Part shown: in pieces, positions 1 through 64,000 of the stretch
Layout: each line of letters begins with the position of its first letter
Numbering within the stretch: the first letter of the stretch is position 1
NCBI GenBank assembly: GCA_022824405.1
Contig: JAJDZZ010000045.1
Coordinates: 1-64,000, forward strand
Direction: 5' to 3'
Length of the DNA stretch: 64,000 nt
DNA from: Opitutales bacterium
Lineage (GTDB): Bacteria; Verrucomicrobiota; Verrucomicrobiia; Opitutales; UBA2995
Made by a program: the position numbers and the translations under genes
Notes under the pieces: model-generated
The model's database searches: none
Told to the model about the DNA's origin: nothing
Seen by the model: only the letters and a program-made list of their open reading frames with translations

Positions 1-122
1 ATGTGGAAAGATTAAAAGCCAAAGGCAAACCCTACAAATGCGCCATTGTTGCGGCGATGAGGAAGTTGCTCATCCACCTCCACATCCTTATGAAAAATCA
101 TCAATTAAGCCTTGCTTCGTGA
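1..122 (+). CDS. C-terminal end of an IS110-family transposase (5' part outside window)
   Basis: An open frame enters at the left edge (codons in phase with base 3) and stops at TGA 120-122. The residues [17 protein letters not shown] followed by a short basic tail resemble the conserved C-terminus of IS110/IS116/IS902 (DEDD-type) transposases, which end in a K-G-K-P-x-K ... A-x-M-R-K-L-L block. Only about 39 residues are visible, so activity cannot be judged. The mosaic intergenic repeats start directly after its stop. The family call rests on this one block and is moderate. Confidence 0.6.
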
Positions 123-229
123 CACAGTTGCTTGGCGAGAGCTAACCCAGAGGAGCCATCCAGCATCTAGCATCCCACTCTTCATCCGTGCTTATCCGTG
201 TAATCCGAGGTTTCTCTCCTTCACTATTA
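123..229. repeat. Intergenic repeat block (ATCCAGCATC and ATCCGTG words)
   Basis: This gap holds a TGGCGAGAGCTAA word (the reverse of the CTCTCGCCA family), an ATCCAGCATC word and a run of ATCCGTG units ending in a TTTCTCTCC tract. All of these recur in other gaps of the window. No coding potential is seen. Confidence 0.6.
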
Positions 230-250
230 AAACTTTAGCCCCAAAAGTTT
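230..250. promoter_or_regulatory. Short inverted repeat upstream of the Fic gene
   Basis: AAACTTT and AAAGTTT form a perfect 7-bp inverted repeat with a 7-base spacer, 48 bp before the Fic start. A related TTTAATAG word occurs at the right arm and again about 25 bp downstream. It could be an operator or a weak hairpin. No function is shown. Confidence 0.3.
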
Positions 251-297
251 AATAGCAGAATTGACTGTTTAGAAACCTTTAATAGGGATTGTTCATT

Positions 298-1476
298 ATG
301 CGGCGTAGAAATACAGGTCATTACGAGATCACCCGTACGGTAGACGAGCAGGTTCGCGCTTTTGTGCCGGCGCCGCTTCCGCCCAATCCGCCTCTGGTTC
401 TGGACGGGGCGCTGCAACAAGCGCTTGAGTCGGCCGTTCTGGCCATAGGTCGCCTCGACGGCGTCTCAACTCTCCTGCCAAACCCCACGCTCTTTCTTTT
501 CACCTACGTACGAAAGGAAGCGGTGCTTTCCTCCCAGATCGAGGGAACACAATCATCGCTGTCGGACCTCTTGCTATTCGAGTTGGAGGAGGCTCCCGGG
601 GTTCCGTTAGATGACGTTGTCGAAGTCTCGAACTATGTAGCGGCGCTTGAACACGGCCTAAATCGTCTGGGGGAAAACTTTCCACTTTGCAATCGTCTGA
701 TCCGCGAGATTCACGGCGTATTGTTGTCGCACGGGCGAGGAAGCGGCAAAGATCCTGGGGAGTTCCGCCGCTCCCAGAACTGGATTGGCGGTTCCCGGCC
801 GGGCAATGCCGTATTCGTGCCACCGCCCCACACTGCCTTACCAGATTGCATGGCGGCGTTTGAACGCTTCCTGCATGCCAAGGATGATGGGTTGCCTACT
901 CTCCTGCGGGCGGGCCTTGCCCACCTACAATTTGAAACCATCCACCCCTTTCTGGACGGGAACGGGCGTGTGGGCCGGTTGCTTATTACATTGCTGTTGT
1001 GTGAGGCCGGCGTGTTGCGAGCACCGCTTCTTTACTTGAGTCTTTATTTGAAGCAAAACCGGGCTACCTACTACGACCTGCTGAATCATGTGCGCCAAAC
1101 GGGTGATTGGGAAGAGTGGCTCGCCTTTTTCCTCGAAGGGGTGCGGCTGACGGCTACGGGAGCGGTCTCGGCTGCTCAGCGCATCGCCCGGATGTTTCAG
1201 GATGACCGCGACCACATCGAGACGACAGGACGCCGAGCCGGTTCGCTCCTGCGCCTGCATGAAGTGCTGAAAGCACGGCCGATTATTTCCCTATCCGAAG
1301 TCTGCAACCGGGCAAACCTCTCCTTCCCCGCCGTATCCTCGGCCATGGAATTTCTAGTCCAGCACGGGATCGCTCGCGAGATCACGGGAAAGCGCCGCAA
1401 TCGGTTGTTCGTCTACGACCAGTATCTATCCATCCTCAACGAAGGAACAGAGGAGGCGCCCAAGGGCGCCAATTAG
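298..1476 (+). CDS. Fic-domain protein, class II (N-terminal self-inhibition)
   Basis: Predicted Fic AMP-transferase of 392 residues; Fic enzymes move AMP from ATP to hydroxyl side chains of target proteins. The catalytic motif HPFLDGNGRVGR is at residues 216-227 with its His, Asp-Gly-Asn and Arg residues intact. The antitoxin-type motif SSQIEG (S-x-x-x-E-G) lies at 78-83, upstream of the Fic core, which marks class II proteins held inactive in cis. Residues about 310-375 look like a winged helix. ATG 298 is preferred over TTG 289 because related proteins begin M-x-R-x-N-T-G. The C-terminus KGAN and the stop TAG lie inside the GGCGCC/AATTAG repeat. The target is unknown. Confidence 0.9.
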   Translation: MRRRNTGHYEITRTVDEQVRAFVPAPLPPNPPLVLDGALQQALESAVLAIGRLDGVSTLLPNPTLFLFTYVRKEAVLSSQIEGTQSSLSDLLLFELEEAPGVPLDDVVEVSNYVAALEHGLNRLGENFPLCNRLIREIHGVLLSHGRGSGKDPGEFRRSQNWIGGSRPGNAVFVPPPHTALPDCMAAFERFLHAKDDGLPTLLRAGLAHLQFETIHPFLDGNGRVGRLLITLLLCEAGVLRAPLLYLSLYLKQNRATYYDLLNHVRQTGDWEEWLAFFLEGVRLTATGAVSAAQRIARMFQDDRDHIETTGRRAGSLLRLHEVLKARPIISLSEVCNRANLSFPAVSSAMEFLVQHGIAREITGKRRNRLFVYDQYLSILNEGTEEAPKGAN

Positions 1477-2006
1477 GAATTAGGAATTAGGGATTTAATC
1501 TCGCCGTGGCGAGATGGCACAAAGGCACAAAGGGGGAGGCAGGGAGAATGGCCTCTCGCCAAGATCGCCAAGGGATCCGGATTCGCCGGACCAGGTGTCA
1601 ACGGAGGGGGGACATTCCTGTCCCCCACCTTGTCTTTCGAGAGGCTCCCCCGGCGCCTCCTCTCATCCTCTGTGCCCTCTGAGTCCTCTGTGGTTAATAT
1701 CTCTCCAATCCTGTTCGCGAAGGGATCCTGTTCCGGCAGAGCCGGATCAAGTGACTGAAAGGAACGTTGTTAAAAAATCATCCGTGCTCATCCGTGTGAT
1801 CTGTGGTTTCTCTTCTCCTACCTGTTTGAGTCTTTTGTGCCTTTTGTGGCTATTTATCCCTAATATTTGGGGGACAGGAATGTCCCCCCTCCGTTATTTT
1901 ATCCGCGCTAATCTGCGCCATCTGCGGTTTCTCTCCTCCACCCCTTTTTTAGGCTAATTCAAAATCCTATCTTGACTTAGCCTGAAAAATCGCCAAGCTA
2001 CCCGCC
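1453..2006. repeat. Large mosaic intergenic repeat block
   Basis: This block begins inside the last Fic codons. It contains in turn a GGCGCC...GGCGCC/AATTAGGAAT element, a GAGATGGCACAAAGGCACAAAG word, CTCTCGCCAAGATCGCCAAG, a GGGGGACA hairpin, CCTCTGTG/CTCTGAGTCC/GGTTAAT, an ATCCGTG run, the inverted GGGGGACA hairpin and ATCCGCGC/ATCTGCG units. A 147-codon open frame at 1514-1957 is made entirely of these repeats and is not called a gene. Confidence 0.85.
1600..1895. repeat. Segment bounded by perfect 27-bp inverted repeats (MITE-like)
   Basis: Bases 1600-1626 and 1869-1895 are exact reverse complements over 27 bases. Each arm holds its own hairpin, GGGGGACA with TGTCCCCC around a four-base loop. 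The 296-bp segment has no gene. A partial third copy of the arm, TGTCCCCCCTCCGTTATTT, is seen at about 4529-4547. No target-site duplication is obvious. Confidence 0.6.
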
Positions 2007-3188
2007 ATGATTGCTCGCGACCTTGCCCCAAGGTTGACGGAGGCGGCGCAGAAGTGGCCCTCCATCACCCTCACCGGACCTCGGCAGAGCGGCAAGACGA
2101 CATTGTGTCGCGCCCTATTCCCTCAGCACGCTTACCAGACGCTGGAAGCCCCGGATGTGCGAGCCTTCGCCGCCGAAGATCCCCGTGCCTTCCTGAACAC
2201 GTTTTCGCATGGCGCCATCCTCGACGAGGTGCAGAGGGCGCCCGATTTACTCTCCTACCTGCAAGGCATCATCGACGCGGACCCGGCGCCGGGTCGTTGG
2301 ATTCTTACCGGATCGCAAAACTTCTCCCTGCTCGAATCGGTCAGCCAATCGCTGGCCGGAAGGACGAGGGTGTTCAACCTGCTCCCCCTAACTCGGAGCG
2401 AGACAATACGATTCTCCCAACATCCGGATACTCTAGATGAGTGCCTCTTCGCCGGATCCTATCCGCGCATATTCGATGACAACCTGGACCCCGCGGACTG
2501 GCTTGGTTCCTATGTGGCCACCTATATCGAACGCGATGTGCGGATGATAAGTAATGTGTCCGATCTCGCCATATTCCAGCGCTTCGTCGCGCTCTGCGCC
2601 GGTCGGACGGCGCAGCTTCTCAACTACTCCTCACTGGCCGGAGATTGCGGCATCTCTCAGCCGACTGCGAGGGCCTGGCTCAGCATCCTGGAAACGAGTT
2701 TTCTCGTTTTTCGCTTGCCGGCATTCTACGCGAATATTCGCAAACGGCTGGTGAAAATGCCGAAGCTGCATTTCTATGACACCGGGCTGGTATGCTGGTT
2801 GCTGGGTATTCGCTCACCCGAACAACTCCGCTCACATCCGCTTCGCGGACCGATTTTCGAGACTTGGGTGGTTTCAGAGATCGCCAAACACCGCGCCAAC
2901 CGTGGCGAAGCCAATGGGCTGTCCTTCTACCGCGACAAGAACGGGGCGGAGGCCGATCTCATTGTCCAGCGTCCTTCCGGCAACCTGCTTGTCGAAGCAA
3001 AGTCTGCGGAGACGGCCTCCTCCAATCTGTTCGATAGCGGCAAACGCGTCCTGCGGCACCTTGCCCGCTCCCCCGATCGATGCTCCGCCGCTGTGGTCTA
3101 TGGCGGCGATCAGCATCAGAGCCGTGGAGGGTACAGACTCGTCCCTTGGAAAGAATTGCACGAGTGGTATGAACCGCCTACGGCGTGA
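2007..3188 (+). CDS. AAA ATPase with C-terminal DUF4143 domain
   Basis: A 393-residue protein with an N-terminal AAA_14 ATPase: Walker A GPRQSGKTT at residues 24-32 and Walker B ILDEVQ at 71-76. The C-terminal DUF4143 part carries NGAEADLIV and LLVEAKS, resembling a PD-(D/E)xK-like fold. Such ATPases are very common, mostly uncharacterised, and often sit next to mobile or toxin-antitoxin loci, as here. Length is normal for the family. The start at ATG 2007 gives the standard N-terminus just before the P-loop. Repeats flank it on both sides. A wrecked relative lies at 26.4-26.75 kb. Confidence 0.88.
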   Translation: MIARDLAPRLTEAAQKWPSITLTGPRQSGKTTLCRALFPQHAYQTLEAPDVRAFAAEDPRAFLNTFSHGAILDEVQRAPDLLSYLQGIIDADPAPGRWILTGSQNFSLLESVSQSLAGRTRVFNLLPLTRSETIRFSQHPDTLDECLFAGSYPRIFDDNLDPADWLGSYVATYIERDVRMISNVSDLAIFQRFVALCAGRTAQLLNYSSLAGDCGISQPTARAWLSILETSFLVFRLPAFYANIRKRLVKMPKLHFYDTGLVCWLLGIRSPEQLRSHPLRGPIFETWVVSEIAKHRANRGEANGLSFYRDKNGAEADLIVQRPSGNLLVEAKSAETASSNLFDSGKRVLRHLARSPDRCSAAVVYGGDQHQSRGGYRLVPWKELHEWYEPPTA

Positions 3189-3202
3189 CAGGAAAAACAC
3201 AA

Positions 3203-3410
3203 AAAAGGAGAGTGAGGGGAGGAGACTCTCGCAGAGATCGCCAAGAGCGCTAAGAGGCGCCAGAGGCGCCAATTAGGAATGAGGAATTGGGGCGATCGGA
3301 CATTCCTTGGCGATCTTGGCGTGCTTTGCGAGAGGACATTCCTCAATGCTGGATTAGCTCTCGCCAAGAGCGCGGAGGACGCAAAGGGATCCGGCTCCGC
3401 CGGGAATCAG
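3203..3410. repeat. Mosaic repeat block reaching into the vapC 3' end
   Basis: CTCTCGCAGAGATCGCCAAGAGCGC, a GGCGCC..GGCGCC/AATTAGGAAT element (about 3253-3290), and an AATGCTGGATTAGCTCTCGCCAAG word. The last of these is read on the minus strand as the final residues and stop codon of vapC. Confidence 0.75.
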
Positions 3411-3791
3411 TTGGGGTTCAATTCTTTGGTCCAGGGTTGCCAAGGATGCCTTTCTTTTAACGGCCAGCGCCAGCAGGTATAGATCGGTGAGGTGTTTTGA
3501 ACCTGAGAGTCTCGGAATAGCCTTTCGGTCGAGCAGGGAGAGATCATCGCTCCAGAACTGGTGCCCCGGATAATTCACCAGGGATTTCAGCACCATACGT
3601 GCTTCCTCGATCTCCCGCCCGAATCCGGGATATGCGGCGTGACCTAAAATGCGCACGAAGCCATTTTCCGTGATGGGGCAGGTGGCCCATGCCTGGCGAG
3701 CCGGCGAAAAAAACCAACTCCGCGTCCGCTGGTGGTGCACGTGGCCGGCATCTACCAGGGCCAACAGAACGTTGATATCCAGCAAGTGCAT
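3354..3791 (-). CDS. vapC: PIN-domain toxin, VapC family
   Basis: A 145-residue PIN-domain ribonuclease, the expected toxin of a type II VapBC pair. The acidic residues that bind metal in PIN domains are visible at D5 (LLDIN), E42 (TENGF), D103 (LTDLY) and D121 (TLDQR). It starts 7 bp after the stop of the antitoxin gene, so the two are co-transcribed. Its last residues, LCVLRALGES, and its stop codon are spelled by the dispersed CTCTCGCCAAGAGCGC repeat read in reverse, so the original C-terminus may have been replaced. VapC toxins usually cleave tRNA or rRNA; the target here is unknown. Confidence 0.85.
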   Translation of the reverse strand: MHLLDINVLLALVDAGHVHHQRTRSWFFSPARQAWATCPITENGFVRILGHAAYPGFGREIEEARMVLKSLVNYPGHQFWSDDLSLLDRKAIPRLSGSKHLTDLYLLALAVKRKASLATLDQRIEPQLIPGGAGSLCVLRALGES

Positions 3792-3798
3792 GACGGGG

Positions 3799-4050
3799 TC
3801 AGATACCCAACTCTTCCATCATATGGTAGACCATTTCGCTGGTTACCCTGGAATCGCGCTTCTTCTTCAAAAGGGGCAGCCCATGTTCATCGATGAAAAA
3901 CGAGTTCCGTTGGTCTCGCCGGGGCAGATCGCCCTCTATTTCCCTTTTCAAAGCGTGCTCCACCATGGCCTTTAGGGTGGTCCGTCGGCGGGCGGCGGTT
4001 GCCTTCGCTTCCGCCAGCAACTCGTCGGGAAGATCGATGGTCGTTTTCAT
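3799..4050 (-). CDS. vapB: Ribbon-helix-helix antitoxin, VapB type
   Basis: An 83-residue protein whose N-terminus MKTTIDLPDELLAEAK is a typical ribbon-helix-helix strand and helix used for dimerisation and DNA binding. The C-terminal half is the region that normally wraps the PIN toxin. Antitoxin comes first in the operon and vapC follows after 7 bp. The pair probably represses its own promoter through an upstream palindrome (see 4065-4082). Length and order match classical VapBC pairs. Confidence 0.8.
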   Translation of the reverse strand: MKTTIDLPDELLAEAKATAARRRTTLKAMVEHALKREIEGDLPRRDQRNSFFIDEHGLPLLKKKRDSRVTSEMVYHMMEELGI

Positions 4051-4064
4051 GATATGGGTAGTAA

Positions 4065-4082
4065 TATGGTTTTATTGCCATA
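4065..4082. promoter_or_regulatory. Candidate VapB operator
   Basis: TATGG and CCATA form an inverted repeat around an 8-base AT-rich spacer, 15 bp upstream of the antitoxin start. Autoregulation by VapB-type antitoxins at such palindromes is well established. The arms are short, so this is only a candidate. Confidence 0.35.
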
Positions 4083-4085
4083 AAG

Positions 4086-4826
4086 CAAGTATGTTCTCGA
4101 TGCAGGATTGACTCTCGCCAAGAGCGCCAAGGACGCAGAGATGGAAACGAATAAACCACAGAGGACTCAGAGAGCACAGAGGGGGGTAGGCGCCAGAGGC
4201 GCCAATGAGGAATTAAGAATTAGGAATTAGGAATTGGGGAGAGGCTGAAGGTGCTGAGATGCTGAGAAAGAGAGGAACCACCACGGATGACACGGATGAG
4301 CACGAATATAGGGATGGAGTGATGGAGTGGAGAGAGAAAGGCTGAAGGCAGGGGGAATGGCCTCTCGCAGAGAGCGCCAAGAGCGCCAAGGAAAAAACAT
4401 GGATTAACAAGATTTACAGGATTTGAATAATCCGTGCCTATCCGTGAAATCCGTGGTTAACCTTCAGCCTGTCTCCTCTCTCCCCAATTCCTCATTCTTT
4501 ATTCTTAATTCTTAATTCGTGAGTTTTGCGAACTTGTCCCCCCTCCGTTATTTCCTAATTCGCGCCCTTGGGCGCCTCATATCCTGTCCATCCTGTTTAT
4601 CCATGTTCCATTTCTCTCCCTCTCTCTGTGTCCTCTGTGGTTAATCTTCTCTTTCTCAGCATCTCTTATCCTTTGCGCCTTTTGCGCTCTTTTATGGCTA
4701 TTCCCGGCGCCCTTGGGAGCTTTCTCCTCTCTTCTACCTTTTTCTCTGTGGCCTCTGAGACCTCTGTGGTTAATCTCTCCACAATTCCTCATTCCTAATT
4801 GGCGCGCTGCAGCGCGCCTCTGATCC
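4086..4826. repeat. Longest mosaic intergenic repeat block (about 740 bp)
   Basis: No gene is seen. In order: GATGCAGGATT, CTCTCGCCAAGAGCGC, AACCACAGAGGACTCAGAG, GGCGCC..GGCGCC/AATTAGGAATT, GCTGAAGG and GAGATGCTGAGA, ACCACGGATGACACGGATGAG, AACATGGATTAACAAG, ATCCGTG units, then inverted copies of most of these, ending in a GGCGCG..CGCGCC palindrome. The last word, ATCCATGTTCCATTC, also supplies the start codon of the next gene. Confidence 0.85.
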
Positions 4827-5789
4827 ATGTTCCATTCCCCATTCCCCAGCAATTGTCGCTCCTTCGCGTGCCGCGCCCTTGTCGCCGCCTTGTGCGCCGG
4901 GCTGGCGTGCATCCAGGATGCTGCCGCTGACCAAGACGACCGCGACGGCTTCTATGTCGGCCTGCAACTCGGCGTAGCGGACCCCACCGTGGTGGAGTCG
5001 GCCCGCACCTACGTCAGCCACCCGACGCGCTGCGACGAGCTGTTGTATCCACCGTCGGTAAGTCCTCCCGTGGGCGACCCGGCCTGCTCCGACTACCTGC
5101 CCAGGACAGCGTCCAACGCGTTCGACCCGGGCAGCGGGCCGGCCGGTGGCTTCATGGTGGGCTACGCGACCGGCGCGCTACGGTTCGAGATGGAGTACCT
5201 CAACGTGTCTCTGGGGAGCGCCGAGTCGCTGATCGGCAGTGGGCCCAACATGGTTCTGCAGACGAAGAACCCGGAATGGAGCACTGAGCATCCACCCTTC
5301 GAGCGGATTGGAGAGTACAACATCCACCAAGTGTTCGCCAATTTCTACTACGACTTTCGCAACCGCTCGCGCTGGACGCCGTTTGTCGGCGCCGGCATTG
5401 GCTGGGCCGAAGCGGAATTCAATTACTACCTGCAGATCATTCGCAAACCCGAAGCGGAGTACCTGCAGATCGAATTTGACCCGGACTGGCCGGAAGTAGC
5501 CAAGCGCGCCGCCGCGGGAACCGCGAGCATACTGGACACCTACCCGTCCCAGGACATCTTCGGATACCAGGTGTTGGCGGGCGTAGACTACGAGCTGAGC
5601 GAACGCACCTCCCTTGGTTTCGCGGTTCGCAAGGTGAAGTTCGACGACATCGACCACGAGGCGGTGGCCAACCTCGTTCGAAGCCATGCCGGCGTCCTGG
5701 CCGACGGCGTGACGCCGTTCAAGCAGGGGTTTGAATTCTCCGGTATCGGCTATCAGGCACTGACCGTCAGCCTGAAGTACCACTTTTAA
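4827..5789 (+). CDS. Outer-membrane beta-barrel protein
   Basis: A 320-residue secreted protein. A hydrophobic stretch at about residues 14-33 (ALVAALCAGLA, then AAAD) looks like a signal peptide. The body has alternating aromatic strands such as GFYVGLQLGV, GFMVGYATG, RFEMEYLNV and WTPFVGAGIGWA, and it ends LTVSLKYHF, a C-terminal aromatic signal for barrel insertion by BamA. Its GC-rich third positions differ from the neighbouring hypothetical gene, which hints at transfer. The ATG lies inside a dispersed repeat word, so the first residues may be accidental. Function is otherwise unknown. Confidence 0.75.
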   Translation: MFHSPFPSNCRSFACRALVAALCAGLACIQDAAADQDDRDGFYVGLQLGVADPTVVESARTYVSHPTRCDELLYPPSVSPPVGDPACSDYLPRTASNAFDPGSGPAGGFMVGYATGALRFEMEYLNVSLGSAESLIGSGPNMVLQTKNPEWSTEHPPFERIGEYNIHQVFANFYYDFRNRSRWTPFVGAGIGWAEAEFNYYLQIIRKPEAEYLQIEFDPDWPEVAKRAAAGTASILDTYPSQDIFGYQVLAGVDYELSERTSLGFAVRKVKFDDIDHEAVANLVRSHAGVLADGVTPFKQGFEFSGIGYQALTVSLKYHF

Positions 5790-5973
5790 TAGGCGCCAGA
5801 GGCGCCAATTAGGAATTAGGAGAAGATTAACCACAAAGAACACAGAGGACACAGAGAATAAAAAACGGAGGCGCGCCCTTCAGCCGGGTCTTACGTTTTG
5901 GGTTGATGGATGCTTCTAACCAATTGATAATCAATAGCTCTTAACTTGGGGCTATTGCCCTTTTTTCAAGTAT
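5790..5973. repeat. GGCGCC/AATTAGGAAT repeat after the barrel gene
   Basis: The repeat starts on the base after the TAA stop: AGGCGCCAGAGGCGCCAATT, then AACCACAAAGAACACAGAGG. Bases 5870-5973 are AT-rich with no repeat word and probably hold the promoter of the next gene. Confidence 0.65.
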
Positions 5974-6750
5974 ATGAAATCGTTTCCCTTTATCGCGTGT
6001 TTGGTGATCGGCCTTTGGGTGGGGTTTTTCTTTGGGAAAAACAAACCTGCTGAGATGGCTGTAGAAGAAAGGAAGCAATCGGAAACCACGAGGTTGGTTG
6101 AGGACGATGCCTCCAGGGAAAACGCCTCCTTGAAGAAAAAGATTATCCATCTGGAAGAGGAGTTGGCCGTTTTCAAATCGGAGCAAGCTTCCCGGGAATT
6201 GAAAGAGCAGGCAACAAAAGAGAAGTTTAACGCCCAAAAGCAGGCCGCAAAAGAGAAGTTGATCGCCCGCCACCTTAAAGAGTTTAAAGGCTTGTTTGAA
6301 TTGACGCCTGAACAGGCTGCTCAAATCGGTGAATTAGAATGGGAATCTTCCCTATACTGGAAGAAGTTTCATTCCGGAGAAATCAATCCAAAATACCTCC
6401 CGCCAATTGATATATATGCCGAGATCAAGGCGGTTCTGACACCGGAGCAGTTGGAAATCTATGAGGTGCACCTGGAGGAAAGGAGGAACTCGGTGGCCTC
6501 CACCGCGGCAACTTCAACCTTGGGGAGGTATCCGGTTACCCTGTTGCTCTCTGAGGAACAGAAGGACTCCCTTTATGAGAACCTTTATTCCTACTTTCAT
6601 TCGGGTCTGAGCAACGAGGTCAGAGAAGCCATTAAAAACACCGTGCCAGAAGATTATAAGGGAACGGATCGGGCGCTTATATGGGCCGCTATGGATATTA
6701 TGGATGAAGAACAATACCTCGCCCTGCTTCAATCGTTGAAGAAGGAGTAG
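5974..6750 (+). CDS. Membrane-anchored coiled-coil protein with LTPEQ motifs, unknown function
   Basis: A 258-residue protein that I do not recognise as a named family. Residues 5-20 (FPFIACLVIGLWVGFF) form one transmembrane anchor or uncleaved signal. Residues about 45-100 are charged and heptad-like, a probable coiled coil. The remainder carries LTPEQ twice, a motif seen in CpxP/Spy-like periplasmic proteins, plus a LLSEEQKDSLYENL segment. It is probably periplasmic and anchored in the inner membrane. The next gene starts 15 bp after its stop, so the two may be co-transcribed. Confidence 0.7.
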   Translation: MKSFPFIACLVIGLWVGFFFGKNKPAEMAVEERKQSETTRLVEDDASRENASLKKKIIHLEEELAVFKSEQASRELKEQATKEKFNAQKQAAKEKLIARHLKEFKGLFELTPEQAAQIGELEWESSLYWKKFHSGEINPKYLPPIDIYAEIKAVLTPEQLEIYEVHLEERRNSVASTAATSTLGRYPVTLLLSEEQKDSLYENLYSYFHSGLSNEVREAIKNTVPEDYKGTDRALIWAAMDIMDEEQYLALLQSLKKE

Positions 6751-6765
6751 CGTCAGCCTGAAATA

Positions 6766-7470
6766 ATGGGACGCCATTTACTTTTCTCCTGTTTCAGGAT
6801 CCTGCTTTGCTTAACGAGCTTTGTCTTCGTGGCCCGAGCGGACAAAGGATTTGAACCGATTTTCGATGGCAAATCTCTCGCTGGCTGGCACGCGTTTCCA
6901 CCGGAAAGCTCCGTCGATTGGTCAGTGGTCAATGGGATCATCCGGGGAAAGGGTTCCGCCAAGAGACAATCCTACCTGGTTTGGCGCGACGAGAATCTCG
7001 GAGACTTCGAACTCAAGTTCAGCTATCGAATCCCCGGTCGCGTAAATACCGGAGTTTCCATTAGGATGCGGCCGGACACGACCGGAAAAAGGGCCTTTGA
7101 AAGTTACCACGCCGATATTGGCCATGTCGGTATCGGTCCCCAAATACTGGGCGCTTGGGACTTCCACTTTGCCACCAGAAAAGAATATCCCTGCAAACGA
7201 GGGACGAGCCTGGTCATTGAAACGGATGGAAGCTTCACAACCGAGCCCATCGAAGATTGCCTTACTCTCGAGGACATTCACCCCCAGCAATGGAATGAGG
7301 CGCATGTCATCGCGCAGGGGAATTACTTTCGCTTCTTTATCAACGGCAAGTTATCTTCGGAGTTCACGGATAATTCTCCCGATTATTTTACCCAAGGAAC
7401 CATAGGGCTCCAAATTCACGACCCCGGAATGTCGGTGGAATTCAGGGACGTTCGGTTGAAACGGCTCTAG
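6766..7470 (+). CDS. Secreted DUF1080 (3-keto-disaccharide hydrolase-like) protein
   Basis: A 234-residue protein with an N-terminal signal peptide (about residues 1-25) followed directly by GFEPIFDGKSLAGWH, the hallmark of DUF1080, a concanavalin-like beta sandwich. The ending GLQIHDPGMSVEFRDVRLKRL is also typical. Members are abundant in Verrucomicrobia and Planctomycetes and are linked to carbohydrate breakdown; one branch hydrolyses 3-keto-disaccharides. Length is typical. The terminal CTC TAG overlaps a repeat word (CTAGCCCGCATGT) that is found again at both ends of the MITE-like element at 52.2-52.5 kb. Confidence 0.85.
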   Translation: MGRHLLFSCFRILLCLTSFVFVARADKGFEPIFDGKSLAGWHAFPPESSVDWSVVNGIIRGKGSAKRQSYLVWRDENLGDFELKFSYRIPGRVNTGVSIRMRPDTTGKRAFESYHADIGHVGIGPQILGAWDFHFATRKEYPCKRGTSLVIETDGSFTTEPIEDCLTLEDIHPQQWNEAHVIAQGNYFRFFINGKLSSEFTDNSPDYFTQGTIGLQIHDPGMSVEFRDVRLKRL

Positions 7471-8077
7471 CCCGCATGTAGCACAAACTTCGTAGCGGGC
7501 GGACAAAGATCGAGTGATCCTCGATGCTGGATTAGCTCTCGCCAAGATCGCAAAGGGCCCAAAGAAGGTGAGAAAAGGCAAAATAAGTTGTAGGAGAAGG
7601 TTTATCCCCCGATTGCGGTGAGGCCCTTTGGAAGATCGGGGGATAAACCCCCTCCTACAGTTCTCCAAAACATCATCCCAGGAAAATTGAGCTCTTTCCA
7701 AGATTCACTTCAGCTCACCCGCCAACTTCCAAATCGAAACAGTCCTCATTCTTCATTCCTAATTCCTAATTGGCGCCTCCGCGCGCCTCTCATCCTGTCT
7801 ATCCTGGTAATCCATGTTTTTACTTCAGAATCTTGGCGAGAGTCCTTCCGTTTTTTCGATTACGATCATGATCACGATTAATTTCAGCGCCTTTAGCCTT
7901 CTTCCTCCATCCTTCTTCCTTTTCTCCCCTCTCTGTGTCCTCTGGGACCTCTGTGCTTCATCTTCTCTCCCATCCTGTTCGCGTTTCTTTGCGATCTCTG
8001 CGAGAGTCAATTTCTGGATGCCGGATGCCGGATGCCGGGTTGACGGTATTCCATAACGCGCCTTAATCTGGCTTAGC
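7467..8077. repeat. Mosaic repeat block with a REP pair
   Basis: It starts with CTAGCCCGCATGTAGCACAA over the DUF1080 stop, then GATGCTGGATTAGCTCTCGCC. An inverted pair of REP-like hairpins follows (7590-7658). After that come inverted copies of AATTAGGAAT/GGCGCC, ATCCTG/TAATCCATGTT, GATCATGATCACGATTA, GCCTTTAGCC, CCTCTGTGTCCTCTGGGACC and CTCTGCGAGAGTC. A short GGATGCC tandem sits near 8018-8036. No gene is seen. Confidence 0.8.
7590..7658. repeat. Inverted pair of REP-like elements
   Basis: GTAGGAGAAGGTTTATCC followed by CCCGAT (7590-7613) and its inverted partner ATCGGGGGATAAACCCCC plus TCCTAC (7635-7658) face each other. Each has the GTAG foot and imperfect palindrome typical of REP sequences mobilised by RAYT transposases. 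A tail-to-tail pair is the BIME arrangement. Single copies occur at 14710 and 18546. Confidence 0.7.
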
Positions 8078-10654
8078 TTGATACCTTGCCTGTCACCGGT
8101 CCCATTTTGTTTCTTCCGTTCCATAAGGGAGCGGTTCCGGACTTGGTTTTGGCCCTTTGCCGGCCTGGCATTGCTGGCCTGTAGCTCCGCCTTCGGGGAT
8201 GCCCTCTTTCTGGAGCGTTTTGAATACGACAACGGGGAGTTGACCCAGGCCTCCTCGCGGCGCTGGTCTCCCACGACCACGGATACGGCCAACCCGAATT
8301 TAGAGGTTTTGGACGGACAACTGGCCTGGGATTTCACCGGTCAGGTAGCCGACCCGCTGAACAACGGCTATTATGGCGCCGTATTCGCTACATCGGCAAT
8401 CAGTTCCGGGTCCTTGTACACCTATTTCGATTTGGAAGTGCAGGAAGCGCCCATTGGCACGGTAAATACGGCGGGCATTTTTCTGGCTTTGTGGAATGGC
8501 GGCAATGGCTATCGGTCCAGGGTCTTCATTGCGGCGGTGCCGGACGGGGAAGGGGGTATTGTTGCCGACCGCTTCAGATTGGGAATCACCAAGCGATCGG
8601 GCAGCCGGGTCGACGCCGTATACTACCCCGCGGATTGGTCTGAGGGGACAATACTGACCGTGTTGGTCCAGAGTGATTTCGAGGCCGAGACGGTGAAATT
8701 GTACATCGATCCGCAAGCGGAGAGCGACACGCATGCGGTAGCGAGCGATGGCGCCTTTCTCGGCATGCGGGGGATCGCCGTTCGCCACCGGGATGAATCG
8801 AGGGAAGGGAATAACATCGGTGTATTCCGGGTGGACAACATCGCGGTGACGCAAACCTTTGGCGACGTGGAGGCGCCTCCCGATCTCCCCCCCGGCAGGG
8901 TTGCGGTGTACGGAGTTCCGGGCGGGGGAATTTCGGTTAATTGGAGCGATAACTCGAATAACGAATCCGGTTTCCGGGTGGACAGGCGCGAGGTCGGCGA
9001 TGCGGATTTTGCAACGATCGCGGTGGTTGAGGCCAACCGGACGCATTATTTGGATGCAAGCGCCGCGGCGGGGACCGAATGGGAATACCGGATCGTGGCT
9101 CTCGGCGATACGGAACTCAGTTCGGGTTGGGGCCGGAGGGTTCGGAGCTACGAAGATCCGCCGCCGTTGACGGCGCCCGTCCTGACGACGAAGCGGGAAG
9201 ACGGCGGTCTGTTACTGGGATTTCCAGCCATCCCGCAGGTAACCTACGAAGTGCAGGAATCGTCCGATTTGGAGAACTGGAAATTGTTCAAGTACCTTCA
9301 AGCCGATTCAGCGGTTGAGTTGAGCGCCTTGATGGAGGCCGGTGAATCGGGCAGAAGGTTTGCGCGCGTTGCAGCGACCCGGTTGTCCCTGCCACCCCTG
9401 AAAATCGGACTTACCGAGGTATTTGCAATGCCTGAAAACGGGACGGGCAGGGTCTTCAACCTCTCGGATTTCGGAGCGACGCCCGGCGTTTCGGATGATG
9501 ACGACGCCATTGCCGTTCGTTTGGCATTCGCTGCCATGGCCTTCGGCGACGTCCTGGAGGTCGAAAACGGAAACTATCACCTGAAGACGACGGTGACGGC
9601 GCCCACCGGGATGACCCTTCGGGCTTCATCCGCCGGGGAGGCGGTGTTTTACCCCGTTGGGATTTCTACGGCCTTCAGGATTTCTCCCGCCAGCCACGAT
9701 GTTACCTTGGATGGGTTTGCCATAATGGGCACGGACGGATTGCTCAGTTACGGCGTGGACGTCGGCCAGTCCAATCAACGTGGCCCGGAACGGGTATGGC
9801 TGAAGGATTTGCGCATCGAAGGCTTTGCCCGTCATGGCATCCGCTTGCGGTCGACCAAACACGTGAAGGTGGAAAACTGCCGCATCTTGAATGCCACCAA
9901 CCTGGGCGGGGGAGGACACGGTTACGGGGTCGAACTCGACGGGTCCGGTTCGCACAACAACTGGATCACGGGTTGCCGGATCGGTCCGGTTATCCGGCAT
10001 GGAGTGCTCCTGCAGTATTCCGCCCATAACAACCTGGTGGAAAACAATACCTGTTTCGAGACCACGGAGGACGCTTACGACCTGCATGGCGAGGATGAAT
10101 ACGCCAATGAGCTTCGTTTCAACCTGGCCTATTGGGAGGGCGATTCGTCCCTAGTCGGGACCCCGGCCGGGTTCGGGGTGGGCAACACCGGATCGACCCA
10201 CGACAATTCCGGTCCGGGAAACTGGATCCATCACAACGAAGTTCGGGGTTACCAGATCGGCGTGGAGGTGATCCAAGGATCGCACGTTCAGTTTATCGAT
10301 TCCAACGATTTGCAGGACAACGCGGTAGCGGGAATAATGATACACAACGGCGGGGGGAACAGCCTTTACCTGAGGAGGAATACCATTTCCGGCAGTAGGG
10401 TGGGGGTGCGGGCCACCCGTTCAGCCGGTTTTGTGGCAGAGGGAAACACCATAGGCGGGAACGAAATCGGGATAATGACCACCAGCGACATGACCGACTA
10501 TCGGATAACCGGAAACGACCTGCGCGGGAACGGCACGGCCAAGGATTTGGGCAGCGATGCGGGTGAATATTTCGGTAATATGGACCCCGAGGATCCGTTT
10601 GCCCGTTGGAACGACCTGGAATCCCAGACGTGGTGGACAGAGTCGACACCCTGA
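8078..10654 (+). CDS. Secreted right-handed beta-helix protein (polysaccharide lyase-like)
   Basis: An 858-residue exported protein. A signal peptide is likely within residues 20-40 (FAGLALLACSSAFG). Residues about 40-260 form a concanavalin-like region, and 268-345 read as a fibronectin type III-like domain (VNWSDNSNNESGFRVDRR). From about 460 to 840 there are parallel beta-helix coils with many Asn and Gly turns (ENCRILNATN, NLVENNTC, GNTIGGNEIG). Such proteins often cut or bind polysaccharides, but no catalytic residues can be assigned by eye. TTG 8078 is the only plausible start I find. The frame closes just where a second frame carrying a conserved-looking C-terminal part begins, so a frameshift is suspected. 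Confidence 0.75.
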   Translation: MIPCLSPVPFCFFRSIRERFRTWFWPFAGLALLACSSAFGDALFLERFEYDNGELTQASSRRWSPTTTDTANPNLEVLDGQLAWDFTGQVADPLNNGYYGAVFATSAISSGSLYTYFDLEVQEAPIGTVNTAGIFLALWNGGNGYRSRVFIAAVPDGEGGIVADRFRLGITKRSGSRVDAVYYPADWSEGTILTVLVQSDFEAETVKLYIDPQAESDTHAVASDGAFLGMRGIAVRHRDESREGNNIGVFRVDNIAVTQTFGDVEAPPDLPPGRVAVYGVPGGGISVNWSDNSNNESGFRVDRREVGDADFATIAVVEANRTHYLDASAAAGTEWEYRIVALGDTELSSGWGRRVRSYEDPPPLTAPVLTTKREDGGLLLGFPAIPQVTYEVQESSDLENWKLFKYLQADSAVELSALMEAGESGRRFARVAATRLSLPPLKIGLTEVFAMPENGTGRVFNLSDFGATPGVSDDDDAIAVRLAFAAMAFGDVLEVENGNYHLKTTVTAPTGMTLRASSAGEAVFYPVGISTAFRISPASHDVTLDGFAIMGTDGLLSYGVDVGQSNQRGPERVWLKDLRIEGFARHGIRLRSTKHVKVENCRILNATNLGGGGHGYGVELDGSGSHNNWITGCRIGPVIRHGVLLQYSAHNNLVENNTCFETTEDAYDLHGEDEYANELRFNLAYWEGDSSLVGTPAGFGVGNTGSTHDNSGPGNWIHHNEVRGYQIGVEVIQGSHVQFIDSNDLQDNAVAGIMIHNGGGNSLYLRRNTISGSRVGVRATRSAGFVAEGNTIGGNEIGIMTTSDMTDYRITGNDLRGNGTAKDLGSDAGEYFGNMDPEDPFARWNDLESQTWWTESTP

Positions 10655-11145
10655 GCAAACCGTTCGAGGAGGGATACCAGTTTCTGGTCATCCATTCGGG
10701 GCGCAGTTACGCTTTTACCACGTTGGAAGTTCTGGAAGAGCGAACCGAAGCGTTCAAGGTCCCATGGGACATTGTCTACGACCCGTCCGTGCCGGGAGGG
10801 AAGCGACCGCTCAGGTACGAAGGCGTGCTGGTGAGCCGCTACGACCAGACGGCGGGCACCGGTATCAACGCGCGGTTCGGCCCGGCGCTCTACAACCGGG
10901 ACAACCCGAATTTCCCTACGGACGTGGGCTGGGGCAGGGATGATTTCTCACTCATTGCGGGTGGCGAAAGCCGGGAGATCGGCGGGGGTGTCAGCGTCAG
11001 CGTAGCGAAGAATCCCGACGGCAGTTACGAGGTGACCGTAACCGGCGGAAGGGCGGCCCCATTCGAGCATTGGTGCGACAATATCTGGTTTTCCTCAGGC
11101 GAGTACGACTCCGGCTGTTTTCTGGACGAAGCGGTATGGGAGTAG
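10606..11145 (+). pseudogene. Probable frameshifted C-terminal part of the beta-helix protein
   Basis: An open frame in another phase that overlaps the end of the beta-helix gene by 49 bp and runs to 11145. It has no convincing start or ribosome site of its own. Its product has normal composition: FEEGYQFLVIHSGRSYAF, VPWDIVYDPSVPGGKRPLRY, and a Cys pair near EHWCDNIW and DSGCFL. It looks like protein that once continued the upstream gene. Alternatives are a separate gene translated by coupling, or a sequencing error. The GGCGCG..CGCGCC/AATTAG repeat starts 1 bp after its stop. Confidence 0.5.
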
Positions 11146-11358
11146 TTAGGCGCGCTGAGGCGCGCCAATTAGTAATTAAGAATGAGGAATTAGGAATGTT
11201 TCGATTTTGAGGATTAGCTGGCGGCGAGGTTGGCCCCGGATTATTCAAATCCTAAACATCCTGTTTATCCATTTTCCAATTCTCTCCCTCTCTCTGCGTC
11301 CTTTGCGCTCTTTGCGAGAGTCATCTCTCCCCCTCCGTGTCCTCTGTGCCCTCTGTGG
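11146..11358. repeat. Mosaic repeat block between convergent genes
   Basis: AGGCGCGCTGAGGCGCGCC with AATTAGTAATTAAGAATGAG, then CAAATCC/AAACATCCTGTTTATCC, CTCTCTGCGTCCTTTGCGC and CCTCTGTGTCC...GGTTAATC. The last word gives, on the minus strand, the final codons and stop of the sulfatase gene. Confidence 0.75.
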
Positions 11359-12843
11359 TTAATCTCTTTCAGTTGGCTGGAGCCACTTGGCGAGGCCCGG
11401 TATCCCCAGGGCCGGTTCTTCGGCCAATTCCATTTGGCGCCGCAGGGCATTCCTCATTCTCTGACGGGTTTCGCGGTAGGCGGGATCGTGGTAGAAATTG
11501 GTCAGTTCGTCCGGATCTTTTGCCAGGTCGAAGAGCCAGGGTTCGTCCTTATTCGAAACCACCAGTTTATAACCTTCGGTAACCGCTGCCACCCAGGCCG
11601 GACGCAACGAAGCGGCGCGAATGTAGGCGATCCGTTCACCATGGATATTCAAGTTTTTATTTTGAAAACGATTGGAGAGGTCGCTTCCCTGACCGCTTGG
11701 CAGGCCATTTCCGATTCCCATCATGGATAATACGGTTGGAGCAAAATCCACGGAGGTCATGACGGAGTGGATGACCTTACCGGCCCCGACCTGTTCGGGA
11801 TACTTTAGAAGAAAGGCAGCCTTGGCTGAGGCTTCATAGGGGACTCCCTTGTTATGGCGGCGGTGTTCACCCATCAGATCTCCATGGTCGGAGGTAAAAA
11901 CCACGATGGTATTTTCTTCCAGATTCAGGCGCTTCAACTCGCGTGAAAGCTTTCCCATATTGTCGTCGATACATTCCACCATACCGAAGATGGCGGCCAT
12001 TTGAGCCTGGTTCAATTCGAGGTCTTCGATGTAGTTATTCCCGCTAAGGCCACTCCAGGCCGGCGCTTCGCCGACGTTCTTGAGCATGGTTTTCGGCGGC
12101 TGAAACGTCATGGACCTGTATTTATCCCAATAAGGTTCGCGCACTTGGTTGGGACCGTGCGGATCGGGAATACTCAGCATCAGGCAAAAGGGCCGATCCT
12201 TATTTTTCCGAATAAATTCCAGGCTTCGGTCCATCAGGAAATCGGTGGCATAGGATTTTTCATCCGCCTGGTTCAAATTGTAGCCAGGAATTCCATTTCG
12301 CCCGATTTTGGCGTCTACCCGCGGACCGTCCTCAGTGTCCTTGAGTTTCTTATAGTGACCCCGATTGAACATGTAGCGGTTGTCCTGCCAGCCGAACTTC
12401 CGTTCCGGCGCCCACTGCGGTTTACCGGTCCCGTCCAGGTGCCATTTGCCGAGGTAAGCGGTGGAGTAACCGTTTTTTCCAAGGACCTCCGCAAACGTCA
12501 CCATGTGATCGTGCAGGGGCCTGTCATTTGTCGGCGTCCCGGTCAGATGCGGCATGAGCCCGGTGAGGAAGGCAGCGCGGGAAGGCGAGCAAACGGGTGA
12601 AGAAACGTAAAAATTGGTCAGTAACGCTCCTTCCGCGGCCAGGGCATCCAGGTGGGGCGTGTCCACTTTTACCCCCTTCCCCCACACAAAAGCCTGATCT
12701 TCGGCCAATCGGTCCCGATAACATCCGAGCGTCCGGAAGTTATGCTCGTCCGTCATGACTACCACAAGGTTCGGCTGGTCCACTGCCAACGCCGAAATTG
12801 CGGCGTAGATTGAAACAAAAGTAGTAAGAATTATTCGCACCAT
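11359..12843 (-). CDS. Secreted sulfatase (family S1)
   Basis: A 494-residue S1 sulfatase. A signal peptide occupies about residues 1-21. The formylglycine signature C-S-P-S-R at 85-89 is intact; its Cys must be oxidised by a maturase not found in this window. Metal ligands appear as TDEH at residues 31-34 and TSDHGD further on. S1 enzymes remove sulfate from glycans, phenols or steroids; here a polysaccharide substrate is likely from context. The C-terminal ERD and stop are spelled by the GAGATTAACC repeat word. ATG 12843 places the signal peptide correctly. Confidence 0.93.
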   Translation of the reverse strand: MVRIILTTFVSIYAAISALAVDQPNLVVVMTDEHNFRTLGCYRDRLAEDQAFVWGKGVKVDTPHLDALAAEGALLTNFYVSSPVCSPSRAAFLTGLMPHLTGTPTNDRPLHDHMVTFAEVLGKNGYSTAYLGKWHLDGTGKPQWAPERKFGWQDNRYMFNRGHYKKLKDTEDGPRVDAKIGRNGIPGYNLNQADEKSYATDFLMDRSLEFIRKNKDRPFCLMLSIPDPHGPNQVREPYWDKYRSMTFQPPKTMLKNVGEAPAWSGLSGNNYIEDLELNQAQMAAIFGMVECIDDNMGKLSRELKRLNLEENTIVVFTSDHGDLMGEHRRHNKGVPYEASAKAAFLLKYPEQVGAGKVIHSVMTSVDFAPTVLSMMGIGNGLPSGQGSDLSNRFQNKNLNIHGERIAYIRAASLRPAWVAAVTEGYKLVVSNKDEPWLFDLAKDPDELTNFYHDPAYRETRQRMRNALRRQMELAEEPALGIPGLAKWLQPTERD

Positions 12844-12887
12844 GATTTTAGTTCCTATTTGTGCTTTTAACGTGCGGCAACTGCAAG

Positions 12888-13240
12888 CCTAGGCGCGCCA
12901 ATCAGAGATTAACCACAGAGGACACAGAGGTTAAAAAGGCTGAAGGCTAAAGGCTGAAGGCAGAAGGAATGGCCTCTCGCAAAGAGCGCAAAGGACGCAA
13001 AGATTCTGAGGAAAAAACATGGATTAACAAGATGTTCAGGATTTGAATTATCCATGAAATCCGTGGTTAACCTTATCCCTGCCTTTTGAGTCTTTTGTGC
13101 CTCTTGTGGCTATATCCAGCGCCCTCGGGCGCTTCCGTTTCGTTAGTGGTCAGTGGTTAGTTTCTCCCCATCTTTCGATCACGATAACGATTATTCAGCC
13201 TTTAGCCTTCAGCCTTTATTATCTCTGCGAGAGATGCGGG
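12888..13240. repeat. Mosaic repeat block upstream of the second sulfatase
   Basis: AGGCGCGCCAATCAG, GAGATTAACCACAGAGGACA, GGCTGAAGGCTAAAGGCTG, CTCTCGCAAAGAGCGCAAAG, AACATGGATTAACAAGATG, ATCCATG/ATCCGTGG, CCAGCGCCCTCGGGCGC, CGATCACGATAACGATTA, then GCCTTTAGCC/TTCAGCC. No gene is seen. The sulfatase on the left starts at 12843 and the one on the right at 13291. Confidence 0.8.
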
Positions 13241-13290
13241 TTAAGCTTTGAATCGGTTGACTCCGCAAGCTGGGTCAAGTTCAGTAGGCA

Positions 13291-14673
13291 ATGACTCAAT
13301 ACATGGCTCTACAATTTAAATTCCTTTCGGTGGCGGGGTTGGTATTTCTTTTGGGATTTGGCGGAAGTCCAACCGACGTGGCGGCGGTTACCCGGACCAA
13401 TCCCAATGTCATCCTGATCATGGCCGACGATCTGGGATACGAAACGATCGGTTGTTATGGAGGGGTATCGTACGACACCCCGGTTTTGGATCGACTGGCG
13501 ATGAACGGAGTGCGCTTTGCCAACGCCCATGCCCTTCCCCTCTGCACCCCGACGCGGGTGTCCTTGATGACGGGGAAATACAATTGGCGCAACTGGCATT
13601 CCTTCGGGATTCTGAAACCCGAGGAAAAAACCTTCGGCCATTGGATGACCGAGGCCGGATACCGCACCTGCATAGTGGGCAAATGGCAATTGCAGAGCTA
13701 TAATCCACCCGATTTCATGCCGGAATGGCGGGGCCTGGGGCAACGGGCCGAGGCGTCCGGGTTCGAGGAATTTTTTCTTTGGCATTCCGAGCACACGGAG
13801 GATAAGGGCAGCCGGTTTCCCGATCCGCTCATTAATGACAACGGGAATTACCTGACGGATACGGAGGGAAAATACGGGCCCGATTTGTTTGTGGATTACC
13901 TGAACGATTTTATGGAGCGCCACCGGGACCAGCCCTTTTTCGTCTACTACCCCATGGCATTGACCCATGGCCCCTTTCAACCTACCCCCGATAGCCCGGA
14001 GTGGGGCGAGGACCGCCACCGGCAGGATGGGCGGTTTTTTCACGATATGGTGGAATACATGGACAAACTGGTCGGCCGGATCGAGGCCAAGGCGATTGAA
14101 TTGGGTTTGGCCGAGGACACCCTGATAATTTTTTACAGCGACAACGGTTCGCCTCTGCACGCGCGGTCGAAATTGAAGGATGGCCGTATTGTTCCCGGTG
14201 GAAAGGGATACACCAATCTTCGCGGCACTCGCGTGCCCTTGATTGTGGGGTGGCCCGGAACGGCGGCCCCGGGTCACGTGGTGGAGGACCTGGTGGATTG
14301 TAATGACATTTTACCCACCATTTTCCAGGCCTGTGGCATCGCTCCACCTCAGGGAGAGGTTTTCGATGGGGAATCGCTTCTTGCTCAAATCAAAGGGCAG
14401 CCCGGTTCCCACCGGGATTGGTTGTTTTTTCATCACGATCCCCTGCCGGGGGATAACAAGGAACGGTTCACCTTGCAGCGCTGGGCCATAGACAAACGCT
14501 GGAAATTGTCCGAACAGAGTGGAAAACTCTACGACCTGATCGCCGATCCGGAGGAGACCCAGCCGATAGACCCGGCCAAGGCGGGGCCGGAGGCCGTTGC
14601 GGCTCGAAGGAAGCTACAGGCGGTCATCGATAGCATGGGCATGGAGTATGAGAACTGGGTTCGTCCGGAGTAG
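13291..14673 (+). CDS. Secreted sulfatase (family S1)
   Basis: A 460-residue S1 sulfatase, only distantly similar to its neighbour. The signature C-T-P-T-R is at residues 85-89 (81-85 if ATG 13303 is used). Metal ligands are seen in MADDLGYETIG and later in YSDNGSP. A hydrophobic segment before DVAAV is the signal peptide. Either ATG 13291 or ATG 13303 could be the start; AGG a few bases before 13291 favours it slightly. It ends with a typical W-A-I-D-K-R-W-K-L ... L-Y-D-L block. The stop TAG is the first part of a GAATGAGGAATGAGG repeat. Confidence 0.92.
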   Translation: MTQYMALQFKFLSVAGLVFLLGFGGSPTDVAAVTRTNPNVILIMADDLGYETIGCYGGVSYDTPVLDRLAMNGVRFANAHALPLCTPTRVSLMTGKYNWRNWHSFGILKPEEKTFGHWMTEAGYRTCIVGKWQLQSYNPPDFMPEWRGLGQRAEASGFEEFFLWHSEHTEDKGSRFPDPLINDNGNYLTDTEGKYGPDLFVDYLNDFMERHRDQPFFVYYPMALTHGPFQPTPDSPEWGEDRHRQDGRFFHDMVEYMDKLVGRIEAKAIELGLAEDTLIIFYSDNGSPLHARSKLKDGRIVPGGKGYTNLRGTRVPLIVGWPGTAAPGHVVEDLVDCNDILPTIFQACGIAPPQGEVFDGESLLAQIKGQPGSHRDWLFFHHDPLPGDNKERFTLQRWAIDKRWKLSEQSGKLYDLIADPEETQPIDPAKAGPEAVAARRKLQAVIDSMGMEYENWVRPE

Positions 14674-14825
14674 GAATGAGGAATGAGGAATGAATAGGCA
14701 TAAAAAACTGTAGGAGGGGGTTTATCCCCCGATTGCGGTGAAGTCTCGAACCGGTATCAAGCAACCGGCATTAACTGGAAGACAAATTTCACTAACCACT
14801 GACCACTAATGAAACGAGGGCGCCC
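14672..14825. repeat. Composite repeat, copy 1 (with REP element)
   Basis: A GAATGAGG tandem, AATAGGCATAAAAAACT, a REP hairpin, GTCTCGAACCGGTATC, GGCATTAACTGGAAGACAAA, and ACCACTGACCACTAATGAAAC. The same string in the same order recurs at 18502-18687 with few changes. Both copies start at or just after the stop codon of a + strand gene. Confidence 0.85.
14710..14733 (+). repeat. REP-like element
   Basis: GTAGGAGGGGGTTTATCCCC continuing with CGAT: a GTAG foot, then a GGGGG/CCCCC stem with a TTTAT loop. It is identical to the copy at 18546-18569 and matches half of the pair at 7590-7658. Confidence 0.7.
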
Positions 14826-14846
14826 ATAAACTCTATTGGGGGGTGG

Positions 14847-14923
14847 TGGTCGGGATGACTGGACTTGAACCAGCGACCTCGCCGACCCGAACGGCGCACT
14901 CTACCAGACTGAGCTACATCCCG
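14847..14923 (-). tRNA. tRNA-Pro (CGG)
   Basis: The minus strand folds as a full cloverleaf: acceptor CGGGATG/CATCCCG, D arm with GCTCAG...GGTAGAG, anticodon stem CGCCG/CGGCG with loop TTCGGGT (anticodon CGG), T arm GCTGG/CCAGT with loop TTCAAGT. Discriminator A and CCA are encoded. Length is 77 nt. Confidence 0.95.
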
Positions 14924-14969
14924 AAAAGACCGAGAACAGTTTGAGGAGGACATTCCGGTGTCAAGATAA

Positions 14970-15236
14970 ACCCCGAGGCGCGCCAATTAGGAATGGGATC
15001 TCGCCAGGGCGAGATGGCACAAAGGCACAGAAGCACAAGGGCACAAAGGAGGGAAGCGCCCGAGGGCGCTGGATATAGCCACAAGAGGCCATTCCTTCAG
15101 CCTTCAGCCTTTAGCCTTTTTAACCTCTGTGCTCTCTGAGTCCTCTGTGGTTTATTTTTCTGATCCTTGGCGAGAGGCCATTATGGATATAGCCACGAGG
15201 GGTTGGGCTTGGAAAAGGGGTCCAGGTAACCTCGAT
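14970..15236. repeat. Mosaic repeat block
   Basis: AGGCGCGCCAATTAGGAATG, CTCGCCAGGGCGAGATGGCA, GCGCCCGAGGGCGC, CCTTCAGCCTTCAGCC, CCTCTGTGCTCTCTGAGTCC, and CTTGGCGAGAGGCC. Bases 15183-15236 show no repeat word. No gene is seen. Confidence 0.75.
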
Positions 15237-16133
15237 TTAGGAGAAATAGCACAATTCAGCGGCCTGGCGGAGTCCTTCGATGGGATCCTCCCGGGTGGGG
15301 ATAAACTCGTGGGCCACGTATCCGGTGTAACCGGTTTCGAGGATGGCTTCCAGAACGGGACGGTAGTTGATTTCCTGGGTGTGGTCGAGTTCCCCGCGGC
15401 CCGGATTTCCGGCAGTGTGGTAATGGGCGATGTAATCTTTGTACTGGCGGATACGGCGGATGATGTCTCCGTTCATTACCGAGACGTGGTAAACGTCGAA
15501 AAGCAGCTTGAAATTTTCCGACCCGACCCGGTCGATGAGCTCGATACAGAAATCGACGTCATCGCCAAAGTAGCCGGGATGTCCCTTCATGGGGTGGGTG
15601 TCGTCGCGTGAATTGAGGTGTTCGAGGACCAGGGTGACGCCGTTTTTTTCGGCATGGGGGACGACTTCCTTCCAGGTCTCGACACAGAGCCGGGCCGCTT
15701 TTTCCTCGTCCATGCCGGGAAAGCGCATGCCGGTAAAGGTAATGACGTTTTTGCAGTCGATGGATTTGGCCAAGTCGATTCCATTCCGCAGCCCGGTCAG
15801 GACCCGTTCGCGATACTCCGGATTACAGGGTCCGTATTTGAATCCATGCCCTCCCGATACGAGGGAGATTTCCAACCCCAGGTCCTTGATTTTGGGGTAG
15901 TGTTCGGCCGAAATTCCTTCCATGGCCACCAACCCGATGTCTTTGCAATGGCGACCCAGGGTCAGGGCGTCCACGTGATCGTTAAAGCACCAACCCATGA
16001 CGGACTGGCGGATGGGGCCGTTGGCGATTTTGTCGGACGGTGACACCGCATCGGATTTTTGGGCTTGGCTTCGGGCGGCCAACAGGGCGGCGGCGCTTCC
16101 CGCGCCCCATTTCAGGAGTTGACGTCGATTCAT
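15237..16133 (-). CDS. Tat-exported TIM-barrel sugar isomerase/epimerase (hydroxypyruvate isomerase-like)
   Basis: A 298-residue protein. The N-terminus MNRRQLLKWGAGSAAALLAA is a twin-arginine export signal. The body is an AP-endonuclease-2-like TIM barrel of the sugar phosphate isomerase/epimerase group, with FTGMRFPG, LVLEHLNSRDD, LLFDVYHVSVMNGD, HYHTAGNPGRGELD and YVAHEFIPT carrying the expected Glu, Asp and His metal ligands. Length and motifs match hydroxypyruvate isomerase-like enzymes. The start is set at 16133 because the open frame further upstream is only a heptamer repeat. The substrate is unknown. Confidence 0.87.
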   Translation of the reverse strand: MNRRQLLKWGAGSAAALLAARSQAQKSDAVSPSDKIANGPIRQSVMGWCFNDHVDALTLGRHCKDIGLVAMEGISAEHYPKIKDLGLEISLVSGGHGFKYGPCNPEYRERVLTGLRNGIDLAKSIDCKNVITFTGMRFPGMDEEKAARLCVETWKEVVPHAEKNGVTLVLEHLNSRDDTHPMKGHPGYFGDDVDFCIELIDRVGSENFKLLFDVYHVSVMNGDIIRRIRQYKDYIAHYHTAGNPGRGELDHTQEINYRPVLEAILETGYTGYVAHEFIPTREDPIEGLRQAAELCYFS

Positions 16134-16140
16134 GGCTACA

Positions 16141-16181
16141 TGGAGGAAGAAGGAAGAAGGAAGAAGGAAGAAGGAAGAAGG
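16141..16181. repeat. Heptamer tandem repeat upstream of the isomerase gene
   Basis: About five and a half copies of GGAAGAA lie 8 bp upstream of the start codon (CTTCTTC on the coding strand). The unit length is not a multiple of three and an in-frame upstream start exists, so slippage would change any longer reading frame. A CTTGGCG/CTTGGCGAGATG repeat word follows to 16215. Confidence 0.75.
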
Positions 16182-16283
16182 CAAATCTTGGCGGCCTTGG
16201 CGATCTTGGCGAGATGTAATTTTGATTGGATAATGGGGTGAATTTTGCTGGCGTTTTGGATCGATCGGATTAGGAGAGAGATT

Positions 16284-16907
16284 ATGCGGATATTATTGAT
16301 TGGTCTTTTGGGAATTTCGGTTTTGGCGGTTGCCGCCGCCTTCTTCATTTTCCGCCAGGAAAGCGGTGGCGGGATGCTGGGGCGCGAGATAGATCACTAT
16401 TGGGAGGTGGGGGAATTTGACCTGACCGACCAGCATGGCGAGCGGTATTCGTCGGAAGCCTTGAAAGGGAAGGTTTGGTTGGCCAACTTCATGTTTACAT
16501 CCTGTCCGGCGGAGTGTCCGGTTCTCACCCGGCAATTGGATCTGGTTCGTATGAAACTCGGTCCGCGTCGGGACGTGGCCTACGTCTCCTTTAGCGTCGA
16601 CCCCCAGAACGACACCCCGGAACGATTGAAGGCCTTTTCCGAAGCCTACGGTCCGGACCCGAACTGGTCCCTGTTGACCGGCGAGATGGAAGTGATGACG
16701 GAGGTGGTCCGATCGCAATTTCTTCAACCCCTCACCCGGGAGGTGAGCGGGGATGATCCGGAAACAAATAACATCTACCACAGCAACCTGATACTGGTCA
16801 TCGACGGGGAGGGGAGCGTTCGTTACTATTGCGATGGACTCGATCAGCGGGCGGCGAACTCGCTTTCCCGAGTGGTGGAGGTTTTGCTCAAGGAAGCGCG
16901 GTCGTGA
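16284..16907 (+). CDS. SCO1/SenC-family copper-binding thioredoxin-fold protein
   Basis: A 207-residue protein anchored by a transmembrane segment at residues 3-23. The copper-binding CPAEC motif (C74, C78) and the distal H166 (IYHSN) are all present, as in SCO1 proteins that deliver copper to, or reduce, the CuA site of cytochrome oxidase. No oxidase genes are nearby, so it may be a free-standing redox protein. ATG 16284 is chosen over TTG 16245 because it follows GGAGAGAG and directly precedes the membrane anchor. Confidence 0.88.
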   Translation: MRILLIGLLGISVLAVAAAFFIFRQESGGGMLGREIDHYWEVGEFDLTDQHGERYSSEALKGKVWLANFMFTSCPAECPVLTRQLDLVRMKLGPRRDVAYVSFSVDPQNDTPERLKAFSEAYGPDPNWSLLTGEMEVMTEVVRSQFLQPLTREVSGDDPETNNIYHSNLILVIDGEGSVRYYCDGLDQRAANSLSRVVEVLLKEARS

Positions 16908-16919
16908 TCAGGAAAAAGG

Positions 16920-17135
16920 GAGAGAGATTAACCACAGAGGACACAGAGGGGAAGCGACCAAGGGCGCGAATTAGGAATTAGGAATTGGGGAGAGGGATCA
17001 CGATCACGATTACATGGATGATGAATTCGAGAGGCTCGAATGGTTTGGGATGGCATGCGGGCTTGACCCCGGGGAGGTATCGGAGCCATCCTTTCCGGGC
17101 ATAGGGGAAAGCGGGCTAAACAGCCCTGGTGCAGC
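16920..17135. repeat. Mosaic repeat block and leader of the Gfo/Idh gene
   Basis: GAGATTAACCACAGAGGACA, GCGACCAAGGGCGCGAATTAGGAATTAGG (split here only for description; 16953-16986), and GGATCACGATCACGATTA. Bases 17030-17135 carry no repeat word and should hold the promoter of the following gene. Confidence 0.6.
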
Positions 17136-18488
17136 ATGAAAAAGACGCGTCGTGAATTTATTGTGGAGGCCGCATTGGCCGGAGGTATCCTGGCTGCGGC
17201 TCCAACCGTTATTGCGCAATCCCGCGCGCCCAAATACCGCACCGCCTTGATTGGAACGGGCTGGTGGGGAGGCAACATTCTAGGGGAAGCCATGGCCTCC
17301 GGGGAATGCAGGATTACCGCGTTATGCGACGTGGATGACAGGTATTTGCACTCGACCCGGGAGCGCGTCATGCAACTGACGGGAGATGAGCCGAAAACCT
17401 ACCGCGATTACCGGGAATTGTTCGCCAATGAAGAGGTGGATATCGCCATTGTCGCCACCCCCGATCATTGGCATCCTCTGATTATGATCGAGGCTGTGAG
17501 AGCCGGCGCCCACGTCTTCGTGGAAAAGCCGATCGGTCACACCATCCTGGAGGGAAGGGCCATGGTGAACGCGGCCCGCGCGGCCGATCGCAAAGTGCAA
17601 GTGGGGACCCACCGGCGCATTTCCCCGCACAACGTGTCGGGGCGCGATTTCATCCGATCGGGAAAACTGGGGAAAGTCGGAATGGTTCGTTCGTTTGTGC
17701 ACTATGGCGGAGGGCCCGACAAACCCCTGAGGAACGTCGATCCCCCCAAAGAGCTGGACTGGGACATGTGGTGCGGTCCGGCGCCCCTGCGTCATTTTTG
17801 TGAAGAATTGCCCGGCAGTTCCTTCCGGGCCATCCATCCCAAGGGATTTCGCATGTATCTCGATTACGCCAACGGCACCCTGGGGGACTGGGGCATCCAC
17901 TGGCTCGACCAGATCGTCTGGATTCTGGGGGAAAAGTATCCCAGGAAAGTGTTTTCCACGGGAGGGCGGCCCGTAGCCGGGCCTCCGGTCTACAACGAGC
18001 GGGAGCAAACCGGGGATGCTCCGGACCATCAGGTTGCCTCCTATGAGTTTGAAAATTTTACGGCTACCTGGGAGCACCGTCGTTTTGCCGGCAACAACGC
18101 GGAGAAGGGTGAGAATGTGGGTTGCTATTTCTACGGGACCGAGGGCACTTTTCACATGGGCTGGAGAGATGGCTGGGTCTTTTATCCCCATGCCAAGAGC
18201 AAACCGGTTTTGCGGGAAAAGCCTCAATTAAACGATCCGGATTCGCAAAATATAAGGGAACTTTGGGCGGATTTGCTTCAGTGCATCAAGACCGGCGGCA
18301 AACCTGTTTGTGACATCGAGGAGGTTCATTACTCCACCAATCTGAGCCTGCTCGGAATGCTATCCTACAAACTGGGTCGTGGCATCGCCTGGGATGGTCG
18401 GAAGGAACGGGTTCTCCACGATGAGAAGGCCAACGATCTGCTCCGGCGCGAATACCGGGGTGAGTGGGAATACCCTGAGGCGCGCTGA
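17136..18488 (+). CDS. Tat-exported Gfo/Idh/MocA-family oxidoreductase
   Basis: A 450-residue NAD(P)-dependent sugar oxidoreductase. The N-terminus KKTRREFIVEAALAGGI is a twin-arginine signal. The Rossmann core has ALIGTGWWGGN, the family motif VFVEKPIGH, and a catalytic Lys in EKP. The region around GDWGIHWLDQIVW is typical of exported Gfo/Idh proteins of Verrucomicrobia and Planctomycetes. The substrate is unknown; glucose, inositol and glucosamine derivatives are used by relatives. The final EAR and TGA stop are spelled by the first arm of a GGCGCGC..GCGCGCC repeat. Confidence 0.9.
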   Translation: MKKTRREFIVEAALAGGILAAAPTVIAQSRAPKYRTALIGTGWWGGNILGEAMASGECRITALCDVDDRYLHSTRERVMQLTGDEPKTYRDYRELFANEEVDIAIVATPDHWHPLIMIEAVRAGAHVFVEKPIGHTILEGRAMVNAARAADRKVQVGTHRRISPHNVSGRDFIRSGKLGKVGMVRSFVHYGGGPDKPLRNVDPPKELDWDMWCGPAPLRHFCEELPGSSFRAIHPKGFRMYLDYANGTLGDWGIHWLDQIVWILGEKYPRKVFSTGGRPVAGPPVYNEREQTGDAPDHQVASYEFENFTATWEHRRFAGNNAEKGENVGCYFYGTEGTFHMGWRDGWVFYPHAKSKPVLREKPQLNDPDSQNIRELWADLLQCIKTGGKPVCDIEEVHYSTNLSLLGMLSYKLGRGIAWDGRKERVLHDEKANDLLRREYRGEWEYPEAR

Positions 18489-18690
18489 AGCGCGCCAATT
18501 AGGAATGAGGAATGAGGAATGAGGAATGAATAGGCATAAAAAACTGTAGGAGGGGGTTTATCCCCCGATTGCGGTGAGGTCTCGAACCGGTATCGAGCAT
18601 CCGGCATTAACTGGAAGACAAATTTCACTAACCACTAACCACTAACCACTGTTCACTGAACACTGAACACTAATGAAACGGAGGGGGGAT
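18476..18690. repeat. Composite repeat, copy 2 (with GGCGCG palindrome and REP)
   Basis: GAGGCGCGCTGAAGCGCGCC and AATTAGGAATGAGGAATGAGG, followed by the same string as 14672-14825. The ACCACTAACCACT/GTTCACTGAACACTGAACAC part is longer here. It lies between the Gfo/Idh stop and the convergent MFS gene. Confidence 0.85.
18546..18569 (+). repeat. REP-like element
   Basis: Identical over all 24 bases to the REP hairpin at 14710-14733: GTAG foot, GGGGG/CCCCC stem and TTTAT loop. Confidence 0.7.
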
Positions 18691-18712
18691 GGAGGCGCTG
18701 AGGCGCGCGAAA

Positions 18713-19957
18713 TCAAGCGCCCGGGCGGGGTTGCGTTTCTCCGGGTCCCAGGGTGGGAGGCTTGAAGAAAACGGCCATGAGGAGGATGCCGAGAAATGCC
18801 AGGCCGGTTGGGATCAGAAACAAAGTCTGCCAATCGACCGAGCCATCAGGGAGTGTCAGGTTATCCATCAACTGGGGAAAGGTGAAACTGGCCACGACCA
18901 TGCCGAGGCCCAGGATGAGCAAATTAAACAAACCTTGGGCGCTGGCGCGGACATCGTGGGGAAACACCGCATCTACGAAAATATAAACGGCGGCAAAGAA
19001 AAAGGCGTAGCATATGCCGTGAAGAATCTGCACCCCGATGATCATCCAGGCCAGATCGGGCAGAAAGGCAAAGGTGGCAAATCGCAAGCCATGTCCCAGG
19101 ATACCCACGATCATGGTCCACTTCCAACCGAGTCTTGCCAGCACCAAGCCCAATACGATCATGGTGAGGATCTCCGCCACTTGTCCGATGCTCATGACGA
19201 CCATGCTCAGGTTTGCCGAGATGCCCACTCGTGAGGTGAGGAAGATGTCGGAGACGACGAAATAGCCGTTGTGAATGACCGAATCGATAAAGGTGACGAT
19301 AAAGAGAACGAGGACGAAAGGCAGGCCCAGCAATTTCCCGGCCTTGATCCAGGCCAGCTTGTCCAGCCCTTCCACGTCCTTGCGGGCCGGGGTATGGGGT
19401 AAGAACAGGCTGAATACGGCCAGGAGATAGGAGATGATTCCACCCACGATGAAAATCCAACGGACCTGATCCGGTCCCGCCTCGGCGCTGAGCAGGAAAA
19501 TAAAAGGCCAACTGACCACAATCCAGCCCACGGTGCCGCCCATGCGGACCAAACCGAAATCTTTGGCCGGGTTTTTCAGGTGGGCAAAGGCCAGGGAATT
19601 GGTCACGGAAATGGTGGGCACGTAGAGAAGGCCGTAGATGAGAAACAAGGCAAAAAAGCCCCAAAAATGGGTGACGTAGGATGCGGCGATGAGGGCGGTT
19701 CCTCCCACGGCGTGGCTAAAGGCGAGAAAGCGTTCGGCGGAAAAGTTGCGGTCGGCAAATTGGTTGCTGAAAAATATCCCCAACAGGGAAGCGATACCGA
19801 ACACGGCGCCGACCAGGCTCGTTTGCCAGCTACTGAATTCCAGCATCCCCATGTAGGCGAAGATTTTGGGCTGCCAGGCTCCCCAGATGGCGATTTCCAG
19901 CAGCATCATGATGAAAAGGAGGATGCGGTAGTCTTTGGTTGGATTTGCTTTAGTCAT
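18713..19957 (-). CDS. MFS transporter, nucleoside:H+ symporter-like
   Basis: A 414-residue inner-membrane transporter with about twelve hydrophobic helices. The opening MMLLEIAIWGAWQP and the loop GLVRMGGTVGWI are characteristic of the Nuc_H_symport branch of the major facilitator superfamily, whose known members carry nucleosides or, in Planctomycetes and Verrucomicrobia, probably sugars. The C-terminus is a short Pro-rich tail. It lies 71 bp after the PhoD gene on the same strand and could share its transcript. The substrate is not deducible. Confidence 0.85.
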   Translation of the reverse strand: MTKANPTKDYRILLFIMMLLEIAIWGAWQPKIFAYMGMLEFSSWQTSLVGAVFGIASLLGIFFSNQFADRNFSAERFLAFSHAVGGTALIAASYVTHFWGFFALFLIYGLLYVPTISVTNSLAFAHLKNPAKDFGLVRMGGTVGWIVVSWPFIFLLSAEAGPDQVRWIFIVGGIISYLLAVFSLFLPHTPARKDVEGLDKLAWIKAGKLLGLPFVLVLFIVTFIDSVIHNGYFVVSDIFLTSRVGISANLSMVVMSIGQVAEILTMIVLGLVLARLGWKWTMIVGILGHGLRFATFAFLPDLAWMIIGVQILHGICYAFFFAAVYIFVDAVFPHDVRASAQGLFNLLILGLGMVVASFTFPQLMDNLTLPDGSVDWQTLFLIPTGLAFLGILLMAVFFKPPTLGPGETQPRPGA

Positions 19958-20028
19958 TCAGGGGAGTTGTCGGACGTTGAAATCGTTCCGTGTCGTCAAC
20001 GGGAGGGGGGATGGGCGGAGAGGGGCAA

Positions 20029-21942
20029 TTAGAACGCTATCCCGATTTTCGAAGACGAGGGCATAAGGCCGGATTTTTCCCACTGGTCCGGGCGGTCTTT
20101 TCCGGCTCTAACGGTGTATTTCCCCTCGGCGTAGACCTTGGGAAGGAACCGGTCGCCACGAATGCGCACGGTGTAGAGGATATCGCCGGTGGACTCCTCC
20201 ATGACCTGTACGACAGGGTTGAAGAGGTCCTGAAAAACCAGTTCCGGCAGGTATCCGTAAACTTCCCGGCCGTCGTTATCCTCCATCCGAATGGTAATGG
20301 GCCAACCGGCATACTGGGCCCGGTCGCCCTTGCTCAGGTCGACGAAGCGCGGCCAGCATTCGAAAGTGGTGGTTTGGGTAGGCTTGTGATAGCGGACCAG
20401 GCCATAGCCGTCACTCAGGTTGTCATTTCCTCCCCGGGCTGAAAGTTCACGGGCATCGTTCATGGAAACAAAGGACGGGTTGGCGTAGGCATGCATGGTA
20501 ATTTTGTTGCGCAGGCCATCGAAGAAATCACCCGTCCATTCCAGTTCATTGGCGATGGGTTGGCCGCCGCCGCCCTTTCCGTCTTCCGGCCACCACCAGC
20601 GTCCGTAGATGGTGTTGACAATGGCGGGGTTGGTAAAGCCGAAGGGGCCGTCGCGGAATTTGTCTATTCCATGTTGAACGACCGTGGCCAAATGCTGATC
20701 GCCGCAGAGGTGGGATGCCCAGGCCCGCCGGATAGCGCGCAGGGCTTTTTTGCGCCCGGTCTGGGGCCAGCCGTTGCTGTCGAGGTCGGCCAGCAAGCGC
20801 CCTTCTCTGCTACCGTGGAGATGAACGGCCCCGGCGAAGGCGGTTTGGGAAAGGACCGCTTTCATTTCGACGTCCTCCCAGTCCTGGGCCCATCGGTCGA
20901 GAAAATGGAGTTGCCGGTCGCCCAACAGGGACAAGCCCGGCAGGTCGATGGAGGCGGGATCGTATACCGGGTCGTTGATGTGATCGGGCCTGGGGCCCAT
21001 GGCCGGGATCTTCCCCTTGGGGCCGCTCTTGAATTTGCGGTCCTCGATGATGGCGAAATCGACTCCGCCGACATTCAGGTTGGTATAGTAGACTTGAATG
21101 CCTTGTCCGATGGGGGTCGGGTCGAACGGGTCGGGCAGGTGCCAGGCTTCCTGGTCGTGCACCATCTTTACATACTTGGCGGGCCAGTAGTAACCGCCGG
21201 AATTTCCCGCCGAGCTATCGGCTACAATACCCCCTTCTCCCCACACATTTCCCTGACCGATGTCGTGGTCGTCCAGAAGGACTACGGTGGGCCGGTCCTT
21301 CATGATTTCCTTGAACTGCCAACCGAACAAAAGCCAGGCAAAGGTGTTTTCACGATGGTCGTAGCTTTGGTCTCCCGCAAAAAACAACAGATCCGGATCC
21401 TGTTGTTTGAGGTTGTTCACGATGGAATCGCGGTCCCCCCTGTCATGGCGCGAATTACAGGAGAGTGAAGCGATTACGATTTCCTGCTTATGGACCGGGT
21501 CCCGGCGTATCAGGCCCTCGAAAGTCGCGCCTCCGCTGTGCCGAAGGCGGTAGGGCACGTTTTTCGAGCCATCCCAATCCTCCACGCGAAAGTGGGCAAA
21601 CCAGCCTGGGTACTGCACGGTTTCGGCGGCCGTTTTTTCCCAACGGTCGCCCCGTTTCAGTTCCAAGGTCACCTCCCGATCCTCGTTCGGTTTCAAGGGA
21701 AACATTTGGGCCGTCATTTTCATAACGCCGCCCTGTTGGGTATAGAGGGCAAATCCGATGACTTTATCCCGGTCGACCCGGACAAAATTGTCCATGAATC
21801 CCTGGGGTTCACGCTCCCAGATGTCTTCCCGGGTGGCCGTGCCCAGGTTGATGCCGCGTTCCCCGGGGAAAGCGGAGGAGGCAATTACAGATGGGGCTGC
21901 GAGCGCCAGATAGAGAGAGAACAGCGATAGTTGTATTTTCAT
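20029..21942 (-). CDS. Secreted PhoD-like alkaline phosphatase
   Basis: A 637-residue protein with an N-terminal signal peptide (MKIQLSLFSLYLALAAPSVI). The central metallophosphatase domain shows SCNSRHDRGDRDSIV, FFAGDQSYDHR, VVLLDDHDIGQGN and the His-containing SHLCGDQHLATVVQHG, matching the PhoD Ca/Fe-binding core. A beta domain precedes it (residues about 30-170). It probably cleaves phosphodi- or monoesters in the periplasm or outside the cell. The upstream open-frame extension to 22065 is rejected because ATG 21942 starts the signal peptide. It is divergent from glpK. Confidence 0.87.
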   Translation of the reverse strand: MKIQLSLFSLYLALAAPSVIASSAFPGERGINLGTATREDIWEREPQGFMDNFVRVDRDKVIGFALYTQQGGVMKMTAQMFPLKPNEDREVTLELKRGDRWEKTAAETVQYPGWFAHFRVEDWDGSKNVPYRLRHSGGATFEGLIRRDPVHKQEIVIASLSCNSRHDRGDRDSIVNNLKQQDPDLLFFAGDQSYDHRENTFAWLLFGWQFKEIMKDRPTVVLLDDHDIGQGNVWGEGGIVADSSAGNSGGYYWPAKYVKMVHDQEAWHLPDPFDPTPIGQGIQVYYTNLNVGGVDFAIIEDRKFKSGPKGKIPAMGPRPDHINDPVYDPASIDLPGLSLLGDRQLHFLDRWAQDWEDVEMKAVLSQTAFAGAVHLHGSREGRLLADLDSNGWPQTGRKKALRAIRRAWASHLCGDQHLATVVQHGIDKFRDGPFGFTNPAIVNTIYGRWWWPEDGKGGGGQPIANELEWTGDFFDGLRNKITMHAYANPSFVSMNDARELSARGGNDNLSDGYGLVRYHKPTQTTTFECWPRFVDLSKGDRAQYAGWPITIRMEDNDGREVYGYLPELVFQDLFNPVVQVMEESTGDILYTVRIRGDRFLPKVYAEGKYTVRAGKDRPDQWEKSGLMPSSSKIGIAF

Positions 21943-22031
21943 GAAAGGGTAGGGGGAATGGGGAGTTTTGTAATTTTTTCCATCGGAGGTAAACTTTGCA
22001 ATATCCGGGGTCCGGGCAATCCTATATTTTG

Positions 22032-22059
22032 AAGGTTGGAAATTCGCCCTTCCAACCTT
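22032..22059. promoter_or_regulatory. Perfect inverted repeat in the glpK leader
   Basis: AAGGTTGGAA and TTCCAACCTT are perfect 10-bp arms with an 8-base spacer, ending 15 bp before the glpK ATG and just before the Shine-Dalgarno-like AAGGGG. It could be an operator (for example for a DeoR-type glycerol regulator) or an RNA hairpin close to the ribosome site. The phoD-like gene diverges 90 bp away. Confidence 0.5.
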
Positions 22060-22074
22060 ACTCATAAGGGGATT

Positions 22075-23568
22075 ATGGCATTTATTCTAGCTCTCGATCA
22101 GGGGACGACCAGTTCCCGCGCCATCGTTTTCGATCAAACGGGCTCCATCCGGGCCATGGCCCAGCAGGAGTTTGAGCAGATTTTTCCGAAACCCGGCTGG
22201 GTGGAGCACGATCCCAGGGAAATTTGGCGCACCCAACTGGCGGTTGCCCGGGAGGCATTGCGGCAAGCGGACGCATCGGCCTCGGCAATTGCCGGTATCG
22301 GTATTTCCAATCAGAGGGAGACTACCGTAATTTGGGACCGTGCCACCGGGGAACCGATCGGCAATGCCATCGTTTGGCAGGACCGAAGAACGGCCGATTT
22401 TTGCCGTGAATTAAAGGAGGCCGGGCTGGCCGATTCAATTCAGAGAAAATCCGGATTGGTGGCAGACGCCTATTTTTCGGGGTCGAAGATCCGTTGGATG
22501 CTGGACAACATCGAGGGGGCGCGCGCAAAGGCCGGGGCCGGGGAACTGGCCTTCGGTACCATCGACAGTTGGCTGGTATGGAATTTGACGGGGGGGAAGG
22601 CGCACCTTACCGACGTGAGCAACGCCAGCCGGACCCTGGTTTTCAATATCGAGACCCTGGAGTGGGATGAGGAACTCCTGGCTTTGCTCGATCTGCCCGC
22701 CGGCCTCATGCCGGAGGTGCGCGGCAGCAGCGAAGTCTATGGGCAAACCACCCCCGACTGTTTCGGCGCCGGCATCCCCATCGCGGGCATTGCCGGCGAT
22801 CAGCAGGCTGCCTTGTTCGGTCAAGGGTGCCACCAATGCGGCATGGCCAAAAATACCTACGGAACCGGTTGTTTCATGTTGATGAATACGGGCTCGGATA
22901 GGGTGCGATCCAGCAACGAACTGCTAACCACCGTGGCCTGGGAGGTGGACGGCGCGGTCGATTACGCCTTGGAAGGGAGCGTGTTTGTTGGCGGAGCGGT
23001 GGTGCAATGGTTGAGGGATCAACTGGGCATCATCGAGACGGCTCCCGAAATCGAGGAGTTGGCCCGGTCGGTGGAGGATAATGGGGGCGTTTACTTTGTG
23101 CCCGCCTTCGCCGGCCTCGGTTCGCCCCATTGGGACCCCTATGCGCGAGGGACCATCGTCGGACTGACCCGGGGCTCTTCCGCGGGCCACATAGCCCGCG
23201 CCGCCCTGGAGGGAATTGCCTATCAGTCGATGGACCTGGTGAAAGCGATGGAAATGGATGCGGGAATTTCCCTCAGTGAACTTAGGGTGGATGGTGGCGC
23301 ATCCCTCAACGGATTGGTCATGCAATTCCAAAGCGACCTTCTCAATGTTCCCGTGGTGCGCCCGAGGATAGCGGAAACCACCGCTCTGGGTGCGGCCTAT
23401 CTGGCCGGCCTGGCCGTCGGCTTCTGGGAAAGCCGGGAGCAAATCGCTCGGCAGTGGCAGGTCGATGCCCGGTTCGATCCGGCGGGTGACCCTCAGACGG
23501 TAAAGGCACAGGTAACGGGTTGGCGGAAAGCGGTGGAGCGGTCGAAAGACTGGGAAGAAAAAGGGTAG
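22075..23568 (+). CDS. glpK: Glycerol kinase
   Basis: A 497-residue FGGY-family kinase that phosphorylates glycerol to sn-glycerol 3-phosphate in the cytoplasm. [15 protein letters not shown] at the N-terminus is the ATP phosphate-binding loop. [18 protein letters not shown] and IVWQDRRT are classic GlpK segments, [12 protein letters not shown] is the FGGY signature region, and [16 protein letters not shown] binds ADP. Length matches the usual 500. ATG 22075 follows AAGGGG; the longer frame from 22036 is rejected. No glycerol transporter or dehydrogenase lies nearby. A GGCGCC repeat starts 3 bp after the stop. Confidence 0.96.
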
Positions 23569-23811
23569 GGAAGGCGCCGAAAGCGCCAATTAAGAATTAG
23601 GAATTAGGAATAGGGAAATAACCACAGAGGCCACAGAGAGCACAGAGGAGGATGGAAAGCGCCAAAAGCGCCAATTGGGAATGAAAATGCGCCTAGGATT
23701 AACCGCAGATTACGCGGAAGAACACAGATTCAAATGCTCATTGCCTTCTCAGCCGAATCGCCTAGACAAGCATAATTCCATTTTCTGCATTTGAGCCCCT
23801 CAGTCTCCAAC
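23569..23811. repeat. Mosaic repeat block
   Basis: AAGGCGCCGAAAGCGCCAAT with TAAGAATTAGGAATTAGG, AACCACAGAGGCCACAGAG, a second AAAGCGCCAAAAGCGCCAAT, then AACCGCAGATTACGCGGAAG. Bases 23740-23811 have no repeat word. Confidence 0.75.
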
Positions 23812-24408
23812 ATGCCGCCGCGATATTCGAAGCCACCCCGCAACACCTACCTGCTCCGAGTTGTCCTAAAGGGACCCAAGCCTCCCATCTGGCGCCGCTT
23901 TCAGGTCTCGCCATCGATGCGGCTCTCCCGGCTGCACGATGTCCTCCAAGTGGTCATGGGCTGGGAGGACAGTCACCTCCACATGTTCACCAAGGGCCGG
24001 AAGGTGTTCATGCTCCCCAACCCCTGGATGGATGACGCGGACCCGTTCGGAGGGCCTCGCTATCTCGACGAGCGCAAGTACCGGATCCGCCAGCTTCTGA
24101 CTCGGGAGAAAGACTGGATCGAGTATCAGTACGACTTCGGCGACAGCTGGGACCACCGGATCACGCTGCAGAAGATCCTTCCTCGCGACCCCGCCGTGCG
24201 GTTGCCGGTGTGCGTCTCGGGGAAGCGCACCTGTCCACCGGAGGACTGCGGAGGAATCTGGGGCTTCTACAATATGCTGGACATTCTCGCGGACCCGGAC
24301 CATGAGGAGTACGAGGAGATGGTGGAGTGGGTGGGCCCGGATTTCGACCCGGAGGCGTTCAGCGTCGCAGACGTCAACAAAAAGCTCCGGGCGATGTTTG
24401 GCCAATGA
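23812..24408 (+). CDS. Plasmid pRiA4b ORF-3-like protein
   Basis: A 198-residue cytoplasmic protein of the pRiA4b ORF-3 family. The N-terminal YLLRVVLKGPKPPIWRRFQV and WEDSHLHMF, the middle YQYDFGDSWDHRI, and the CPPEDCGGIWGF segment are the family's conserved blocks. Function is unknown; members occur widely on plasmids and in accessory regions. ATG 23812 fits the family's usual start better than TTG 23791. Its composition (high GC at third positions) differs from the AbiE pair that follows. Confidence 0.88.
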   Translation: MPPRYSKPPRNTYLLRVVLKGPKPPIWRRFQVSPSMRLSRLHDVLQVVMGWEDSHLHMFTKGRKVFMLPNPWMDDADPFGGPRYLDERKYRIRQLLTREKDWIEYQYDFGDSWDHRITLQKILPRDPAVRLPVCVSGKRTCPPEDCGGIWGFYNMLDILADPDHEEYEEMVEWVGPDFDPEAFSVADVNKKLRAMFGQ

Positions 24409-24514
24409 AAGGGCTGAAAGGGCCTTGAAACTAGTGTGGTGTTCCTGGAGGGGAATAGATGGGAATTTCCCTAGTAGTGAACTTTACACAGCCCGGATCC
24501 CGCCCTGGTCGCGT

Positions 24515-25501
24515 TCACGGATAGCGTGTTAAATCCGTTCTATCGGCTTCAAGTCTACTCCCAATGCGGGCAAGGGTTTCCCTTACCTCTGAATCACTTG
24601 GAAGTTCCCCGTAAACGAGATTCGAAAAGGCGCCTCGATATGCCGAACGTAACTTGGGCCAAATTTGCTCCAGGTCTGAAAAGATCAGTGCTTTATGCGG
24701 AGGTATGGAGAGCCAAGCGTTGTCGTTCTTGTAGCTAACCATGTCGTTTTTCACAACTGAAAGTAAGAGCGCTTCAAAGTCGGTCGATTCGAAGAATACT
24801 TCCAGTTCGGTGTTTTCCAGCAGCTTGTGTATATCGTAGGCATGGCGGATTTTGAGTTTAAGGTCGTCGATAGGTTGTTCGCTGTAGCTAAAGCGCACCA
24901 GACTCATGATCTTTTCGCAAAGGGTGCGCTCGGGGCAAAGTGCTTTGACTTGGAAAGGGGCAAGGTCCCATTTCTCGACTAATGATTCCTGGCCACGTCC
25001 GATCATCATATCACTTACATATGCGCACAGGGATCGCATCGTATAGGGCTCGAAGCTTCCGAGCCAATTTGCCTCAACCACAATGAAGCTACTCCGAACT
25101 TGACCTGGATTGCCAACGAATATGTTGGGATAGCCATGAACAGTTTTTTGGTTCATTCCCATGCGGCGCGTGAGTCCTTTGACTTCGATTTCCGGCAAGA
25201 AAGCTGATACCGCTGCTCCGATTCGTCTGAGCTTTTTCTTGAGCCGATTTCCTGAATCGGAGTCTTTGCGCATTACGACGAGATCAATATCCTCTGAAAA
25301 TCGGTCAATGATACCAAAGCACTTGGATAGGGCGGTGCCGCCTTTGAATATGGTTTCCACTCCAATCGGGTCTGAAAAAATGGCCTTAAGGGCGTAGGTT
25401 ACCCAGTAATCCTTTTCGATGTAGGTCTCGGGAATCTCTTTCGCTTGGGCAGTAGCAATAATGGCTTGCCGAAACAACACTTTGTTTTCATGGAGTTTCA
25501 T
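24515..25501 (-). CDS. AbiEii/AbiGii-type nucleotidyltransferase toxin
   Basis: A 328-residue nucleotidyltransferase-like toxin of type IV toxin-antitoxin systems. IEKDYWVTYAL (residues 28-38), FKGGTALSKCFG (52-63) and SEDIDLVV (69-76) are the family motifs, including the GG-x-x-x-S and Asp-x-Asp catalytic pairs. AbiEii proteins transfer nucleotides to RNA targets and stop growth during phage infection; several add nucleotides to tRNA. It overlaps the stop of the antitoxin gene by four bases (ATGA), so the two are translationally coupled. All key residues look intact. Confidence 0.9.
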   Translation of the reverse strand: MKLHENKVLFRQAIIATAQAKEIPETYIEKDYWVTYALKAIFSDPIGVETIFKGGTALSKCFGIIDRFSEDIDLVVMRKDSDSGNRLKKKLRRIGAAVSAFLPEIEVKGLTRRMGMNQKTVHGYPNIFVGNPGQVRSSFIVVEANWLGSFEPYTMRSLCAYVSDMMIGRGQESLVEKWDLAPFQVKALCPERTLCEKIMSLVRFSYSEQPIDDLKLKIRHAYDIHKLLENTELEVFFESTDFEALLLSVVKNDMVSYKNDNAWLSIPPHKALIFSDLEQIWPKLRSAYRGAFSNLVYGELPSDSEVRETLARIGSRLEADRTDLTRYP

Positions 25502-26226
25502 ACAATATTCCAGTTTTCAGCGTCTGAGAGGATCAACGAGGCTCCGGGGATTTTGTAGCGCGTGATCGGATTCAAGGACCTCTTGAGCCCCTTCAGTTGC
25601 GGGGTTGCGGAATTGATCTGTTCGAGCATCGCTCCAAGCAAGGCGCGAGTGTATGGAGGGTATTTCAGGGCTAGGCGAATTAGAATTACAAGCTCTTCGG
25701 CGGAACAATCCTTGATCAGTGCCAAGAGCCGTTGGCAAGCATCGGATACGCTGGTGCCTGGAATCTTCTTCACGTAACGTAGGGAGTCGAGGAGCTGAAG
25801 CAAGGGGATGTTACCCTTGGTGATGGTGTTTTTCTGTTTGATGAACGAAATTATGTAACGGCCACGCTTGAAAGCGGGACGAATTTCGTTTTTGCCAATT
25901 TGGATTGTGTTGCTGACCTGAGTGGACAGCCCGAACTGAGGATAGACACTGAAACCGGTCAAGTAGCCCACCACCTTGCCGCGCTTCACCAGCAGGTCTT
26001 TCACTATTTGCCGAGGTGGTGGCGGCAGTTCGCCAAAAGGGCTCTGCTCTGGCTTGTAGAATTTTCCCTTGCTAAGCTTGGCTATCCTTCCAGAAGACAC
26101 CATGCGATTGAGGGCTTTGATCAATGCCTCTTGCCGGTCTACCTCTTGGGATAAATCCCTGTAGCTGAAGACATAACCCTTGGGAAGTCTATCAAGGCGA
26201 AAAGCTATCGTTTCAGTTATCTTCAT
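25498..26226 (-). CDS. AbiEi/DUF6088-type antitoxin and repressor
   Basis: A 242-residue antitoxin with an N-terminal winged-helix region (SYRDLSQEVDRQEALIKAL and LSKGKFYKP) and a larger C-terminal domain with GYLTGFSVYPQFGLSTQV. It matches DUF6088/AbiEi-type proteins found directly before AbiEii toxins. Such antitoxins do not bind the toxin but counter its effect, and they repress their own operon by binding inverted repeats. A fitting 11-bp palindrome lies 30 bp upstream. The gene is more AT-rich than the chromosomal housekeeping genes. Confidence 0.87.
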   Translation of the reverse strand: MKITETIAFRLDRLPKGYVFSYRDLSQEVDRQEALIKALNRMVSSGRIAKLSKGKFYKPEQSPFGELPPPPRQIVKDLLVKRGKVVGYLTGFSVYPQFGLSTQVSNTIQIGKNEIRPAFKRGRYIISFIKQKNTITKGNIPLLQLLDSLRYVKKIPGTSVSDACQRLLALIKDCSAEELVILIRLALKYPPYTRALLGAMLEQINSATPQLKGLKRSLNPITRYKIPGASLILSDAENWNIV

Positions 26227-26255
26227 ATGGGGAACCTATGTTTGAAAACCTGAAT

Positions 26256-26293
26256 GATTTGTCCAGTTTTTTAGTTAATTTACTGGACAAATC
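26256..26293. promoter_or_regulatory. Probable operator of the AbiE operon
   Basis: GATTTGTCCAG and CTGGACAAATC are perfect 11-bp inverted arms around an AT-rich 16-base spacer, 29 bp upstream of the antitoxin start. A TTGATA ... TAAATT pair on the minus strand runs through the region and may be the promoter. AbiEi proteins are known to repress cooperatively at inverted repeats, so this is the natural binding site. Confidence 0.65.
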
Positions 26294-26424
26294 ACAATAT
26301 CTATCAAGGAAAAAACAACGAAAACCAACCGCAGATTACGAAGATTAGTGCAGAGGTGTGACAGGTGCCCGGGGCGCCTAATTTAAACTGACCATTGACC
26401 TCTGGCGCCTCTGGCGCCTCGTAA
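26294..26424. repeat. Mosaic repeat words between AbiE and a pseudogene
   Basis: AACCGCAGATTACGAAGATT and GGGCGCCTAATTTAAAC, then CCTCTGGCGCCTCTGGCGCC. They run directly into the 3' end of the DUF4143 remnant. No gene is seen. Confidence 0.6.
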
Positions 26425-26750
26425 AACCCGTAGCGTTTTATTGAGGTCGCTCAACTGCACCACCTTGATGGCGCTGCGCAATTGGCGGGTTGGGCCTCCG
26501 TATACGACTACTTGAGCCGAAATCTGTGGGAGAATTTTCGCCACACGGTGAAGGAGGCGAAATAAACGGAGGTGATGGTAGAGCCGGCCTTTATCTCGAT
26601 GGTGCCCCAATGCCGCGACCTGTTACGTAAAAAGGTCGAATTCCAGACCTCTTGAATCCCTGAAAGAGGGCAAATTGGATCGGTTTCCACGGTTGAGCCT
26701 GTGTATGAGGGTTTCCGCCACCACCAAGTTCTCGAAGAGGTTAACATTCA
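26425..26750 (-). pseudogene. Frameshifted 3' remnant of a DUF4143 ATPase
   Basis: Three minus-strand frames in succession spell the C-terminal order of a DUF4143 protein: LFENLVVAETLIHRLNRGN and SFRDSRGLEFDLF, then GTIEIKAGSTITSVYF, then AQVVVYGGPTRQLRS and VVQLSDLNKTL. At least two frameshifts separate them and the ATPase half is missing. The intact family member at 2007-3188 has the same layout (FETWVVSEI, GAEADLIV, LLVEAKS, AAVVYGGD, RLVPWKEL). It lies between the AbiE pair and tRNA-Asn, bounded by repeat words. Confidence 0.75.
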
Positions 26751-26895
26751 ATCCGGCTGTTGCAGCGGAAATATATCTGCCGTTTGTGTGAATGAATCCA
26801 CTGACCACTAGCGCCGGAGGCGCCACAAGCATCAAGAAACCAGAACCGAGGAACCAGCCCCCGGTCCCAAGAATCCAGAGCCCAGAACCCAGAAA
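26751..26895. repeat. Short repeat words beside tRNA-Asn
   Basis: ATCCACTGACCACTAGCGCC with GGAGGCGCCACAAGC, then a low-complexity AGAACCAGAACCGAGGAACC-like tract with several CAGAACC/CAGAGCCC units up to the tRNA. No gene is seen. Confidence 0.5.
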
Positions 26896-26970
26896 TGGCT
26901 GCCCGGGCTGGGATCGAACCAGCGACAAAGTGGTTAACAGCCACCTGCTCTACCGCTGAGCTACCGGGCA
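26896..26970 (-). tRNA. tRNA-Asn (GTT)
   Basis: Minus strand cloverleaf: acceptor TGCCCGG/CCGGGCA, D arm GCTCAGCGGTAGAGC, anticodon stem GTGG/CCAC with loop CTGTTAA (anticodon GTT), T loop TTCGATC. Discriminator G and CCA are encoded. Length is 75 nt. Confidence 0.95.
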
Positions 26971-27165
26971 CCATGGGAAGGAACGGCTCACAATCATAGT
27001 TTGGAACCAAATGTCAATCCTTTGAAGGCAGGCTTTTTTGAAATAATACCGGGTGGAAGAATTTTTCTGATCTTTTGATTGATTTCCATTTGGCATGCGC
27101 TACGCTCCCTCTCTTTTTCCCACAACCCGATCCGGTCCTGTTCAGCCCCTAATTATCGACCTACG

Positions 27166-27834
27166 ATGCCCAAATCAACTATTGCCGTTAGCTCCCGTGA
27201 AGCCTTTGGTCGCGGAGCCAATCGTCGTTTGCGGTCTTCCGGATCCACCCCGGCGGTAATTTATGCCCGAGGCGAATCCCGACCGGTCAGTCTGGATACG
27301 AAGTCCTTTGCCAAGCTCTGGCACCAATTGGCGGACCTGACCCCGCTGGTGACGATAGAGGAAGGCGAAAAGAAGGTAAAGGCGCTGATCCAGGAGGTGC
27401 AAAGGGACCCCCTCAAGGATACGTTTATTCACGTGGATTTCTTCGAGGTATCGGAGGATCAGGCCGTTACCACACGGGTGGCCCTGCACGCGGAGGGCGA
27501 AGCCTCGGGGGTGAAAAATGAAGGGGGCACATTGGAAATCCACTTGCACGACGTCGAGGTGCGGTGCCTGCCCAAATACTTGCCTGACTACATCGACGTC
27601 GATGTGACGGACCTTAACGTCGGGAAGAGTATCCGCGTGGGAGATTTGCCCGAGGTCGAAGGGTTGGAATACACCATGCATCCGGGGACCGTCGTGATCA
27701 GCGTGGTCGGTCAATTGCGGGAGGCGGAAAGCGAAATCGGCGAAGGACTTCCGGAAGGAGATGAAGAGGCAGCCGAAGCGGGTATGGAAGGGGCGACAGG
27801 TTCGGCCGTTGGAACCGACCGGGACCAGGGTTGA
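27166..27834 (+). CDS. rplY: 50S ribosomal protein L25 (Ctc/TL5 form)
   Basis: A 222-residue long-form L25, which binds 5S rRNA in the large ribosomal subunit. The N-terminal L25 domain (SSREAFGRGANRRLRSSG, then PAVIYARGE) is followed by the TL5 C-terminal domain (FFEVSEDQAVTTRVALHAEG, LPEVEGLEYTMHPGTVVISV). It ends in an acidic Gly/Glu-rich tail. ATG 27166 gives the expected N-terminus; an open frame from 27079 is rejected. It heads the housekeeping run and pth follows after 31 bp, the usual rplY-pth order. Confidence 0.95.
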   Translation: MPKSTIAVSSREAFGRGANRRLRSSGSTPAVIYARGESRPVSLDTKSFAKLWHQLADLTPLVTIEEGEKKVKALIQEVQRDPLKDTFIHVDFFEVSEDQAVTTRVALHAEGEASGVKNEGGTLEIHLHDVEVRCLPKYLPDYIDVDVTDLNVGKSIRVGDLPEVEGLEYTMHPGTVVISVVGQLREAESEIGEGLPEGDEEAAEAGMEGATGSAVGTDRDQG

Positions 27835-27865
27835 TCAAGTATAATTTTAATACCGTTCTTTGAAA

Positions 27866-28471
27866 ATGTCTGTCTCGGTACTCGCCGGTCTGGGCAATCC
27901 CGGGATTGCCTATGCGGAAACCCGCCACAACTTGGGGTTTCGGGTGATCGATGCCTTGGCCAACCGGCATAACCTCGTCTGGAAATTGGAGAAGCGCCTC
28001 CTTTCGGAAGTGGCCTCTCTGCAACGGCACGGCTCTTCCTGGCGCCTGATAAAGCCACAAACCTTTGTCAATGCCAGCGGAGGGGCTTTGCACGCGGCCG
28101 TTCGCTACTACAAGGCCGAGGCGGAATCGGTCATTGTGATCTACGACGATATTCATTTGGAACCCGGGAGGCTCAAGATCAACCGCGAGGGCGGCCCCGG
28201 GGGGCACAACGGGGTCCGGGACGTCATCAGGCGTCTGGGAAACCGATTCGTCCGATTTCGCGTTGGCATTGGGGCCAAATATCCACCCGAAATGGATTTG
28301 GCCGATTTCGTTTTGGGGAAATTGACGCGGGAAGAGGCAGATCTGATTCAAGAAAAAATGGAGCATTATCTCCGAGCTTTGGCGGTTTTGATGGACATGG
28401 GTCCGGAAACTGCCATGAACCAATTCAATCGACGTGAAAACCGCCATGACGCTGACAAAGAGAACTTATAA
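27866..28471 (+). CDS. pth: Peptidyl-tRNA hydrolase
   Basis: A 201-residue hydrolase that frees tRNA from stalled peptidyl-tRNA. AGLGNPGIAYAETRHNLGF contains the catalytic His and Asn. KPQTFVNASG, VIYDDIHLEPGRLKI and REGGPGGHNGVRDVI are the other family motifs with the catalytic Asp and His. ATG 27866 is used instead of the preceding TTG. The end overlaps the start of rpsF by 26 bp, which suggests coupled translation. Confidence 0.96.
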   Translation: MSVSVLAGLGNPGIAYAETRHNLGFRVIDALANRHNLVWKLEKRLLSEVASLQRHGSSWRLIKPQTFVNASGGALHAAVRYYKAEAESVIVIYDDIHLEPGRLKINREGGPGGHNGVRDVIRRLGNRFVRFRVGIGAKYPPEMDLADFVLGKLTREEADLIQEKMEHYLRALAVLMDMGPETAMNQFNRRENRHDADKENL

Positions 28472-28739
28472 CACTACCATAATCCTCGACACCCGCGATC
28501 GGGAAAACCCGGCGCAGGACCTCATTGAGGAGGTAAAGACCACCCTGGAAACCATGGACGTGGAAGTCGTGGAAACAGTGGACTTGGGCCGCCGCGACTT
28601 CGCCCGGGTAACCGACCCCAACTTTCCCTCGGGTCACTATTTCCTGCTCACGTTGGAGGCGCCCACCTCCTTTGCCGACAAGGTTGTGGAAAAATTCCGT
28701 TTGGACAAAACCGTCTACCGTATTATGGTACAATCCTAA
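28446..28739 (+). CDS. rpsF: 30S ribosomal protein S6
   Basis: A 97-residue S6. YNTTIILDTRDRENP at the start and GHYFLLTLEAPTSFADKVVEKFRLDKTVYRIMV at the end (quoted as GHYFLLTLEA and KTVYRIMV) match the S6 ferredoxin-like fold. ATG 28446 lies inside pth, and ssb follows after 26 bp. In many bacteria rpsR sits between ssb and rplI; it is absent here. Confidence 0.92.
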   Translation: MTLTKRTYNTTIILDTRDRENPAQDLIEEVKTTLETMDVEVVETVDLGRRDFARVTDPNFPSGHYFLLTLEAPTSFADKVVEKFRLDKTVYRIMVQS

Positions 28740-28765
28740 CCAAAAAACTTGAACACCCGTATGCC

Positions 28766-29239
28766 ATGCCATCCTTCAATAAAGTAATTCTCCTGGGGAA
28801 CCTTACGCGCGATCCCGAACTGCGGGTCACCACCGGTGGGTTGAGTATCTGTAAATTGGGAATTGCCACCAACCGGGTATACCAGACGCGGGATGGCGAG
28901 CGCAGGGAGGAGGTTACGTATGTCGACGTGGACTCCTTCGGTCGCCAGGCCGAGACCATTTCCAAGTACATGACCAAAGGCCGTCCCATTTTAATCGAAG
29001 GCCGTCTCAAGTTGGATACCTGGGAAACCCAACAGGGGGAAAAGCGCAGCAAGCACTTGGTGGTCCTGGAGAATTTCCAATTCGTCGGCGGACGCGGGGA
29101 TAGCGCGGATGCGGGAGGGTCAGGTTCACACGTCGAGCGCAACAGCCCCCCGCCGCGTCCCAGCAGAGCGCCTGACTCGCCCCCAAGCAGGCCGTCGCAG
29201 CCGACGGACGACATGGAGGATGACGACGTCCCGTTTTAA
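28766..29239 (+). CDS. ssb: Single-stranded DNA-binding protein
   Basis: A 157-residue SSB. The OB fold begins FNKVILLGNLTRDPELRV and includes YVDVDSFGRQAE and RPILIEGRLKLDTWE. A disordered Pro/Ser-rich linker leads to the acidic tip DDMEDDDVPF, which recruits replication and repair proteins. The gene lies in the classical rpsF-ssb-rplI-dnaB order. Confidence 0.96.
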   Translation: MPSFNKVILLGNLTRDPELRVTTGGLSICKLGIATNRVYQTRDGERREEVTYVDVDSFGRQAETISKYMTKGRPILIEGRLKLDTWETQQGEKRSKHLVVLENFQFVGGRGDSADAGGSGSHVERNSPPPRPSRAPDSPPSRPSQPTDDMEDDDVPF

Positions 29240-29257
29240 CTTTAACTCATTCTGCTG

Positions 29258-29734
29258 ATGGCTACCGCAAAAATATTGTTGATCGAACAGGTCGAAGGCC
29301 TGGGCGCTGAAGGAGACGAGGCAAAAGTGAGGGCGGGATACGCCCGCAACTATCTGATACCTAAAAAGTTGGCTATTCCCCTGACCGTAGCTAACCGCAA
29401 GCGGATCGAAGCCTTGAAAAGGGCCCGGGCGCTCCGGGAAACCAATGAGCTCGAAACCGCCCTCGCCCTGAAGGCCGAGTTGAAAGACATTCACATCGCC
29501 ATCCAGGCGAAGATCGGCCAGCAAGGAAAAATGTTCGGGGCGGTCACGGCTCGGGATTTATACGATCACATCGCAGCCGAGGGCGTGGAAATCGAACGGG
29601 AGAAGATCCAACTCTATAATCCGATCAAAAGCATGGGCAAACACGTGACCCGCATCAAACTTCACCCGGAAGTGGGGTTGGATTTTGAATTTGAAGTAGT
29701 TCCGGCCCACGACCAGGACGAACCGGCAGGGTAA
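29258..29734 (+). CDS. rplI: 50S ribosomal protein L9
   Basis: A 158-residue L9. The N-terminal rRNA-binding domain has ILLIEQVEGLGAEGDEAKV and AGYARNYLIPKKLA; a long helix (NRKRIEALKRARALRE) links it to the C-terminal domain, which contains GQQGKMFGAVTARDLYD. It starts 18 bp after ssb and is followed 22 bp later by dnaB. Confidence 0.95.
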   Translation: MATAKILLIEQVEGLGAEGDEAKVRAGYARNYLIPKKLAIPLTVANRKRIEALKRARALRETNELETALALKAELKDIHIAIQAKIGQQGKMFGAVTARDLYDHIAAEGVEIEREKIQLYNPIKSMGKHVTRIKLHPEVGLDFEFEVVPAHDQDEPAG

Positions 29735-29756
29735 CCCAGCCAGATAGAGCCGATCC

Positions 29757-31220
29757 ATGGCCACTTCTCTTGGTCCAACCAAAACTTCCCGCGTGAGGGA
29801 ACCCTCCCGAAGCGGCTATTCAGATGATTCGGTTTCGAGAGGCGGGTTAATCGGACGTACCATGCCCCACAATGCGGAAGCGGAGGAGGGATTGCTCGCC
29901 TCCTGTATTTTGGACGGCGATCTGGTGATGCCTTTATGCTTGGAGAAAAACCTGCAGGCCGACGCCTTCCACGTATCCCGACACCAGATCATTTTTGAAG
30001 CTCTGCTTTCCCTCTATAACAAAAAGTCGGCCGTGGATGAAATTTTATTGGGCGAGGAGTTGTCCAATCGCGATGAGCTGGAGACGGTGGGTGGCATACC
30101 GGGTATCAACCGTATTACCGACCGGATCGAAACGACGGCCCACGCAAGTTATTTTCTCGATATAGTCCGGACCAAATACCTGCTCAGGCGGCTTATCCGC
30201 ACCTCTACCCGCACCGTGGAACGCTGTTTTGAGGAGCAGGAAAACCTGGAGGAGTTTTTACAGGACGTGGAAACGGAAATATTCGATATTGGCATGGACC
30301 GATCCGAGGACGCTTCCCGCGACATCAGTCAAACGGTGGACGCGGCCGTAGCCATGGTTCATTCCTTTCTCGAAGGAAAGGGGGCCTTGCGAGGATTGGC
30401 CACCGGATATCGCGACCTGGACAAACTGACCTTCGGCTTGCAAAAGAACAACATGATCGTGTTGGCCTCCCGTCCCTCCATGGGAAAGACCAGTCTGGCG
30501 CTCAATATATCCGAGGCGGTCGCTTTGCCCAAGGGGGGGGAAGGTGTTCCGACCCTCATTTTCAGTCTCGAAATGGGGCATCAGGATTTGGGCATGCGCA
30601 TGCTCTGTGCCCGCTCGCGCGTTGCCATGAACCGGTTGCAGGATGGATTTTGTTCCGCCGAAGAAAAGCAGGCATTGGGCACCGCCGCGGTCGAGCTGAA
30701 GAAGGCGCCGATCATAATCGACGATTCGAGTAATCTGACCATCATGGAACTGCGGGGGAAAGCCCGCCGCATCGCTTCCCGCCTCAAGAGCAAGACCGGC
30801 CTCCCCGTGGGATTTATCGTCATCGATTATTTGCAACTTTTGAGTGGCGCCAACACATCCGTTTCGCGCGAACAGCAGATCTCGGAAATCTCTCGCGGGA
30901 TAAAGGGATTGGCCAAGGAACTTGAAGTGCCCGTCCTTGTCCTAAGTCAGTTGAACCGCGAGATGGAAAAAGAGAAACGCAAGCCCCGCCTATCCGATTT
31001 GAGGGAATCCGGATCCATCGAACAGGACGCCGACGTGGTGTTACTTCTGAGTAAACCGAGGGATTCCGAAGACGATCACCAAACCATTCAGAACGTGGCC
31101 GATTTAATCATTGCCAAACAACGTAACGGGCCGGTAGGAGAGTTGAAATTAACGTTCCGCAAGGAATGTACCCGATTTGAAAATTATGCAGCCCCACGCC
31201 GTCACGGGTCAGATTACTAA
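29757..31220 (+). CDS. dnaB: Replicative DNA helicase
   Basis: A 487-residue hexameric helicase that unwinds DNA at the replication fork. The N-terminal domain opens MPHNAEAEEGLLASCILDG. The RecA-like domain has Walker A SRPSMGKTSLALNI, Walker B FIVIDYLQLL, the SQLNREMEKE arginine-finger region, and LRESGSIEQDADVVLLL. About 35 extra residues precede the usual start; an internal ATG would shorten the tail. Its 3' end overlaps bamA by 35 bp. Confidence 0.95.
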   Translation: MATSLGPTKTSRVREPSRSGYSDDSVSRGGLIGRTMPHNAEAEEGLLASCILDGDLVMPLCLEKNLQADAFHVSRHQIIFEALLSLYNKKSAVDEILLGEELSNRDELETVGGIPGINRITDRIETTAHASYFLDIVRTKYLLRRLIRTSTRTVERCFEEQENLEEFLQDVETEIFDIGMDRSEDASRDISQTVDAAVAMVHSFLEGKGALRGLATGYRDLDKLTFGLQKNNMIVLASRPSMGKTSLALNISEAVALPKGGEGVPTLIFSLEMGHQDLGMRMLCARSRVAMNRLQDGFCSAEEKQALGTAAVELKKAPIIIDDSSNLTIMELRGKARRIASRLKSKTGLPVGFIVIDYLQLLSGANTSVSREQQISEISRGIKGLAKELEVPVLVLSQLNREMEKEKRKPRLSDLRESGSIEQDADVVLLLSKPRDSEDDHQTIQNVADLIIAKQRNGPVGELKLTFRKECTRFENYAAPRRHGSDY

Positions 31221-33678
31221 ACTGGCTTCGATTCTAATTTTAGCCTGTTCCCATTTCTCAGTCCAAAACCTGAAGGCCCAGGTAAGCCAGGAGGGAGTGG
31301 TGATCGGGGATGTGGAAATCGAGTTTATCGGGGTCCAGAATGTAAACGACGAAGTGGTTCGGGCCAACATTCAGGTAAGTCCCGGGGTGCCTTATTCCGA
31401 GGCCATGGTGGACGACTCGGTTCGCGGCCTCTACAACACCAATTTATTTGAGTATATCGATGTAAAGCGTCTCGAAGTGAGGGAAAATCTGATCGATCTG
31501 ATCTTTCGGGTCAAAGCGAAGTATCGGGTCCTGGCCATATTCTTCGACGGAAATTCTCGCATAAAAGACAAGCGCCTGGAGAAGGAAATTGCCTCGAAGG
31601 TCAATGCCGCTCTGAACGAACGACTGGTCAAGGAGGATACCCAAACCCTTTACGCCTATTACCAGAAGAAGGGGTTTACCCAGGTTCAGGTGGATTATGA
31701 AATCGATCGCGACCTGGAGACGGGCTTCGGGGAAATCACCTTCAGGATCGATGAGGGCCCCAAGGTAAGGGTCAGCCGGATATATTTTCAGGGAAATACC
31801 GCCTTCAAAAATAAGAGGCTGGTCAAGGAGATGAAAACCAGGCCATGGAATTGGATATCCTGGCTGACCGGTTCCGGGAAGCTCGACGACGACCAGTTCG
31901 AGGAGGACCTCATCAAAGTGCGCGATTTTTACCGCAACGAGGGGTACCTGGACGTGGAAATCCTGGAGGACGAAATCCAGTTCGATTACAGCCGGGATGG
32001 AAAACTCGACATGTACATTCCGGTTCGGGAAGGGCGTCAGTACAAAATTGGGGACATCTCCGTTTCGGGCAACGAGTTGTTTCCTTCCGAGCTGTTGTTG
32101 GCGGCTCTGGAGCTGAAAAAGGGCAGCACCTATCTGCCGGAAAAATTGGATGAGGACAGGGAGTCCTTAAGCGACTTTTACGGTTCGGTGGGGTATCTCG
32201 ACGCACGGGTGGAAATCAAGCGGATCCCCAATATCGACACCGGAGATATCGATATCGAATATGTGGTGAGCGAAGGAGAGCGGTTCCGGGTCGAGTCCAT
32301 CAAAATCGAAGGGAACACCAAATCCAAAAGTGTCATCATCCTGAGGGAACTATCCCTTGCTCCGGGAATGCCGTTTGATCTGTTGCGCATGAAAGTGAGC
32401 AAGCAACGCCTGGAAAATACGCGCTGGTTCGAGACGGTGGAGACGACGGACGAGCCCACCAATATTCCGCAGCGGCGCAACCTGAAAGTGACGGTGGAAG
32501 AAGGCCGCACGGGCAACTTTACCTTCGGGGCCGGGTATTCCTCCATTCAACGGGCCGTGGGATTCATCGAAATCACCCAGGGCAATTTCGATATTTTCAA
32601 TTGGAGGTCTTTTTTCCAGGGGGACGGTCAAAAGCTCCGTCTGCGATTGGAGGTCGGATCGTTATCCGACCAGGCGGTGCTTTACTGGGAAGAACCCTAT
32701 TTTCTGGACAATTATTTTTACCAATTGGGTTTCGGGTTCCAAATATTCAAACAAAGTTCGGAGTATTTCAGTACCTTGTACGATGAATCCCGCGTGGGAT
32801 TCGAGGTATTCCTGCGCAAGCGCCTGATCGAACTCATCGAAGGGCGCTTATCCTACAGCCTGGAGGACGTGACCCTGGACTTTTTTCAGCAGATCCCCCC
32901 GGGATTCCTGCCCTACTTCAACGAGGAGGAAGTTGTGGCGGACAGGAACGAAATTCAGAGCGAGATTTCGCGCGTGGCTCTGGCTCTGGCCCGGGATACC
33001 CGGGACAAAATCCTGTTTACCAACAAGGGAACCCGCCTGATGCTGATCAATACGGTGGGGGGTGGAGTCCTCGGAGGAACACAGGATTTCGTAAAAGTGG
33101 AATTTTTGGGATCCACCTGGATACCGATTTACGAACTGGGCCAGGGCTTGAATATCGATGTGCGCACGGGCGTCGCCTTTGGTTACGACGATACCCAGAT
33201 AACGCCCTTCACGGAGCAGTTTTTTCTGGGAGGTCCCAACACGATTCGAGGGTATGATTATCGCCGGGTCGGGCCGGTGGACATGGGAACTCCTTTGACG
33301 GACGCGACCGGGGAAGTTTTTCTCGATGCCAATGGCAATCCCCGGCTTCGGTTTGAACCTTCCTTCGAACCCAAGGGCGGCCAGACTTACGGCATGATAA
33401 CCTTGGAGTATTTTTACAGTATTTCGGAACAGGTTCGGCTGGCCGCCTTCTACGACGGGGGTTTTGTGGGAAGGGGAGTGGCTGATTATGGCAAAGGCCT
33501 GGACTGGTGGAGCGACAACATCGGGATCGGTCTCACCATTACGGTAATGGGAACTCCCCTTCGGCTTGATTACGCCATACCGATCAATTCGACCGATATC
33601 AGAGATCAATTCGGAGAAACCATTTACACGAACGATGAAGGTGGGCAATTCAACTTCAATTTTGGAACTCGCTTCTGA
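31186..33678 (+). CDS. bamA: Outer-membrane protein assembly factor BamA
   Basis: An 830-residue Omp85-family barrel that inserts outer-membrane proteins. A signal peptide (about residues 10-32) is followed by POTRA repeats, seen in EIEFIGVQNVNDEVVRANI, VLAIFFDGNSRIKD, VSRIYFQGNTAFKN and YKIGDISVSGNELF. The C-terminal barrel includes GGPNTIRGYDYRRVGP, the conserved L6 VRGF/Y-like motif, and ends FNFNFGTRF with the terminal Phe insertion signal. The gene starts inside dnaB and is followed by an Skp/OmpH gene, the common order in Gram-negative bacteria. Confidence 0.95.
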   Translation: MQPHAVTGQITKLASILILACSHFSVQNLKAQVSQEGVVIGDVEIEFIGVQNVNDEVVRANIQVSPGVPYSEAMVDDSVRGLYNTNLFEYIDVKRLEVRENLIDLIFRVKAKYRVLAIFFDGNSRIKDKRLEKEIASKVNAALNERLVKEDTQTLYAYYQKKGFTQVQVDYEIDRDLETGFGEITFRIDEGPKVRVSRIYFQGNTAFKNKRLVKEMKTRPWNWISWLTGSGKLDDDQFEEDLIKVRDFYRNEGYLDVEILEDEIQFDYSRDGKLDMYIPVREGRQYKIGDISVSGNELFPSELLLAALELKKGSTYLPEKLDEDRESLSDFYGSVGYLDARVEIKRIPNIDTGDIDIEYVVSEGERFRVESIKIEGNTKSKSVIILRELSLAPGMPFDLLRMKVSKQRLENTRWFETVETTDEPTNIPQRRNLKVTVEEGRTGNFTFGAGYSSIQRAVGFIEITQGNFDIFNWRSFFQGDGQKLRLRLEVGSLSDQAVLYWEEPYFLDNYFYQLGFGFQIFKQSSEYFSTLYDESRVGFEVFLRKRLIELIEGRLSYSLEDVTLDFFQQIPPGFLPYFNEEEVVADRNEIQSEISRVALALARDTRDKILFTNKGTRLMLINTVGGGVLGGTQDFVKVEFLGSTWIPIYELGQGLNIDVRTGVAFGYDDTQITPFTEQFFLGGPNTIRGYDYRRVGPVDMGTPLTDATGEVFLDANGNPRLRFEPSFEPKGGQTYGMITLEYFYSISEQVRLAAFYDGGFVGRGVADYGKGLDWWSDNIGIGLTITVMGTPLRLDYAIPINSTDIRDQFGETIYTNDEGGQFNFNFGTRF

Positions 33679-33703
33679 GGCGCTTGTGCGTCATTCAACT
33701 AAC

Positions 33704-34303
33704 ATGATGAAATTTGGCGCTACATCCATCTTTCTTGCCGCCCAGGTCATTTTCCTTCCCGTTGCCTGGGCGGAACTCAATATCATGACCGTCGACGTAG
33801 GGATTCTCTACGACAATTACTATAAGACAAACGAGGCGGAGGAAAAACTGAAAGCCCGCATGGATACTGCCAAGGGGCAGTTGGAGGAAATGAACGCTTC
33901 CCTGGAGGCCGAAATTGAAACCTACAAAACATTGTTGGAAGAGGCTCAGAACCCCGTTCTTTCGGAGGAAGCGCATCGCCAGGCGGAGAACGAGGCCCAC
34001 CTGCATATGGAAAAGATTCGCCAAATGCAGCAGGATGTTCGGTTATTTCAGCAATCTACCCAGAATCAGTTGGCCACGCAGCAAAACACCCAACGCCAGT
34101 TCATGTTGGAGGAAATCAAAACGGTTGTTCTGGAAGTGGCCAATGAGAAGGGAGTCGACTTGGTTTTGGACACTTCTCCGGCCATCACGGTGAGTCTGCC
34201 TTCGGTTCTTTTTGCCAATCCCACCTGGGATGCCACCAAAGACGTATTGGCCATCCTCAATGCGGATGCGCCCATACCGGCGGAAGTCACTCCGGCCGAG
34301 TAG
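33704..34303 (+). CDS. Periplasmic chaperone, OmpH/Skp family
   Basis: A 199-residue exported protein. A signal peptide (residues 1-22, ending PVAWAE) precedes TVDVGILYDNYYKTNEAEEKL, the OmpH start motif. Residues about 40-140 are long charged helices rich in Gln and Glu, the tentacles of Skp that hold unfolded outer-membrane proteins. The C-terminal VDLVLDTS segment is typical. It lies between bamA and lpxD as in many genomes. ATG 33704 or 33707 may be used; the longer frame from 33566 is rejected. Confidence 0.88.
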   Translation: MMKFGATSIFLAAQVIFLPVAWAELNIMTVDVGILYDNYYKTNEAEEKLKARMDTAKGQLEEMNASLEAEIETYKTLLEEAQNPVLSEEAHRQAENEAHLHMEKIRQMQQDVRLFQQSTQNQLATQQNTQRQFMLEEIKTVVLEVANEKGVDLVLDTSPAITVSLPSVLFANPTWDATKDVLAILNADAPIPAEVTPAE

Positions 34304-34364
34304 CCCACCATTCTTATTTTCGGTTTGAACCCGTTCTTGTTACGAAGCAGGGTTTGAAGCATAG

Positions 34365-35408
34365 ATGTGCCGCTTCAATCTGAATTTGGAGAAGATCTCC
34401 GACTTGGCGATACCTTTGGAGGTCAGGGGTGGCACAAATGCGGTTGTAACGGGGATATCCTCCTTGGCGGAAGCCGGGGAAGGCGATCTGTCCTTTTTGG
34501 CCAACCGGAAGTATGGCCGGGAGGCGGCCGATTCCAAAGCATCGGTTATCATTGTTCCGGACGATTTTGCCGGCGAACCCGCCAAGGACCAAGCCTTTCT
34601 CCTTCATCCTCAACCCTCCTTCGCCCTGGATAAGGTATGCGCCTACCTCGAGCGCCGGTTATCTCCGTCGCCTGAGCCCGGCATTCATCCCACCGCCATT
34701 GTGCATCCGTCAGCCGAAGTGCCGAAAGACGTCCACATCGGGCCCATGGCCGTCGTGGAAGAAGGCGCCAAACTGGGTTCGGGTTGTGTCATCGGCCCTC
34801 AGGCCTTTATCGGCCACCACGCGCAAGTGGGAGAAGACACCGTGCTGAAAACCCGCGCCGCGGTCATGGACCGCAGTCAAATCGGCCGCAATTGCGTTTT
34901 GCACCCCGGTTGCGTGGTGGGATCGGATGGTTTTGGATACGAAACGGTGGATGGGGAACACCTGCGCTCCCCCCAGATTGGAATCGCGGCGCTGGAAGAC
35001 CACGTCGATGTAGGCAGCAACACTACCATCGACCGGGCCCGGTTCAGTGAAACGCGCATTGGCGCTGGAACCAAAATCGACAATCTGGTGCAGATCGCCC
35101 ACAATGTGAGGATCGGCAAGGGTTGTTTTCTTGCGTCGCAGGTGGGTATCGCGGGCAGCTCCACCCTGGGGGACTACGTTTTTCTGGGGGGAAGGGCGGG
35201 GGTTTCCGGCCACCTGATGGTGGGAGATCGTTCCCGGGTCGGAGGTTCAACCATCGTATATCAAAATTTACCGGCAAAAAGTTTTGTCTATGGAGATCCC
35301 GCCATGCCATATTTTCAGGCGCAAAAATTCAATGTCCTGCGCGTCAGGCTGCCCGACCTTTTTCGTCGGGTCGCCGCTATCGAAAAAACCCTTACATCCG
35401 ATCCATGA
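34365..35408 (+). CDS. lpxD: UDP-3-O-(3-hydroxyacyl)glucosamine N-acyltransferase
   Basis: A 347-residue lipid A enzyme that adds the second acyl chain to UDP-3-O-acyl-glucosamine. The N-terminal LpxD domain has [17 protein letters not shown]. The rest is a left-handed parallel beta-helix of hexapeptides ([20 protein letters not shown]) with GSDGFGYE and the catalytic-His segment [15 protein letters not shown]. The C-terminal helix is normal. Its TGA overlaps the start of prs (ATGA). Confidence 0.95.
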
Positions 35409-36382
35409 CCGAAGAGGAAGCGCTGATTCCTACCCAGCAACTCAAAGTCTTTTCCTGTAATTCCAACATCCCGCTTGCCCAGGAAATCTGTGATTATATC
35501 GGCATTCCCCTTGGAAAGGCCGAAATAACACAATTTCCCAATGGGGAGACCTTCGCCAAGGTAAATGAGAACATTCGCGGTCGCGATGTTTTCGTTATCC
35601 AGTCGATTTGCCATCCACCCAACCAGCACCTCATGGAGCTGTTCATTTTTATCGACGCGGCGCGCCGGGCATCGGCCAGTCGGATTACCGCCGTCCTTCC
35701 CTTTTACGGCTATGCCCGGCAGGACCGCAAGGACCAGCCCCGGGTCCCCATATCCTCGAAGCTGGTGGCCAATCTGCTGGTTGCCTCCGGGGCCAACCGA
35801 ATTCTTACGATGGACCTGCACGCCCAGCAAATCGTGGGATTTTTCGATATCCCGGTGGATCATTTGTATGCCTCGCCCGTTTTTTTCGAATACCTCTCCG
35901 AGCGAACCGATACGAAGAACACGGTCGTCATCTCACCTGATGCGGGAAGCATGAAGATGGCGGCGGCCTATGCCGGGATCCTCGGTTGCACGTTTGGCAT
36001 GGTTGCCAAAAAACGGATAGACCCCACCACCGTAGAGGCCACCACGGTGGTGGGAGAGGTCGCAGGCAAAGAAGTCTTGATTGTGGATGATTTAACGGAG
36101 ACCGCCGGCACCCTGACGGCGGCCGCCCAAATCTGCTTGGACCACGGAGCTACCAAAGTTCGGGCCTGTGTCAGTCATGGAGTTTTCAGCCGTTTCGCCT
36201 ACGACCGCCTGAAGAACGGTCCTTTGACTGAAATCATCACCACCAACACCACCCCCATCGATCCCGGGGAATTCGGCGTTCCGATTACAGTGGTCAGTGT
36301 TGCTCCTTTATTGGCCGAGGCCATCATGCGCACCCACAACTGCGAAAGTGTATCCAGTTTGTTCCGGGTGAAAGGTTTCTAG
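35405..36382 (+). CDS. prs: Ribose-phosphate pyrophosphokinase
   Basis: A 325-residue enzyme that makes PRPP from ribose 5-phosphate and ATP for nucleotide, His and Trp synthesis. [35 protein letters not shown] (ATP site), [12 protein letters not shown], the flexible loop AKKRIDP, and the PRPP-binding loop [14 protein letters not shown] are all present. ATG 35405 sits on the lpxD stop; an open frame from 35123 is a shadow. The stop overlaps the stop of the convergent TonB receptor gene. Confidence 0.95.
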
Positions 36383-38610
36383 AAATGAATTCTCAGGCCG
36401 GTTGAAATTCCAAAACCCGGCAAGGGAACCCGGTCTTTTGTGAAGGAGGTGTGGGGGCGGATTTCCTCGTCGGTCAGGTTTCGGCCATAGAGGAACAGAT
36501 CGTAAGCGATATTGCCGCTTTCAATCCGATGGGTGATGTCCGCGTTTACCACGGTATAACCCTCCGTAGGGGTTTCTTCGGGAGCGAGGTGCTTGGCCGA
36601 AACGGTATGCCTGGCGCCCAATCCTATGATCCAGGGTCCGGATTCATAGACTAAACGTCCTCCAATTCGCCGGGGAGGTATTCGCGGAAGGTTGGAGGCT
36701 TCGGTTTTATTGGTAGCCCGGGTCTGATCGTAGGTCAGGTTAAAATACAGGTTGTCGTCTGCTTGATCGATCAAGTTGAAGCGGAGGTCCACTTCGAAAC
36801 CGTAGAATTCAGCATCTACCGCTTCCACCTGCAGAATTTCCAGACCTCCCGTATCTTCCCCCGGATACAGTTCCTCGAACACTTCATGATCCAAATGTTC
36901 CTGGAATATAAAGTTTTTGAATTCGGAGAAAAAGAGTGAGACTTCGCCTGTGACCGACCCGGCCGATTTTCGCCAGGAGGCGTTGAGGCTGTTGGATTGT
37001 TCGATACCCAGATCGGGGTTGCCTATTTCGAAGGATTGCGTTCCCGCGTGTGGTCCGAATGCATACCGTTCGGCCGCGTTTGGCGCCCGTTCGTTGTAGG
37101 CCAGGTTTACAGCTATGGTGTTGTTTTCCTGAAGATTGACAACCCACCCTCCAGACAGGTTGAAGATTGTGTCATCCTCCCCGCTTAGATCGGAGCTGTC
37201 GGGAGAGAGGGATTGGTTTTCGATCCGTCCCCCAAACTCGGCCGCGCCCCAATCGGTGTTGTAACGTTCTACCGCAAACAAGGCGTAATTGCTCAAGTCG
37301 TTTCCGGGAATATATGCTTCTTCGCCCTCTGCCAAAAAGTATTCGTCCTTAATATGAACCCCCAACGCTCCGGTAAGGTCCCCGATGGGGCGGTGCACGC
37401 CGGTTAAACGCAGGTCGACCCCGCTCCGTTCAAGCGTTGTTCCAATCTCCCTATCACCCGGCGTTCCTTCGAGTTCATGGTACCGGGAATCGGCATAGGC
37501 AATGTTCAATTCGGACGATTCAAACAGGTCGTTGGGAGCTAACCATTCGGCACGAAAACTGACGCGTGTATTTTCCAGGTCGATTACCACGGATCCCCCG
37601 TGACCTTCTTCATCCTCATGGTGATCTTCGCCCTCTTCCTCTTCTTCGCCTTCATGTTCCTCTCCCTCTTCGTGTTCTTCTTCCCCGTGTCCGTGGGCAT
37701 CACCTTCTGCATGGGTATGACCGGGCACTCCGTAGAATGAATCGTATTGGTTGAAGGCAATTCCGTAACTGGCATTTTCAGTGAACCACCCAAATCCGAT
37801 CGAGGCATTCTCGGTTTCAACAGCGCTGTTCAGCAAAATGCCCGATGCTTCATCCTCATGGTGATCTTCTTCCTCTTCATGGTGTTCTTCGCCCTCATGT
37901 TCTTCTTCATCCTCATGATGTTCTTCCTCCTCTTCATGTTCCCGCATGTATTCGGATTCCGCAAATCCGGGAATTTCGTAATCTCCGGCCTCGCGTTTCA
38001 GGTAGTTCAAGCTCCAGGCAAAGTTGCTTCTTCCCGACTGTACGGAAAAACCGCCCGTCTTCTCACCCGCTACGGTTCCGTATCGGAGTTCAGCTTCGGA
38101 GGTCGGCGCTGTCACTCGATTGCGGGGAATGGATTTGTCGATCACATTGACGATCCCGCCGATGGCGGCATTTCCGTAAAGCAGAGAGGCCGGTCCTCGG
38201 ATAATTTCCACCCGTTCGATAAGGACCGGTTCGATTGCGACTCCATGGTCCGGGCTGGTAAAGGAGGCGTCGAATACATCGGTGCTGTTTTGCAGGATGC
38301 GAACCCGGTCGCCGTCGAAACCGCGAATGATGGGTCGCCCCGCGCCTGGAGCATAGGAGGAATTGTGTAAGCCGGGCAACTCATTCAAAGTAGCTCCGAG
38401 GGAAGATTCTCCGGCGCGCCGAAGATTTTCCCCGGAAAGAATGTCGGCTGGAAATACCAAGTCCTCCTGTTTTAAAGCGAGGGGGCTGGCAGTAATATTG
38501 ATCTGCTGGAGGTCTATGATTTCGAGATCATCCTCTTCGTCTTGGGCGGAGAGCGCCGGAAAAATGGTCAGGCTAAGAAAAAATAAGGATAAATGTATTT
38601 TGGATCGCAT
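36379..38610 (-). CDS. TonB-dependent outer-membrane receptor, probable zinc type
   Basis: A 743-residue receptor. After the signal peptide (residues 1-22), the plug domain carries PADILSGENLRRAGESSLG, GLHNSSYAPGAGRPIIRGFDGDRV (quoted as GAGRPIIRGFDGDRV) and VEIIRGPASLLYG. The barrel ends in [12 protein letters not shown]. Two extracellular loops are packed with His, Glu and Asp: one near residues 225-260 and one near 295-340, resembling the His-rich loops of zinc receptors such as ZnuD. Metal type is inferred, not proven. A small His-rich exported protein is encoded just upstream on the same strand. Confidence 0.88.
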   Translation of the reverse strand: MRSKIHLSLFFLSLTIFPALSAQDEEDDLEIIDLQQINITASPLALKQEDLVFPADILSGENLRRAGESSLGATLNELPGLHNSSYAPGAGRPIIRGFDGDRVRILQNSTDVFDASFTSPDHGVAIEPVLIERVEIIRGPASLLYGNAAIGGIVNVIDKSIPRNRVTAPTSEAELRYGTVAGEKTGGFSVQSGRSNFAWSLNYLKREAGDYEIPGFAESEYMREHEEEEEHHEDEEEHEGEEHHEEEEDHHEDEASGILLNSAVETENASIGFGWFTENASYGIAFNQYDSFYGVPGHTHAEGDAHGHGEEEHEEGEEHEGEEEEEGEDHHEDEEGHGGSVVIDLENTRVSFRAEWLAPNDLFESSELNIAYADSRYHELEGTPGDREIGTTLERSGVDLRLTGVHRPIGDLTGALGVHIKDEYFLAEGEEAYIPGNDLSNYALFAVERYNTDWGAAEFGGRIENQSLSPDSSDLSGEDDTIFNLSGGWVVNLQENNTIAVNLAYNERAPNAAERYAFGPHAGTQSFEIGNPDLGIEQSNSLNASWRKSAGSVTGEVSLFFSEFKNFIFQEHLDHEVFEELYPGEDTGGLEILQVEAVDAEFYGFEVDLRFNLIDQADDNLYFNLTYDQTRATNKTEASNLPRIPPRRIGGRLVYESGPWIIGLGARHTVSAKHLAPEETPTEGYTVVNADITHRIESGNIAYDLFLYGRNLTDEEIRPHTSFTKDRVPLPGFGISTGLRIHF
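37600..37950. repeat. Low-complexity His/Glu coding repeats in the TonB receptor
   Basis: Two tracts (about 37600-37720 and 37850-37950) of CTTCATCCTCATGGTG-like units encode runs of Glu, His and Asp. They look like expanded trinucleotide-type repeats and may vary in length between strains. Confidence 0.7.
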
Positions 38611-38730
38611 AGTAATAAGGCAGGAGGCTGACCTGCACAGGTTCAGTTTAAACTATCGTGAACGGTCCGTCCGGAATGCCGCCGCATAAAAACGTGGAGC
38701 AGCCTGGATGTTGGTCCGGTGAATGACGAC

Positions 38731-39075
38731 TTATCTGAACCGATGCGGAGGCCCTCTGGCCAAATGCCGGGCCATAGCAGGTTTTTCTGCCAACCGTGGT
38801 GCGGTAGGAGGGATTGGCTCGTTCAGCTCTTTGGAAGGATGGATATCAAGGGGTCCTTCCTCGCTCGAGATACCCGCAGCCATCAGGGTGATGGCACATA
38901 CGTGATCCGCCTCTCGGGCATCTTCGGCATCTTCGTGAGATCCACAATGGTCCTTCTCGGAATGTTCCGCCAGGTCAACCCCATGCAGCCAATGGTGCAA
39001 TGGCGGGCTGGAAACGGCCAACTGGGTCAAAATAAGCTCCGTTAGCAGGACCATGGACACACCTGTCCGGATCAT
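38731..39075 (-). CDS. Small exported His-rich protein upstream of the TonB receptor
   Basis: A 114-residue protein not assigned to a named family. The proposed start at 39075 gives a signal peptide (MIRTGVSMVLLTELILTQ). The mature part has LHHWLHG, HSEKDHCGSHEDAEDA and DHVCAITLMAAGI: many His and acidic residues and two Cys, suggesting metal binding. Longer starts at 39093 or 39126 are possible. It lies 120 bp upstream of the receptor gene on the same strand, and small His-rich partners of zinc receptors are known in other bacteria. The C-terminal 30 residues are Pro/Arg-rich. Confidence 0.55.
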   Translation of the reverse strand: MIRTGVSMVLLTELILTQLAVSSPPLHHWLHGVDLAEHSEKDHCGSHEDAEDAREADHVCAITLMAAGISSEEGPLDIHPSKELNEPIPPTAPRLAEKPAMARHLARGPPHRFR

Positions 39076-39169
39076 GGAAGGGCACCTACCCATCTGCGGA
39101 GGGAGAAGATTGTGGATTACTTTCACCAAGTTACCTTTTCTTTTCTAATTCCGCCTGCGGTATATCTTC

Positions 39170-39189
39170 AAGTAAATTATAAAATACTT
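39170..39189. promoter_or_regulatory. AT-rich palindrome with a TATAAT box (candidate Zur/Fur-type site)
   Basis: AAGTAAATTATAAAATACTT has inverted AAGTA/TACTT ends around an AT core. On the minus strand bases 39181-39176 read TATAAT, a perfect -10 box for the small protein and receptor genes; no clear -35 box is seen. An AT palindrome over a -10 box resembles Fur-family operators. It also lies 47 bp before the divergent PQQ-like gene. Confidence 0.4.
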
Positions 39190-39235
39190 TGACTCCGTTT
39201 CACGGTTGAACATCCCTTTGCTTCCACAATCGGCC

Positions 39236-40789
39236 ATGAACAGATCCGGCAAAAACTCCCCTCGTTGGTGGCTCCTGGCCATTATTTGGATGTTGGGGTT
39301 GGCGGGCTTCCTCATCCTTTATTTGACCGCTGATTCCCATCGGCAGGGGCTGGTTATGGGCTCGATCGGCATACTGACCGGTTGCGGGATACTCTCGGTC
39401 TTATGGCTGCTTGCTCTATCGCGATTGCCCTGGCGGGTTCGGTTAAGCGTATTTGGCGGAATTGCCCTGGCTGGAGTTCTCCTTGTCAGTCAGCTTCGGT
39501 TCGAGGGGGTCACGGGCGATCTGAGGCCCATCGTGAAATGGCGCTGGTCGAAGCCGGATGTTACGGTCGCAACCGGAGCCAACATTGCGCAAAAACCGGT
39601 TACCGGCAATTTCCCGCAATTCCTCGGACCCAACCGGAATACGACCGTCTCCGGGGTCCGGCTGGAACCCGATTGGGAAACTCATCCGCCCGAGTTGGTT
39701 TGGCGTCGACCGATCGGGCAAGCCTGGTCGGGGTTTGCCGTTTCCGGAAACCGTGCCGTCACCCAAGAGCAGGATGGGGCCGATGAATTGGTCGTTTGCC
39801 ATGATTTCCTGACCGGCAAACGAATATGGGAGCATCGCTACCCGGCCCGTTATGACAATCCGCTGGGCGGCATCGGTCCGCGCGCCACTCCGACCATCGA
39901 AGAGGATCGCGTCTATGCGCTCGGCGCCAAGGGAGACTTTTTCTGCCTGAGGTTGGAAACGGGAGAGAAACTGTGGGGGCACAATGTTTTGGACAGACAT
40001 GGGGCTTCCCTCCCGGAGTGGGGAATGGCGGGATCGCCCCTGATTTACCAGGATTTGGTTATCCTGAGTGTCGGTGGGTCCGAAGGACGTTCCCTGGTGG
40101 CCTACCGTAAACGGGATGGGAAATTTGCCTGGGGAGGCGGAAGTGACGCCGCTCATTGGAGTTCCCCGGTAATGTATGAGATCGCCGGTAAGAAACAGGT
40201 CCTGATTTTCAACTATTCCGGAATGGCCGCCCACGACGTGAGCGACGGTTCCATTTTATGGGAGTATCCCTGGGATACGGATGGAAGGCCTCACGTGGCC
40301 ATACCGGTGCCGGTTTCGGGCGACCGGATTGTCTTGTCCAGCGGTTATGGCAAGGGAGCCGAGATGTTGCAGGTTTCAAACCTGGCGAATGGGGGGCAGA
40401 AGGCGGATCGGTTATGGAGATCCCTGCACCTCAAAGCCAAGTTTAACAACTATGTGCTAAAAGATGGTTACCTGTATGGCCTGGACGACGGCAGGTTGAC
40501 CTGTATCGACGTCGAAACGGGTCGTCGAACCTGGAAAAGCGGCCGCTATGGCCACGGTCAGAACCTTTTGGTGGGAAATTTGCTTCTACTGACGGCAGAA
40601 TACGGAGAGGTTCTTTTAATTGAACCGGTTCCGGAAAAACCCATGGTGCTTGGACGCTTTCAGGCCATTGAGGGAAAGAGCTGGAATCCCCCCGCCTTGG
40701 TGGGACCCTATCTCCTGGTCAGGAACCATCTGGAGGCCGCTCTCTATCGGTTGCCCCTGGCTTCCCAGGGGGAAGCAATTAAGAATTAG
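39236..40789 (+). CDS. Membrane-anchored PQQ-like beta-propeller protein
   Basis: A 517-residue protein. Two or three hydrophobic helices (residues about 12-90: WWLLAIIWMLGLAGFLILYL, GSIGILTGCGILSVLWLLAL, GGIALAGVLLV) anchor it. From about 125 a quinoprotein-like propeller begins with FPQFLGPNRN and continues with repeated blades (CHDFLTGKRIWEHRYPAR, YALGAKGDFFCLRLETGEKLW). This PQQ-like family is common in Planctomycetes and Verrucomicrobia and usually lacks cofactor; its role is unknown. The last residues AIKN and TAG stop are spelled by the AATTAAGAATTAG repeat. Confidence 0.83.
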   Translation: MNRSGKNSPRWWLLAIIWMLGLAGFLILYLTADSHRQGLVMGSIGILTGCGILSVLWLLALSRLPWRVRLSVFGGIALAGVLLVSQLRFEGVTGDLRPIVKWRWSKPDVTVATGANIAQKPVTGNFPQFLGPNRNTTVSGVRLEPDWETHPPELVWRRPIGQAWSGFAVSGNRAVTQEQDGADELVVCHDFLTGKRIWEHRYPARYDNPLGGIGPRATPTIEEDRVYALGAKGDFFCLRLETGEKLWGHNVLDRHGASLPEWGMAGSPLIYQDLVILSVGGSEGRSLVAYRKRDGKFAWGGGSDAAHWSSPVMYEIAGKKQVLIFNYSGMAAHDVSDGSILWEYPWDTDGRPHVAIPVPVSGDRIVLSSGYGKGAEMLQVSNLANGGQKADRLWRSLHLKAKFNNYVLKDGYLYGLDDGRLTCIDVETGRRTWKSGRYGHGQNLLVGNLLLLTAEYGEVLLIEPVPEKPMVLGRFQAIEGKSWNPPALVGPYLLVRNHLEAALYRLPLASQGEAIKN

Positions 40790-40844
40790 GAATTAGGAAT
40801 GGAGGGAGAATTTTAAACTCTCCACTCTCCACTAATCAGGGAAG
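40777..40844. repeat. AATTAGGAAT repeat at the end of the PQQ-like gene
   Basis: CAATTAAGAATTAGGAATTA overlaps the stop codon, and a short CTCTCCACTCTCCACTAATC word follows. No GGCGCC palindrome is attached here. Confidence 0.6.
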
Positions 40845-42158
40845 CTACACCAGCTTTGTTACCCCCGGAACGGCGACCTCGGCCAAGGGATATTCCCCGA
40901 ATTCCCAACGTCTCGGGGTTAAATCGAGTTTGGAAGCGTTCATGGCCCAATCCCATTTCAGGGCGCGACCGGTATAGGCGGCCATTCGGCCGATAACGGC
41001 GGTCATGGTACTCTGGGCGATGCGTATGCCTTCGTTGATGGCTGTGCCGGAACGGATGGAATTCAGGGCGTCCCGGTACTGATCCACGGCTGGATTCGGG
41101 GTGGGCCCATTGTATTTGAAGGGGTGTTTGCCTTCGATGGTAGCGTTGACGAAGCTGGAGTTCATCCGACCCTCGGTTCCAAACAGGAGGAAATCGTTTC
41201 GTGGACTGATGCCGTCCATTTGGGCTCCCAGGTGAGTTATGCGGGCGCCGTTGGGATACAGGTATTCCACTGAAATGTTATCCCAAACGTTGGGATAAGC
41301 CTCACCGGTTCGGGATTGCCGTCCCCCCGTGCCGATCACCTGAACGGGGTGAGATCCCATTATCCAATTTACGATGTCCAGGTTATGGATGTGTTGTTCG
41401 ACAATGAAATCTCCCGAGGACCAGGTGGTGAACAACCAGCGTCTCAGCTGCCATTCCATGTCGGACCATTCGGGCCGGCGAACGGCTTCGCTTTCGCGCC
41501 AGTTGGAGAGGGCTCCGCCCAAGCGGGTCGACTGTCCGCTCATGGGGTCTCCGATGGCCCCTTCCCGCACCCGTTCCACCAGCGCCATGAGGTGCCGGGC
41601 GCGACGCATTTGGGTGCCTGCAACCACGGTCAGGCCCTTTTTTTCGGCCAGACGGGAAGTTTCCATGAAGTCCTTGACCCCGACGGGATCCACCGCGACC
41701 GGTTTTTCCACAAAAACGTGTTTGCCCGCTTCTACGGCTGCTTTGAAATGGGCGGGACGGAAAACGGGAGGAGTGGCCAGGATGATAAGGTCCACGTCGC
41801 AGGCGATGACCTTCTCGTAGGCATCGAAACCGTAAAACATGGTGTCCTTTCCGACCTTGTAAATTTTTTCAAAGGGTAGATCCCTTCGGGCGAAGCTGGC
41901 CTTTATGGTGTTCTTGGCCGCATCGAGGTGGTCTTTGAATAGATCTCCCATGGCGACCAGTTCGATGTTGGAATCGGCCATTGCGCAGTCGGTGATACCG
42001 GCCCTGCAACCACGGCCTCCCAGTCCGACGAGACCGACGCGGATTTTGTCCGAGGCGGGATTACCGTGCACATTCGGGACGTGGGCCAGCAAGGAGGCCA
42101 ATCCGGCTGCCCCGGTTGTTTTCATGAAATGGCGGCGTGAAACGTGTTCGATTTTCAT
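40845..42158 (-). CDS. Tat-exported Gfo/Idh/MocA-family oxidoreductase
   Basis: A 437-residue NAD(P)-dependent oxidoreductase. The N-terminus VSRRHFMKTTGAAGLASLLA is a twin-arginine signal. VGLVGLGGRGCRAG is the Rossmann loop, VFVEKPVAVD the family EKP motif, and WSSGDFIVEQHIHNLDIVNW the substrate-domain block with a conserved His. It is the last gene of the minus-strand operon dctP-dctQ-dctM-esterase-oxidoreductase, 19 bp after the esterase, which links it to catabolism of an imported acidic or acetylated sugar. Confidence 0.9.
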   Translation of the reverse strand: MKIEHVSRRHFMKTTGAAGLASLLAHVPNVHGNPASDKIRVGLVGLGGRGCRAGITDCAMADSNIELVAMGDLFKDHLDAAKNTIKASFARRDLPFEKIYKVGKDTMFYGFDAYEKVIACDVDLIILATPPVFRPAHFKAAVEAGKHVFVEKPVAVDPVGVKDFMETSRLAEKKGLTVVAGTQMRRARHLMALVERVREGAIGDPMSGQSTRLGGALSNWRESEAVRRPEWSDMEWQLRRWLFTTWSSGDFIVEQHIHNLDIVNWIMGSHPVQVIGTGGRQSRTGEAYPNVWDNISVEYLYPNGARITHLGAQMDGISPRNDFLLFGTEGRMNSSFVNATIEGKHPFKYNGPTPNPAVDQYRDALNSIRSGTAINEGIRIAQSTMTAVIGRMAAYTGRALKWDWAMNASKLDLTPRRWEFGEYPLAEVAVPGVTKLV

Positions 42159-42177
42159 AGGGGGTTCAGGGTGAATT

Positions 42178-43719
42178 TTATCTAAAGTGTTTTCCTACGG
42201 TGACTCCGGGCCAGTTGTCGGTGCGAAAGGGGGTGACGGGGAGACCATCGCGACTGAACAGGTTGCAGACGGGATTGTCGGCCCAGGCGTAGCGGACGGC
42301 TGCGGGTTGGGAGATGGCGTCATTCCAGACCTCGACCGTATTTTCGTCCACTATTTTGGCCTGGGCCCAGGCAAAATGCCGGTCTTCCCCCGCGATGGCG
42401 AATCCTTGGGGTTCCCTGGTGTCGAAAGAATAAAGACCCTGTCCCACGTGATCGAATGTGAGGATGATTTTGTTGCCTTCCCTCTCCATCGACCGGTAGG
42501 TCGGGCTCCGGTAGTGGATATCGAATCCGTAGTCGTTGGCCAGAGCCCAGCGGGCCAGGCGGTTGGCCACCATTTGTTTGTTACGCGGGTGAATGTCGCG
42601 ACCTTCTCCGATATCGATAATGACGGCTTGGCCTACCTTATCCAGTTTGTCCATGGCCATGGTTTGGGCTTCGCGCAGTTCGGCCCAGTCACTTTCTCCC
42701 GGTTCAGCTTTTTCCTCCCGGAAGTCGGCCAGTTGCACGTAGTAGAAAGGGAAATCGCCCTGGTTCCATATGTCGCGCCAATGTTGGATCATGAGGGGGA
42801 ACAGATCCCGGTACTGGTGGGCGCGGGATGCGTTGGATTCTCCCTGGTACCAGATGGCGCCGCGGATTCCGTATCCGATGGTGGGATGGAGGACTCCGTT
42901 GAAGATATTGGCCGGCCGTTGGTTGCCCGTGAGGGGATTGCGCGGATTGCGCGGTCTCGGGCCCTGGCGCCCGCCTTCGTTCCAAGCCCGGAGAGCCGCC
43001 TGGAATTTGGCTTGGTCCGTTGCGGGGTCATAGGCGGTCTCGATTTCCACCCATTTGGCCATGAGTTGGTCGAACCGGCCATCCGATTGCAATGCGTCGC
43101 GTCGGATCCAGGCCTCGGCGGCCGAACCTCCCCAGGCGTTATCGATGAGCCCGATGGGGACTTCCAGGATTTGGTGCAATCGACGTCCGAAAGCGTACCC
43201 CACGGCGGAAAATTCGGCGATGGATTCAGGGGTTACCGGTTCCCAATGCCCTTCAAAATCATTTTGGGGTTGTTGAGTTCCCACCTGAGGAACGGAAATA
43301 ATGCGCATGCGGGGGAATTTGGCCGATTGGATTTCCAATTCCGCATCGTCCGATCGCGTCACCGTCCAGGCCATGTTGGACTGGCCGGAACAAATCCATA
43401 CTTCCCCGACCAGGACGTCTGAAAATGAGACCTCCGTCTTTCCCCGGACGGTCAGGGTGTAGGGCCCCCCGGCGGGGATGGGGGTCAGCGCCACTCTCCA
43501 TGCTCCCTCAATGTCCGCCTTGGTGCGGTGGTCCTGACCGGCTATGGATACTCCTATGCTTTCTCCCGGATCGGCCCAACCCCAAACCGGATTGGAATGG
43601 TTTTGCTGCAGAACCATGTGATCCCCGAAAATGGAGGGGAGGGAAGGCGCGGCGATGAGAGAGGCCGGCCAAGCCATCGTGACGAGGAGCGAGAAGAGGG
43701 AACGAGTATTCACATGCAT
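42178..43719 (-). CDS. Secreted SGNH esterase, sialate O-acetylesterase-like
   Basis: A 513-residue carbohydrate acetylesterase. A signal peptide (residues 1-23) is followed by SIFGDHMVLQQ and PVWGWADPGE, the usual beta-sandwich start of this family. The nucleophile motif is WICSGQSNMAW and the Asp/His pair is in GRDIHPRNKQ. The oxyanion segment AIWYQGESNA is clear. It probably removes acetyl groups from sialic acid or from plant or algal polysaccharides outside the cytoplasm. It lies 13 bp after dctM in an operon with a TRAP transporter. Confidence 0.9.
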   Translation of the reverse strand: MHVNTRSLFSLLVTMAWPASLIAAPSLPSIFGDHMVLQQNHSNPVWGWADPGESIGVSIAGQDHRTKADIEGAWRVALTPIPAGGPYTLTVRGKTEVSFSDVLVGEVWICSGQSNMAWTVTRSDDAELEIQSAKFPRMRIISVPQVGTQQPQNDFEGHWEPVTPESIAEFSAVGYAFGRRLHQILEVPIGLIDNAWGGSAAEAWIRRDALQSDGRFDQLMAKWVEIETAYDPATDQAKFQAALRAWNEGGRQGPRPRNPRNPLTGNQRPANIFNGVLHPTIGYGIRGAIWYQGESNASRAHQYRDLFPLMIQHWRDIWNQGDFPFYYVQLADFREEKAEPGESDWAELREAQTMAMDKLDKVGQAVIIDIGEGRDIHPRNKQMVANRLARWALANDYGFDIHYRSPTYRSMEREGNKIILTFDHVGQGLYSFDTREPQGFAIAGEDRHFAWAQAKIVDENTVEVWNDAISQPAAVRYAWADNPVCNLFSRDGLPVTPFRTDNWPGVTVGKHFR

Positions 43720-43732
43720 ATCGGGCGATCGA

Positions 43733-45034
43733 TTATAGAAATTCGGGGGTCAGCCAACGTGGCAAAAACATGATCAGTTCGGGGAAAAGGATGACGAGAA
43801 TTAAGAGTACCAGCATGGGCAGCAAGATTATTCCCACATCCCTGAGGGCCTGCACCACTTTGATTTTTCCCAGGGCGGCGGAAATGAGCAAACACAGTCC
43901 ATAGGGTGGGGTGACCAGCCCGAAGGCCAGGGAAATGACCCCGATGATGGCGAAGTGAATGGGATGCATGCCCACTTTATCGGCCAGGGGAAGGAGAATG
44001 GTTCCCAGGATGATAATGGCGGGAATGGCATCGATAAACATGCCGATAACCAGAAAGGAAAGGGCGATGAGACAACCGGTGAGGATGAGGTCGTTGCCGA
44101 AGCCGGACAAGGAATCCACCAGGGCCTGCGGCACGCGATAATAGGCCAGCAGCCACCCGAAGGCGGAGGCCGTTCCGATGCAAAATAGCGAAATGGCGGC
44201 CAAACGGGCCGAGTCGTACAGGACCTTGGGAAAATCTTTGGCTCCGATCTTCCGATAGATCAGGCTCCCTAGGAGCGCTGAATAGATAACTGCGATGACG
44301 GAGGCTTCGGTGGGGGTAAAGAACCCTCCCACAATTCCGCCCACGATAATCGCCGGTGTAACCAAGGCCAGGAAGGCGTTGCCCAATGCGCCAAAAAATT
44401 CCTTCAACGATGCCCGTCGATAGATGGGATAATTGCGTATTTTAGCGTAAATCAGGACGGTGCTCATCATAAACAACGCCATTAGAATGCCCGGGATGAC
44501 TCCGGCCAGGAAAAGGCCGCCAATCGAGACCGACATCAGCCCGCCCCATAAGATCATGAGGATGCTGGGGGGAATGATGACGCCCATCACGGAGGAACAG
44601 GCGGTTATGGCGACGGCGAAACTGGAATCGTAACCCTGTTTTTTCATGGCGGGGATCATGAGGGATCCTATTCCGGCTGCATCCGCCGTCGATGAACCGG
44701 AAATGCCGGCAAACAGCATGCTCACCACGACGTTGATGTGCCCCAGGCCCCCTGGCAGGTGACCCACCGAGGCCCGAGCCAGTTGGACCAGCCTTTCCGT
44801 TATACCGGCCGCATTCATCAGGTTGGCCGCCAGGAGAAAGAATGGCACCGCCAGCAGAATGAAGGCGTTGTAGGATTTCCACATCTCGGTAAGCAACAGG
44901 ATGGGAGTCAGGCGATCGTCCAGCATGAATACCGGAAGGCAGGCCAGCCCCAGGGCGAAGGACACGGGTATGCGCAGCAGAATCAGGATTCCGAAGGTGC
45001 CGAACAGGATAAGAGAAACCTCTCCCGCATTCAT
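43733..45034 (-). CDS. dctM: TRAP transporter large membrane subunit (DctM type)
   Basis: A 433-residue integral membrane protein with about twelve helices, the ion-coupled channel subunit of a tripartite TRAP transporter. Typical segments are PVSFALGLACLPV, GHLPGGLGHINVVVSMLFAGISGSS (quoted as GLGHINVVVSMLFAGISGSS), GVIIPPSILMI, GGFFTPTEASVIAV and VTPPYGLCLLISA. The start 45034 overlaps the dctQ stop (ATGA); an open frame reaching 45397 is rejected. Substrates of TRAP systems are mostly carboxylates or sugar acids. Confidence 0.95.
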   Translation of the reverse strand: MNAGEVSLILFGTFGILILLRIPVSFALGLACLPVFMLDDRLTPILLLTEMWKSYNAFILLAVPFFLLAANLMNAAGITERLVQLARASVGHLPGGLGHINVVVSMLFAGISGSSTADAAGIGSLMIPAMKKQGYDSSFAVAITACSSVMGVIIPPSILMILWGGLMSVSIGGLFLAGVIPGILMALFMMSTVLIYAKIRNYPIYRRASLKEFFGALGNAFLALVTPAIIVGGIVGGFFTPTEASVIAVIYSALLGSLIYRKIGAKDFPKVLYDSARLAAISLFCIGTASAFGWLLAYYRVPQALVDSLSGFGNDLILTGCLIALSFLVIGMFIDAIPAIIILGTILLPLADKVGMHPIHFAIIGVISLAFGLVTPPYGLCLLISAALGKIKVVQALRDVGIILLPMLVLLILVILFPELIMFLPRWLTPEFL

Positions 45035-45525
45035 TCCGGGACCTTGCGCTCGGGATTTTTCAAAGATCCGATTTCGTGGTGTATCTTTTCCGCCAGAAAC
45101 AGCAACCAGGTCAAACCGGCCAATGGGAAGGATGCGTAGATTGTGGCCATGTTGATCCCGCTCATTTCCGAGTTTTGGATAAACCCGAACCGGGCAAATT
45201 GAAAGCCATATCCGATAAAGAAAAGCGCCATGAGGCCCATTCCGAGGTGGACGATCAGGTTCCTGATGGCCTGACGCCGCTTGGACTTGGCCCGGGGAAG
45301 CAGGTCGACGTCGAAGTGCGACCCCTCCCTTACCGCGATCATGGCCCCGATCATGATGATCCAGACAAAACAGAAGCGGGCCACTTCTTCGGTCCAAATG
45401 TAACGTGGAATCAACCCGGTGTAGCGGGAGAGGATTTGCAAGGCAACGGGAAGGACAATGAGGCCCATCAACAGGGCAAGGGCTCGTTTCAAGAGGCGGT
45501 AATAGCCTTCCAGAAAGGGTTTCAT
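45031..45525 (-). CDS. dctQ: TRAP transporter small membrane subunit (DctQ type)
   Basis: A 164-residue four-helix membrane protein. The helix pattern, YIWTEEVARFCFVWIIMIG and the following charged REGSHFDVDLL are the DctQ signature. It begins 28 bp after dctP and overlaps dctM by four bases, so the P-Q-M order is strict and translation of Q and M is coupled. Confidence 0.92.
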   Translation of the reverse strand: MKPFLEGYYRLLKRALALLMGLIVLPVALQILSRYTGLIPRYIWTEEVARFCFVWIIMIGAMIAVREGSHFDVDLLPRAKSKRRQAIRNLIVHLGMGLMALFFIGYGFQFARFGFIQNSEMSGINMATIYASFPLAGLTWLLFLAEKIHHEIGSLKNPERKVPE

Positions 45526-45553
45526 GGCCTGGCGCGGAGAGATGCGTGCTCTT

Positions 45554-46558
45554 TTATTTTACCTGGTTTATCCTCTGCAGAATGTCCGCTGCCCCGATTT
45601 CGGCGGCATAGGCGCGCTTCACGGGTTCGGCCAGTTGCAGGAGGGTCTCCCTTTCGGTAAAGACATGGGTATTGAGCATACCCTCCGTTTCCATGGCGGC
45701 CAGTGTTTCCGCGTCTTCGGAGGACTCCAAGGTCCGGCCGAAGGCGCCGGCTTCCCGGCCGGCCCGGAGGATGGCCGACTTCAGGTCTTGGGGAAGACGA
45801 CGGAAGGTTTTTCCACTGAAGCAGATCGGGCGGATGGTGATGGCGTGTTGGGTAAGGGAAATCTCGGGCCCCACCTCGTAGAATTTCATTTGCTTGATAC
45901 CGGCCGCCTCGTTTTCGGCCGCATCGATCACCCCGGTCTGGATGGCATTGTAAATTTCGCTGTAGGAAATGACGGTCGGGGCGGCGGTGATAGCCTGGAA
46001 GATGCGGGTTTGGATGGGGGCGCCCATAATGCGAATGCTCAGGCCCTTCAATTCCTCCATGTTTGTTACGGGTTTGTTGACGATGAGGTTGCGGGTGCCG
46101 CCCCCGGCGAAGCCGATCAACCGGACATCGGCCTTTTCCTCTATTTCCTCGACAATGGGCTGGAAGGCATCGCCTTCGAGCACCTTATTCCAGTGATCGA
46201 GATCGCGGAAGAGGAAGGGCATGTCCATGAGCGGGGCCGCTTTGGAAAAGGTGGACATGTGGGAAGGGGAAACAATGGCAAAGTCGACCGATAATCCCTT
46301 GCTCATGTAGGCAAAATAATCCTTTTCCAGACCAAGTTCGCTGTTGGGATAGATCTCGAATTCGATGGGCTTGCCGTAGTGGGCCCTTACCAACTCCTCA
46401 AATTTCTCCAGGGTGCGGGAGAAGGCGTGATTCGCATCGAATTGCGTAGCGCCGCGAAGGATTATGGTATCGTTTTTGGCGCACCCCAAAAACCCCGCGG
46501 ACAAGGCAAGGGGAAAACAAATATAAGAGAGGAGGTGTTTCATAAGACGGGTGTTCAA
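45554..46558 (-). CDS. dctP: TRAP transporter solute-binding protein (DctP type)
   Basis: A 334-residue periplasmic binding protein. The N-terminus has a hydrophobic segment ending GFLGCAKN, a possible lipobox, so it may be a lipoprotein. NSELGLEKDYFAYMSKG, MPFLFRDLDHW and LSIRIMGAPIQTRIF (with the Arg that grips the substrate carboxylate) and AENEAAGIKQMKFYEVG are family features. It heads the operon, so the imported compound is likely an organic or sugar acid released by the esterase. M1 or M6 could be the start. Confidence 0.92.
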   Translation of the reverse strand: MNTRLMKHLLSYICFPLALSAGFLGCAKNDTIILRGATQFDANHAFSRTLEKFEELVRAHYGKPIEFEIYPNSELGLEKDYFAYMSKGLSVDFAIVSPSHMSTFSKAAPLMDMPFLFRDLDHWNKVLEGDAFQPIVEEIEEKADVRLIGFAGGGTRNLIVNKPVTNMEELKGLSIRIMGAPIQTRIFQAITAAPTVISYSEIYNAIQTGVIDAAENEAAGIKQMKFYEVGPEISLTQHAITIRPICFSGKTFRRLPQDLKSAILRAGREAGAFGRTLESSEDAETLAAMETEGMLNTHVFTERETLLQLAEPVKRAYAAEIGAADILQRINQVK

Positions 46559-46645
46559 TGAAGGCTATGCGGGCTGGTTAGACAATAAATAAAGCTCTCG
46601 GACCGGATTGGCTGGAAAATCTTGTTGCTTCCCCGTTCCGGAGCA

Positions 46646-48100
46646 ATGGACAATTTCCATGCCATGGCGCTCCGTATCACCCTATCGCTTTGCCTCCTGA
46701 TGACCTTTGGGTACGCTGGGGCCTCCCCTCCCAATATCGTTTACATCATGGCCGATGAACTGGCCTATTTCGAGTTGGGGCACATGGGAAACCCCCATAT
46801 CAAGACGCCCCATATCGACCGGATGGCCCGTGAAGGGCTGCGTTTTACCAACGCATTGGCCGCCTCCCCCGTTTGCGCTCCTTTGCGTTGCAGCCTCATG
46901 ACCGGCAAACACGCCGGCCATGCCTCGGTGCGAAAGAACGACGGCGGCACTCCCCTGAGGGCCGATGAGGAAACCATCGCCTCTCTATTGAAAGGCAAGG
47001 GCTATGCCACCGGTGGATTCGGGAAATGGGGGGCCGGGGGCAGGGATTCCACCGGGGTTCCGGAGAAACACGGTTTCGATGTCTTTGTCGGATACTACGA
47101 CCAGGTCCATGCCCACAGTTTTTACCCCCCTTACCTCATCCGCAATAGCGAAGAGGTGCCCCTGGAAGGGAACACAGGTGGCCGGAGCGGGCCTTCCTAC
47201 TCCCATTACCACATCATGGAGGCGGGGTTGACCTTTATCCGCGAAAACAGGGATGGCCCGTTTTTTGCCTACTTTCCCATCACGCCACCCCACGGGATGT
47301 ACGATATTCCGGCAGACGATGCGGCTTGGTTGCGTTACCGCGGGGAGAGCTGGGTGCAAGATCCGGCCATCGACCGGGATATAAAAAATTACGCGGCCAT
47401 GGTGACGATGGTGGATAACGACGTCGGGACCATTCTGGCCCTGCTCAGGGAACTCGGTCTGGAGGACAATACCATCGTCTTCTTTACCGGAGACAATGGG
47501 GGGCAGGACCGTTTCAAAAGCGCGGAAAATCCCCGCGGCTTTTTTGGGCCCAACGTAAATCCGCATACGGGAGTGGCCTTTCGCGGGGGCAAGGGGAACC
47601 TCTACGAAGGGGGCCTCAAAATTCCCTTTCTGGTTCGTTGGCCCGGCAGGATAAAGACCGGCCAAGTGAGTGATTTCGTCTTTTCCCAGGTGGATATCCT
47701 GGCCACCCTGGCCGAACTCACCGGAGCGGATATCCCGACCGATACGGATGGAAGCTCCATACTTCCCGAGATCCTGGGGCAATCGGACCGAAAACGCAGT
47801 CAGGAAATATTCTATTGGGAATTCAGGGGACAGAGGGCAGTGCGCCATGGGGATTGGAAGGCCATCCAACCGGGAGATGACAAAACCTGGGAACTGTATG
47901 ATTTGGCTGCCGATATCGAGGAATCCACCTCATTGGCCGCAACCCATCCGGAGATACTGGCCCAAATGAAGGCCTTCGCCGAGGCTGCCCACGAGCCGGA
48001 ACGGCCTGGGACTTTTCTCGATCCGCTGCGGCAAAGGCACGAGCGGGACCGCTGGGCCAAATGGGGGACTTCCAGAAGCACGCCAAGGGGCGCGAATTAG
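46646..48100 (+). CDS. Secreted sulfatase (family S1)
   Basis: A 484-residue S1 sulfatase divergent from the TRAP operon. A signal peptide lies within residues 8-26. The formylglycine signature C-A-P-L-R is at 77-81. Metal-binding residues are in MADELAYFELG (Asp-Glu instead of the more common Asp-Asp) and FFTGDNGGQ. Its position suggests that desulfation and deacetylation act on the same polysaccharide. ATG 46646 or 46664 may be used; 46622 is too long. The C-terminal RGAN and TAG stop are spelled by a GGCGCG/AATTAG repeat. Confidence 0.92.
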   Translation: MDNFHAMALRITLSLCLLMTFGYAGASPPNIVYIMADELAYFELGHMGNPHIKTPHIDRMAREGLRFTNALAASPVCAPLRCSLMTGKHAGHASVRKNDGGTPLRADEETIASLLKGKGYATGGFGKWGAGGRDSTGVPEKHGFDVFVGYYDQVHAHSFYPPYLIRNSEEVPLEGNTGGRSGPSYSHYHIMEAGLTFIRENRDGPFFAYFPITPPHGMYDIPADDAAWLRYRGESWVQDPAIDRDIKNYAAMVTMVDNDVGTILALLRELGLEDNTIVFFTGDNGGQDRFKSAENPRGFFGPNVNPHTGVAFRGGKGNLYEGGLKIPFLVRWPGRIKTGQVSDFVFSQVDILATLAELTGADIPTDTDGSSILPEILGQSDRKRSQEIFYWEFRGQRAVRHGDWKAIQPGDDKTWELYDLAADIEESTSLAATHPEILAQMKAFAEAAHEPERPGTFLDPLRQRHERDRWAKWGTSRSTPRGAN

Positions 48101-48205
48101 GAATTAGGTATTAGGAATTGGGAATTGGGGGATCACGATCAGGATTAAGAACCCAGCAACGAGGAATTACCTCTCGCAGAGCACGCAAAGCACGCCAAGA
48201 GGCGC
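48075..48205. repeat. Mosaic repeat block
   Basis: It starts in the last sulfatase codons: CACGCCAAGGGGCGCGAATT with AGGAATTAGG units, then GATCACGATCAGGATTAAG, CCTCTCGCAGAGCACGCAAAG and GAGGCGCCCCCGGCGCCCC. It lies between two convergent genes. Confidence 0.75.
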
Positions 48206-48234
48206 CCCCGGCGCCCCTGAAAATTGACGACCGG

Positions 48235-49116
48235 TTATTGTTCTTCCTCTTCTTCTTCGGTTTCTCTGCCCAAAACTTCGATCTCACCGATTTCCACGCG
48301 GGAACTGTCGGTCACACGCTTGCTATTGATGCCCTGGAGGTTTTTTCCGAAGAAATCGGCCGCCACGTAATTCATATCCTTAACTGCCTGCTCAAACGTT
48401 TGGCCGATAGTCCTGATGCTGTAGCGGGTGGACCAATGTAACTTGAGTTCCCCTGCCTTCAAGAGCGGGTAATCGTAAGCCATCAAAATGATGAAATAGC
48501 GTTCTTCATCGAGCATGTATTTCAAATTCTCGGCATCCTGGCGGGAAGTCCGGGGGCTGAAAGCTTCCTCCAAACCGAGCAATTGTGCCTTGAAATAGGA
48601 GGATCGCTCGTTCTCTCCGGCCATGGCCTCGGTTGTATTGAGGTTGAAGTTGAAATTGTTGATGGCATCGATGGTGGAAAATTCCAGGGCGGTTCCTCCG
48701 GCCCCTGCCGTGGCAATCTCCTCGGTGTAACCCAGATCTTCCAAAGAATTTATAGCGAACATCTCTTCATAGGATGGTTCGTAATCCGTTGCCCCGTAGT
48801 GGATAACGATGAGCAGATCTCCCTCTTTGGGATCCTTGTGCGGGTAGAAGTTCTGTTTCTGCAGATTCACAGCCAGATTTTGCACGACGTCGTCCAAAGT
48901 GACTTTTTCCATGCTCGGATCTTTCACATTACCTGAAAAATAGCGGCCCAGAATAAATTGATAGGTTTGGATTTTCTTGTTTTCATCCAGGGCGCGAGCC
49001 TTGGTAAATTCCTCCGAGGCGACGGCCTTGATGAGAATTCGATTGGCGGCGGGGAGGCCATTGACCGAAAGGATCAAAAGGGCCAGTGGAGCAAGAAATC
49101 GCAGGAAATGGGGCAT
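48235..49116 (-). CDS. Exported protein of unknown function with acidic tail
   Basis: A 293-residue protein that I do not recognise. Start 49116 gives a clean signal peptide (residues 4-22, FLRFLAPLALLILSVNG). The mature part has YQFILGRYFSGNVKDPSMEK, DLLIVIHYGATDYEP and YFIILMAYDYPLL, which reads as a mixed alpha/beta lipoprotein-like fold. It ends with a run of Glu. Related proteins seem limited to Opitutae-type bacteria, but that is my impression, not a search result. The open frame to 49260 is rejected because it reads through the divergent promoter region. Confidence 0.6.
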   Translation of the reverse strand: MPHFLRFLAPLALLILSVNGLPAANRILIKAVASEEFTKARALDENKKIQTYQFILGRYFSGNVKDPSMEKVTLDDVVQNLAVNLQKQNFYPHKDPKEGDLLIVIHYGATDYEPSYEEMFAINSLEDLGYTEEIATAGAGGTALEFSTIDAINNFNFNLNTTEAMAGENERSSYFKAQLLGLEEAFSPRTSRQDAENLKYMLDEERYFIILMAYDYPLLKAGELKLHWSTRYSIRTIGQTFEQAVKDMNYVAADFFGKNLQGINSKRVTDSSRVEIGEIEVLGRETEEEEEEQ

Positions 49117-49346
49117 TTTTCGTTTATATTTCAGATGGGGGGCTGTTACCGATAACGTTGAAAAGACCAAATTGGTTTCAGTCCCGAAAAGGTCAAGTGG
49201 GGATAGGGTTCCATCGATTGGGGAGAGACGGAACGCAATCGACCGGAATGGAAATCTCACAAGTCGGACGCTCCAATAAGCCGCAAATCAATTTTATTTT
49301 TGATTGCGCTCCCCTGGGATTAGGACAAGTTTTGGGCAAATAGCAT
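49117..49346. other. Divergent promoter region before the thiamine operon
   Basis: This gap lies between the exported unknown gene and the TPP riboswitch. It has no repeat words and no gene. An AT-rich stretch AATCAATTTTATTTTTGATT (about 49287-49306) with inverted AATCAA/TTGATT ends may hold the thiC promoter or a hairpin. Confidence 0.4.
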
Positions 49347-51439
<2,093 letters not shown>

Positions 51440-51445
51440 CGGATC

Positions 51446-51649
51446 ATGAGGATTACGGTTAACGATAAGGTAACGACATTGCTTGAGCCGGTTTCCCTTT
51501 TCGAGTTGCTGGACCATCTCAAACTCGTAAACAGGAAAGGGGTGGCGGTAGCGGTCAACCGGGAGGTCGTCCCGCGGCGCATCTGGCGTGAATGCCAACT
51601 GGACGACGGGGACGGGGTAACTGTGATTGAAGCGACTCAGGGGGGTTAG
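51446..51649 (+). CDS. thiS: Sulfur carrier protein ThiS
   Basis: A 67-residue ubiquitin-like protein ending in Gly-Gly (EATQGG), the site that is adenylated by ThiF and then carries sulfur for the thiazole ring as thiocarboxylate. VNDKVTTLLEP and VAVAVNREVVPRRIW are typical. It starts 6 bp after thiC. Confidence 0.95.
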   Translation: MRITVNDKVTTLLEPVSLFELLDHLKLVNRKGVAVAVNREVVPRRIWRECQLDDGDGVTVIEATQGG

Positions 51650-51653
51650 AGAA

Positions 51654-52508
51654 TTGGAAATTATTGTCCTATCTCCTGAAGGTGAGTATCCGGGCGAGCG
51701 CCAATGGGTCGGCCGGTTGTTTGCCGCCGGTTTGCACCGGTATCACCTGCGCAAACCGGGCTGGGAAGATGCCGAATTCGAAGCCTTTCTGGAAAATATT
51801 CCCCGGGACTGGCGGCCAAAGGTGGTCGTTCATCAATGCCATCGAGCGGTTGAAAAATACCACCTGGGAGGGTGGCATTGCAAAGACCGGGAGGAGCAAT
51901 TGAAAACGATCCCGCCGCTACGCCAAAGCGTTCCATTCCCTGCCACTCTGAGCCGGTCCATTCACCGGTTGGATGACCTCCGCGGGGATCTCACCTCCTG
52001 GGACTACGTTTTTCTGAGCCCGGTTTACCGGTCCATTACCAAGGCGAATTACGGGCCGCGGTGGGAGCGAACAGAGTTGGAGGGCGCCATTCGCCGCTGC
52101 AAGGAGTCGTCTTCGGCCAAGGTATACGCCTTGGGAGGGGTTGAACCGGCCAACATCCCCGATTGTGCTCTGATGGGATTCGATGGGGTGGCTCTTCTGG
52201 GCGCCATATGGTCGTCCCATCATCCAATCCGGAGGTTCAGGGAAGCACTAGCCTGCATGTCTCACTTACCGAGCGAATGCGACATCTCCCAATTTTCTAC
52301 TGCGCGCCCGAATACCGGCGCTGGAGCGGGAATCGCTGGATTTCATGCCCGTGCTTCGCACAGATGCATGCCGACTTTGCAGGGTGTCGACCCAGCTTCA
52401 CCCGCGAATCGGCACGAAACCCGCGCCAGCACTCGATCTTCAACCGCTCGTGACGAATTTTGTGAGACATGCGGGCTAGAAGCGATCAACTTGCCTGTTC
52501 TGCCATGA
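51654..52508 (+). CDS. TenI-like thiamine phosphate synthase paralogue with a C-terminal extension
   Basis: A 284-residue protein. Residues 1-200 form a TIM barrel of the ThiE/TenI family: IIVLSPEGEYPGE, HLRKPGW, GWHCKDRE, YVFLSPVYRSITKANYG and GFDGVALLGAIW. TenI relatives isomerise the thiazole or join the two halves of thiamine. TTG 51654 is chosen because it follows GGGGGG at the thiS stop. From residue about 199 on, the tail of roughly 80 residues is encoded mainly by a MITE-like element (52248-52479). The stop overlaps the thiE start (ATGA), so translation of thiE stays coupled. Confidence 0.8.
   Translation: MEIIVLSPEGEYPGERQWVGRLFAAGLHRYHLRKPGWEDAEFEAFLENIPRDWRPKVVVHQCHRAVEKYHLGGWHCKDREEQLKTIPPLRQSVPFPATLSRSIHRLDDLRGDLTSWDYVFLSPVYRSITKANYGPRWERTELEGAIRRCKESSSAKVYALGGVEPANIPDCALMGFDGVALLGAIWSSHHPIRRFREALACMSHLPSECDISQFSTARPNTGAGAGIAGFHARASHRCMPTLQGVDPASPANRHETRASTRSSTARDEFCETCGLEAINLPVLP
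52248..52479. mobile_element. MITE-like element with 18-bp inverted ends, inserted in the TenI-like gene
   Basis: CTAGCCTGCATGTCTCAC (52248-52265) and GTGAGACATGCGGGCTAG (52462-52479) are inverted repeats with one mismatch, enclosing 196 bp. The family similarity of the TenI-like protein ends at the left border. A copy of the same end (CTAGCCCGCATGT with a CACAAA tail) lies at 7467-7488 over another stop codon. No transposase is inside. A target-site duplication is not clear; AAGC is found near both borders. Confidence 0.65.
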
Positions 52509-53161
52509 ATGCGTTTTTTTTGCAGTGCATTACCTTGGATGGCATTGGGCTATCCCATGCGGAACAGGTTGAACAATTCTGTGAAGCCGGCGCCAAATGG
52601 ATCCAATTGCGCATGAAAAGCGCGGCTCCGCACGTGGTGGAGAGAACCGTCCGGGAGGTATTGCCCGTTTGCCGGGACCGCAATGTCATGTTGATCGTGA
52701 ACGATCATTTCCAGGTGGCCCTGGAGACGGGAGCCGGAGGGGTGCACCTGGGCAAAACCGATATTCCCTGGGATGAGGCGCGTTCCATTGCCGGACCGGA
52801 AATGGTCATAGGCGGCACGGTAAATTCGCTGGCGGATGCCCGAGCGGCGTTGGCCAGCCGCTCGCTGGACTACGTTGGGGTGGGGCCGTTCCGCCAGACA
52901 AAGACGAAGGAAAACCTGGCCCCTGTTCTCGGGAAGGTCGATCTGGAGGAAATCGTCGAATTTCTAGGAGATCTCCCCAAGGTCATCATTGGCGGCGTGA
53001 CCCCTGCCGACTTGCCCGCCATCGCCGATCTCGGCGCCGATGGAGTGGCCGTATCTTCAGGTTTATGGAACGGACGGACCCTCGCCGCCAACCTGAAAGC
53101 CTATTTGATTGCGTGGCCGGTAGTAGAAGTGAGTGGGTCGACCACCCCCAGCCCTATTTAA
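52505..53161 (+). CDS. thiE: Thiamine phosphate synthase ThiE
   Basis: A 218-residue TIM barrel that joins HMP diphosphate with thiazole phosphate. [54 protein letters not shown] and [14 protein letters not shown] are the canonical motifs with phosphate and Mg ligands. The ATG overlaps the stop of the TenI-like gene. thiG follows after 5 bp. Confidence 0.94.
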
Positions 53162-53166
53162 GAATC

Positions 53167-53946
53167 ATGAGAACAGAACCCTTGACCCTGGCAGACCGGA
53201 CCTTTGCATCGCGCTTGTTTTTGGGAACCGGCAAGTATGCATCGGGCCCTGAAATGGCGCAGAGTCTGGCCGCGAGCGGCACCCAGTTGGTGACGATGGC
53301 CATGCGACGGGTGACCTTCGATGGAAGCGAAGACCCGATCATGGATTTCATAGATCGGGACCGGTATGACATCCTGCCCAATACTTCGGGTGTGCGGGAC
53401 GCCAAGGAGGCGATATTTGCAGCCGAGTTGGCTCGGGAAGCCCTGGAAACGCATTGGCTGAAATTGGAAATCCATCCCGATCCCAAGTACCTGATGCCGG
53501 ATCCGATGGAAACGTTGAAAGCGACCGAGGAGTTGGTGAAACGCGGATTTGTGGTATTGCCCTACATCCACGCCGATCCCGTCGTATGCAAACAGTTGGA
53601 AGAGGCCGGAGCGGCCGCCGTCATGCCCCTGGGGGCTCCGATAGGCAGCAACCAGGGATTGGAGGCGAAACGGTTCCTCGAAATCATTATGGAACAGAGT
53701 AATGTGCCGGTGGTCGTAGACGCCGGTTTGGGCGTTCCCTCCCACGCGGCCGAAGCCTTGGAAATGGGAGCCGATGCGGTTCTGGTCAATACCGCCATTG
53801 CCACGGCGAAAGACCCCGTGGCCATGGGGGAGGCCTTCAGGTTGGCCGTTGAGGCAGGGCGTCTGGCCTATGAAGCGGGCCGGGGAGTTCAATCCCGGGA
53901 AGCTGTAGCCTCTTCCCCGTTAACCACTTTTTTGAGGGGGAATTGA
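53167..53946 (+). CDS. thiG: Thiazole synthase ThiG
   Basis: A 259-residue TIM barrel that forms the thiazole ring from DXP, ThiS thiocarboxylate and dehydroglycine. [44 protein letters not shown] (with the Schiff-base Lys), [15 protein letters not shown], and [20 protein letters not shown] are intact. The start 53167 is a clear ATG; an open frame from 53065 is rejected. Confidence 0.95.
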
Positions 53947-53947
53947 G

Positions 53948-55096
53948 GTGAGTTTTCTGGAACAATTCAGCCAATTCGATTGGGATCGGGTCTCCGCAAG
54001 TATCCGGGGAAAATCCCTCAAGGATGTCGATTCGGCTCTGGTCAAGCCGGATGGACGGTTGGATCTGGAGGATTTCAAGGCTCTGATATCCCCCGCCGCC
54101 ACTCCCCGCCTGGAGCAAATGGCCCAACGGAGCCATCGCATGACGGTGGAGCGGTTCGGACGCATCCAGCAACTCTATGCCCCCCTTTATCTATCCAATG
54201 TCTGCAGCAACGTTTGCACTTATTGCGGTTTCAGCGCCATCAATCGCATTCCCCGAAAAATTCTTACGGAATCCGAAATGGCCTTGGAGTACCAAGCTTT
54301 AAAGGAAATGGGTATAGACCATATCCTGCTGGTAACCGGCGAGGCCAACCGGCGGGTCGGGGTGGAATACCTCATCGGCGCCTTGAAAATGGCCCGTGGG
54401 TATTTCTCCAGCATATCCATCGAGGTCCAACCCCTCGACCGGGAAGCCTACGAGGCGCTCATTCCGCATGGACTCAGCTCCGTCCTGGTCTACCAGGAAA
54501 CCTACAACCGGGAAGCCTACGGGGATTATCACCTCAGTGGGATGAAAAAGAATTTCGACTACCGTCTGGAAACACCCGACCGTTTGGGCCGTTCCGGGGT
54601 GAAGAAAATCGGATTGGGCGCGCTTTACGGCTTGGAGGATTGGAGAACGGACACCTTTTTTGTGGCCCTGCATTTGAATTACCTGGAGAAGCAGTATTGG
54701 AAAACGCGTTACAGTATTTCCTTTCCCCGCATTCGTCCCCATGCCGGGGATCAACAACCCAGGTCGCTCATGACGGACCGCGATCTCGTGCAGGTCATCT
54801 GTGCCTATCGCATATTCAACCGGGAACTGGAACTTTCCCTTTCCACCCGCGAGAGCGAGTTATTTCGCGACCATGCCTTCAAACTGGGAATAACGATCAT
54901 GAGCGCCGGGTCCAAGACCAATCCCGGCGGTTACCGGGTGGAGCCCCAGTCCCTGGAACAGTTTGAAATCTCCGATGAGCGCAGTCCGGCCCGGATTGCA
55001 GAGATGCTGCGCCGGGAAGGTTATGAGCCGGTTTGGAAAGACTGGGATTCCACCTATGACGGATTCCCGGCCAAGGCCAGCCTGATTGAGGTATGA
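53948..55096 (+). CDS. thiH: 2-iminoacetate synthase ThiH
   Basis: A 382-residue radical SAM enzyme that cleaves tyrosine to dehydroglycine for the thiazole ring. The cluster motif CSNVCTYCGF (CxxxCxxC) is at residues about 88-97. GEANRRVGVEYL, VYQETYNREAYG, KIGLGALYGLEDWR and SFPRIRPHAG are family blocks. It starts with GTG one base after the thiG stop and its stop overlaps thiF (ATGA). Use of ThiH rather than ThiO fits anaerobic or low-oxygen life but also occurs in aerobes. Confidence 0.95.
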   Translation: MSFLEQFSQFDWDRVSASIRGKSLKDVDSALVKPDGRLDLEDFKALISPAATPRLEQMAQRSHRMTVERFGRIQQLYAPLYLSNVCSNVCTYCGFSAINRIPRKILTESEMALEYQALKEMGIDHILLVTGEANRRVGVEYLIGALKMARGYFSSISIEVQPLDREAYEALIPHGLSSVLVYQETYNREAYGDYHLSGMKKNFDYRLETPDRLGRSGVKKIGLGALYGLEDWRTDTFFVALHLNYLEKQYWKTRYSISFPRIRPHAGDQQPRSLMTDRDLVQVICAYRIFNRELELSLSTRESELFRDHAFKLGITIMSAGSKTNPGGYRVEPQSLEQFEISDERSPARIAEMLRREGYEPVWKDWDSTYDGFPAKASLIEV

Positions 55097-56220
55097 GCGC
55101 TTTGACGCCAGAGGAAGTCCTGCGCTACCAGCGACACCTGACCCTGCCTCAATTTGGGGAAAAGGCCCAGTTGCAGTTGAAAGAAAGCCGCGTACTGGTG
55201 ATTGGAGCGGGTGGACTGGGTTGCCCCGCCCTGCAGTACATGGCCGCGGCCGGGGTGGGCAGGCTCGGCATCGTCGATTTTGACCGGGTCGATGTTTCAA
55301 ACCTGCAACGGCAGATCCTTTTTACAGAGGATGACGTGGGAAAGCCCAAAGCGGAAGTCGCAGCCGAACGATTGAAACGCATGAATCCCTGCATTGAAGT
55401 AGAGGCGATGAATGTGCGATTTGGCGCCGACAATGCCCTGGAAATTTTGAGCCGTTACGACCTCATAGTGGATGGCTCAGACAATTTTCCCACTCGTTAC
55501 CTGGTGAACGACGCCTGCGTATTGGCTGGAAAGCCATTGATTTATGGGGCCATTCATACCTTTCAGGGTCAGGTCAGTGTGTTCAATTTCCAAGGCGGGC
55601 CAACTTATCGCTGCCTGTTTGCCCAACCGCCCGATCCCGGAGATGCGCCCAATTGTGCGGAGATTGGCGTATTGGGTGTCCTTCCCGGGATCATCGGAAC
55701 CGCCCAGGCCTGTGAAGCCATCAAGGTCATAACCGGCGTGGGGGAACCGCTGTCGGGAAAGTTGCTGATGTGGGATGCCCTGAGCATGAAGCAGCAGGTT
55801 ATCAGATTCAGTCGCGATCCGGACCTTCCTCCCATAACAGAACTCAGGGAGATCGAATTTGCCTGCCCAGGGCCTGATCTGCCCGATGGCGCGGAAATCG
55901 AAACAGGCGCCTTCAGGTCTCTCATCGAGGGGGGTTCACCCGTTCAGGTGCTGGATGTGCGGCTTGGCTGGGAACGCGCCATGGCGAAAATAGATTCCGT
56001 GCACATTCCCCTGGGAGATCTGCGGAGTGGGCGGGCGGACCCAGGCCAGGCCGGCCTCGATCCGCAGGTTCCTACCGTAGTGTATTGCCGGAGCGGGCAG
56101 CGCAGCCTGAATGCCCGGCAGGTTTTGGCCGATCGTTATTCTTTCTCCCAGGTCTTCAGCCTTAAAGGGGGTATTAAGGAATGGGCCCGGCAATTCGATC
56201 CGTCACTTCGCGTCTACTAA
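55093..56220 (+). CDS. thiF: ThiF/MoeB-type adenylyltransferase with rhodanese domain
   Basis: A 375-residue E1-like enzyme. RYQRHLTLPQFGEKAQ, the nucleotide loop VIGAGGLGCPALQY, DFDRVDVSNLQRQ and DGSDNFPTRYLVND show an intact adenylation domain. YRCLFAQPPDPGDAPNC and GVLGVLPGIIG follow. Residues about 280-375 are a rhodanese domain with the persulfide Cys in YCRSGQRS. In this operon it should activate ThiS and deliver sulfur. MoeB or molybdopterin use is the alternative. The zinc CxxC pairs of E. coli ThiF are not seen. Confidence 0.92.
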   Translation: MSALTPEEVLRYQRHLTLPQFGEKAQLQLKESRVLVIGAGGLGCPALQYMAAAGVGRLGIVDFDRVDVSNLQRQILFTEDDVGKPKAEVAAERLKRMNPCIEVEAMNVRFGADNALEILSRYDLIVDGSDNFPTRYLVNDACVLAGKPLIYGAIHTFQGQVSVFNFQGGPTYRCLFAQPPDPGDAPNCAEIGVLGVLPGIIGTAQACEAIKVITGVGEPLSGKLLMWDALSMKQQVIRFSRDPDLPPITELREIEFACPGPDLPDGAEIETGAFRSLIEGGSPVQVLDVRLGWERAMAKIDSVHIPLGDLRSGRADPGQAGLDPQVPTVVYCRSGQRSLNARQVLADRYSFSQVFSLKGGIKEWARQFDPSLRVY

Positions 56221-57023
56221 AAATACGGTTTACCATTTTGGCCGGCCATCCCCCATTTGTCCTTACCGTATCCGGATCGGACGCTTCCGGTGGGTCCGGT
56301 CTGCAGGCTGACAATCGCGCCATACTGAATCGCGGTGGATTTCCGCTCAATGTGGTTACCGCCCTCACCCTGCAAACCCCGACCGGCGTGCAATCGATCG
56401 ATACCTGCGACCCCGAGCAGGTTCGCCTGCACCTGAGCGGACTTTTGAAATCCTATCCGGTGAAATCCATTAAAACGGGGATGTTGGGAAACGGTGGTAT
56501 GGTGAAGGTTGTGACAGAGGTAATTTCTCAGTTCCGTCAAATTCCTCTGGTGGTGGACCCGGTGATGCGATCCACCAGCGGTTGTTCCCTATTGGATGAG
56601 GATGGCATCCGGGAACTGAAAAATGAGCTGTTGCCAATATGCGATCTGGTTACACCGAACCTGACCGAATTGACCGAATTGACGGGACGTGATAGCATTT
56701 TGTCCGGATCCGATGAGTCGGATGCCGCCCGACAGTTGCTCGAAACCGGTTGCGGGGCCGTTTTGGTCAAGGGCGGGCATCGCAAGGGAGATTCAGTGAG
56801 TGATATGCTGTATTCACGCGATGGAAAACAGGAATTCCCCGGCCAACGCGTCGATACGCCCAACACCCGTGGGACCGGTTGCTCGCTGGCTTCCGCCATC
56901 GCGGCCGGATTGGCCGGCGGCCGCGATTTGCAAACGGCCATTGAGCGGGCCAAGTCGATGGTGCAGAACAGTTTGGAACTCCATAAGGACGACCTTTGGC
57001 CGGGAAGTGGGCCCGCTTTGTAA
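56181..57023 (+). CDS. thiD: Hydroxymethylpyrimidine (phosphate) kinase ThiD
   Basis: A 280-residue ribokinase-fold enzyme that makes HMP diphosphate. VSGSDASGGSGLQADNRA, SIKTGMLGN, VVDPVMRSTSGCSLL, LVTPNLTELTELTG, VLVKGGHR and NTRGTGCSLASAIAAGLA are diagnostic. ATG 56181 overlaps thiF by 40 bp; TTG 56238 would give a more usual N-terminus. It is the last gene of the thiamine operon. Confidence 0.93.
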   Translation: MGPAIRSVTSRLLKIRFTILAGHPPFVLTVSGSDASGGSGLQADNRAILNRGGFPLNVVTALTLQTPTGVQSIDTCDPEQVRLHLSGLLKSYPVKSIKTGMLGNGGMVKVVTEVISQFRQIPLVVDPVMRSTSGCSLLDEDGIRELKNELLPICDLVTPNLTELTELTGRDSILSGSDESDAARQLLETGCGAVLVKGGHRKGDSVSDMLYSRDGKQEFPGQRVDTPNTRGTGCSLASAIAAGLAGGRDLQTAIERAKSMVQNSLELHKDDLWPGSGPAL

Positions 57024-57090
57024 CCCCATTTGGGGAGGTTGGCAAAGCCACTCCTTGCCAAAAAGTAAGGAAAATGAAAAAAATTGGGCA

Positions 57091-57327
57091 ATGATTGTGA
57101 CGATTACCAGTAAAGGGCAAATCACCTTGCCGGCGTCTGTTCGCAAAGAACTGAAAATCAAGACCGGCGATAAGTTGGATATGGAGGTTACCCCCGATGG
57201 AGCGATACTGGGGAGACCTGTTACAAATGATCTTTCCTCCCTGGCGGAGGTGCTGCCTCGGGCAAAGCGGAGGTTGAGCCTGGAAGAAATGGATGCCGCC
57301 ATTCTAAGGGGAGTGTCCGGAATATAG
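57091..57327 (+). CDS. AbrB/MazE-type antitoxin-like DNA-binding protein
   Basis: A 78-residue protein. IVTITSKGQITLPASVRKELKIKTGDKLDM is a textbook SpoVT-AbrB swapped-hairpin domain (quoted parts: TSKGQITLPASVRKELKI). The C-terminal part LSLEEMDAAILRGV resembles tails of antitoxins that pair with PIN toxins. Yet no toxin follows: two bases after its stop begins a gene for the C-terminal half of a SWIM zinc-finger protein. It may be an orphan antitoxin or the regulator of that unusual pair. A Shine-Dalgarno-like AAGGAAAA lies upstream. Confidence 0.85.
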   Translation: MIVTITSKGQITLPASVRKELKIKTGDKLDMEVTPDGAILGRPVTNDLSSLAEVLPRAKRRLSLEEMDAAILRGVSGI

Positions 57328-57329
57328 CG

Positions 57330-58457
57330 ATGAACCGAAAATTGAACGAAGATGGTTCCGCAAAAAAGCAAGACGTCGAATTGAAAGGGGACCTTGATAT
57401 GGTTCTGGTCGACAGATTCGGTCAGTGCGGTGAAGGCCTGGAACACTTCTGGGGTATGCCCCGCCTCGGAAGCGATTGGTCGGCCATGAGAGATTGGTTG
57501 AAGCGCCGTTTGGAAGCACACGAGATGACTGATTCCCATGACTATGAGAGAAACCAGATCTCCAACTGGCTGATTCTCACCTTGGAAAAGACTGGGTGTG
57601 AGAACGAGATAATACCCTTATGCGAACGCGAAGCGCCGATCACACTCAGCTATGACCGCTTGGTGGCTCGCCTCATTAGAGAGCGCCGTTGGGATGAGGC
57701 CCTCCGCTGGTGTCTGCGGGGAATGGATGCGGTATCCGACAAGTATTCAGGCGTCGAAGAAATCCTTCATGGGCAGTTACGGACGATCCATGAGCTTAGC
57801 GGCAATCCTCTCGCCGGATTGGCCATCGAGGCGGAGAAGTTTTTTGCTTCTCCCGACTTGAGCGGTTTCCAACATTTATGCATGGCCGCCGGCAAGCAAG
57901 GGATCGGCAAAGGGGTCGATGCTTGGGCGCGGCACTTTCTTGAAACAGGCCGCCGACCTGATTCCGTTAAGAATACCAGGATCGACCCGGAAACCGACTG
58001 GCCCCTGCCCGCTTCGGAAATCAAGATACCTGAATTTTCTCCGGTCACTGAGGCGCCTATGACCGGGATACTGATCCGGTTGGCTATTTCTGAGAAAAAG
58101 CCTGAAGAGGCGCTGAAATGGTACGACCATGAACACCACGATAGAGGAGGATCTCATCTATCGGATTTTTCCCTCGATACCGAGGTGGCCGAGGCGGTTG
58201 GGTCTACCCACCCGGATCGGGCTATAGCGATTTGGAAGAAAATTGCGGAGAAACATATAGCCCGGGTACAGCGCAGCGGGTATGAGGCAGCGGCTCCCTA
58301 CCTGCGCAGGGTAAAAAAGGCGTTCATCCGGACCAGCCGCAAGCAGGATTGGGAGGCGTATCTGGCTTCTTTGCGAAAGAGGAACAGCCGTCGACCGCGG
58401 TGCATGGAGGTGCTGGACCGGCTGAAGGTAGAGCCTCGGAGAATTATCGATACTTAG
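57330..58457 (+). CDS. C-terminal-half SWIM zinc-finger-type protein lacking the finger
   Basis: A 375-residue protein without signal peptide. From about residue 75 it resembles the helical, TPR-like C-terminal half of large SWIM zinc-finger proteins: NWLILTLEKTGCENEIIPLCE, RRWDEALRWCLRGMD, EEALKWYDHEHHD, HPDRAIAIWKKIAEKHIA, and YLRRVKKAFIRTSRKQDWEAYLASLR (quoted as YLRRVKKAFIRTSRKQDWEA). The SWIM CxCxnCxH motif and the N-terminal half are absent. It is directly downstream of an AbrB-type antitoxin with a 2-bp gap. Function is unknown; the family assignment is from memory of the motif pattern. Confidence 0.65.
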   Translation: MNRKLNEDGSAKKQDVELKGDLDMVLVDRFGQCGEGLEHFWGMPRLGSDWSAMRDWLKRRLEAHEMTDSHDYERNQISNWLILTLEKTGCENEIIPLCEREAPITLSYDRLVARLIRERRWDEALRWCLRGMDAVSDKYSGVEEILHGQLRTIHELSGNPLAGLAIEAEKFFASPDLSGFQHLCMAAGKQGIGKGVDAWARHFLETGRRPDSVKNTRIDPETDWPLPASEIKIPEFSPVTEAPMTGILIRLAISEKKPEEALKWYDHEHHDRGGSHLSDFSLDTEVAEAVGSTHPDRAIAIWKKIAEKHIARVQRSGYEAAAPYLRRVKKAFIRTSRKQDWEAYLASLRKRNSRRPRCMEVLDRLKVEPRRIIDT

Positions 58458-58715
58458 CCCAAGATTGGAAAAATCAACAAAATAAAATGTGTAAAAAACT
58501 TATTTTAAATGACTTATAAAACTTGAGGATCGTTTTTCGAGACTTCATTGGAAGTGATCTTTGGGATGCCGTCTGCCCTTGGTCATATGCCTGAAGGGTA
58601 GTTTTTCTTTTACGAAAAGCGAAAAACTTTTCTTCCAAGGGAGTCAATAGGGTGGAAAATTTTCCACATATTGGTACTGTCTGGGAGAAAATAGAGGCAT
58701 TTCTTCCACGCATAA
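58458..58715. other. AT-rich intergenic region before the restriction-modification genes
   Basis: There is no gene. The base composition drops to clearly AT-rich from about 58460, in contrast to the upstream genes, marking a likely insertion boundary. A perfect 16-bp palindrome lies near its end (separate entry). Confidence 0.55.
58652..58667. promoter_or_regulatory. Perfect 16-bp palindrome upstream of the methyltransferase gene
   Basis: GTGGAAAATTTTCCAC lies 48 bp before the ATG of the methyltransferase. Restriction-modification genes are often regulated at such symmetric sites by a controller protein or by the methyltransferase itself. No controller gene is seen nearby. Confidence 0.45.
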
Positions 58716-60452
58716 ATGATTCAAACACATCAATTATCCTTATTTGATGGTGCCAATGACTCGGCGTTGCCCCTGAGCGATGAAGTCGTTTCCGCAATTA
58801 ATGCTCTCGCGGATAATAGAAAGGAAAAATCCCACGGTTCAATTTACACCCGATCGGAAGTTGTCCAATTTATCCTGGACTTACTCGACTACAAACCCAG
58901 TGAACCTCTTCGCTCCAAGCGAATCCTCGAACCCTCTTTCGGGGGTGGCGACTTCCTTCTTCCCATCATCGACAGACTGATTGATTCCTTGCAGTTGGAT
59001 GGTCAGGGGTTGAGTTACGAGTCCATTGCGAACTGCATATTCGGAATCGAGCTCCATAAGGAGACCTTCATCAAAACCAGCCGAAAGGTCGTTGGGTATC
59101 TCGTGGAACGCGGATTTGACGAGAGAACCGCTTGCCTGTTGGCAGATGCCTGGCTCAAGCAAGGCGATTTCCTGCTCGAACCGCTCGAATCCAATTTTGA
59201 CTTTATCACCGGCAATCCCCCCTACGTGCGACAGGAACTGATACCAGGTCCGTTGCTATCCGAATATAAGCTTCGCTACACGACACTATTCGACCGGGCA
59301 GACCTCTACATCCCATTTATTGAGCGTTCGCTAAATTTGCTCCTTTCAACTGGCTCACTGGGATTCATTTGCTCCGATCGTTGGATGAAAAACCGATACG
59401 GTGGACTCCTCCGTTCGCTCGTTTCGAGAGAATTTCACCTTGCCGTTTATGTGGATATGGTGGGCACCAATGCTTTTACTGAAGAGGTTACGGCCTATCC
59501 GGCAATAACGGTTTTCAACCGAACTTCAGGCGAAAAGACCAGCATCGTCCACCGACCGCCAATTTCCTCTTCAAGTCTTTCTGAAATTGCGACTGCGATA
59601 GCGACAAATAATCCTGGAAGCGCCCCTGGGCTCTTCCGCAAAGCCTCGATTCAGCAATGTGGAACGGAGCCATGGATTCTTGAAGCGAGTGATCGAATCG
59701 CATTATTAAGGAGGCTGGAGAAGGACTATCCCTCTATTGAAGATGTGGGTTGCCGCGTGGGCATTGGCGTCGCCACAGGCGCCGACAGGCACTTCATCGC
59801 TCCCTACGAATCACTGGCTGTGGAGCCCGACAGAAAACTTCCACTCGCCACGACAAAAGACATTTCAAGTGGACAGGTTAAATGGCGTGGACTCGGTGTC
59901 ATAAATCCCTTCGAAGAAGATGGAAGGCTGGTTGATCTCGAACAGTATCCACTTCTCAAAAGCTATCTGGAGGCTCGAAAGAATGACATCGCTGGACGGC
60001 ATTGCGCAAAGAAGTCTCCCGATCGCTGGTATCGAACTATTGATCGGATATGGCCTGATTTGGCCAAGGAGCCGAAGCTCCTGATACCTGACATCAAGGG
60101 TGAAGCTCACATCGTTTATGAGAGGGGTGAGTTATATCCTCATCACAATCTCTATTATGTTACGTCAACCGAATGGAACCTGCACGCGCTTCAAGCCGTT
60201 TTGCTTTCAAGCATTACCAAATTGTTCATTGCGGCTTATTCGACCCAAATGCGCGGAGGTTATCTCCGTTTTCAGGCGCAATACCTCCGCAGGCTTCGAT
60301 TGCCGGATTGGAGATCCACGGATGATGAACTTCGCAATAAACTTACCGAGGCGGGATTTACCCGCGAATTGGCAGATTGCAATGACGCAGTCTTTGAACT
60401 GTATCGGCTTTCACACGAGGAGCGGGCTTTACTGGATGCAACCGGAGATTAA
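58716..60452 (+). CDS. Type II DNA adenine methyltransferase (PaeR7I/XhoI type)
   Basis: A 578-residue N6-adenine methyltransferase. The SAM-binding motif I is [14 protein letters not shown] (residues 70-83) and the catalytic motif IV is NPPY at 167-170. [18 protein letters not shown] is a typical lead-in. The C-terminal half ([13 protein letters not shown]-like [19 protein letters not shown]) is the target-recognition region of Eco57I/PaeR7I-type enzymes. The endonuclease gene follows after 6 bp. The predicted target is CTCGAG from the neighbour's family, by inference. Confidence 0.9.
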
Positions 60453-60458
60453 AGAATT

Positions 60459-61202
60459 GTGGCATTGGATCTTGTTAATTTTGAAGAAAAAGCCTGTGAG
60501 GCTGTAAAGGCATTCTGGGGAAACCGGGATGCAGCTCGTCAAAGGCAGATCAAATCTGGGAAAGTTGATCAAGGCGAACGAGCAGGCGTCACGGCGGGCA
60601 AGAATATGGATGGCTTCATTGCCATGATTCTTGATGTAGTTAAGGCAAATGGGATGCCGAATGCCGATATTCATTTGGATAGAGCTGTACTGACCTTGCC
60701 AGGGTTTTTCAGACCGACGAAGCTGTGGGATCTTCTCGTTATCCAGGACAAGGAACTGATTGCGGCGATTGAACTGAAAAGCCAAGTGGGGCCATCTTTC
60801 GGCAACAATTTCAACAACCGGGCAGAGGAGGCTATAGGCACCGCTCATGATTTTTGGACGGCCTACCGAGAAGGAGCCTTTGGAGAGCAACCACGCCCAT
60901 TTATCGGTTGGCTGATGCTTGTAGAAGATGCGGAGAAATCTCGCTCTCCGGTTCGATCCGCCTCTCCTCATTTCGAAGTTTTCGGGGAGTTTCAGGATGC
61001 TTCCTATCTCGAACGATACGACCTGCTGTGCCGGAAGCTTATGAAAGAGGGTCTGTATTCGGCCGCTACCCTTCTGACCTCGCCGAGAAACGCCGCACGA
61101 TCCGGCGCCTTCTCAGGAATGTCAAGTATGACCAGTTTGAAAACGTTCATTACTTCCCTGGCTGGACATATTGCCGCCGAGGCTGCGAGATTAAACAAGT
61201 AG
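60459..61202 (+). CDS. PaeR7I-family type II restriction endonuclease
   Basis: A 247-residue enzyme, nearly the same length as PaeR7I (246). The PD-(D/E)xK centre is visible as D91 in LWDLLV and E105-L-K107 in [28 protein letters not shown] and [15 protein letters not shown] are conserved in this family, which includes XhoI and cuts C/TCGAG. GTG 60459 is the start. No stop or frameshift interrupts it, so the pair may be active. Recognition of CTCGAG is inferred from the family. Confidence 0.9.
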
Positions 61203-61400
61203 GGCCCAAAAGCGTAAAGAAAATGCCTTACAAAACGGTGAAGGCAGCGGCCACAAGCGCCGTTCCTGACCCTTTTCTATTTTTCTTGATGGAACAACGA
61301 GTAGCACAAGCAGTTGAACTCACTGCAAAAGATGAAGGCGGATAAGGTTGGATCAATCCGGATTCGACCTTGGATTGAGATGGATAGTTGCCAAAGTTTA
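61203..61400. other. Junction between the restriction genes and a broken toxin gene
   Basis: No gene is seen. A minus-strand frame crosses the region but loses all similarity to PIN domains before it. The foreign segment probably ends here. Confidence 0.5.
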
Positions 61401-61455
61401 AAGGGGAGCCGGCATCATGGGTGTAAAGCAAGAGGTTTGCATCGGGAATGATCAT
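61401..61455 (-). pseudogene. N-terminal stub of a PIN-domain toxin (VapC type)
   Basis: The minus-strand frame opens IIPDANLLLYTHDAGSP, the exact pattern of a PIN-domain start with its first catalytic Asp, and then changes to unrelated sequence after about 18 residues. Its ATG overlaps the antitoxin stop by four bases, so the operon structure is preserved but the toxin is lost. The break lies next to the restriction-modification genes. Confidence 0.7.
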
Positions 61456-61730
61456 TTCAGTTTCTCTCGCATTCTGCGCGTGGTCCTCTTGAACCGGTCG
61501 ACTTCGATATCGGTATCGAGGTCGGTGAGGTCGGCCGGATCAATTCCCGGAAGCATGCCCATGGGCCGGGATGCAACGACGAATTTAGCCCTATTGGCCG
61601 GTAAATTCGATTTTCCCAATGCCTTGCGTATGGCGTCGTTTAGGGTCATTTTGAAACTCTTGCGGGAGCGGTGCATCTTGTCCCGGATCAGCTTTTCAAC
61701 GTCCGGGTCGAGGGTGACAGTGGTTCTCAT
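61452..61730 (-). CDS. Orphan VapB-type antitoxin
   Basis: A 92-residue protein. RTTVTLDPDVEKLIRDKMHR is a ribbon-helix-helix start and NDAIRKALG the second helix. The tail (LPGIDPADLTDLDTDIEVDR) is like those of antitoxins with PIN partners. Its former partner survives only as an 18-residue stub. ATG 61730 is used; three further residues are possible from 61739. It could still act as a repressor. Confidence 0.75.
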   Translation of the reverse strand: MRTTVTLDPDVEKLIRDKMHRSRKSFKMTLNDAIRKALGKSNLPANRAKFVVASRPMGMLPGIDPADLTDLDTDIEVDRFKRTTRRMREKLK

Positions 61731-61873
61731 GGCATACATCGTGAAATCAAATTATTAGCTGTTAAAACATAATTTAATTGGATGCTGAAAGGGGATGGGA
61801 TCAGCCTTGCCAATTCTGCTTTTGACCCATTGGGCCGTTGGTTTTGTAATACCGGTCAAACCATAAGCCAAAA
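61731..61873. other. Short intergenic region
   Basis: It holds the divergent start regions of the orphan antitoxin and the DUF6807 gene. No repeat word or RNA gene is seen. An ATAATTTAATT stretch at about 61769-61780 may belong to a promoter. Confidence 0.4.
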
Positions 61874-64000
61874 TTGAAGGCGCCCAGGATTCATCGTTTC
61901 ACCCTCATTTTTCTTCTAGGCCCTGTGTTTTTTGCCGGCCTACTAACCCGGTCGGCGGCAGGCGAAGTATCCTTCGAGAAGAATGACGGCCACCTGCAAA
62001 TCAATGTGGACGGCCAGCTTTTCGCCTATTACGTGTGGGACGATCCAGCCACTACGCGGCCGTATTTCAAGGAGGTCCACGCGGCTGGAGGGGAGGTCCG
62101 GATCACGCGCAATCATCCACCGGGGCCGGGTGACTTCGACGATCACCAAACCTATCATCCGGGCTTGTGGTGGGGATTCGGCGACGTGGGCGGAAACGAT
62201 TACTGGCGCATGAAGGCGAGGATCATTGGCGGCGATTTTATTGGGGAACCTATCGGCGGCGAAGACCGAGGTTTCTTCGCGGTGCGCAACCGGCTTTTGG
62301 CGAATGGCAGCGATGAGATCTTTTGCGAGCAGATCTGCCGTTACACGATTCTCCGGCGTCCCGTGGGCATACTTGTCATTGCCGAGAGTTCGCTCCGTCG
62401 AAATTCAGGCGACTTCTGGCTCGGCGACCAGGAGGAAATGGGTCTGGCCTTGCGGGTAGCCACTCCCATCGCCATGGCTTCCCATAAAGGCGGTCGCATT
62501 TTAAACAGCAACGGAAGCGTCGATCTGGAGGAAATTCGCACCAGGCAGTCCGACTGGTGCGATTACAGCGGTCCGATAGCCGGCCGGCATGGCGGCATGA
62601 TGGTGATGAACGATCCGGAAAATTTTCGCAGGCCTTGGTGGCATGCGGTGGATACCGGTCTGCTCATTGCCAATCCGCTGGGCGAAAGCGAACTGAACGG
62701 GCGCGGGAAGCAACGTGAAAACGTGCTGGTCAGGGCCGGGGAATCATTTCGGCTGCGGTATGGAGTTCTCGTCCATTTGGAAGACGCCGCCGCTTCCTTC
62801 GACCCGGAGGATGCCTACGGGGATTTTCTCGAAATCCTACCGTCCCTGAAACCGGGCAGCGCGCGTTTCGACGTGCCGCAATCCGGGCTTCCCCGGGTGC
62901 CGGACGGCTTCCAAATTTCAATTTACGCGAGTGAACCCCTGGTTTACAAGCCCACCTCGATTAGCTTCGACGCACGCGGCCGGCTATTCCTCGGGCAAGG
63001 CCCTCAATACCCTGAGCACGAGGTGGATTCACCCACCGACAGCGTGCATATCCTCATCGATTCCGATCGGGACGGAGTTGCGGATGAAACCAAGGTCTTC
63101 GCCAAAGGTTTTAACAGTATTCAAGGATTGGCCTGGAAGGGTGACGACCTTTACGTTGCAAACGCCCCCGATCTGACCCTCGTGCGCGACCTGGATGGAG
63201 ACGATGAAGCAGACGAATACGTGAGGATATACACCGACCTGGGAAACCGGGAGCACGCACTCCACGGATTGAACTTTGCCCCCGATGGAAAACTCTACAT
63301 GTCCAAAGGGAACTCCAAGGGCCTCAATCAGCCTGAGAAATACGGTTACGCCGCGCCCCGGGCCTTTCGGGAACTTTGGGACGTGCGGCATCCGCCCGGC
63401 GCTCCGGACATTTATCCGCCTCAGGTCTTCACCAAGGACACCTATCGAAAAAATTACCAGAACTGGAGAGACGATTGGGGCCGGGAAGGCGGAGTCCTCC
63501 GGTGCGACCCCATGGGGGAAAACCTGGAAATCGTCTCGAGGGGTTTGAGGAATCCCTGGGACATTACCCTGGATGACGGCTTCAATTGGTTGGGCACCGA
63601 CAATGACCAGACCCAGGGCGACCGCATCATAATGCCGTTTTTTGGAGCGCATTTCGGCTGGGGACATCGCTACAGCAGCCACTGGTCGGGTGAGGGAAAC
63701 CTCCCCACCGTTCCGGTCAGCGGGCCCATGTTCCCCGGATCCGGCACAGGCATAATCTATTACGCTCACCCCCATTTTCCGCCTGATTACCAGAACATTT
63801 TCTACATCAATGACTGGTTGAATGGCACCCACGTCTACCGGCCGAGATGGGATGGGGCCCTCATGCGGCCCGAGGGTGGAATTCTGGAATCCTTCGCCAG
63901 GCGTGGCGGGGACGAACTGTTATACCGTCCCACCGATCTCGAGTTCGCTCCGGACGGTTCCCTCCATATCTGCGGTTGGGGTGGGGATTATCACTACGAG
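61874..64000 (+). CDS. DUF6807 (PmoA-like) plus PVC-type dehydrogenase fusion, 3' end outside window
   Basis: An open frame of 709 codons runs to the window edge. TTG 61874 is the first plausible start and gives a signal peptide (FTLIFLLGPVFFAGLL). Residues about 33-310 form a DUF6807/PmoA-like domain: FAYYVWDDPATTRPYFKEV and FDDHQTYHPGLWWGFGDVGG. From about 335 a beta-propeller sugar-dehydrogenase-like domain starts: GFQISIYASEPLVYKPTSI, DSDRDGVADETKVFAKG, GLRNPWDITLDD and GWGHRYSSHWSG. Such proteins are typical of Planctomycetes and Verrucomicrobia and often end in a cytochrome c domain, which would lie beyond the window. Confidence 0.85.
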   Translation, partial: MKAPRIHRFTLIFLLGPVFFAGLLTRSAAGEVSFEKNDGHLQINVDGQLFAYYVWDDPATTRPYFKEVHAAGGEVRITRNHPPGPGDFDDHQTYHPGLWWGFGDVGGNDYWRMKARIIGGDFIGEPIGGEDRGFFAVRNRLLANGSDEIFCEQICRYTILRRPVGILVIAESSLRRNSGDFWLGDQEEMGLALRVATPIAMASHKGGRILNSNGSVDLEEIRTRQSDWCDYSGPIAGRHGGMMVMNDPENFRRPWWHAVDTGLLIANPLGESELNGRGKQRENVLVRAGESFRLRYGVLVHLEDAAASFDPEDAYGDFLEILPSLKPGSARFDVPQSGLPRVPDGFQISIYASEPLVYKPTSISFDARGRLFLGQGPQYPEHEVDSPTDSVHILIDSDRDGVADETKVFAKGFNSIQGLAWKGDDLYVANAPDLTLVRDLDGDDEADEYVRIYTDLGNREHALHGLNFAPDGKLYMSKGNSKGLNQPEKYGYAAPRAFRELWDVRHPPGAPDIYPPQVFTKDTYRKNYQNWRDDWGREGGVLRCDPMGENLEIVSRGLRNPWDITLDDGFNWLGTDNDQTQGDRIIMPFFGAHFGWGHRYSSHWSGEGNLPTVPVSGPMFPGSGTGIIYYAHPHFPPDYQNIFYINDWLNGTHVYRPRWDGALMRPEGGILESFARRGGDELLYRPTDLEFAPDGSLHICGWGGDYHYE

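Follow-up and report, generated by a model that had tools for sequence, protein, structure and literature searches.

Several kinds of miniature repeat are known to enter bacterial protein genes without closing the reading frame. In passages of a 2024 review, Rickettsia palindromic elements (RPEs) are presented as inverted-repeat elements of about 150 bp that have entered many unrelated protein genes in frame; such invasion of proteins by miniature elements is there held to be most frequent in the RPEs, and a similar process outside Rickettsia to be conceivable (PMC10969869). The enterobacterial RU-1/ERIC, RU-2, and RU-3 are MITE-like repeats of 103-168 bp with open frames that have been found inside annotated genes, some of them having signal peptides (PMC2759123), and the QMITEs of Coxiella burnetii are reported as in-frame gene insertions, one of which extends EnhC at its C-terminus (PMC5896051). 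In-frame insertion by miniature elements is already known, and the family described below, found in a 64,000-nucleotide stretch of an Opitutales genome (hereafter the window; the genome, G000, comprises 3.39 Mb in 92 contigs and is 96% complete), is another such case. No report of this family was found in the open-licence literature on IS1380 MITEs, miniature elements of Verrucomicrobia, and IS1380 in Opitutales.

The copy from which the analysis started lies in a TenI-like gene that overlaps thiE (Table 1). It is marked by an inverted repeat with 18-nt arms, 94% complementary and 196 nt apart (52248-52265 and 52462-52479). The original prediction described a 232-bp element with 18-bp inverted ends and one mismatch; the repeat bears this out, and the block is now resolved into an element proper of 224 bp and a duplicated CTAG, the net insertion in the gene being 228 bp, or 76 codons. 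The inverted ends of the family measure 14 bp, with the core CCCGCATNTCTCA. The copy is built from a 173-bp core and two modules, of 24 and 27 bp, both of which recur in other copies; frame +0 is the only one of its six frames that is open, and six-frame reading of the copies gave no transposase-sized frame inside the element. The element RNA folds at -98.5 kcal/mol (z -5.8 versus shuffles), as the inverted ends imply, and no Rfam match was obtained at the gathering threshold in positions 48000-58000. An ATG at 52469, in the right end, is in frame with thiE and, as read from the sequence only, would add 12 residues.

Table 1. Features of the TenI-like gene, the inserted element, and the neighbouring genes, in positions of the window.
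Feature	Position	Strand	Remarks
ThiS-like ORF upstream (name presumed from its sequence)	51446..51649	+	Aligns to the sister locus
TenI/ThiE-like ORF (TMP-TENI)	51654..52508	+	TTG start, stop at 52506-52508; 284 aa including the insertion; Pfam PF02581 2.8e-11, residues 17-185
Left target-site duplication CTAG	52248..52251	.	In phase as codon CTA; 4-bp direct duplication family-wide
MITE copy, 224 bp	52252..52475	+	With CTAG reads LACMSHLPSECDISQ...FCETCG in frame +0
Left terminal inverted repeat CCTGCATGTCTCAC	52252..52265	+	One mismatch versus the right end
24-bp module	52265..52288	+	In 197-bp copies, not in the 173-bp core; edge set by alignment, could move one base
27-bp module	52342..52368	+	In 200-bp copies, not in the 173-bp core; edge set by alignment
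Right terminal inverted repeat GTGAGACATGCGGG	52462..52475	+	
Right target-site duplication CTAG	52476..52479	.	
C-terminal host codons past the insert	52476..52508	+	Second codon onward aligns with sister EAISLPVLP*
thiE (TMP-TENI)	52505..53161	+	Pfam PF02581 2.9e-47; start ATG and TenI-like stop overlap in ATGA

If translation starts at the TTG, residue 199 is the first of the inserted block. Similarity to the TenI family ends at the left border, as had been predicted, and picks up past the right border with EAINLPVLP (EAISLPVLP in the sister species), ten codons and the stop coming after the element. The frame does stay open through the element and the insertion does add codons, but the tail of about 80 residues that had been envisaged is not terminal, since these host codons make the insert an internal one of 76 codons. 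In the AlphaFold model of the protein residues 1-200 come in blocks with pLDDT of 87-97, and residues 215-284 fall below 50; the insert is predicted to be a disordered appendage beside an intact TenI-like barrel, a picture that the low pLDDT fits without proving it. A candidate insert-bearing peptide of this protein is CMPTLQGVDPASPANR.

The sister species (G001) carries the same operon without the element, and the two loci align with a single 228-bp gap (76 codons); its protein ends in EAKEAISLPVLP, where that of the window has EA, the insert, and ten residues. The empty site that was looked for is thus present, in agreement with insertion by a MITE-like element. It reads AAAG where the window has CTAG, so that CTAG is, base by base, a putative ancestral target for this copy. 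In the family relatives G001-G007 the TenI-like protein is 206-208 aa long, with the insert in none (0/7) and the ATGA overlap with thiE in all (7/7); nor does the same insert occur in any of 80 named TenI-like loci. The idea that coupling to thiE was kept despite the insertion stands in that the overlap is there, but its presence in all seven relatives makes it ancestral, a property of host sequence beyond the element; the operon was probably spared polar damage. Between G000 and G001 the TenI-like gene is constrained (dN/dS 0.23-0.26; 0.15-0.17 for thiE). It is also worth mentioning that in G019, which belongs to a different family of the order, a single 429-residue open frame unites a TenI-like part with an apparently ThiE-like one (C19, L071).

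Other copies of the ends, anticipated in the original prediction, are numerous: the window genome gave 67 BLAST matches of the element and 88 ends with up to two mismatches (reversed control, 0), and within the window the end pattern has four matches with up to three mismatches versus 0.13 expected. Two more single family ends, each without a partner end, lie in the window at 7468-7484 and 13227-13243. At up to one mismatch, the 36 genomes searched contain 49 ends in G000, 231 in G001, 20 in G007, four in G010, two in G004, and one in G003; exact-match ends occur in four of 372 genomes of the order, and in large numbers only in the two genomes of this genus, to which the family at high copy number is restricted. 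A census counting copies with both ends at up to three mismatches each and up to four together yielded 83 full-length copies (G000, 21; G001, 62); it is incomplete, as it covers fetched stretches only, and holds at least one mis-call (L078). Lengths are mostly 116-266 bp, 173 bp being the commonest (28 of 83 copies). Exact 4-bp duplications border 50 of the 83 copies (7/21 in G000 and 43/62 in G001), the duplicated 4-mers being CTAG, TTAA, TTAG, CTAA, and CTAT, with ATAA and TCAA once each; in a list of 64 candidate pairs, looser than the census and including chance pairs, 27 have such a duplication versus 7.6 by shuffling. Copies of at least 150 bp are nearer the consensus in G001 (91% identity, 42 copies) than in G000 (86%, 21 copies), so the activity of the family is probably more recent in the former. 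Insertions are polymorphic between the two species, with empty sites in both directions. The elements are thus MITEs, being short, inverted at their ends, transposase-free, bordered by a target duplication, and present in many dispersed polymorphic copies. In one of them (L104, G000 C79:73212-73442) another short repeat is nested in the left end.

The TenI-like case is not isolated, as ten of the 83 full-length copies lie in frame inside nine Pfam-supported genes. The hosts in G000 are the genes for the TenI-like protein, a sulfatase, PSCyt1/2 (DUF1549), an AraC-type HTH_18 protein, and YidD; those in G001 encode GH39, a DnaE-type polymerase, DUF1573, a PstS-type protein, and, again, YidD. The element is read in sense frame +0 in eight of the nine, and on the opposite strand in the sulfatase gene. 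For six genes a same-genus empty orthologue is available, with a gap at the site that is always a multiple of three: 228 bp in the TenI-like gene, 201 bp in PSCyt, 204 bp in the sulfatase, 129 bp in DnaE, 177 bp in PstS, and 240 bp in DUF1573, the last locus differing by a further 42 bp upstream. The orthologue search returned no such empty orthologue for the AraC-type and GH39 genes. The DnaE-type gene is continuous and insert-free in G000, G002, G003, G004, and G005, where the joined stretch is 96% and 81-83% identical; G001 has a second DnaE-type polymerase gene (open frame 1310), so the interrupted one need not encode the replicative enzyme. The pstS case (L176, G001 C13, near 3690-3990) is ambiguous, since the ATG of the orthologue reads AGG in G001 beside the in-frame copy, and the sulfatase case, in which the element falls within the presumed signal peptide, is, as another N-terminal one, likewise open to another reading. 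In G000, upstream of the pstS-like gene that is the orthologue of the occupied one, two family-like right ends stand in tandem (L102, C77:46866-46904). Several through-ORFs were not counted as host genes: those of L012, L194, L190, and L013 have no Pfam match, and in that of L204 the DHquinase_II domain begins past a probable start downstream of the element. Those of L208, L212, and L224 were left out of both the host-gene count and the Pfam scan.

Most copies are intergenic: in 66 of the 82 that have enough flank, none of the frames spanning the reconstructed empty site stays open over 100 codons; selection against gene disruption would explain this majority, with no special targeting needed. 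For every copy the empty-site ORFs spanning the junction were reconstructed and their larger halves scanned with Pfam. The insertion fails to preserve 48 of the 63 frames with at least 20 residues per side. The scan comprised 50 proteins: three through-frames, and the larger half of every unpreserved frame except that of thiE in the window (47 in all). Among these 50 proteins, a set blind to Pfam-less genes and to shorter halves, no Pfam gene is broken out of frame: the matches at L123, L135, and L231 start downstream of the element, that at L229 ends before it, and at L078, where the right end was mis-called inside a dehydrogenase gene, the TonB_C match is on the other strand, away from the element. 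An ambiguous signal-peptide-like ORF with a shifted frame (L254) falls outside the scanned set. Codon-usage scoring, with long window ORFs and not curated genes as the training set, separated sense from antisense weakly and scored the in-frame AraC gene poorly; it was replaced by Pfam as a gene finder. Of 49 well-bordered copies, 30 have a net length divisible by three. Their 294 frames include 33 that are open and at the same time in register, so a random insertion into a gene would keep the frame about once in nine.

The YidD gene allows one such insert to be followed over time. It occupies an identical position in the two species, with M-x-x-F...E before it and KAPRRIAIG after it, and is absent from G002-G006. 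Over its 60 codons G000 and G001 differ at 24 positions, with no indel and no stop; dN is 0.149 and dS 0.140 for the element, versus 0.072 and 0.233 for the YidD body. The frame has thus been kept while the residues were free to change. None of the few residues between the element and the YidD domain is a methionine; translation of the domain in G001 therefore seems to require passage through the element. Taken together with the predicted disorder of the TenI-like insert, this neutral drift suggests that the extra residues are most probably ballast that the protein tolerates, and not a function.

The window copy could also be an ordinary, recent insertion that happened to fall in frame in a dispensable, decaying paralogue, with no family-wide pattern behind it. 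The intergenic position of most copies agrees with this, as does the standing of the TenI-like protein as a second, weaker TMP-TENI protein. Coding selection was likewise not found family-wide at the residue level: 28 gapless 173-bp copies have no synonymous bias in frame +0, their ratio of nonsynonymous to synonymous changes being 1.37 times that expected. A gene that is kept in all family relatives, and is constrained between two species, is nevertheless hard to call decaying; in-frame copies in nine host genes, with no Pfam gene found broken, and a YidD insert held in frame through a species split further speak against mere chance, and we regard this explanation as doubtful.

Selection could, on the other hand, have made the family translatable by favouring a length divisible by three and, in the phase of the target, a frame free of stops, both of which would ease entry into genes. 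Net lengths divisible by three occur in 53 of the 83 copies, and 9 of the 13 distinct lengths above 173 bp give such a value. Among the 28 gapless copies of the core, 24 have frame +0 open, versus 19.8 when the consensus is mutated in simulation, and new stops number 3 versus 10.8 expected (sd 3.1). Yet 28 of the 53 share one length and are probably one lineage, shorter variants have no excess of multiples of three (7 of 22 distinct lengths), and the P value for open frames is only about 0.05, from copies that are not independent and with a frame already open in the consensus. As the amino acids of the element are not conserved either, selection of this kind appears unlikely.

As to the transposon lineage, the family can, by its ends and its 4-bp duplication, be assigned with some reserve to IS1380, the matching ends being those of an element from another family of the order. 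In that genome (G010) an intact IS1380 transposase (PF13701, 3e-157) lies between the ends CCCGCATTTCTCA and CCCGGATTTCTCA, which match the family end core at 13/13 and 12/13 bases. In G009, of the same order, an IS1380 element is bordered by CTAG on both sides, and in the window genome an N-terminal remnant of an IS1380 transposase ends in a family-like end (C63:36876); the assignment derives from these three observations. A 408-codon open frame of IS1380 transposase type is also present in G000, at a contig edge and with no family end adjoining (L157, C17:138-1124); an intact IS1380 transposase with family ends was not found in this genome. Elsewhere in G000 (L101, C76:8407-9285) a RAYT-like ORF with the motif MPDHLHLLV and REP-like repeats occur between two family ends. 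The MPDHLHLL of this ORF is, we presume, the motif of RAYT proteins, and could point to a RAYT/REP-type element moved by a Y1 transposase; target duplications are, however, not expected of Y1 transposases, the ORF accompanies a different repeat and was met at one place only among the copies read, and the family ends match IS1380, so this origin is very improbable and the ORF is taken as a nested neighbour, not as a parent. The least probable origin is an IS630/Tc1-mariner-type MITE with a TA duplication inside CTAG, suggested by the TA at both borders of most well-preserved copies and refuted by direct duplications of four bases, whose non-palindromic forms (CTAA/CTAA, TTAG/TTAG, CTAT/CTAT) rule out a 2-bp one, and by the absence of a DDE_3 transposase from the genome.

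The preferred reading is that a MITE, probably of IS1380 type, entered the TenI-like gene at CTAG, that other copies of the family lie in frame in eight further Pfam-supported genes, and that the added peptide is most likely ballast, which as a whole we consider highly probable. An IS1380-type transposase acting in trans would make staggered cuts, four bases apart, at YTAR sites. In this gene the element went into a CTAG in the last codons, and the four bases were duplicated. The phase of the target sets CTA in frame, and the sole open frame of the copy is the one read; because this stop-free frame is that of the host and 228 bp are added, the end of the gene stays in register, and with it the ATGA shared with thiE. 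For the family as a whole, the 173-bp core and 4 bp make 59 codons open in frame +0, whereby about one in nine combinations of orientation and phase may be tolerated within genes; other phases within genes would mostly be lost by selection, leaving the in-frame survivors.

Tentatively, it may be suggested that in this family of Verrucomicrobiota the element is a translatable one, whether by origin or later, in which a length divisible by three and a frame stop-free at the CTAG phase allow repeated entry into genes as a neutral linker. If so, new protein segments could later evolve from such linkers, whose hosts include a DNA polymerase and YidD, and the RPE-like invasion of proteins would be a recurrent outcome of MITEs, no peculiarity of Rickettsia. 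The value of the system lies in a transposon lineage that can be named and in a pair of sister species, each of which supplies empty alleles for sites occupied in the other; the shared YidD insertion can be dated by divergence. Whether inserts are neutral ballast, as YidD suggests, and why it is mostly in-frame ones that persist in genes can both be tested here.

In comparison with known systems, the IS1380-family elements of G010 and G009 resemble the MITE described here in ends such as CCCGCATTTCTCA and in their YTAR/CTAG borders, whereas the MITE encodes no transposase. The enterobacterial RU-1/ERIC, RU-2, and RU-3 and the Coxiella QMITEs belong to other hosts and are likened to it by description; moreover, the QMITE in EnhC supplies the last residues of the protein, while the TenI-like insert is followed by host codons. 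A likeness of description also holds with the RPEs, which likewise enter unrelated genes in frame again and again (nine Pfam-supported ones here). The family differs from them in that the lineage can be named by its IS1380-type ends and 4-bp YTAR duplication, that the host belongs to the Opitutales, in another phylum, that most copies lie between genes, and that the frame of one shared insertion can be followed across a species split.

Follow-up and report, generated by a model that had tools for sequence, protein, structure and literature searches.

Among the known systems closest to the locus studied here are toxin–antitoxin operons of the VapBC type, in which the gene of a DNA-binding antitoxin of the AbrB/SpoVT type is directly followed by the gene of a PIN-domain toxin. 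In Shigella flexneri, VapB (SpoVT/AbrB type) has an AbrB-fold N-terminal domain and a short C-terminal tail, an inverted-repeat operator is located just 5′, and the operators bound by VapBC complexes lie in their own promoter regions (PMC3384007). A VapB can also be retained without its VapC. This is the case for VapB14 of the Sulfolobales, which has been conserved among species and for which a regulatory role is demonstrated (PMC10127717). The other relevant group are the SWIM zinc finger proteins whose C-terminal half is helical (PF04434; candidate defense family PDC-S62 of PADLOC). The PDCs are unvalidated candidates, which were found by guilt-by-embedding (PMC12988326).

The locus described here is part of the window, by which we mean the whole stretch of 64,000 nucleotides from an Opitutales bacterium that was analyzed. 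Its vapB shares the domain architecture and, with a probable operator, the operator position of the Shigella system but has no PIN toxin; the antitoxin is orphaned and its last few codons are changed, whereas the operon is complete in the relatives G001 and G007. As with VapB14, a VapB is retained without its VapC, yet the orphan of the window is found in one genome and beside a replacement scar. The gene that follows is homologous to SWIM proteins across their C-terminal ~350 residues but lacks both their N-terminal domain and the zinc finger. We are highly confident that this pair is an accident of DNA replacement, which brought a truncated SWIM gene next to an orphaned vapB; the reading as a new two-gene unit is not supported.

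In the list of open reading frames, the AbrB/MazE-type gene has its ATG at 57091 and its stop codon at 57325–57327. The frame of the 375-residue protein starts with an ATG at 57330 and ends with the stop codon at 58455–58457, which leaves a gap of 2 bp between the two genes. The coordinates agree with the earlier note, which had described a small AbrB/MazE-like gene nearly joined to a larger gene and had placed both between the thiamine genes (thiD ends at 57023) and a restriction–modification cluster. The features of the locus are collected in Table 1.

Table 1. Features of the vapB–SWIM locus and of the adjoining replaced segment (positions in the window).
Feature	Position	Strand	Basis
Probable VapB operator, inverted repeat CCTTGC-N6-GTAAGG	57053..57070	+	Motif comparison, three genomes
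Orphan vapB, AbrB/MazE-type antitoxin, 78 aa, final ~3 codons replaced at the junction	57091..57327	+	PF04014, G001 match
Left junction, end of G001 homology, three codons short of the vapB stop	57318..57319	.	blastn
C-terminal half of a SWIM protein, without the finger and the N-terminal ~290–310 residues, 375 aa	57330..58457	+	Homology; helical model
Eco57I-like N6-adenine DNA methyltransferase	58716..60452	+	Pfam Eco57I 6.7e-20; PADLOC MTase_II PDLC03313 6.3e-234
XhoI-type restriction endonuclease	60459..61202	+	Pfam XhoI 4.5e-97; PADLOC REase_II PDLC03540 5.1e-117
Second vapC, truncated: first 19 codons (MIIPDANLLLYTHDAGSPL) left, then unrelated in-frame sequence	61228..61455	-	G001 comparison
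Right junction, G001 homology resumes	61396..61397	.	blastn and base-level view
Second antitoxin, intact, toxin-less; resembles ribbon-helix-helix VapB by eye	61452..61739	-	ORF list, G001 comparison

The larger protein had been taken for the C-terminal half of a SWIM protein without its finger, and this assignment is borne out. The protein aligns with residues ~296–677 of the 679-residue SWIM protein from genome G188 (36% identity, E = 4.5e-47) and so resembles full-length SWIM proteins in their C-terminal half, as a member of the family should. A CxCx(n)CxH zinc finger motif is absent from it, as is a match to PF04434, and a search for the SWIM finger or the N-terminal half elsewhere in the same genome found neither. 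No Pfam domain scores above the cut-off; DUF6880 (4.7e-3) remains below it. The structure prediction is all-helical with a mean pLDDT of 79 and gave weak TPR/solenoid matches only, and the sequence search against solved structures likewise returned weak matches. The predicted fold would be a generic helical repeat, for which no toxin or nuclease match was found. The frame is fully open over its 375 codons and retains 29 of the 37 invariant positions, and it may still yield a protein. Most likely, however, the SWIM fragment is a leftover that has no function of its own.

The product of the smaller gene matches MazE_antitoxin in Pfam (PF04014, E = 8.8e-13) and lp_hng_hel_AbrB in NCBIfam (E = 2.3e-13), as expected for an antitoxin of a VapBC operon. 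The toxin gene is missing directly downstream in the window; a PIN-domain gene is present behind the AbrB gene in all nine relatives, from eight genomes of the order, according to Pfam and the open reading frames, and the window copy is the exception. In G001, the sole genome of the same genus that we searched (assembly 91% complete, 4% contamination), the order thiD-vapB-vapC is found at the same place. The thiD and vapB genes are 74 and 87% identical to those of the window, and the stop codon of vapB overlaps the start codon of the next gene, which codes for a 131-residue PIN protein (PF01850, 2.7e-9) and is thus the toxin gene of a vapBC operon. A vapB-vapC pair with overlapping genes is also present in G007, which belongs to the same family. 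With the VapC proteins of G001 and G007 as queries, tblastn detected chance-level matches only in the window and no vapC remnants in or after the SWIM fragment; the best match (E = 0.024) is gapped and lies inside the SWIM frame. In the genome of the window, the G001 vapC has its best match (33%) on another contig and none that is closer. Between the window and G001 the dN/dS of vapB is 0.09. Therefore, vapB was conserved during most of the time since the two lineages split.

The comparison with G001 also delimits the replaced segment. By blastn, positions 55001–57318 of the window align to positions 224–2544 of the G001 contig L046 (82%), and positions 61397–61786 to 5983–6372 (87%). Both junctions are sharp and are bordered by conserved flanks on both sides within one G001 contig; in the base-level view of the left junction the identity is at chance level from about 57331. 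Between the junctions the window has 4.1 kb with the SWIM fragment, the Eco57I-like methyltransferase and the XhoI endonuclease, and G001 has 3.4 kb with vapC, other open reading frames and most of a second PIN gene on the opposite strand. The alignment itself shows where the junctions lie, what was replaced and which toxins are missing. We infer that the replacement was a single event and that the SWIM piece arrived together with the restriction–modification genes. Since intact genes are likelier to be ancestral and the left vapBC operon is also found in G007, the arrangement in the window is derived. A misassembly in the window or in G001 is still conceivable; it would need to have created both junctions with synteny on either side. 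We note that the same 8 bases, AAGGGGAG, occur near both junctions (about 57304–57312 and 61400–61410), either as a possible microhomology of the replacement or by chance.

At the right edge, a second toxin–antitoxin module is interrupted. Its vapC is intact in G001, where it codes for a 146-residue PIN protein (PF01850, 9.4e-11). The antitoxin of this module has no match in Pfam, and its dN/dS against G001 is 0.21.

In front of the orphan vapB, the putative operator appears to be nearly intact. G001 and G007 carry a perfect CCTTAC-N6-GTAAGG at the corresponding position, from which the repeat of the window differs by one mismatch (CCTTRC-N6-GTAAGG in the three genomes). With up to one mismatch allowed, the motif has a single occurrence in the window and a single one in the locus of each relative, each time just 5′ of vapB. 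As the putative operator is kept with a single mismatch and VapBC complexes bind their own promoters, vapB and the SWIM fragment may be cotranscribed under the control of VapB. Directly before the vapB start (57072–57090), G001 and G007 have another GTAAGG, which is likely the ribosome-binding site. This second copy is altered to ATTGGGCA in the window, and the change may weaken vapB translation.

The SWIM family is present in 16 of 388 genomes of the phylum (about 4%), which, judging by the organism names of the loci L050–L052, is Verrucomicrobiota in the sense of GTDB. The relatives, whose assemblies are mostly fragmented, carry mostly full-length genes with the finger. Full-length members of about 650–680 residues are found in G188, G279, G274, G132, G320, G329 and G413 and at the planctomycete locus L053. 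Several others are independently broken. In G004 the finger is deleted and a short N-terminal remnant is kept, and the copies of G207, G210 and G237 are truncated. In G010 (L018:7131–9102) the finger part and the C-terminal part are in two overlapping frames, which could reflect a frameshift, a split gene or a sequencing error; these parts directly precede genes for a C5-methyltransferase and an Eco29kI-type endonuclease. A profile search of the genome contigs with the closer alignment rows gave four SWIM loci, and no homologue of the fragment was found in plasmid, phage and viral collections. The PDC-S62 profile of PADLOC recognizes full-length relatives (3.2e-17 and 3.1e-14) and matches the protein of the window weakly (4e-4) over its C-terminal 75 residues. 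Full-length relatives which match PDC-S62 are located at L021:7755–9794 and L020:7757–9745; by eye, there are dynamin- and Hsp70-like genes near the former and type III restriction–modification-like genes near the latter. In our literature search, we found no paper which joins the SWIM zinc finger, restriction–modification and defense islands, and none which names PDC-S62. XhoI endonucleases are encoded in 24 of the 388 genomes. We rejected the idea that SWIM genes regularly accompany XhoI-type restriction–modification systems; in the genomes that have both (G207, G210, G320, G424, G271 and G128), the two lie on separate contigs.

The earlier note had put forward a possible new two-gene unit with the layout of a toxin–antitoxin operon. 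In a genuinely new pair of this kind, the finger-less SWIM protein would be the toxin and the AbrB protein the antidote. The 2 bp gap and the operon-like order would fit such a pair. However, the partner of the antitoxin is a PIN gene in each of the nine relatives, and the junction falls inside the end of vapB. Nor does a short AbrB gene repeatedly precede the homologues of the 375-residue protein. None is seen in the open reading frame maps, and none is present among the upstream neighbors of seven SWIM homologues checked with Pfam, which gave HEAT, SEC-C, AA_kinase, DUF1648, ORF6N, TPR and, in one case, none. The generic helical fold without nuclease or toxin match also speaks against a toxin. 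We therefore consider a new toxin–antitoxin pair extremely unlikely. The fallback offered in the same note, a truncated SWIM gene that lies by chance behind an orphan antitoxin, agrees with the sequence comparison with G001.

It is also unlikely, although less so, that the C-terminal helical domain has been exapted as a working stand-alone protein which is cotranscribed with vapB and regulated by VapB, perhaps as a component of the adjacent restriction–modification defense segment. The open frame with most of its conserved residues and the near-intact operator in front of the pair are consistent with this idea, as are the PDC-S62 matches of full-length relatives, some of which adjoin restriction–modification genes. 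Further, the protein of the window groups with the finger-less and finger-split copies of G004 and G010 when a tree is built from the C-terminal part (support 0.93). However, these related copies are broken at differing points and have no AbrB gene, and broken copies retain fewer of the invariant residues (window 78%, G004 70%, G010 76%, G237 76%) than intact copies do (86–95%). That the toxin-less VapB has turned into the autoregulator of a still working finger-less SWIM domain, possibly with a role in phage defense beside the XhoI-type system, we regard as very unlikely. If true, a toxin–antitoxin promoter would have been captured by a defense gene through replacement.

We favor the accidental origin of the pair and suggest that it came about in the following way. 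The ancestral locus would have run from thiD through a vapBC operon and further genes to a second toxin–antitoxin pair, which has a PIN toxin and faces the opposite direction, as is still the case in G001. About 3.4 kb of it would then have given way to 4.1 kb of DNA that carries a SWIM gene reduced to its 3′ part and the XhoI-type restriction–modification genes. On the left, the joint would have been placed three codons short of the vapB stop, with vapC being wholly lost, and the right joint 19 codons into the second vapC, which truncated the second toxin. Both antitoxins would have ended up without their toxins, and the ATG of the finger-less SWIM remnant would by chance have come to lie 2 bp past the stop codon of vapB. 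The orphan VapB might still bind to its operator and thereby control how the fragment is expressed.

In summary, operon-like spacing can originate from a replacement junction, and as a unit the vapB–SWIM pair is ordinary. For the history of this genome the replacement means that a restriction–modification segment took the place of the toxin halves of two adjacent toxin–antitoxin modules. That both antitoxins survive agrees with what one would expect, namely that the deletion of a toxin is tolerated when the antitoxin is spared.
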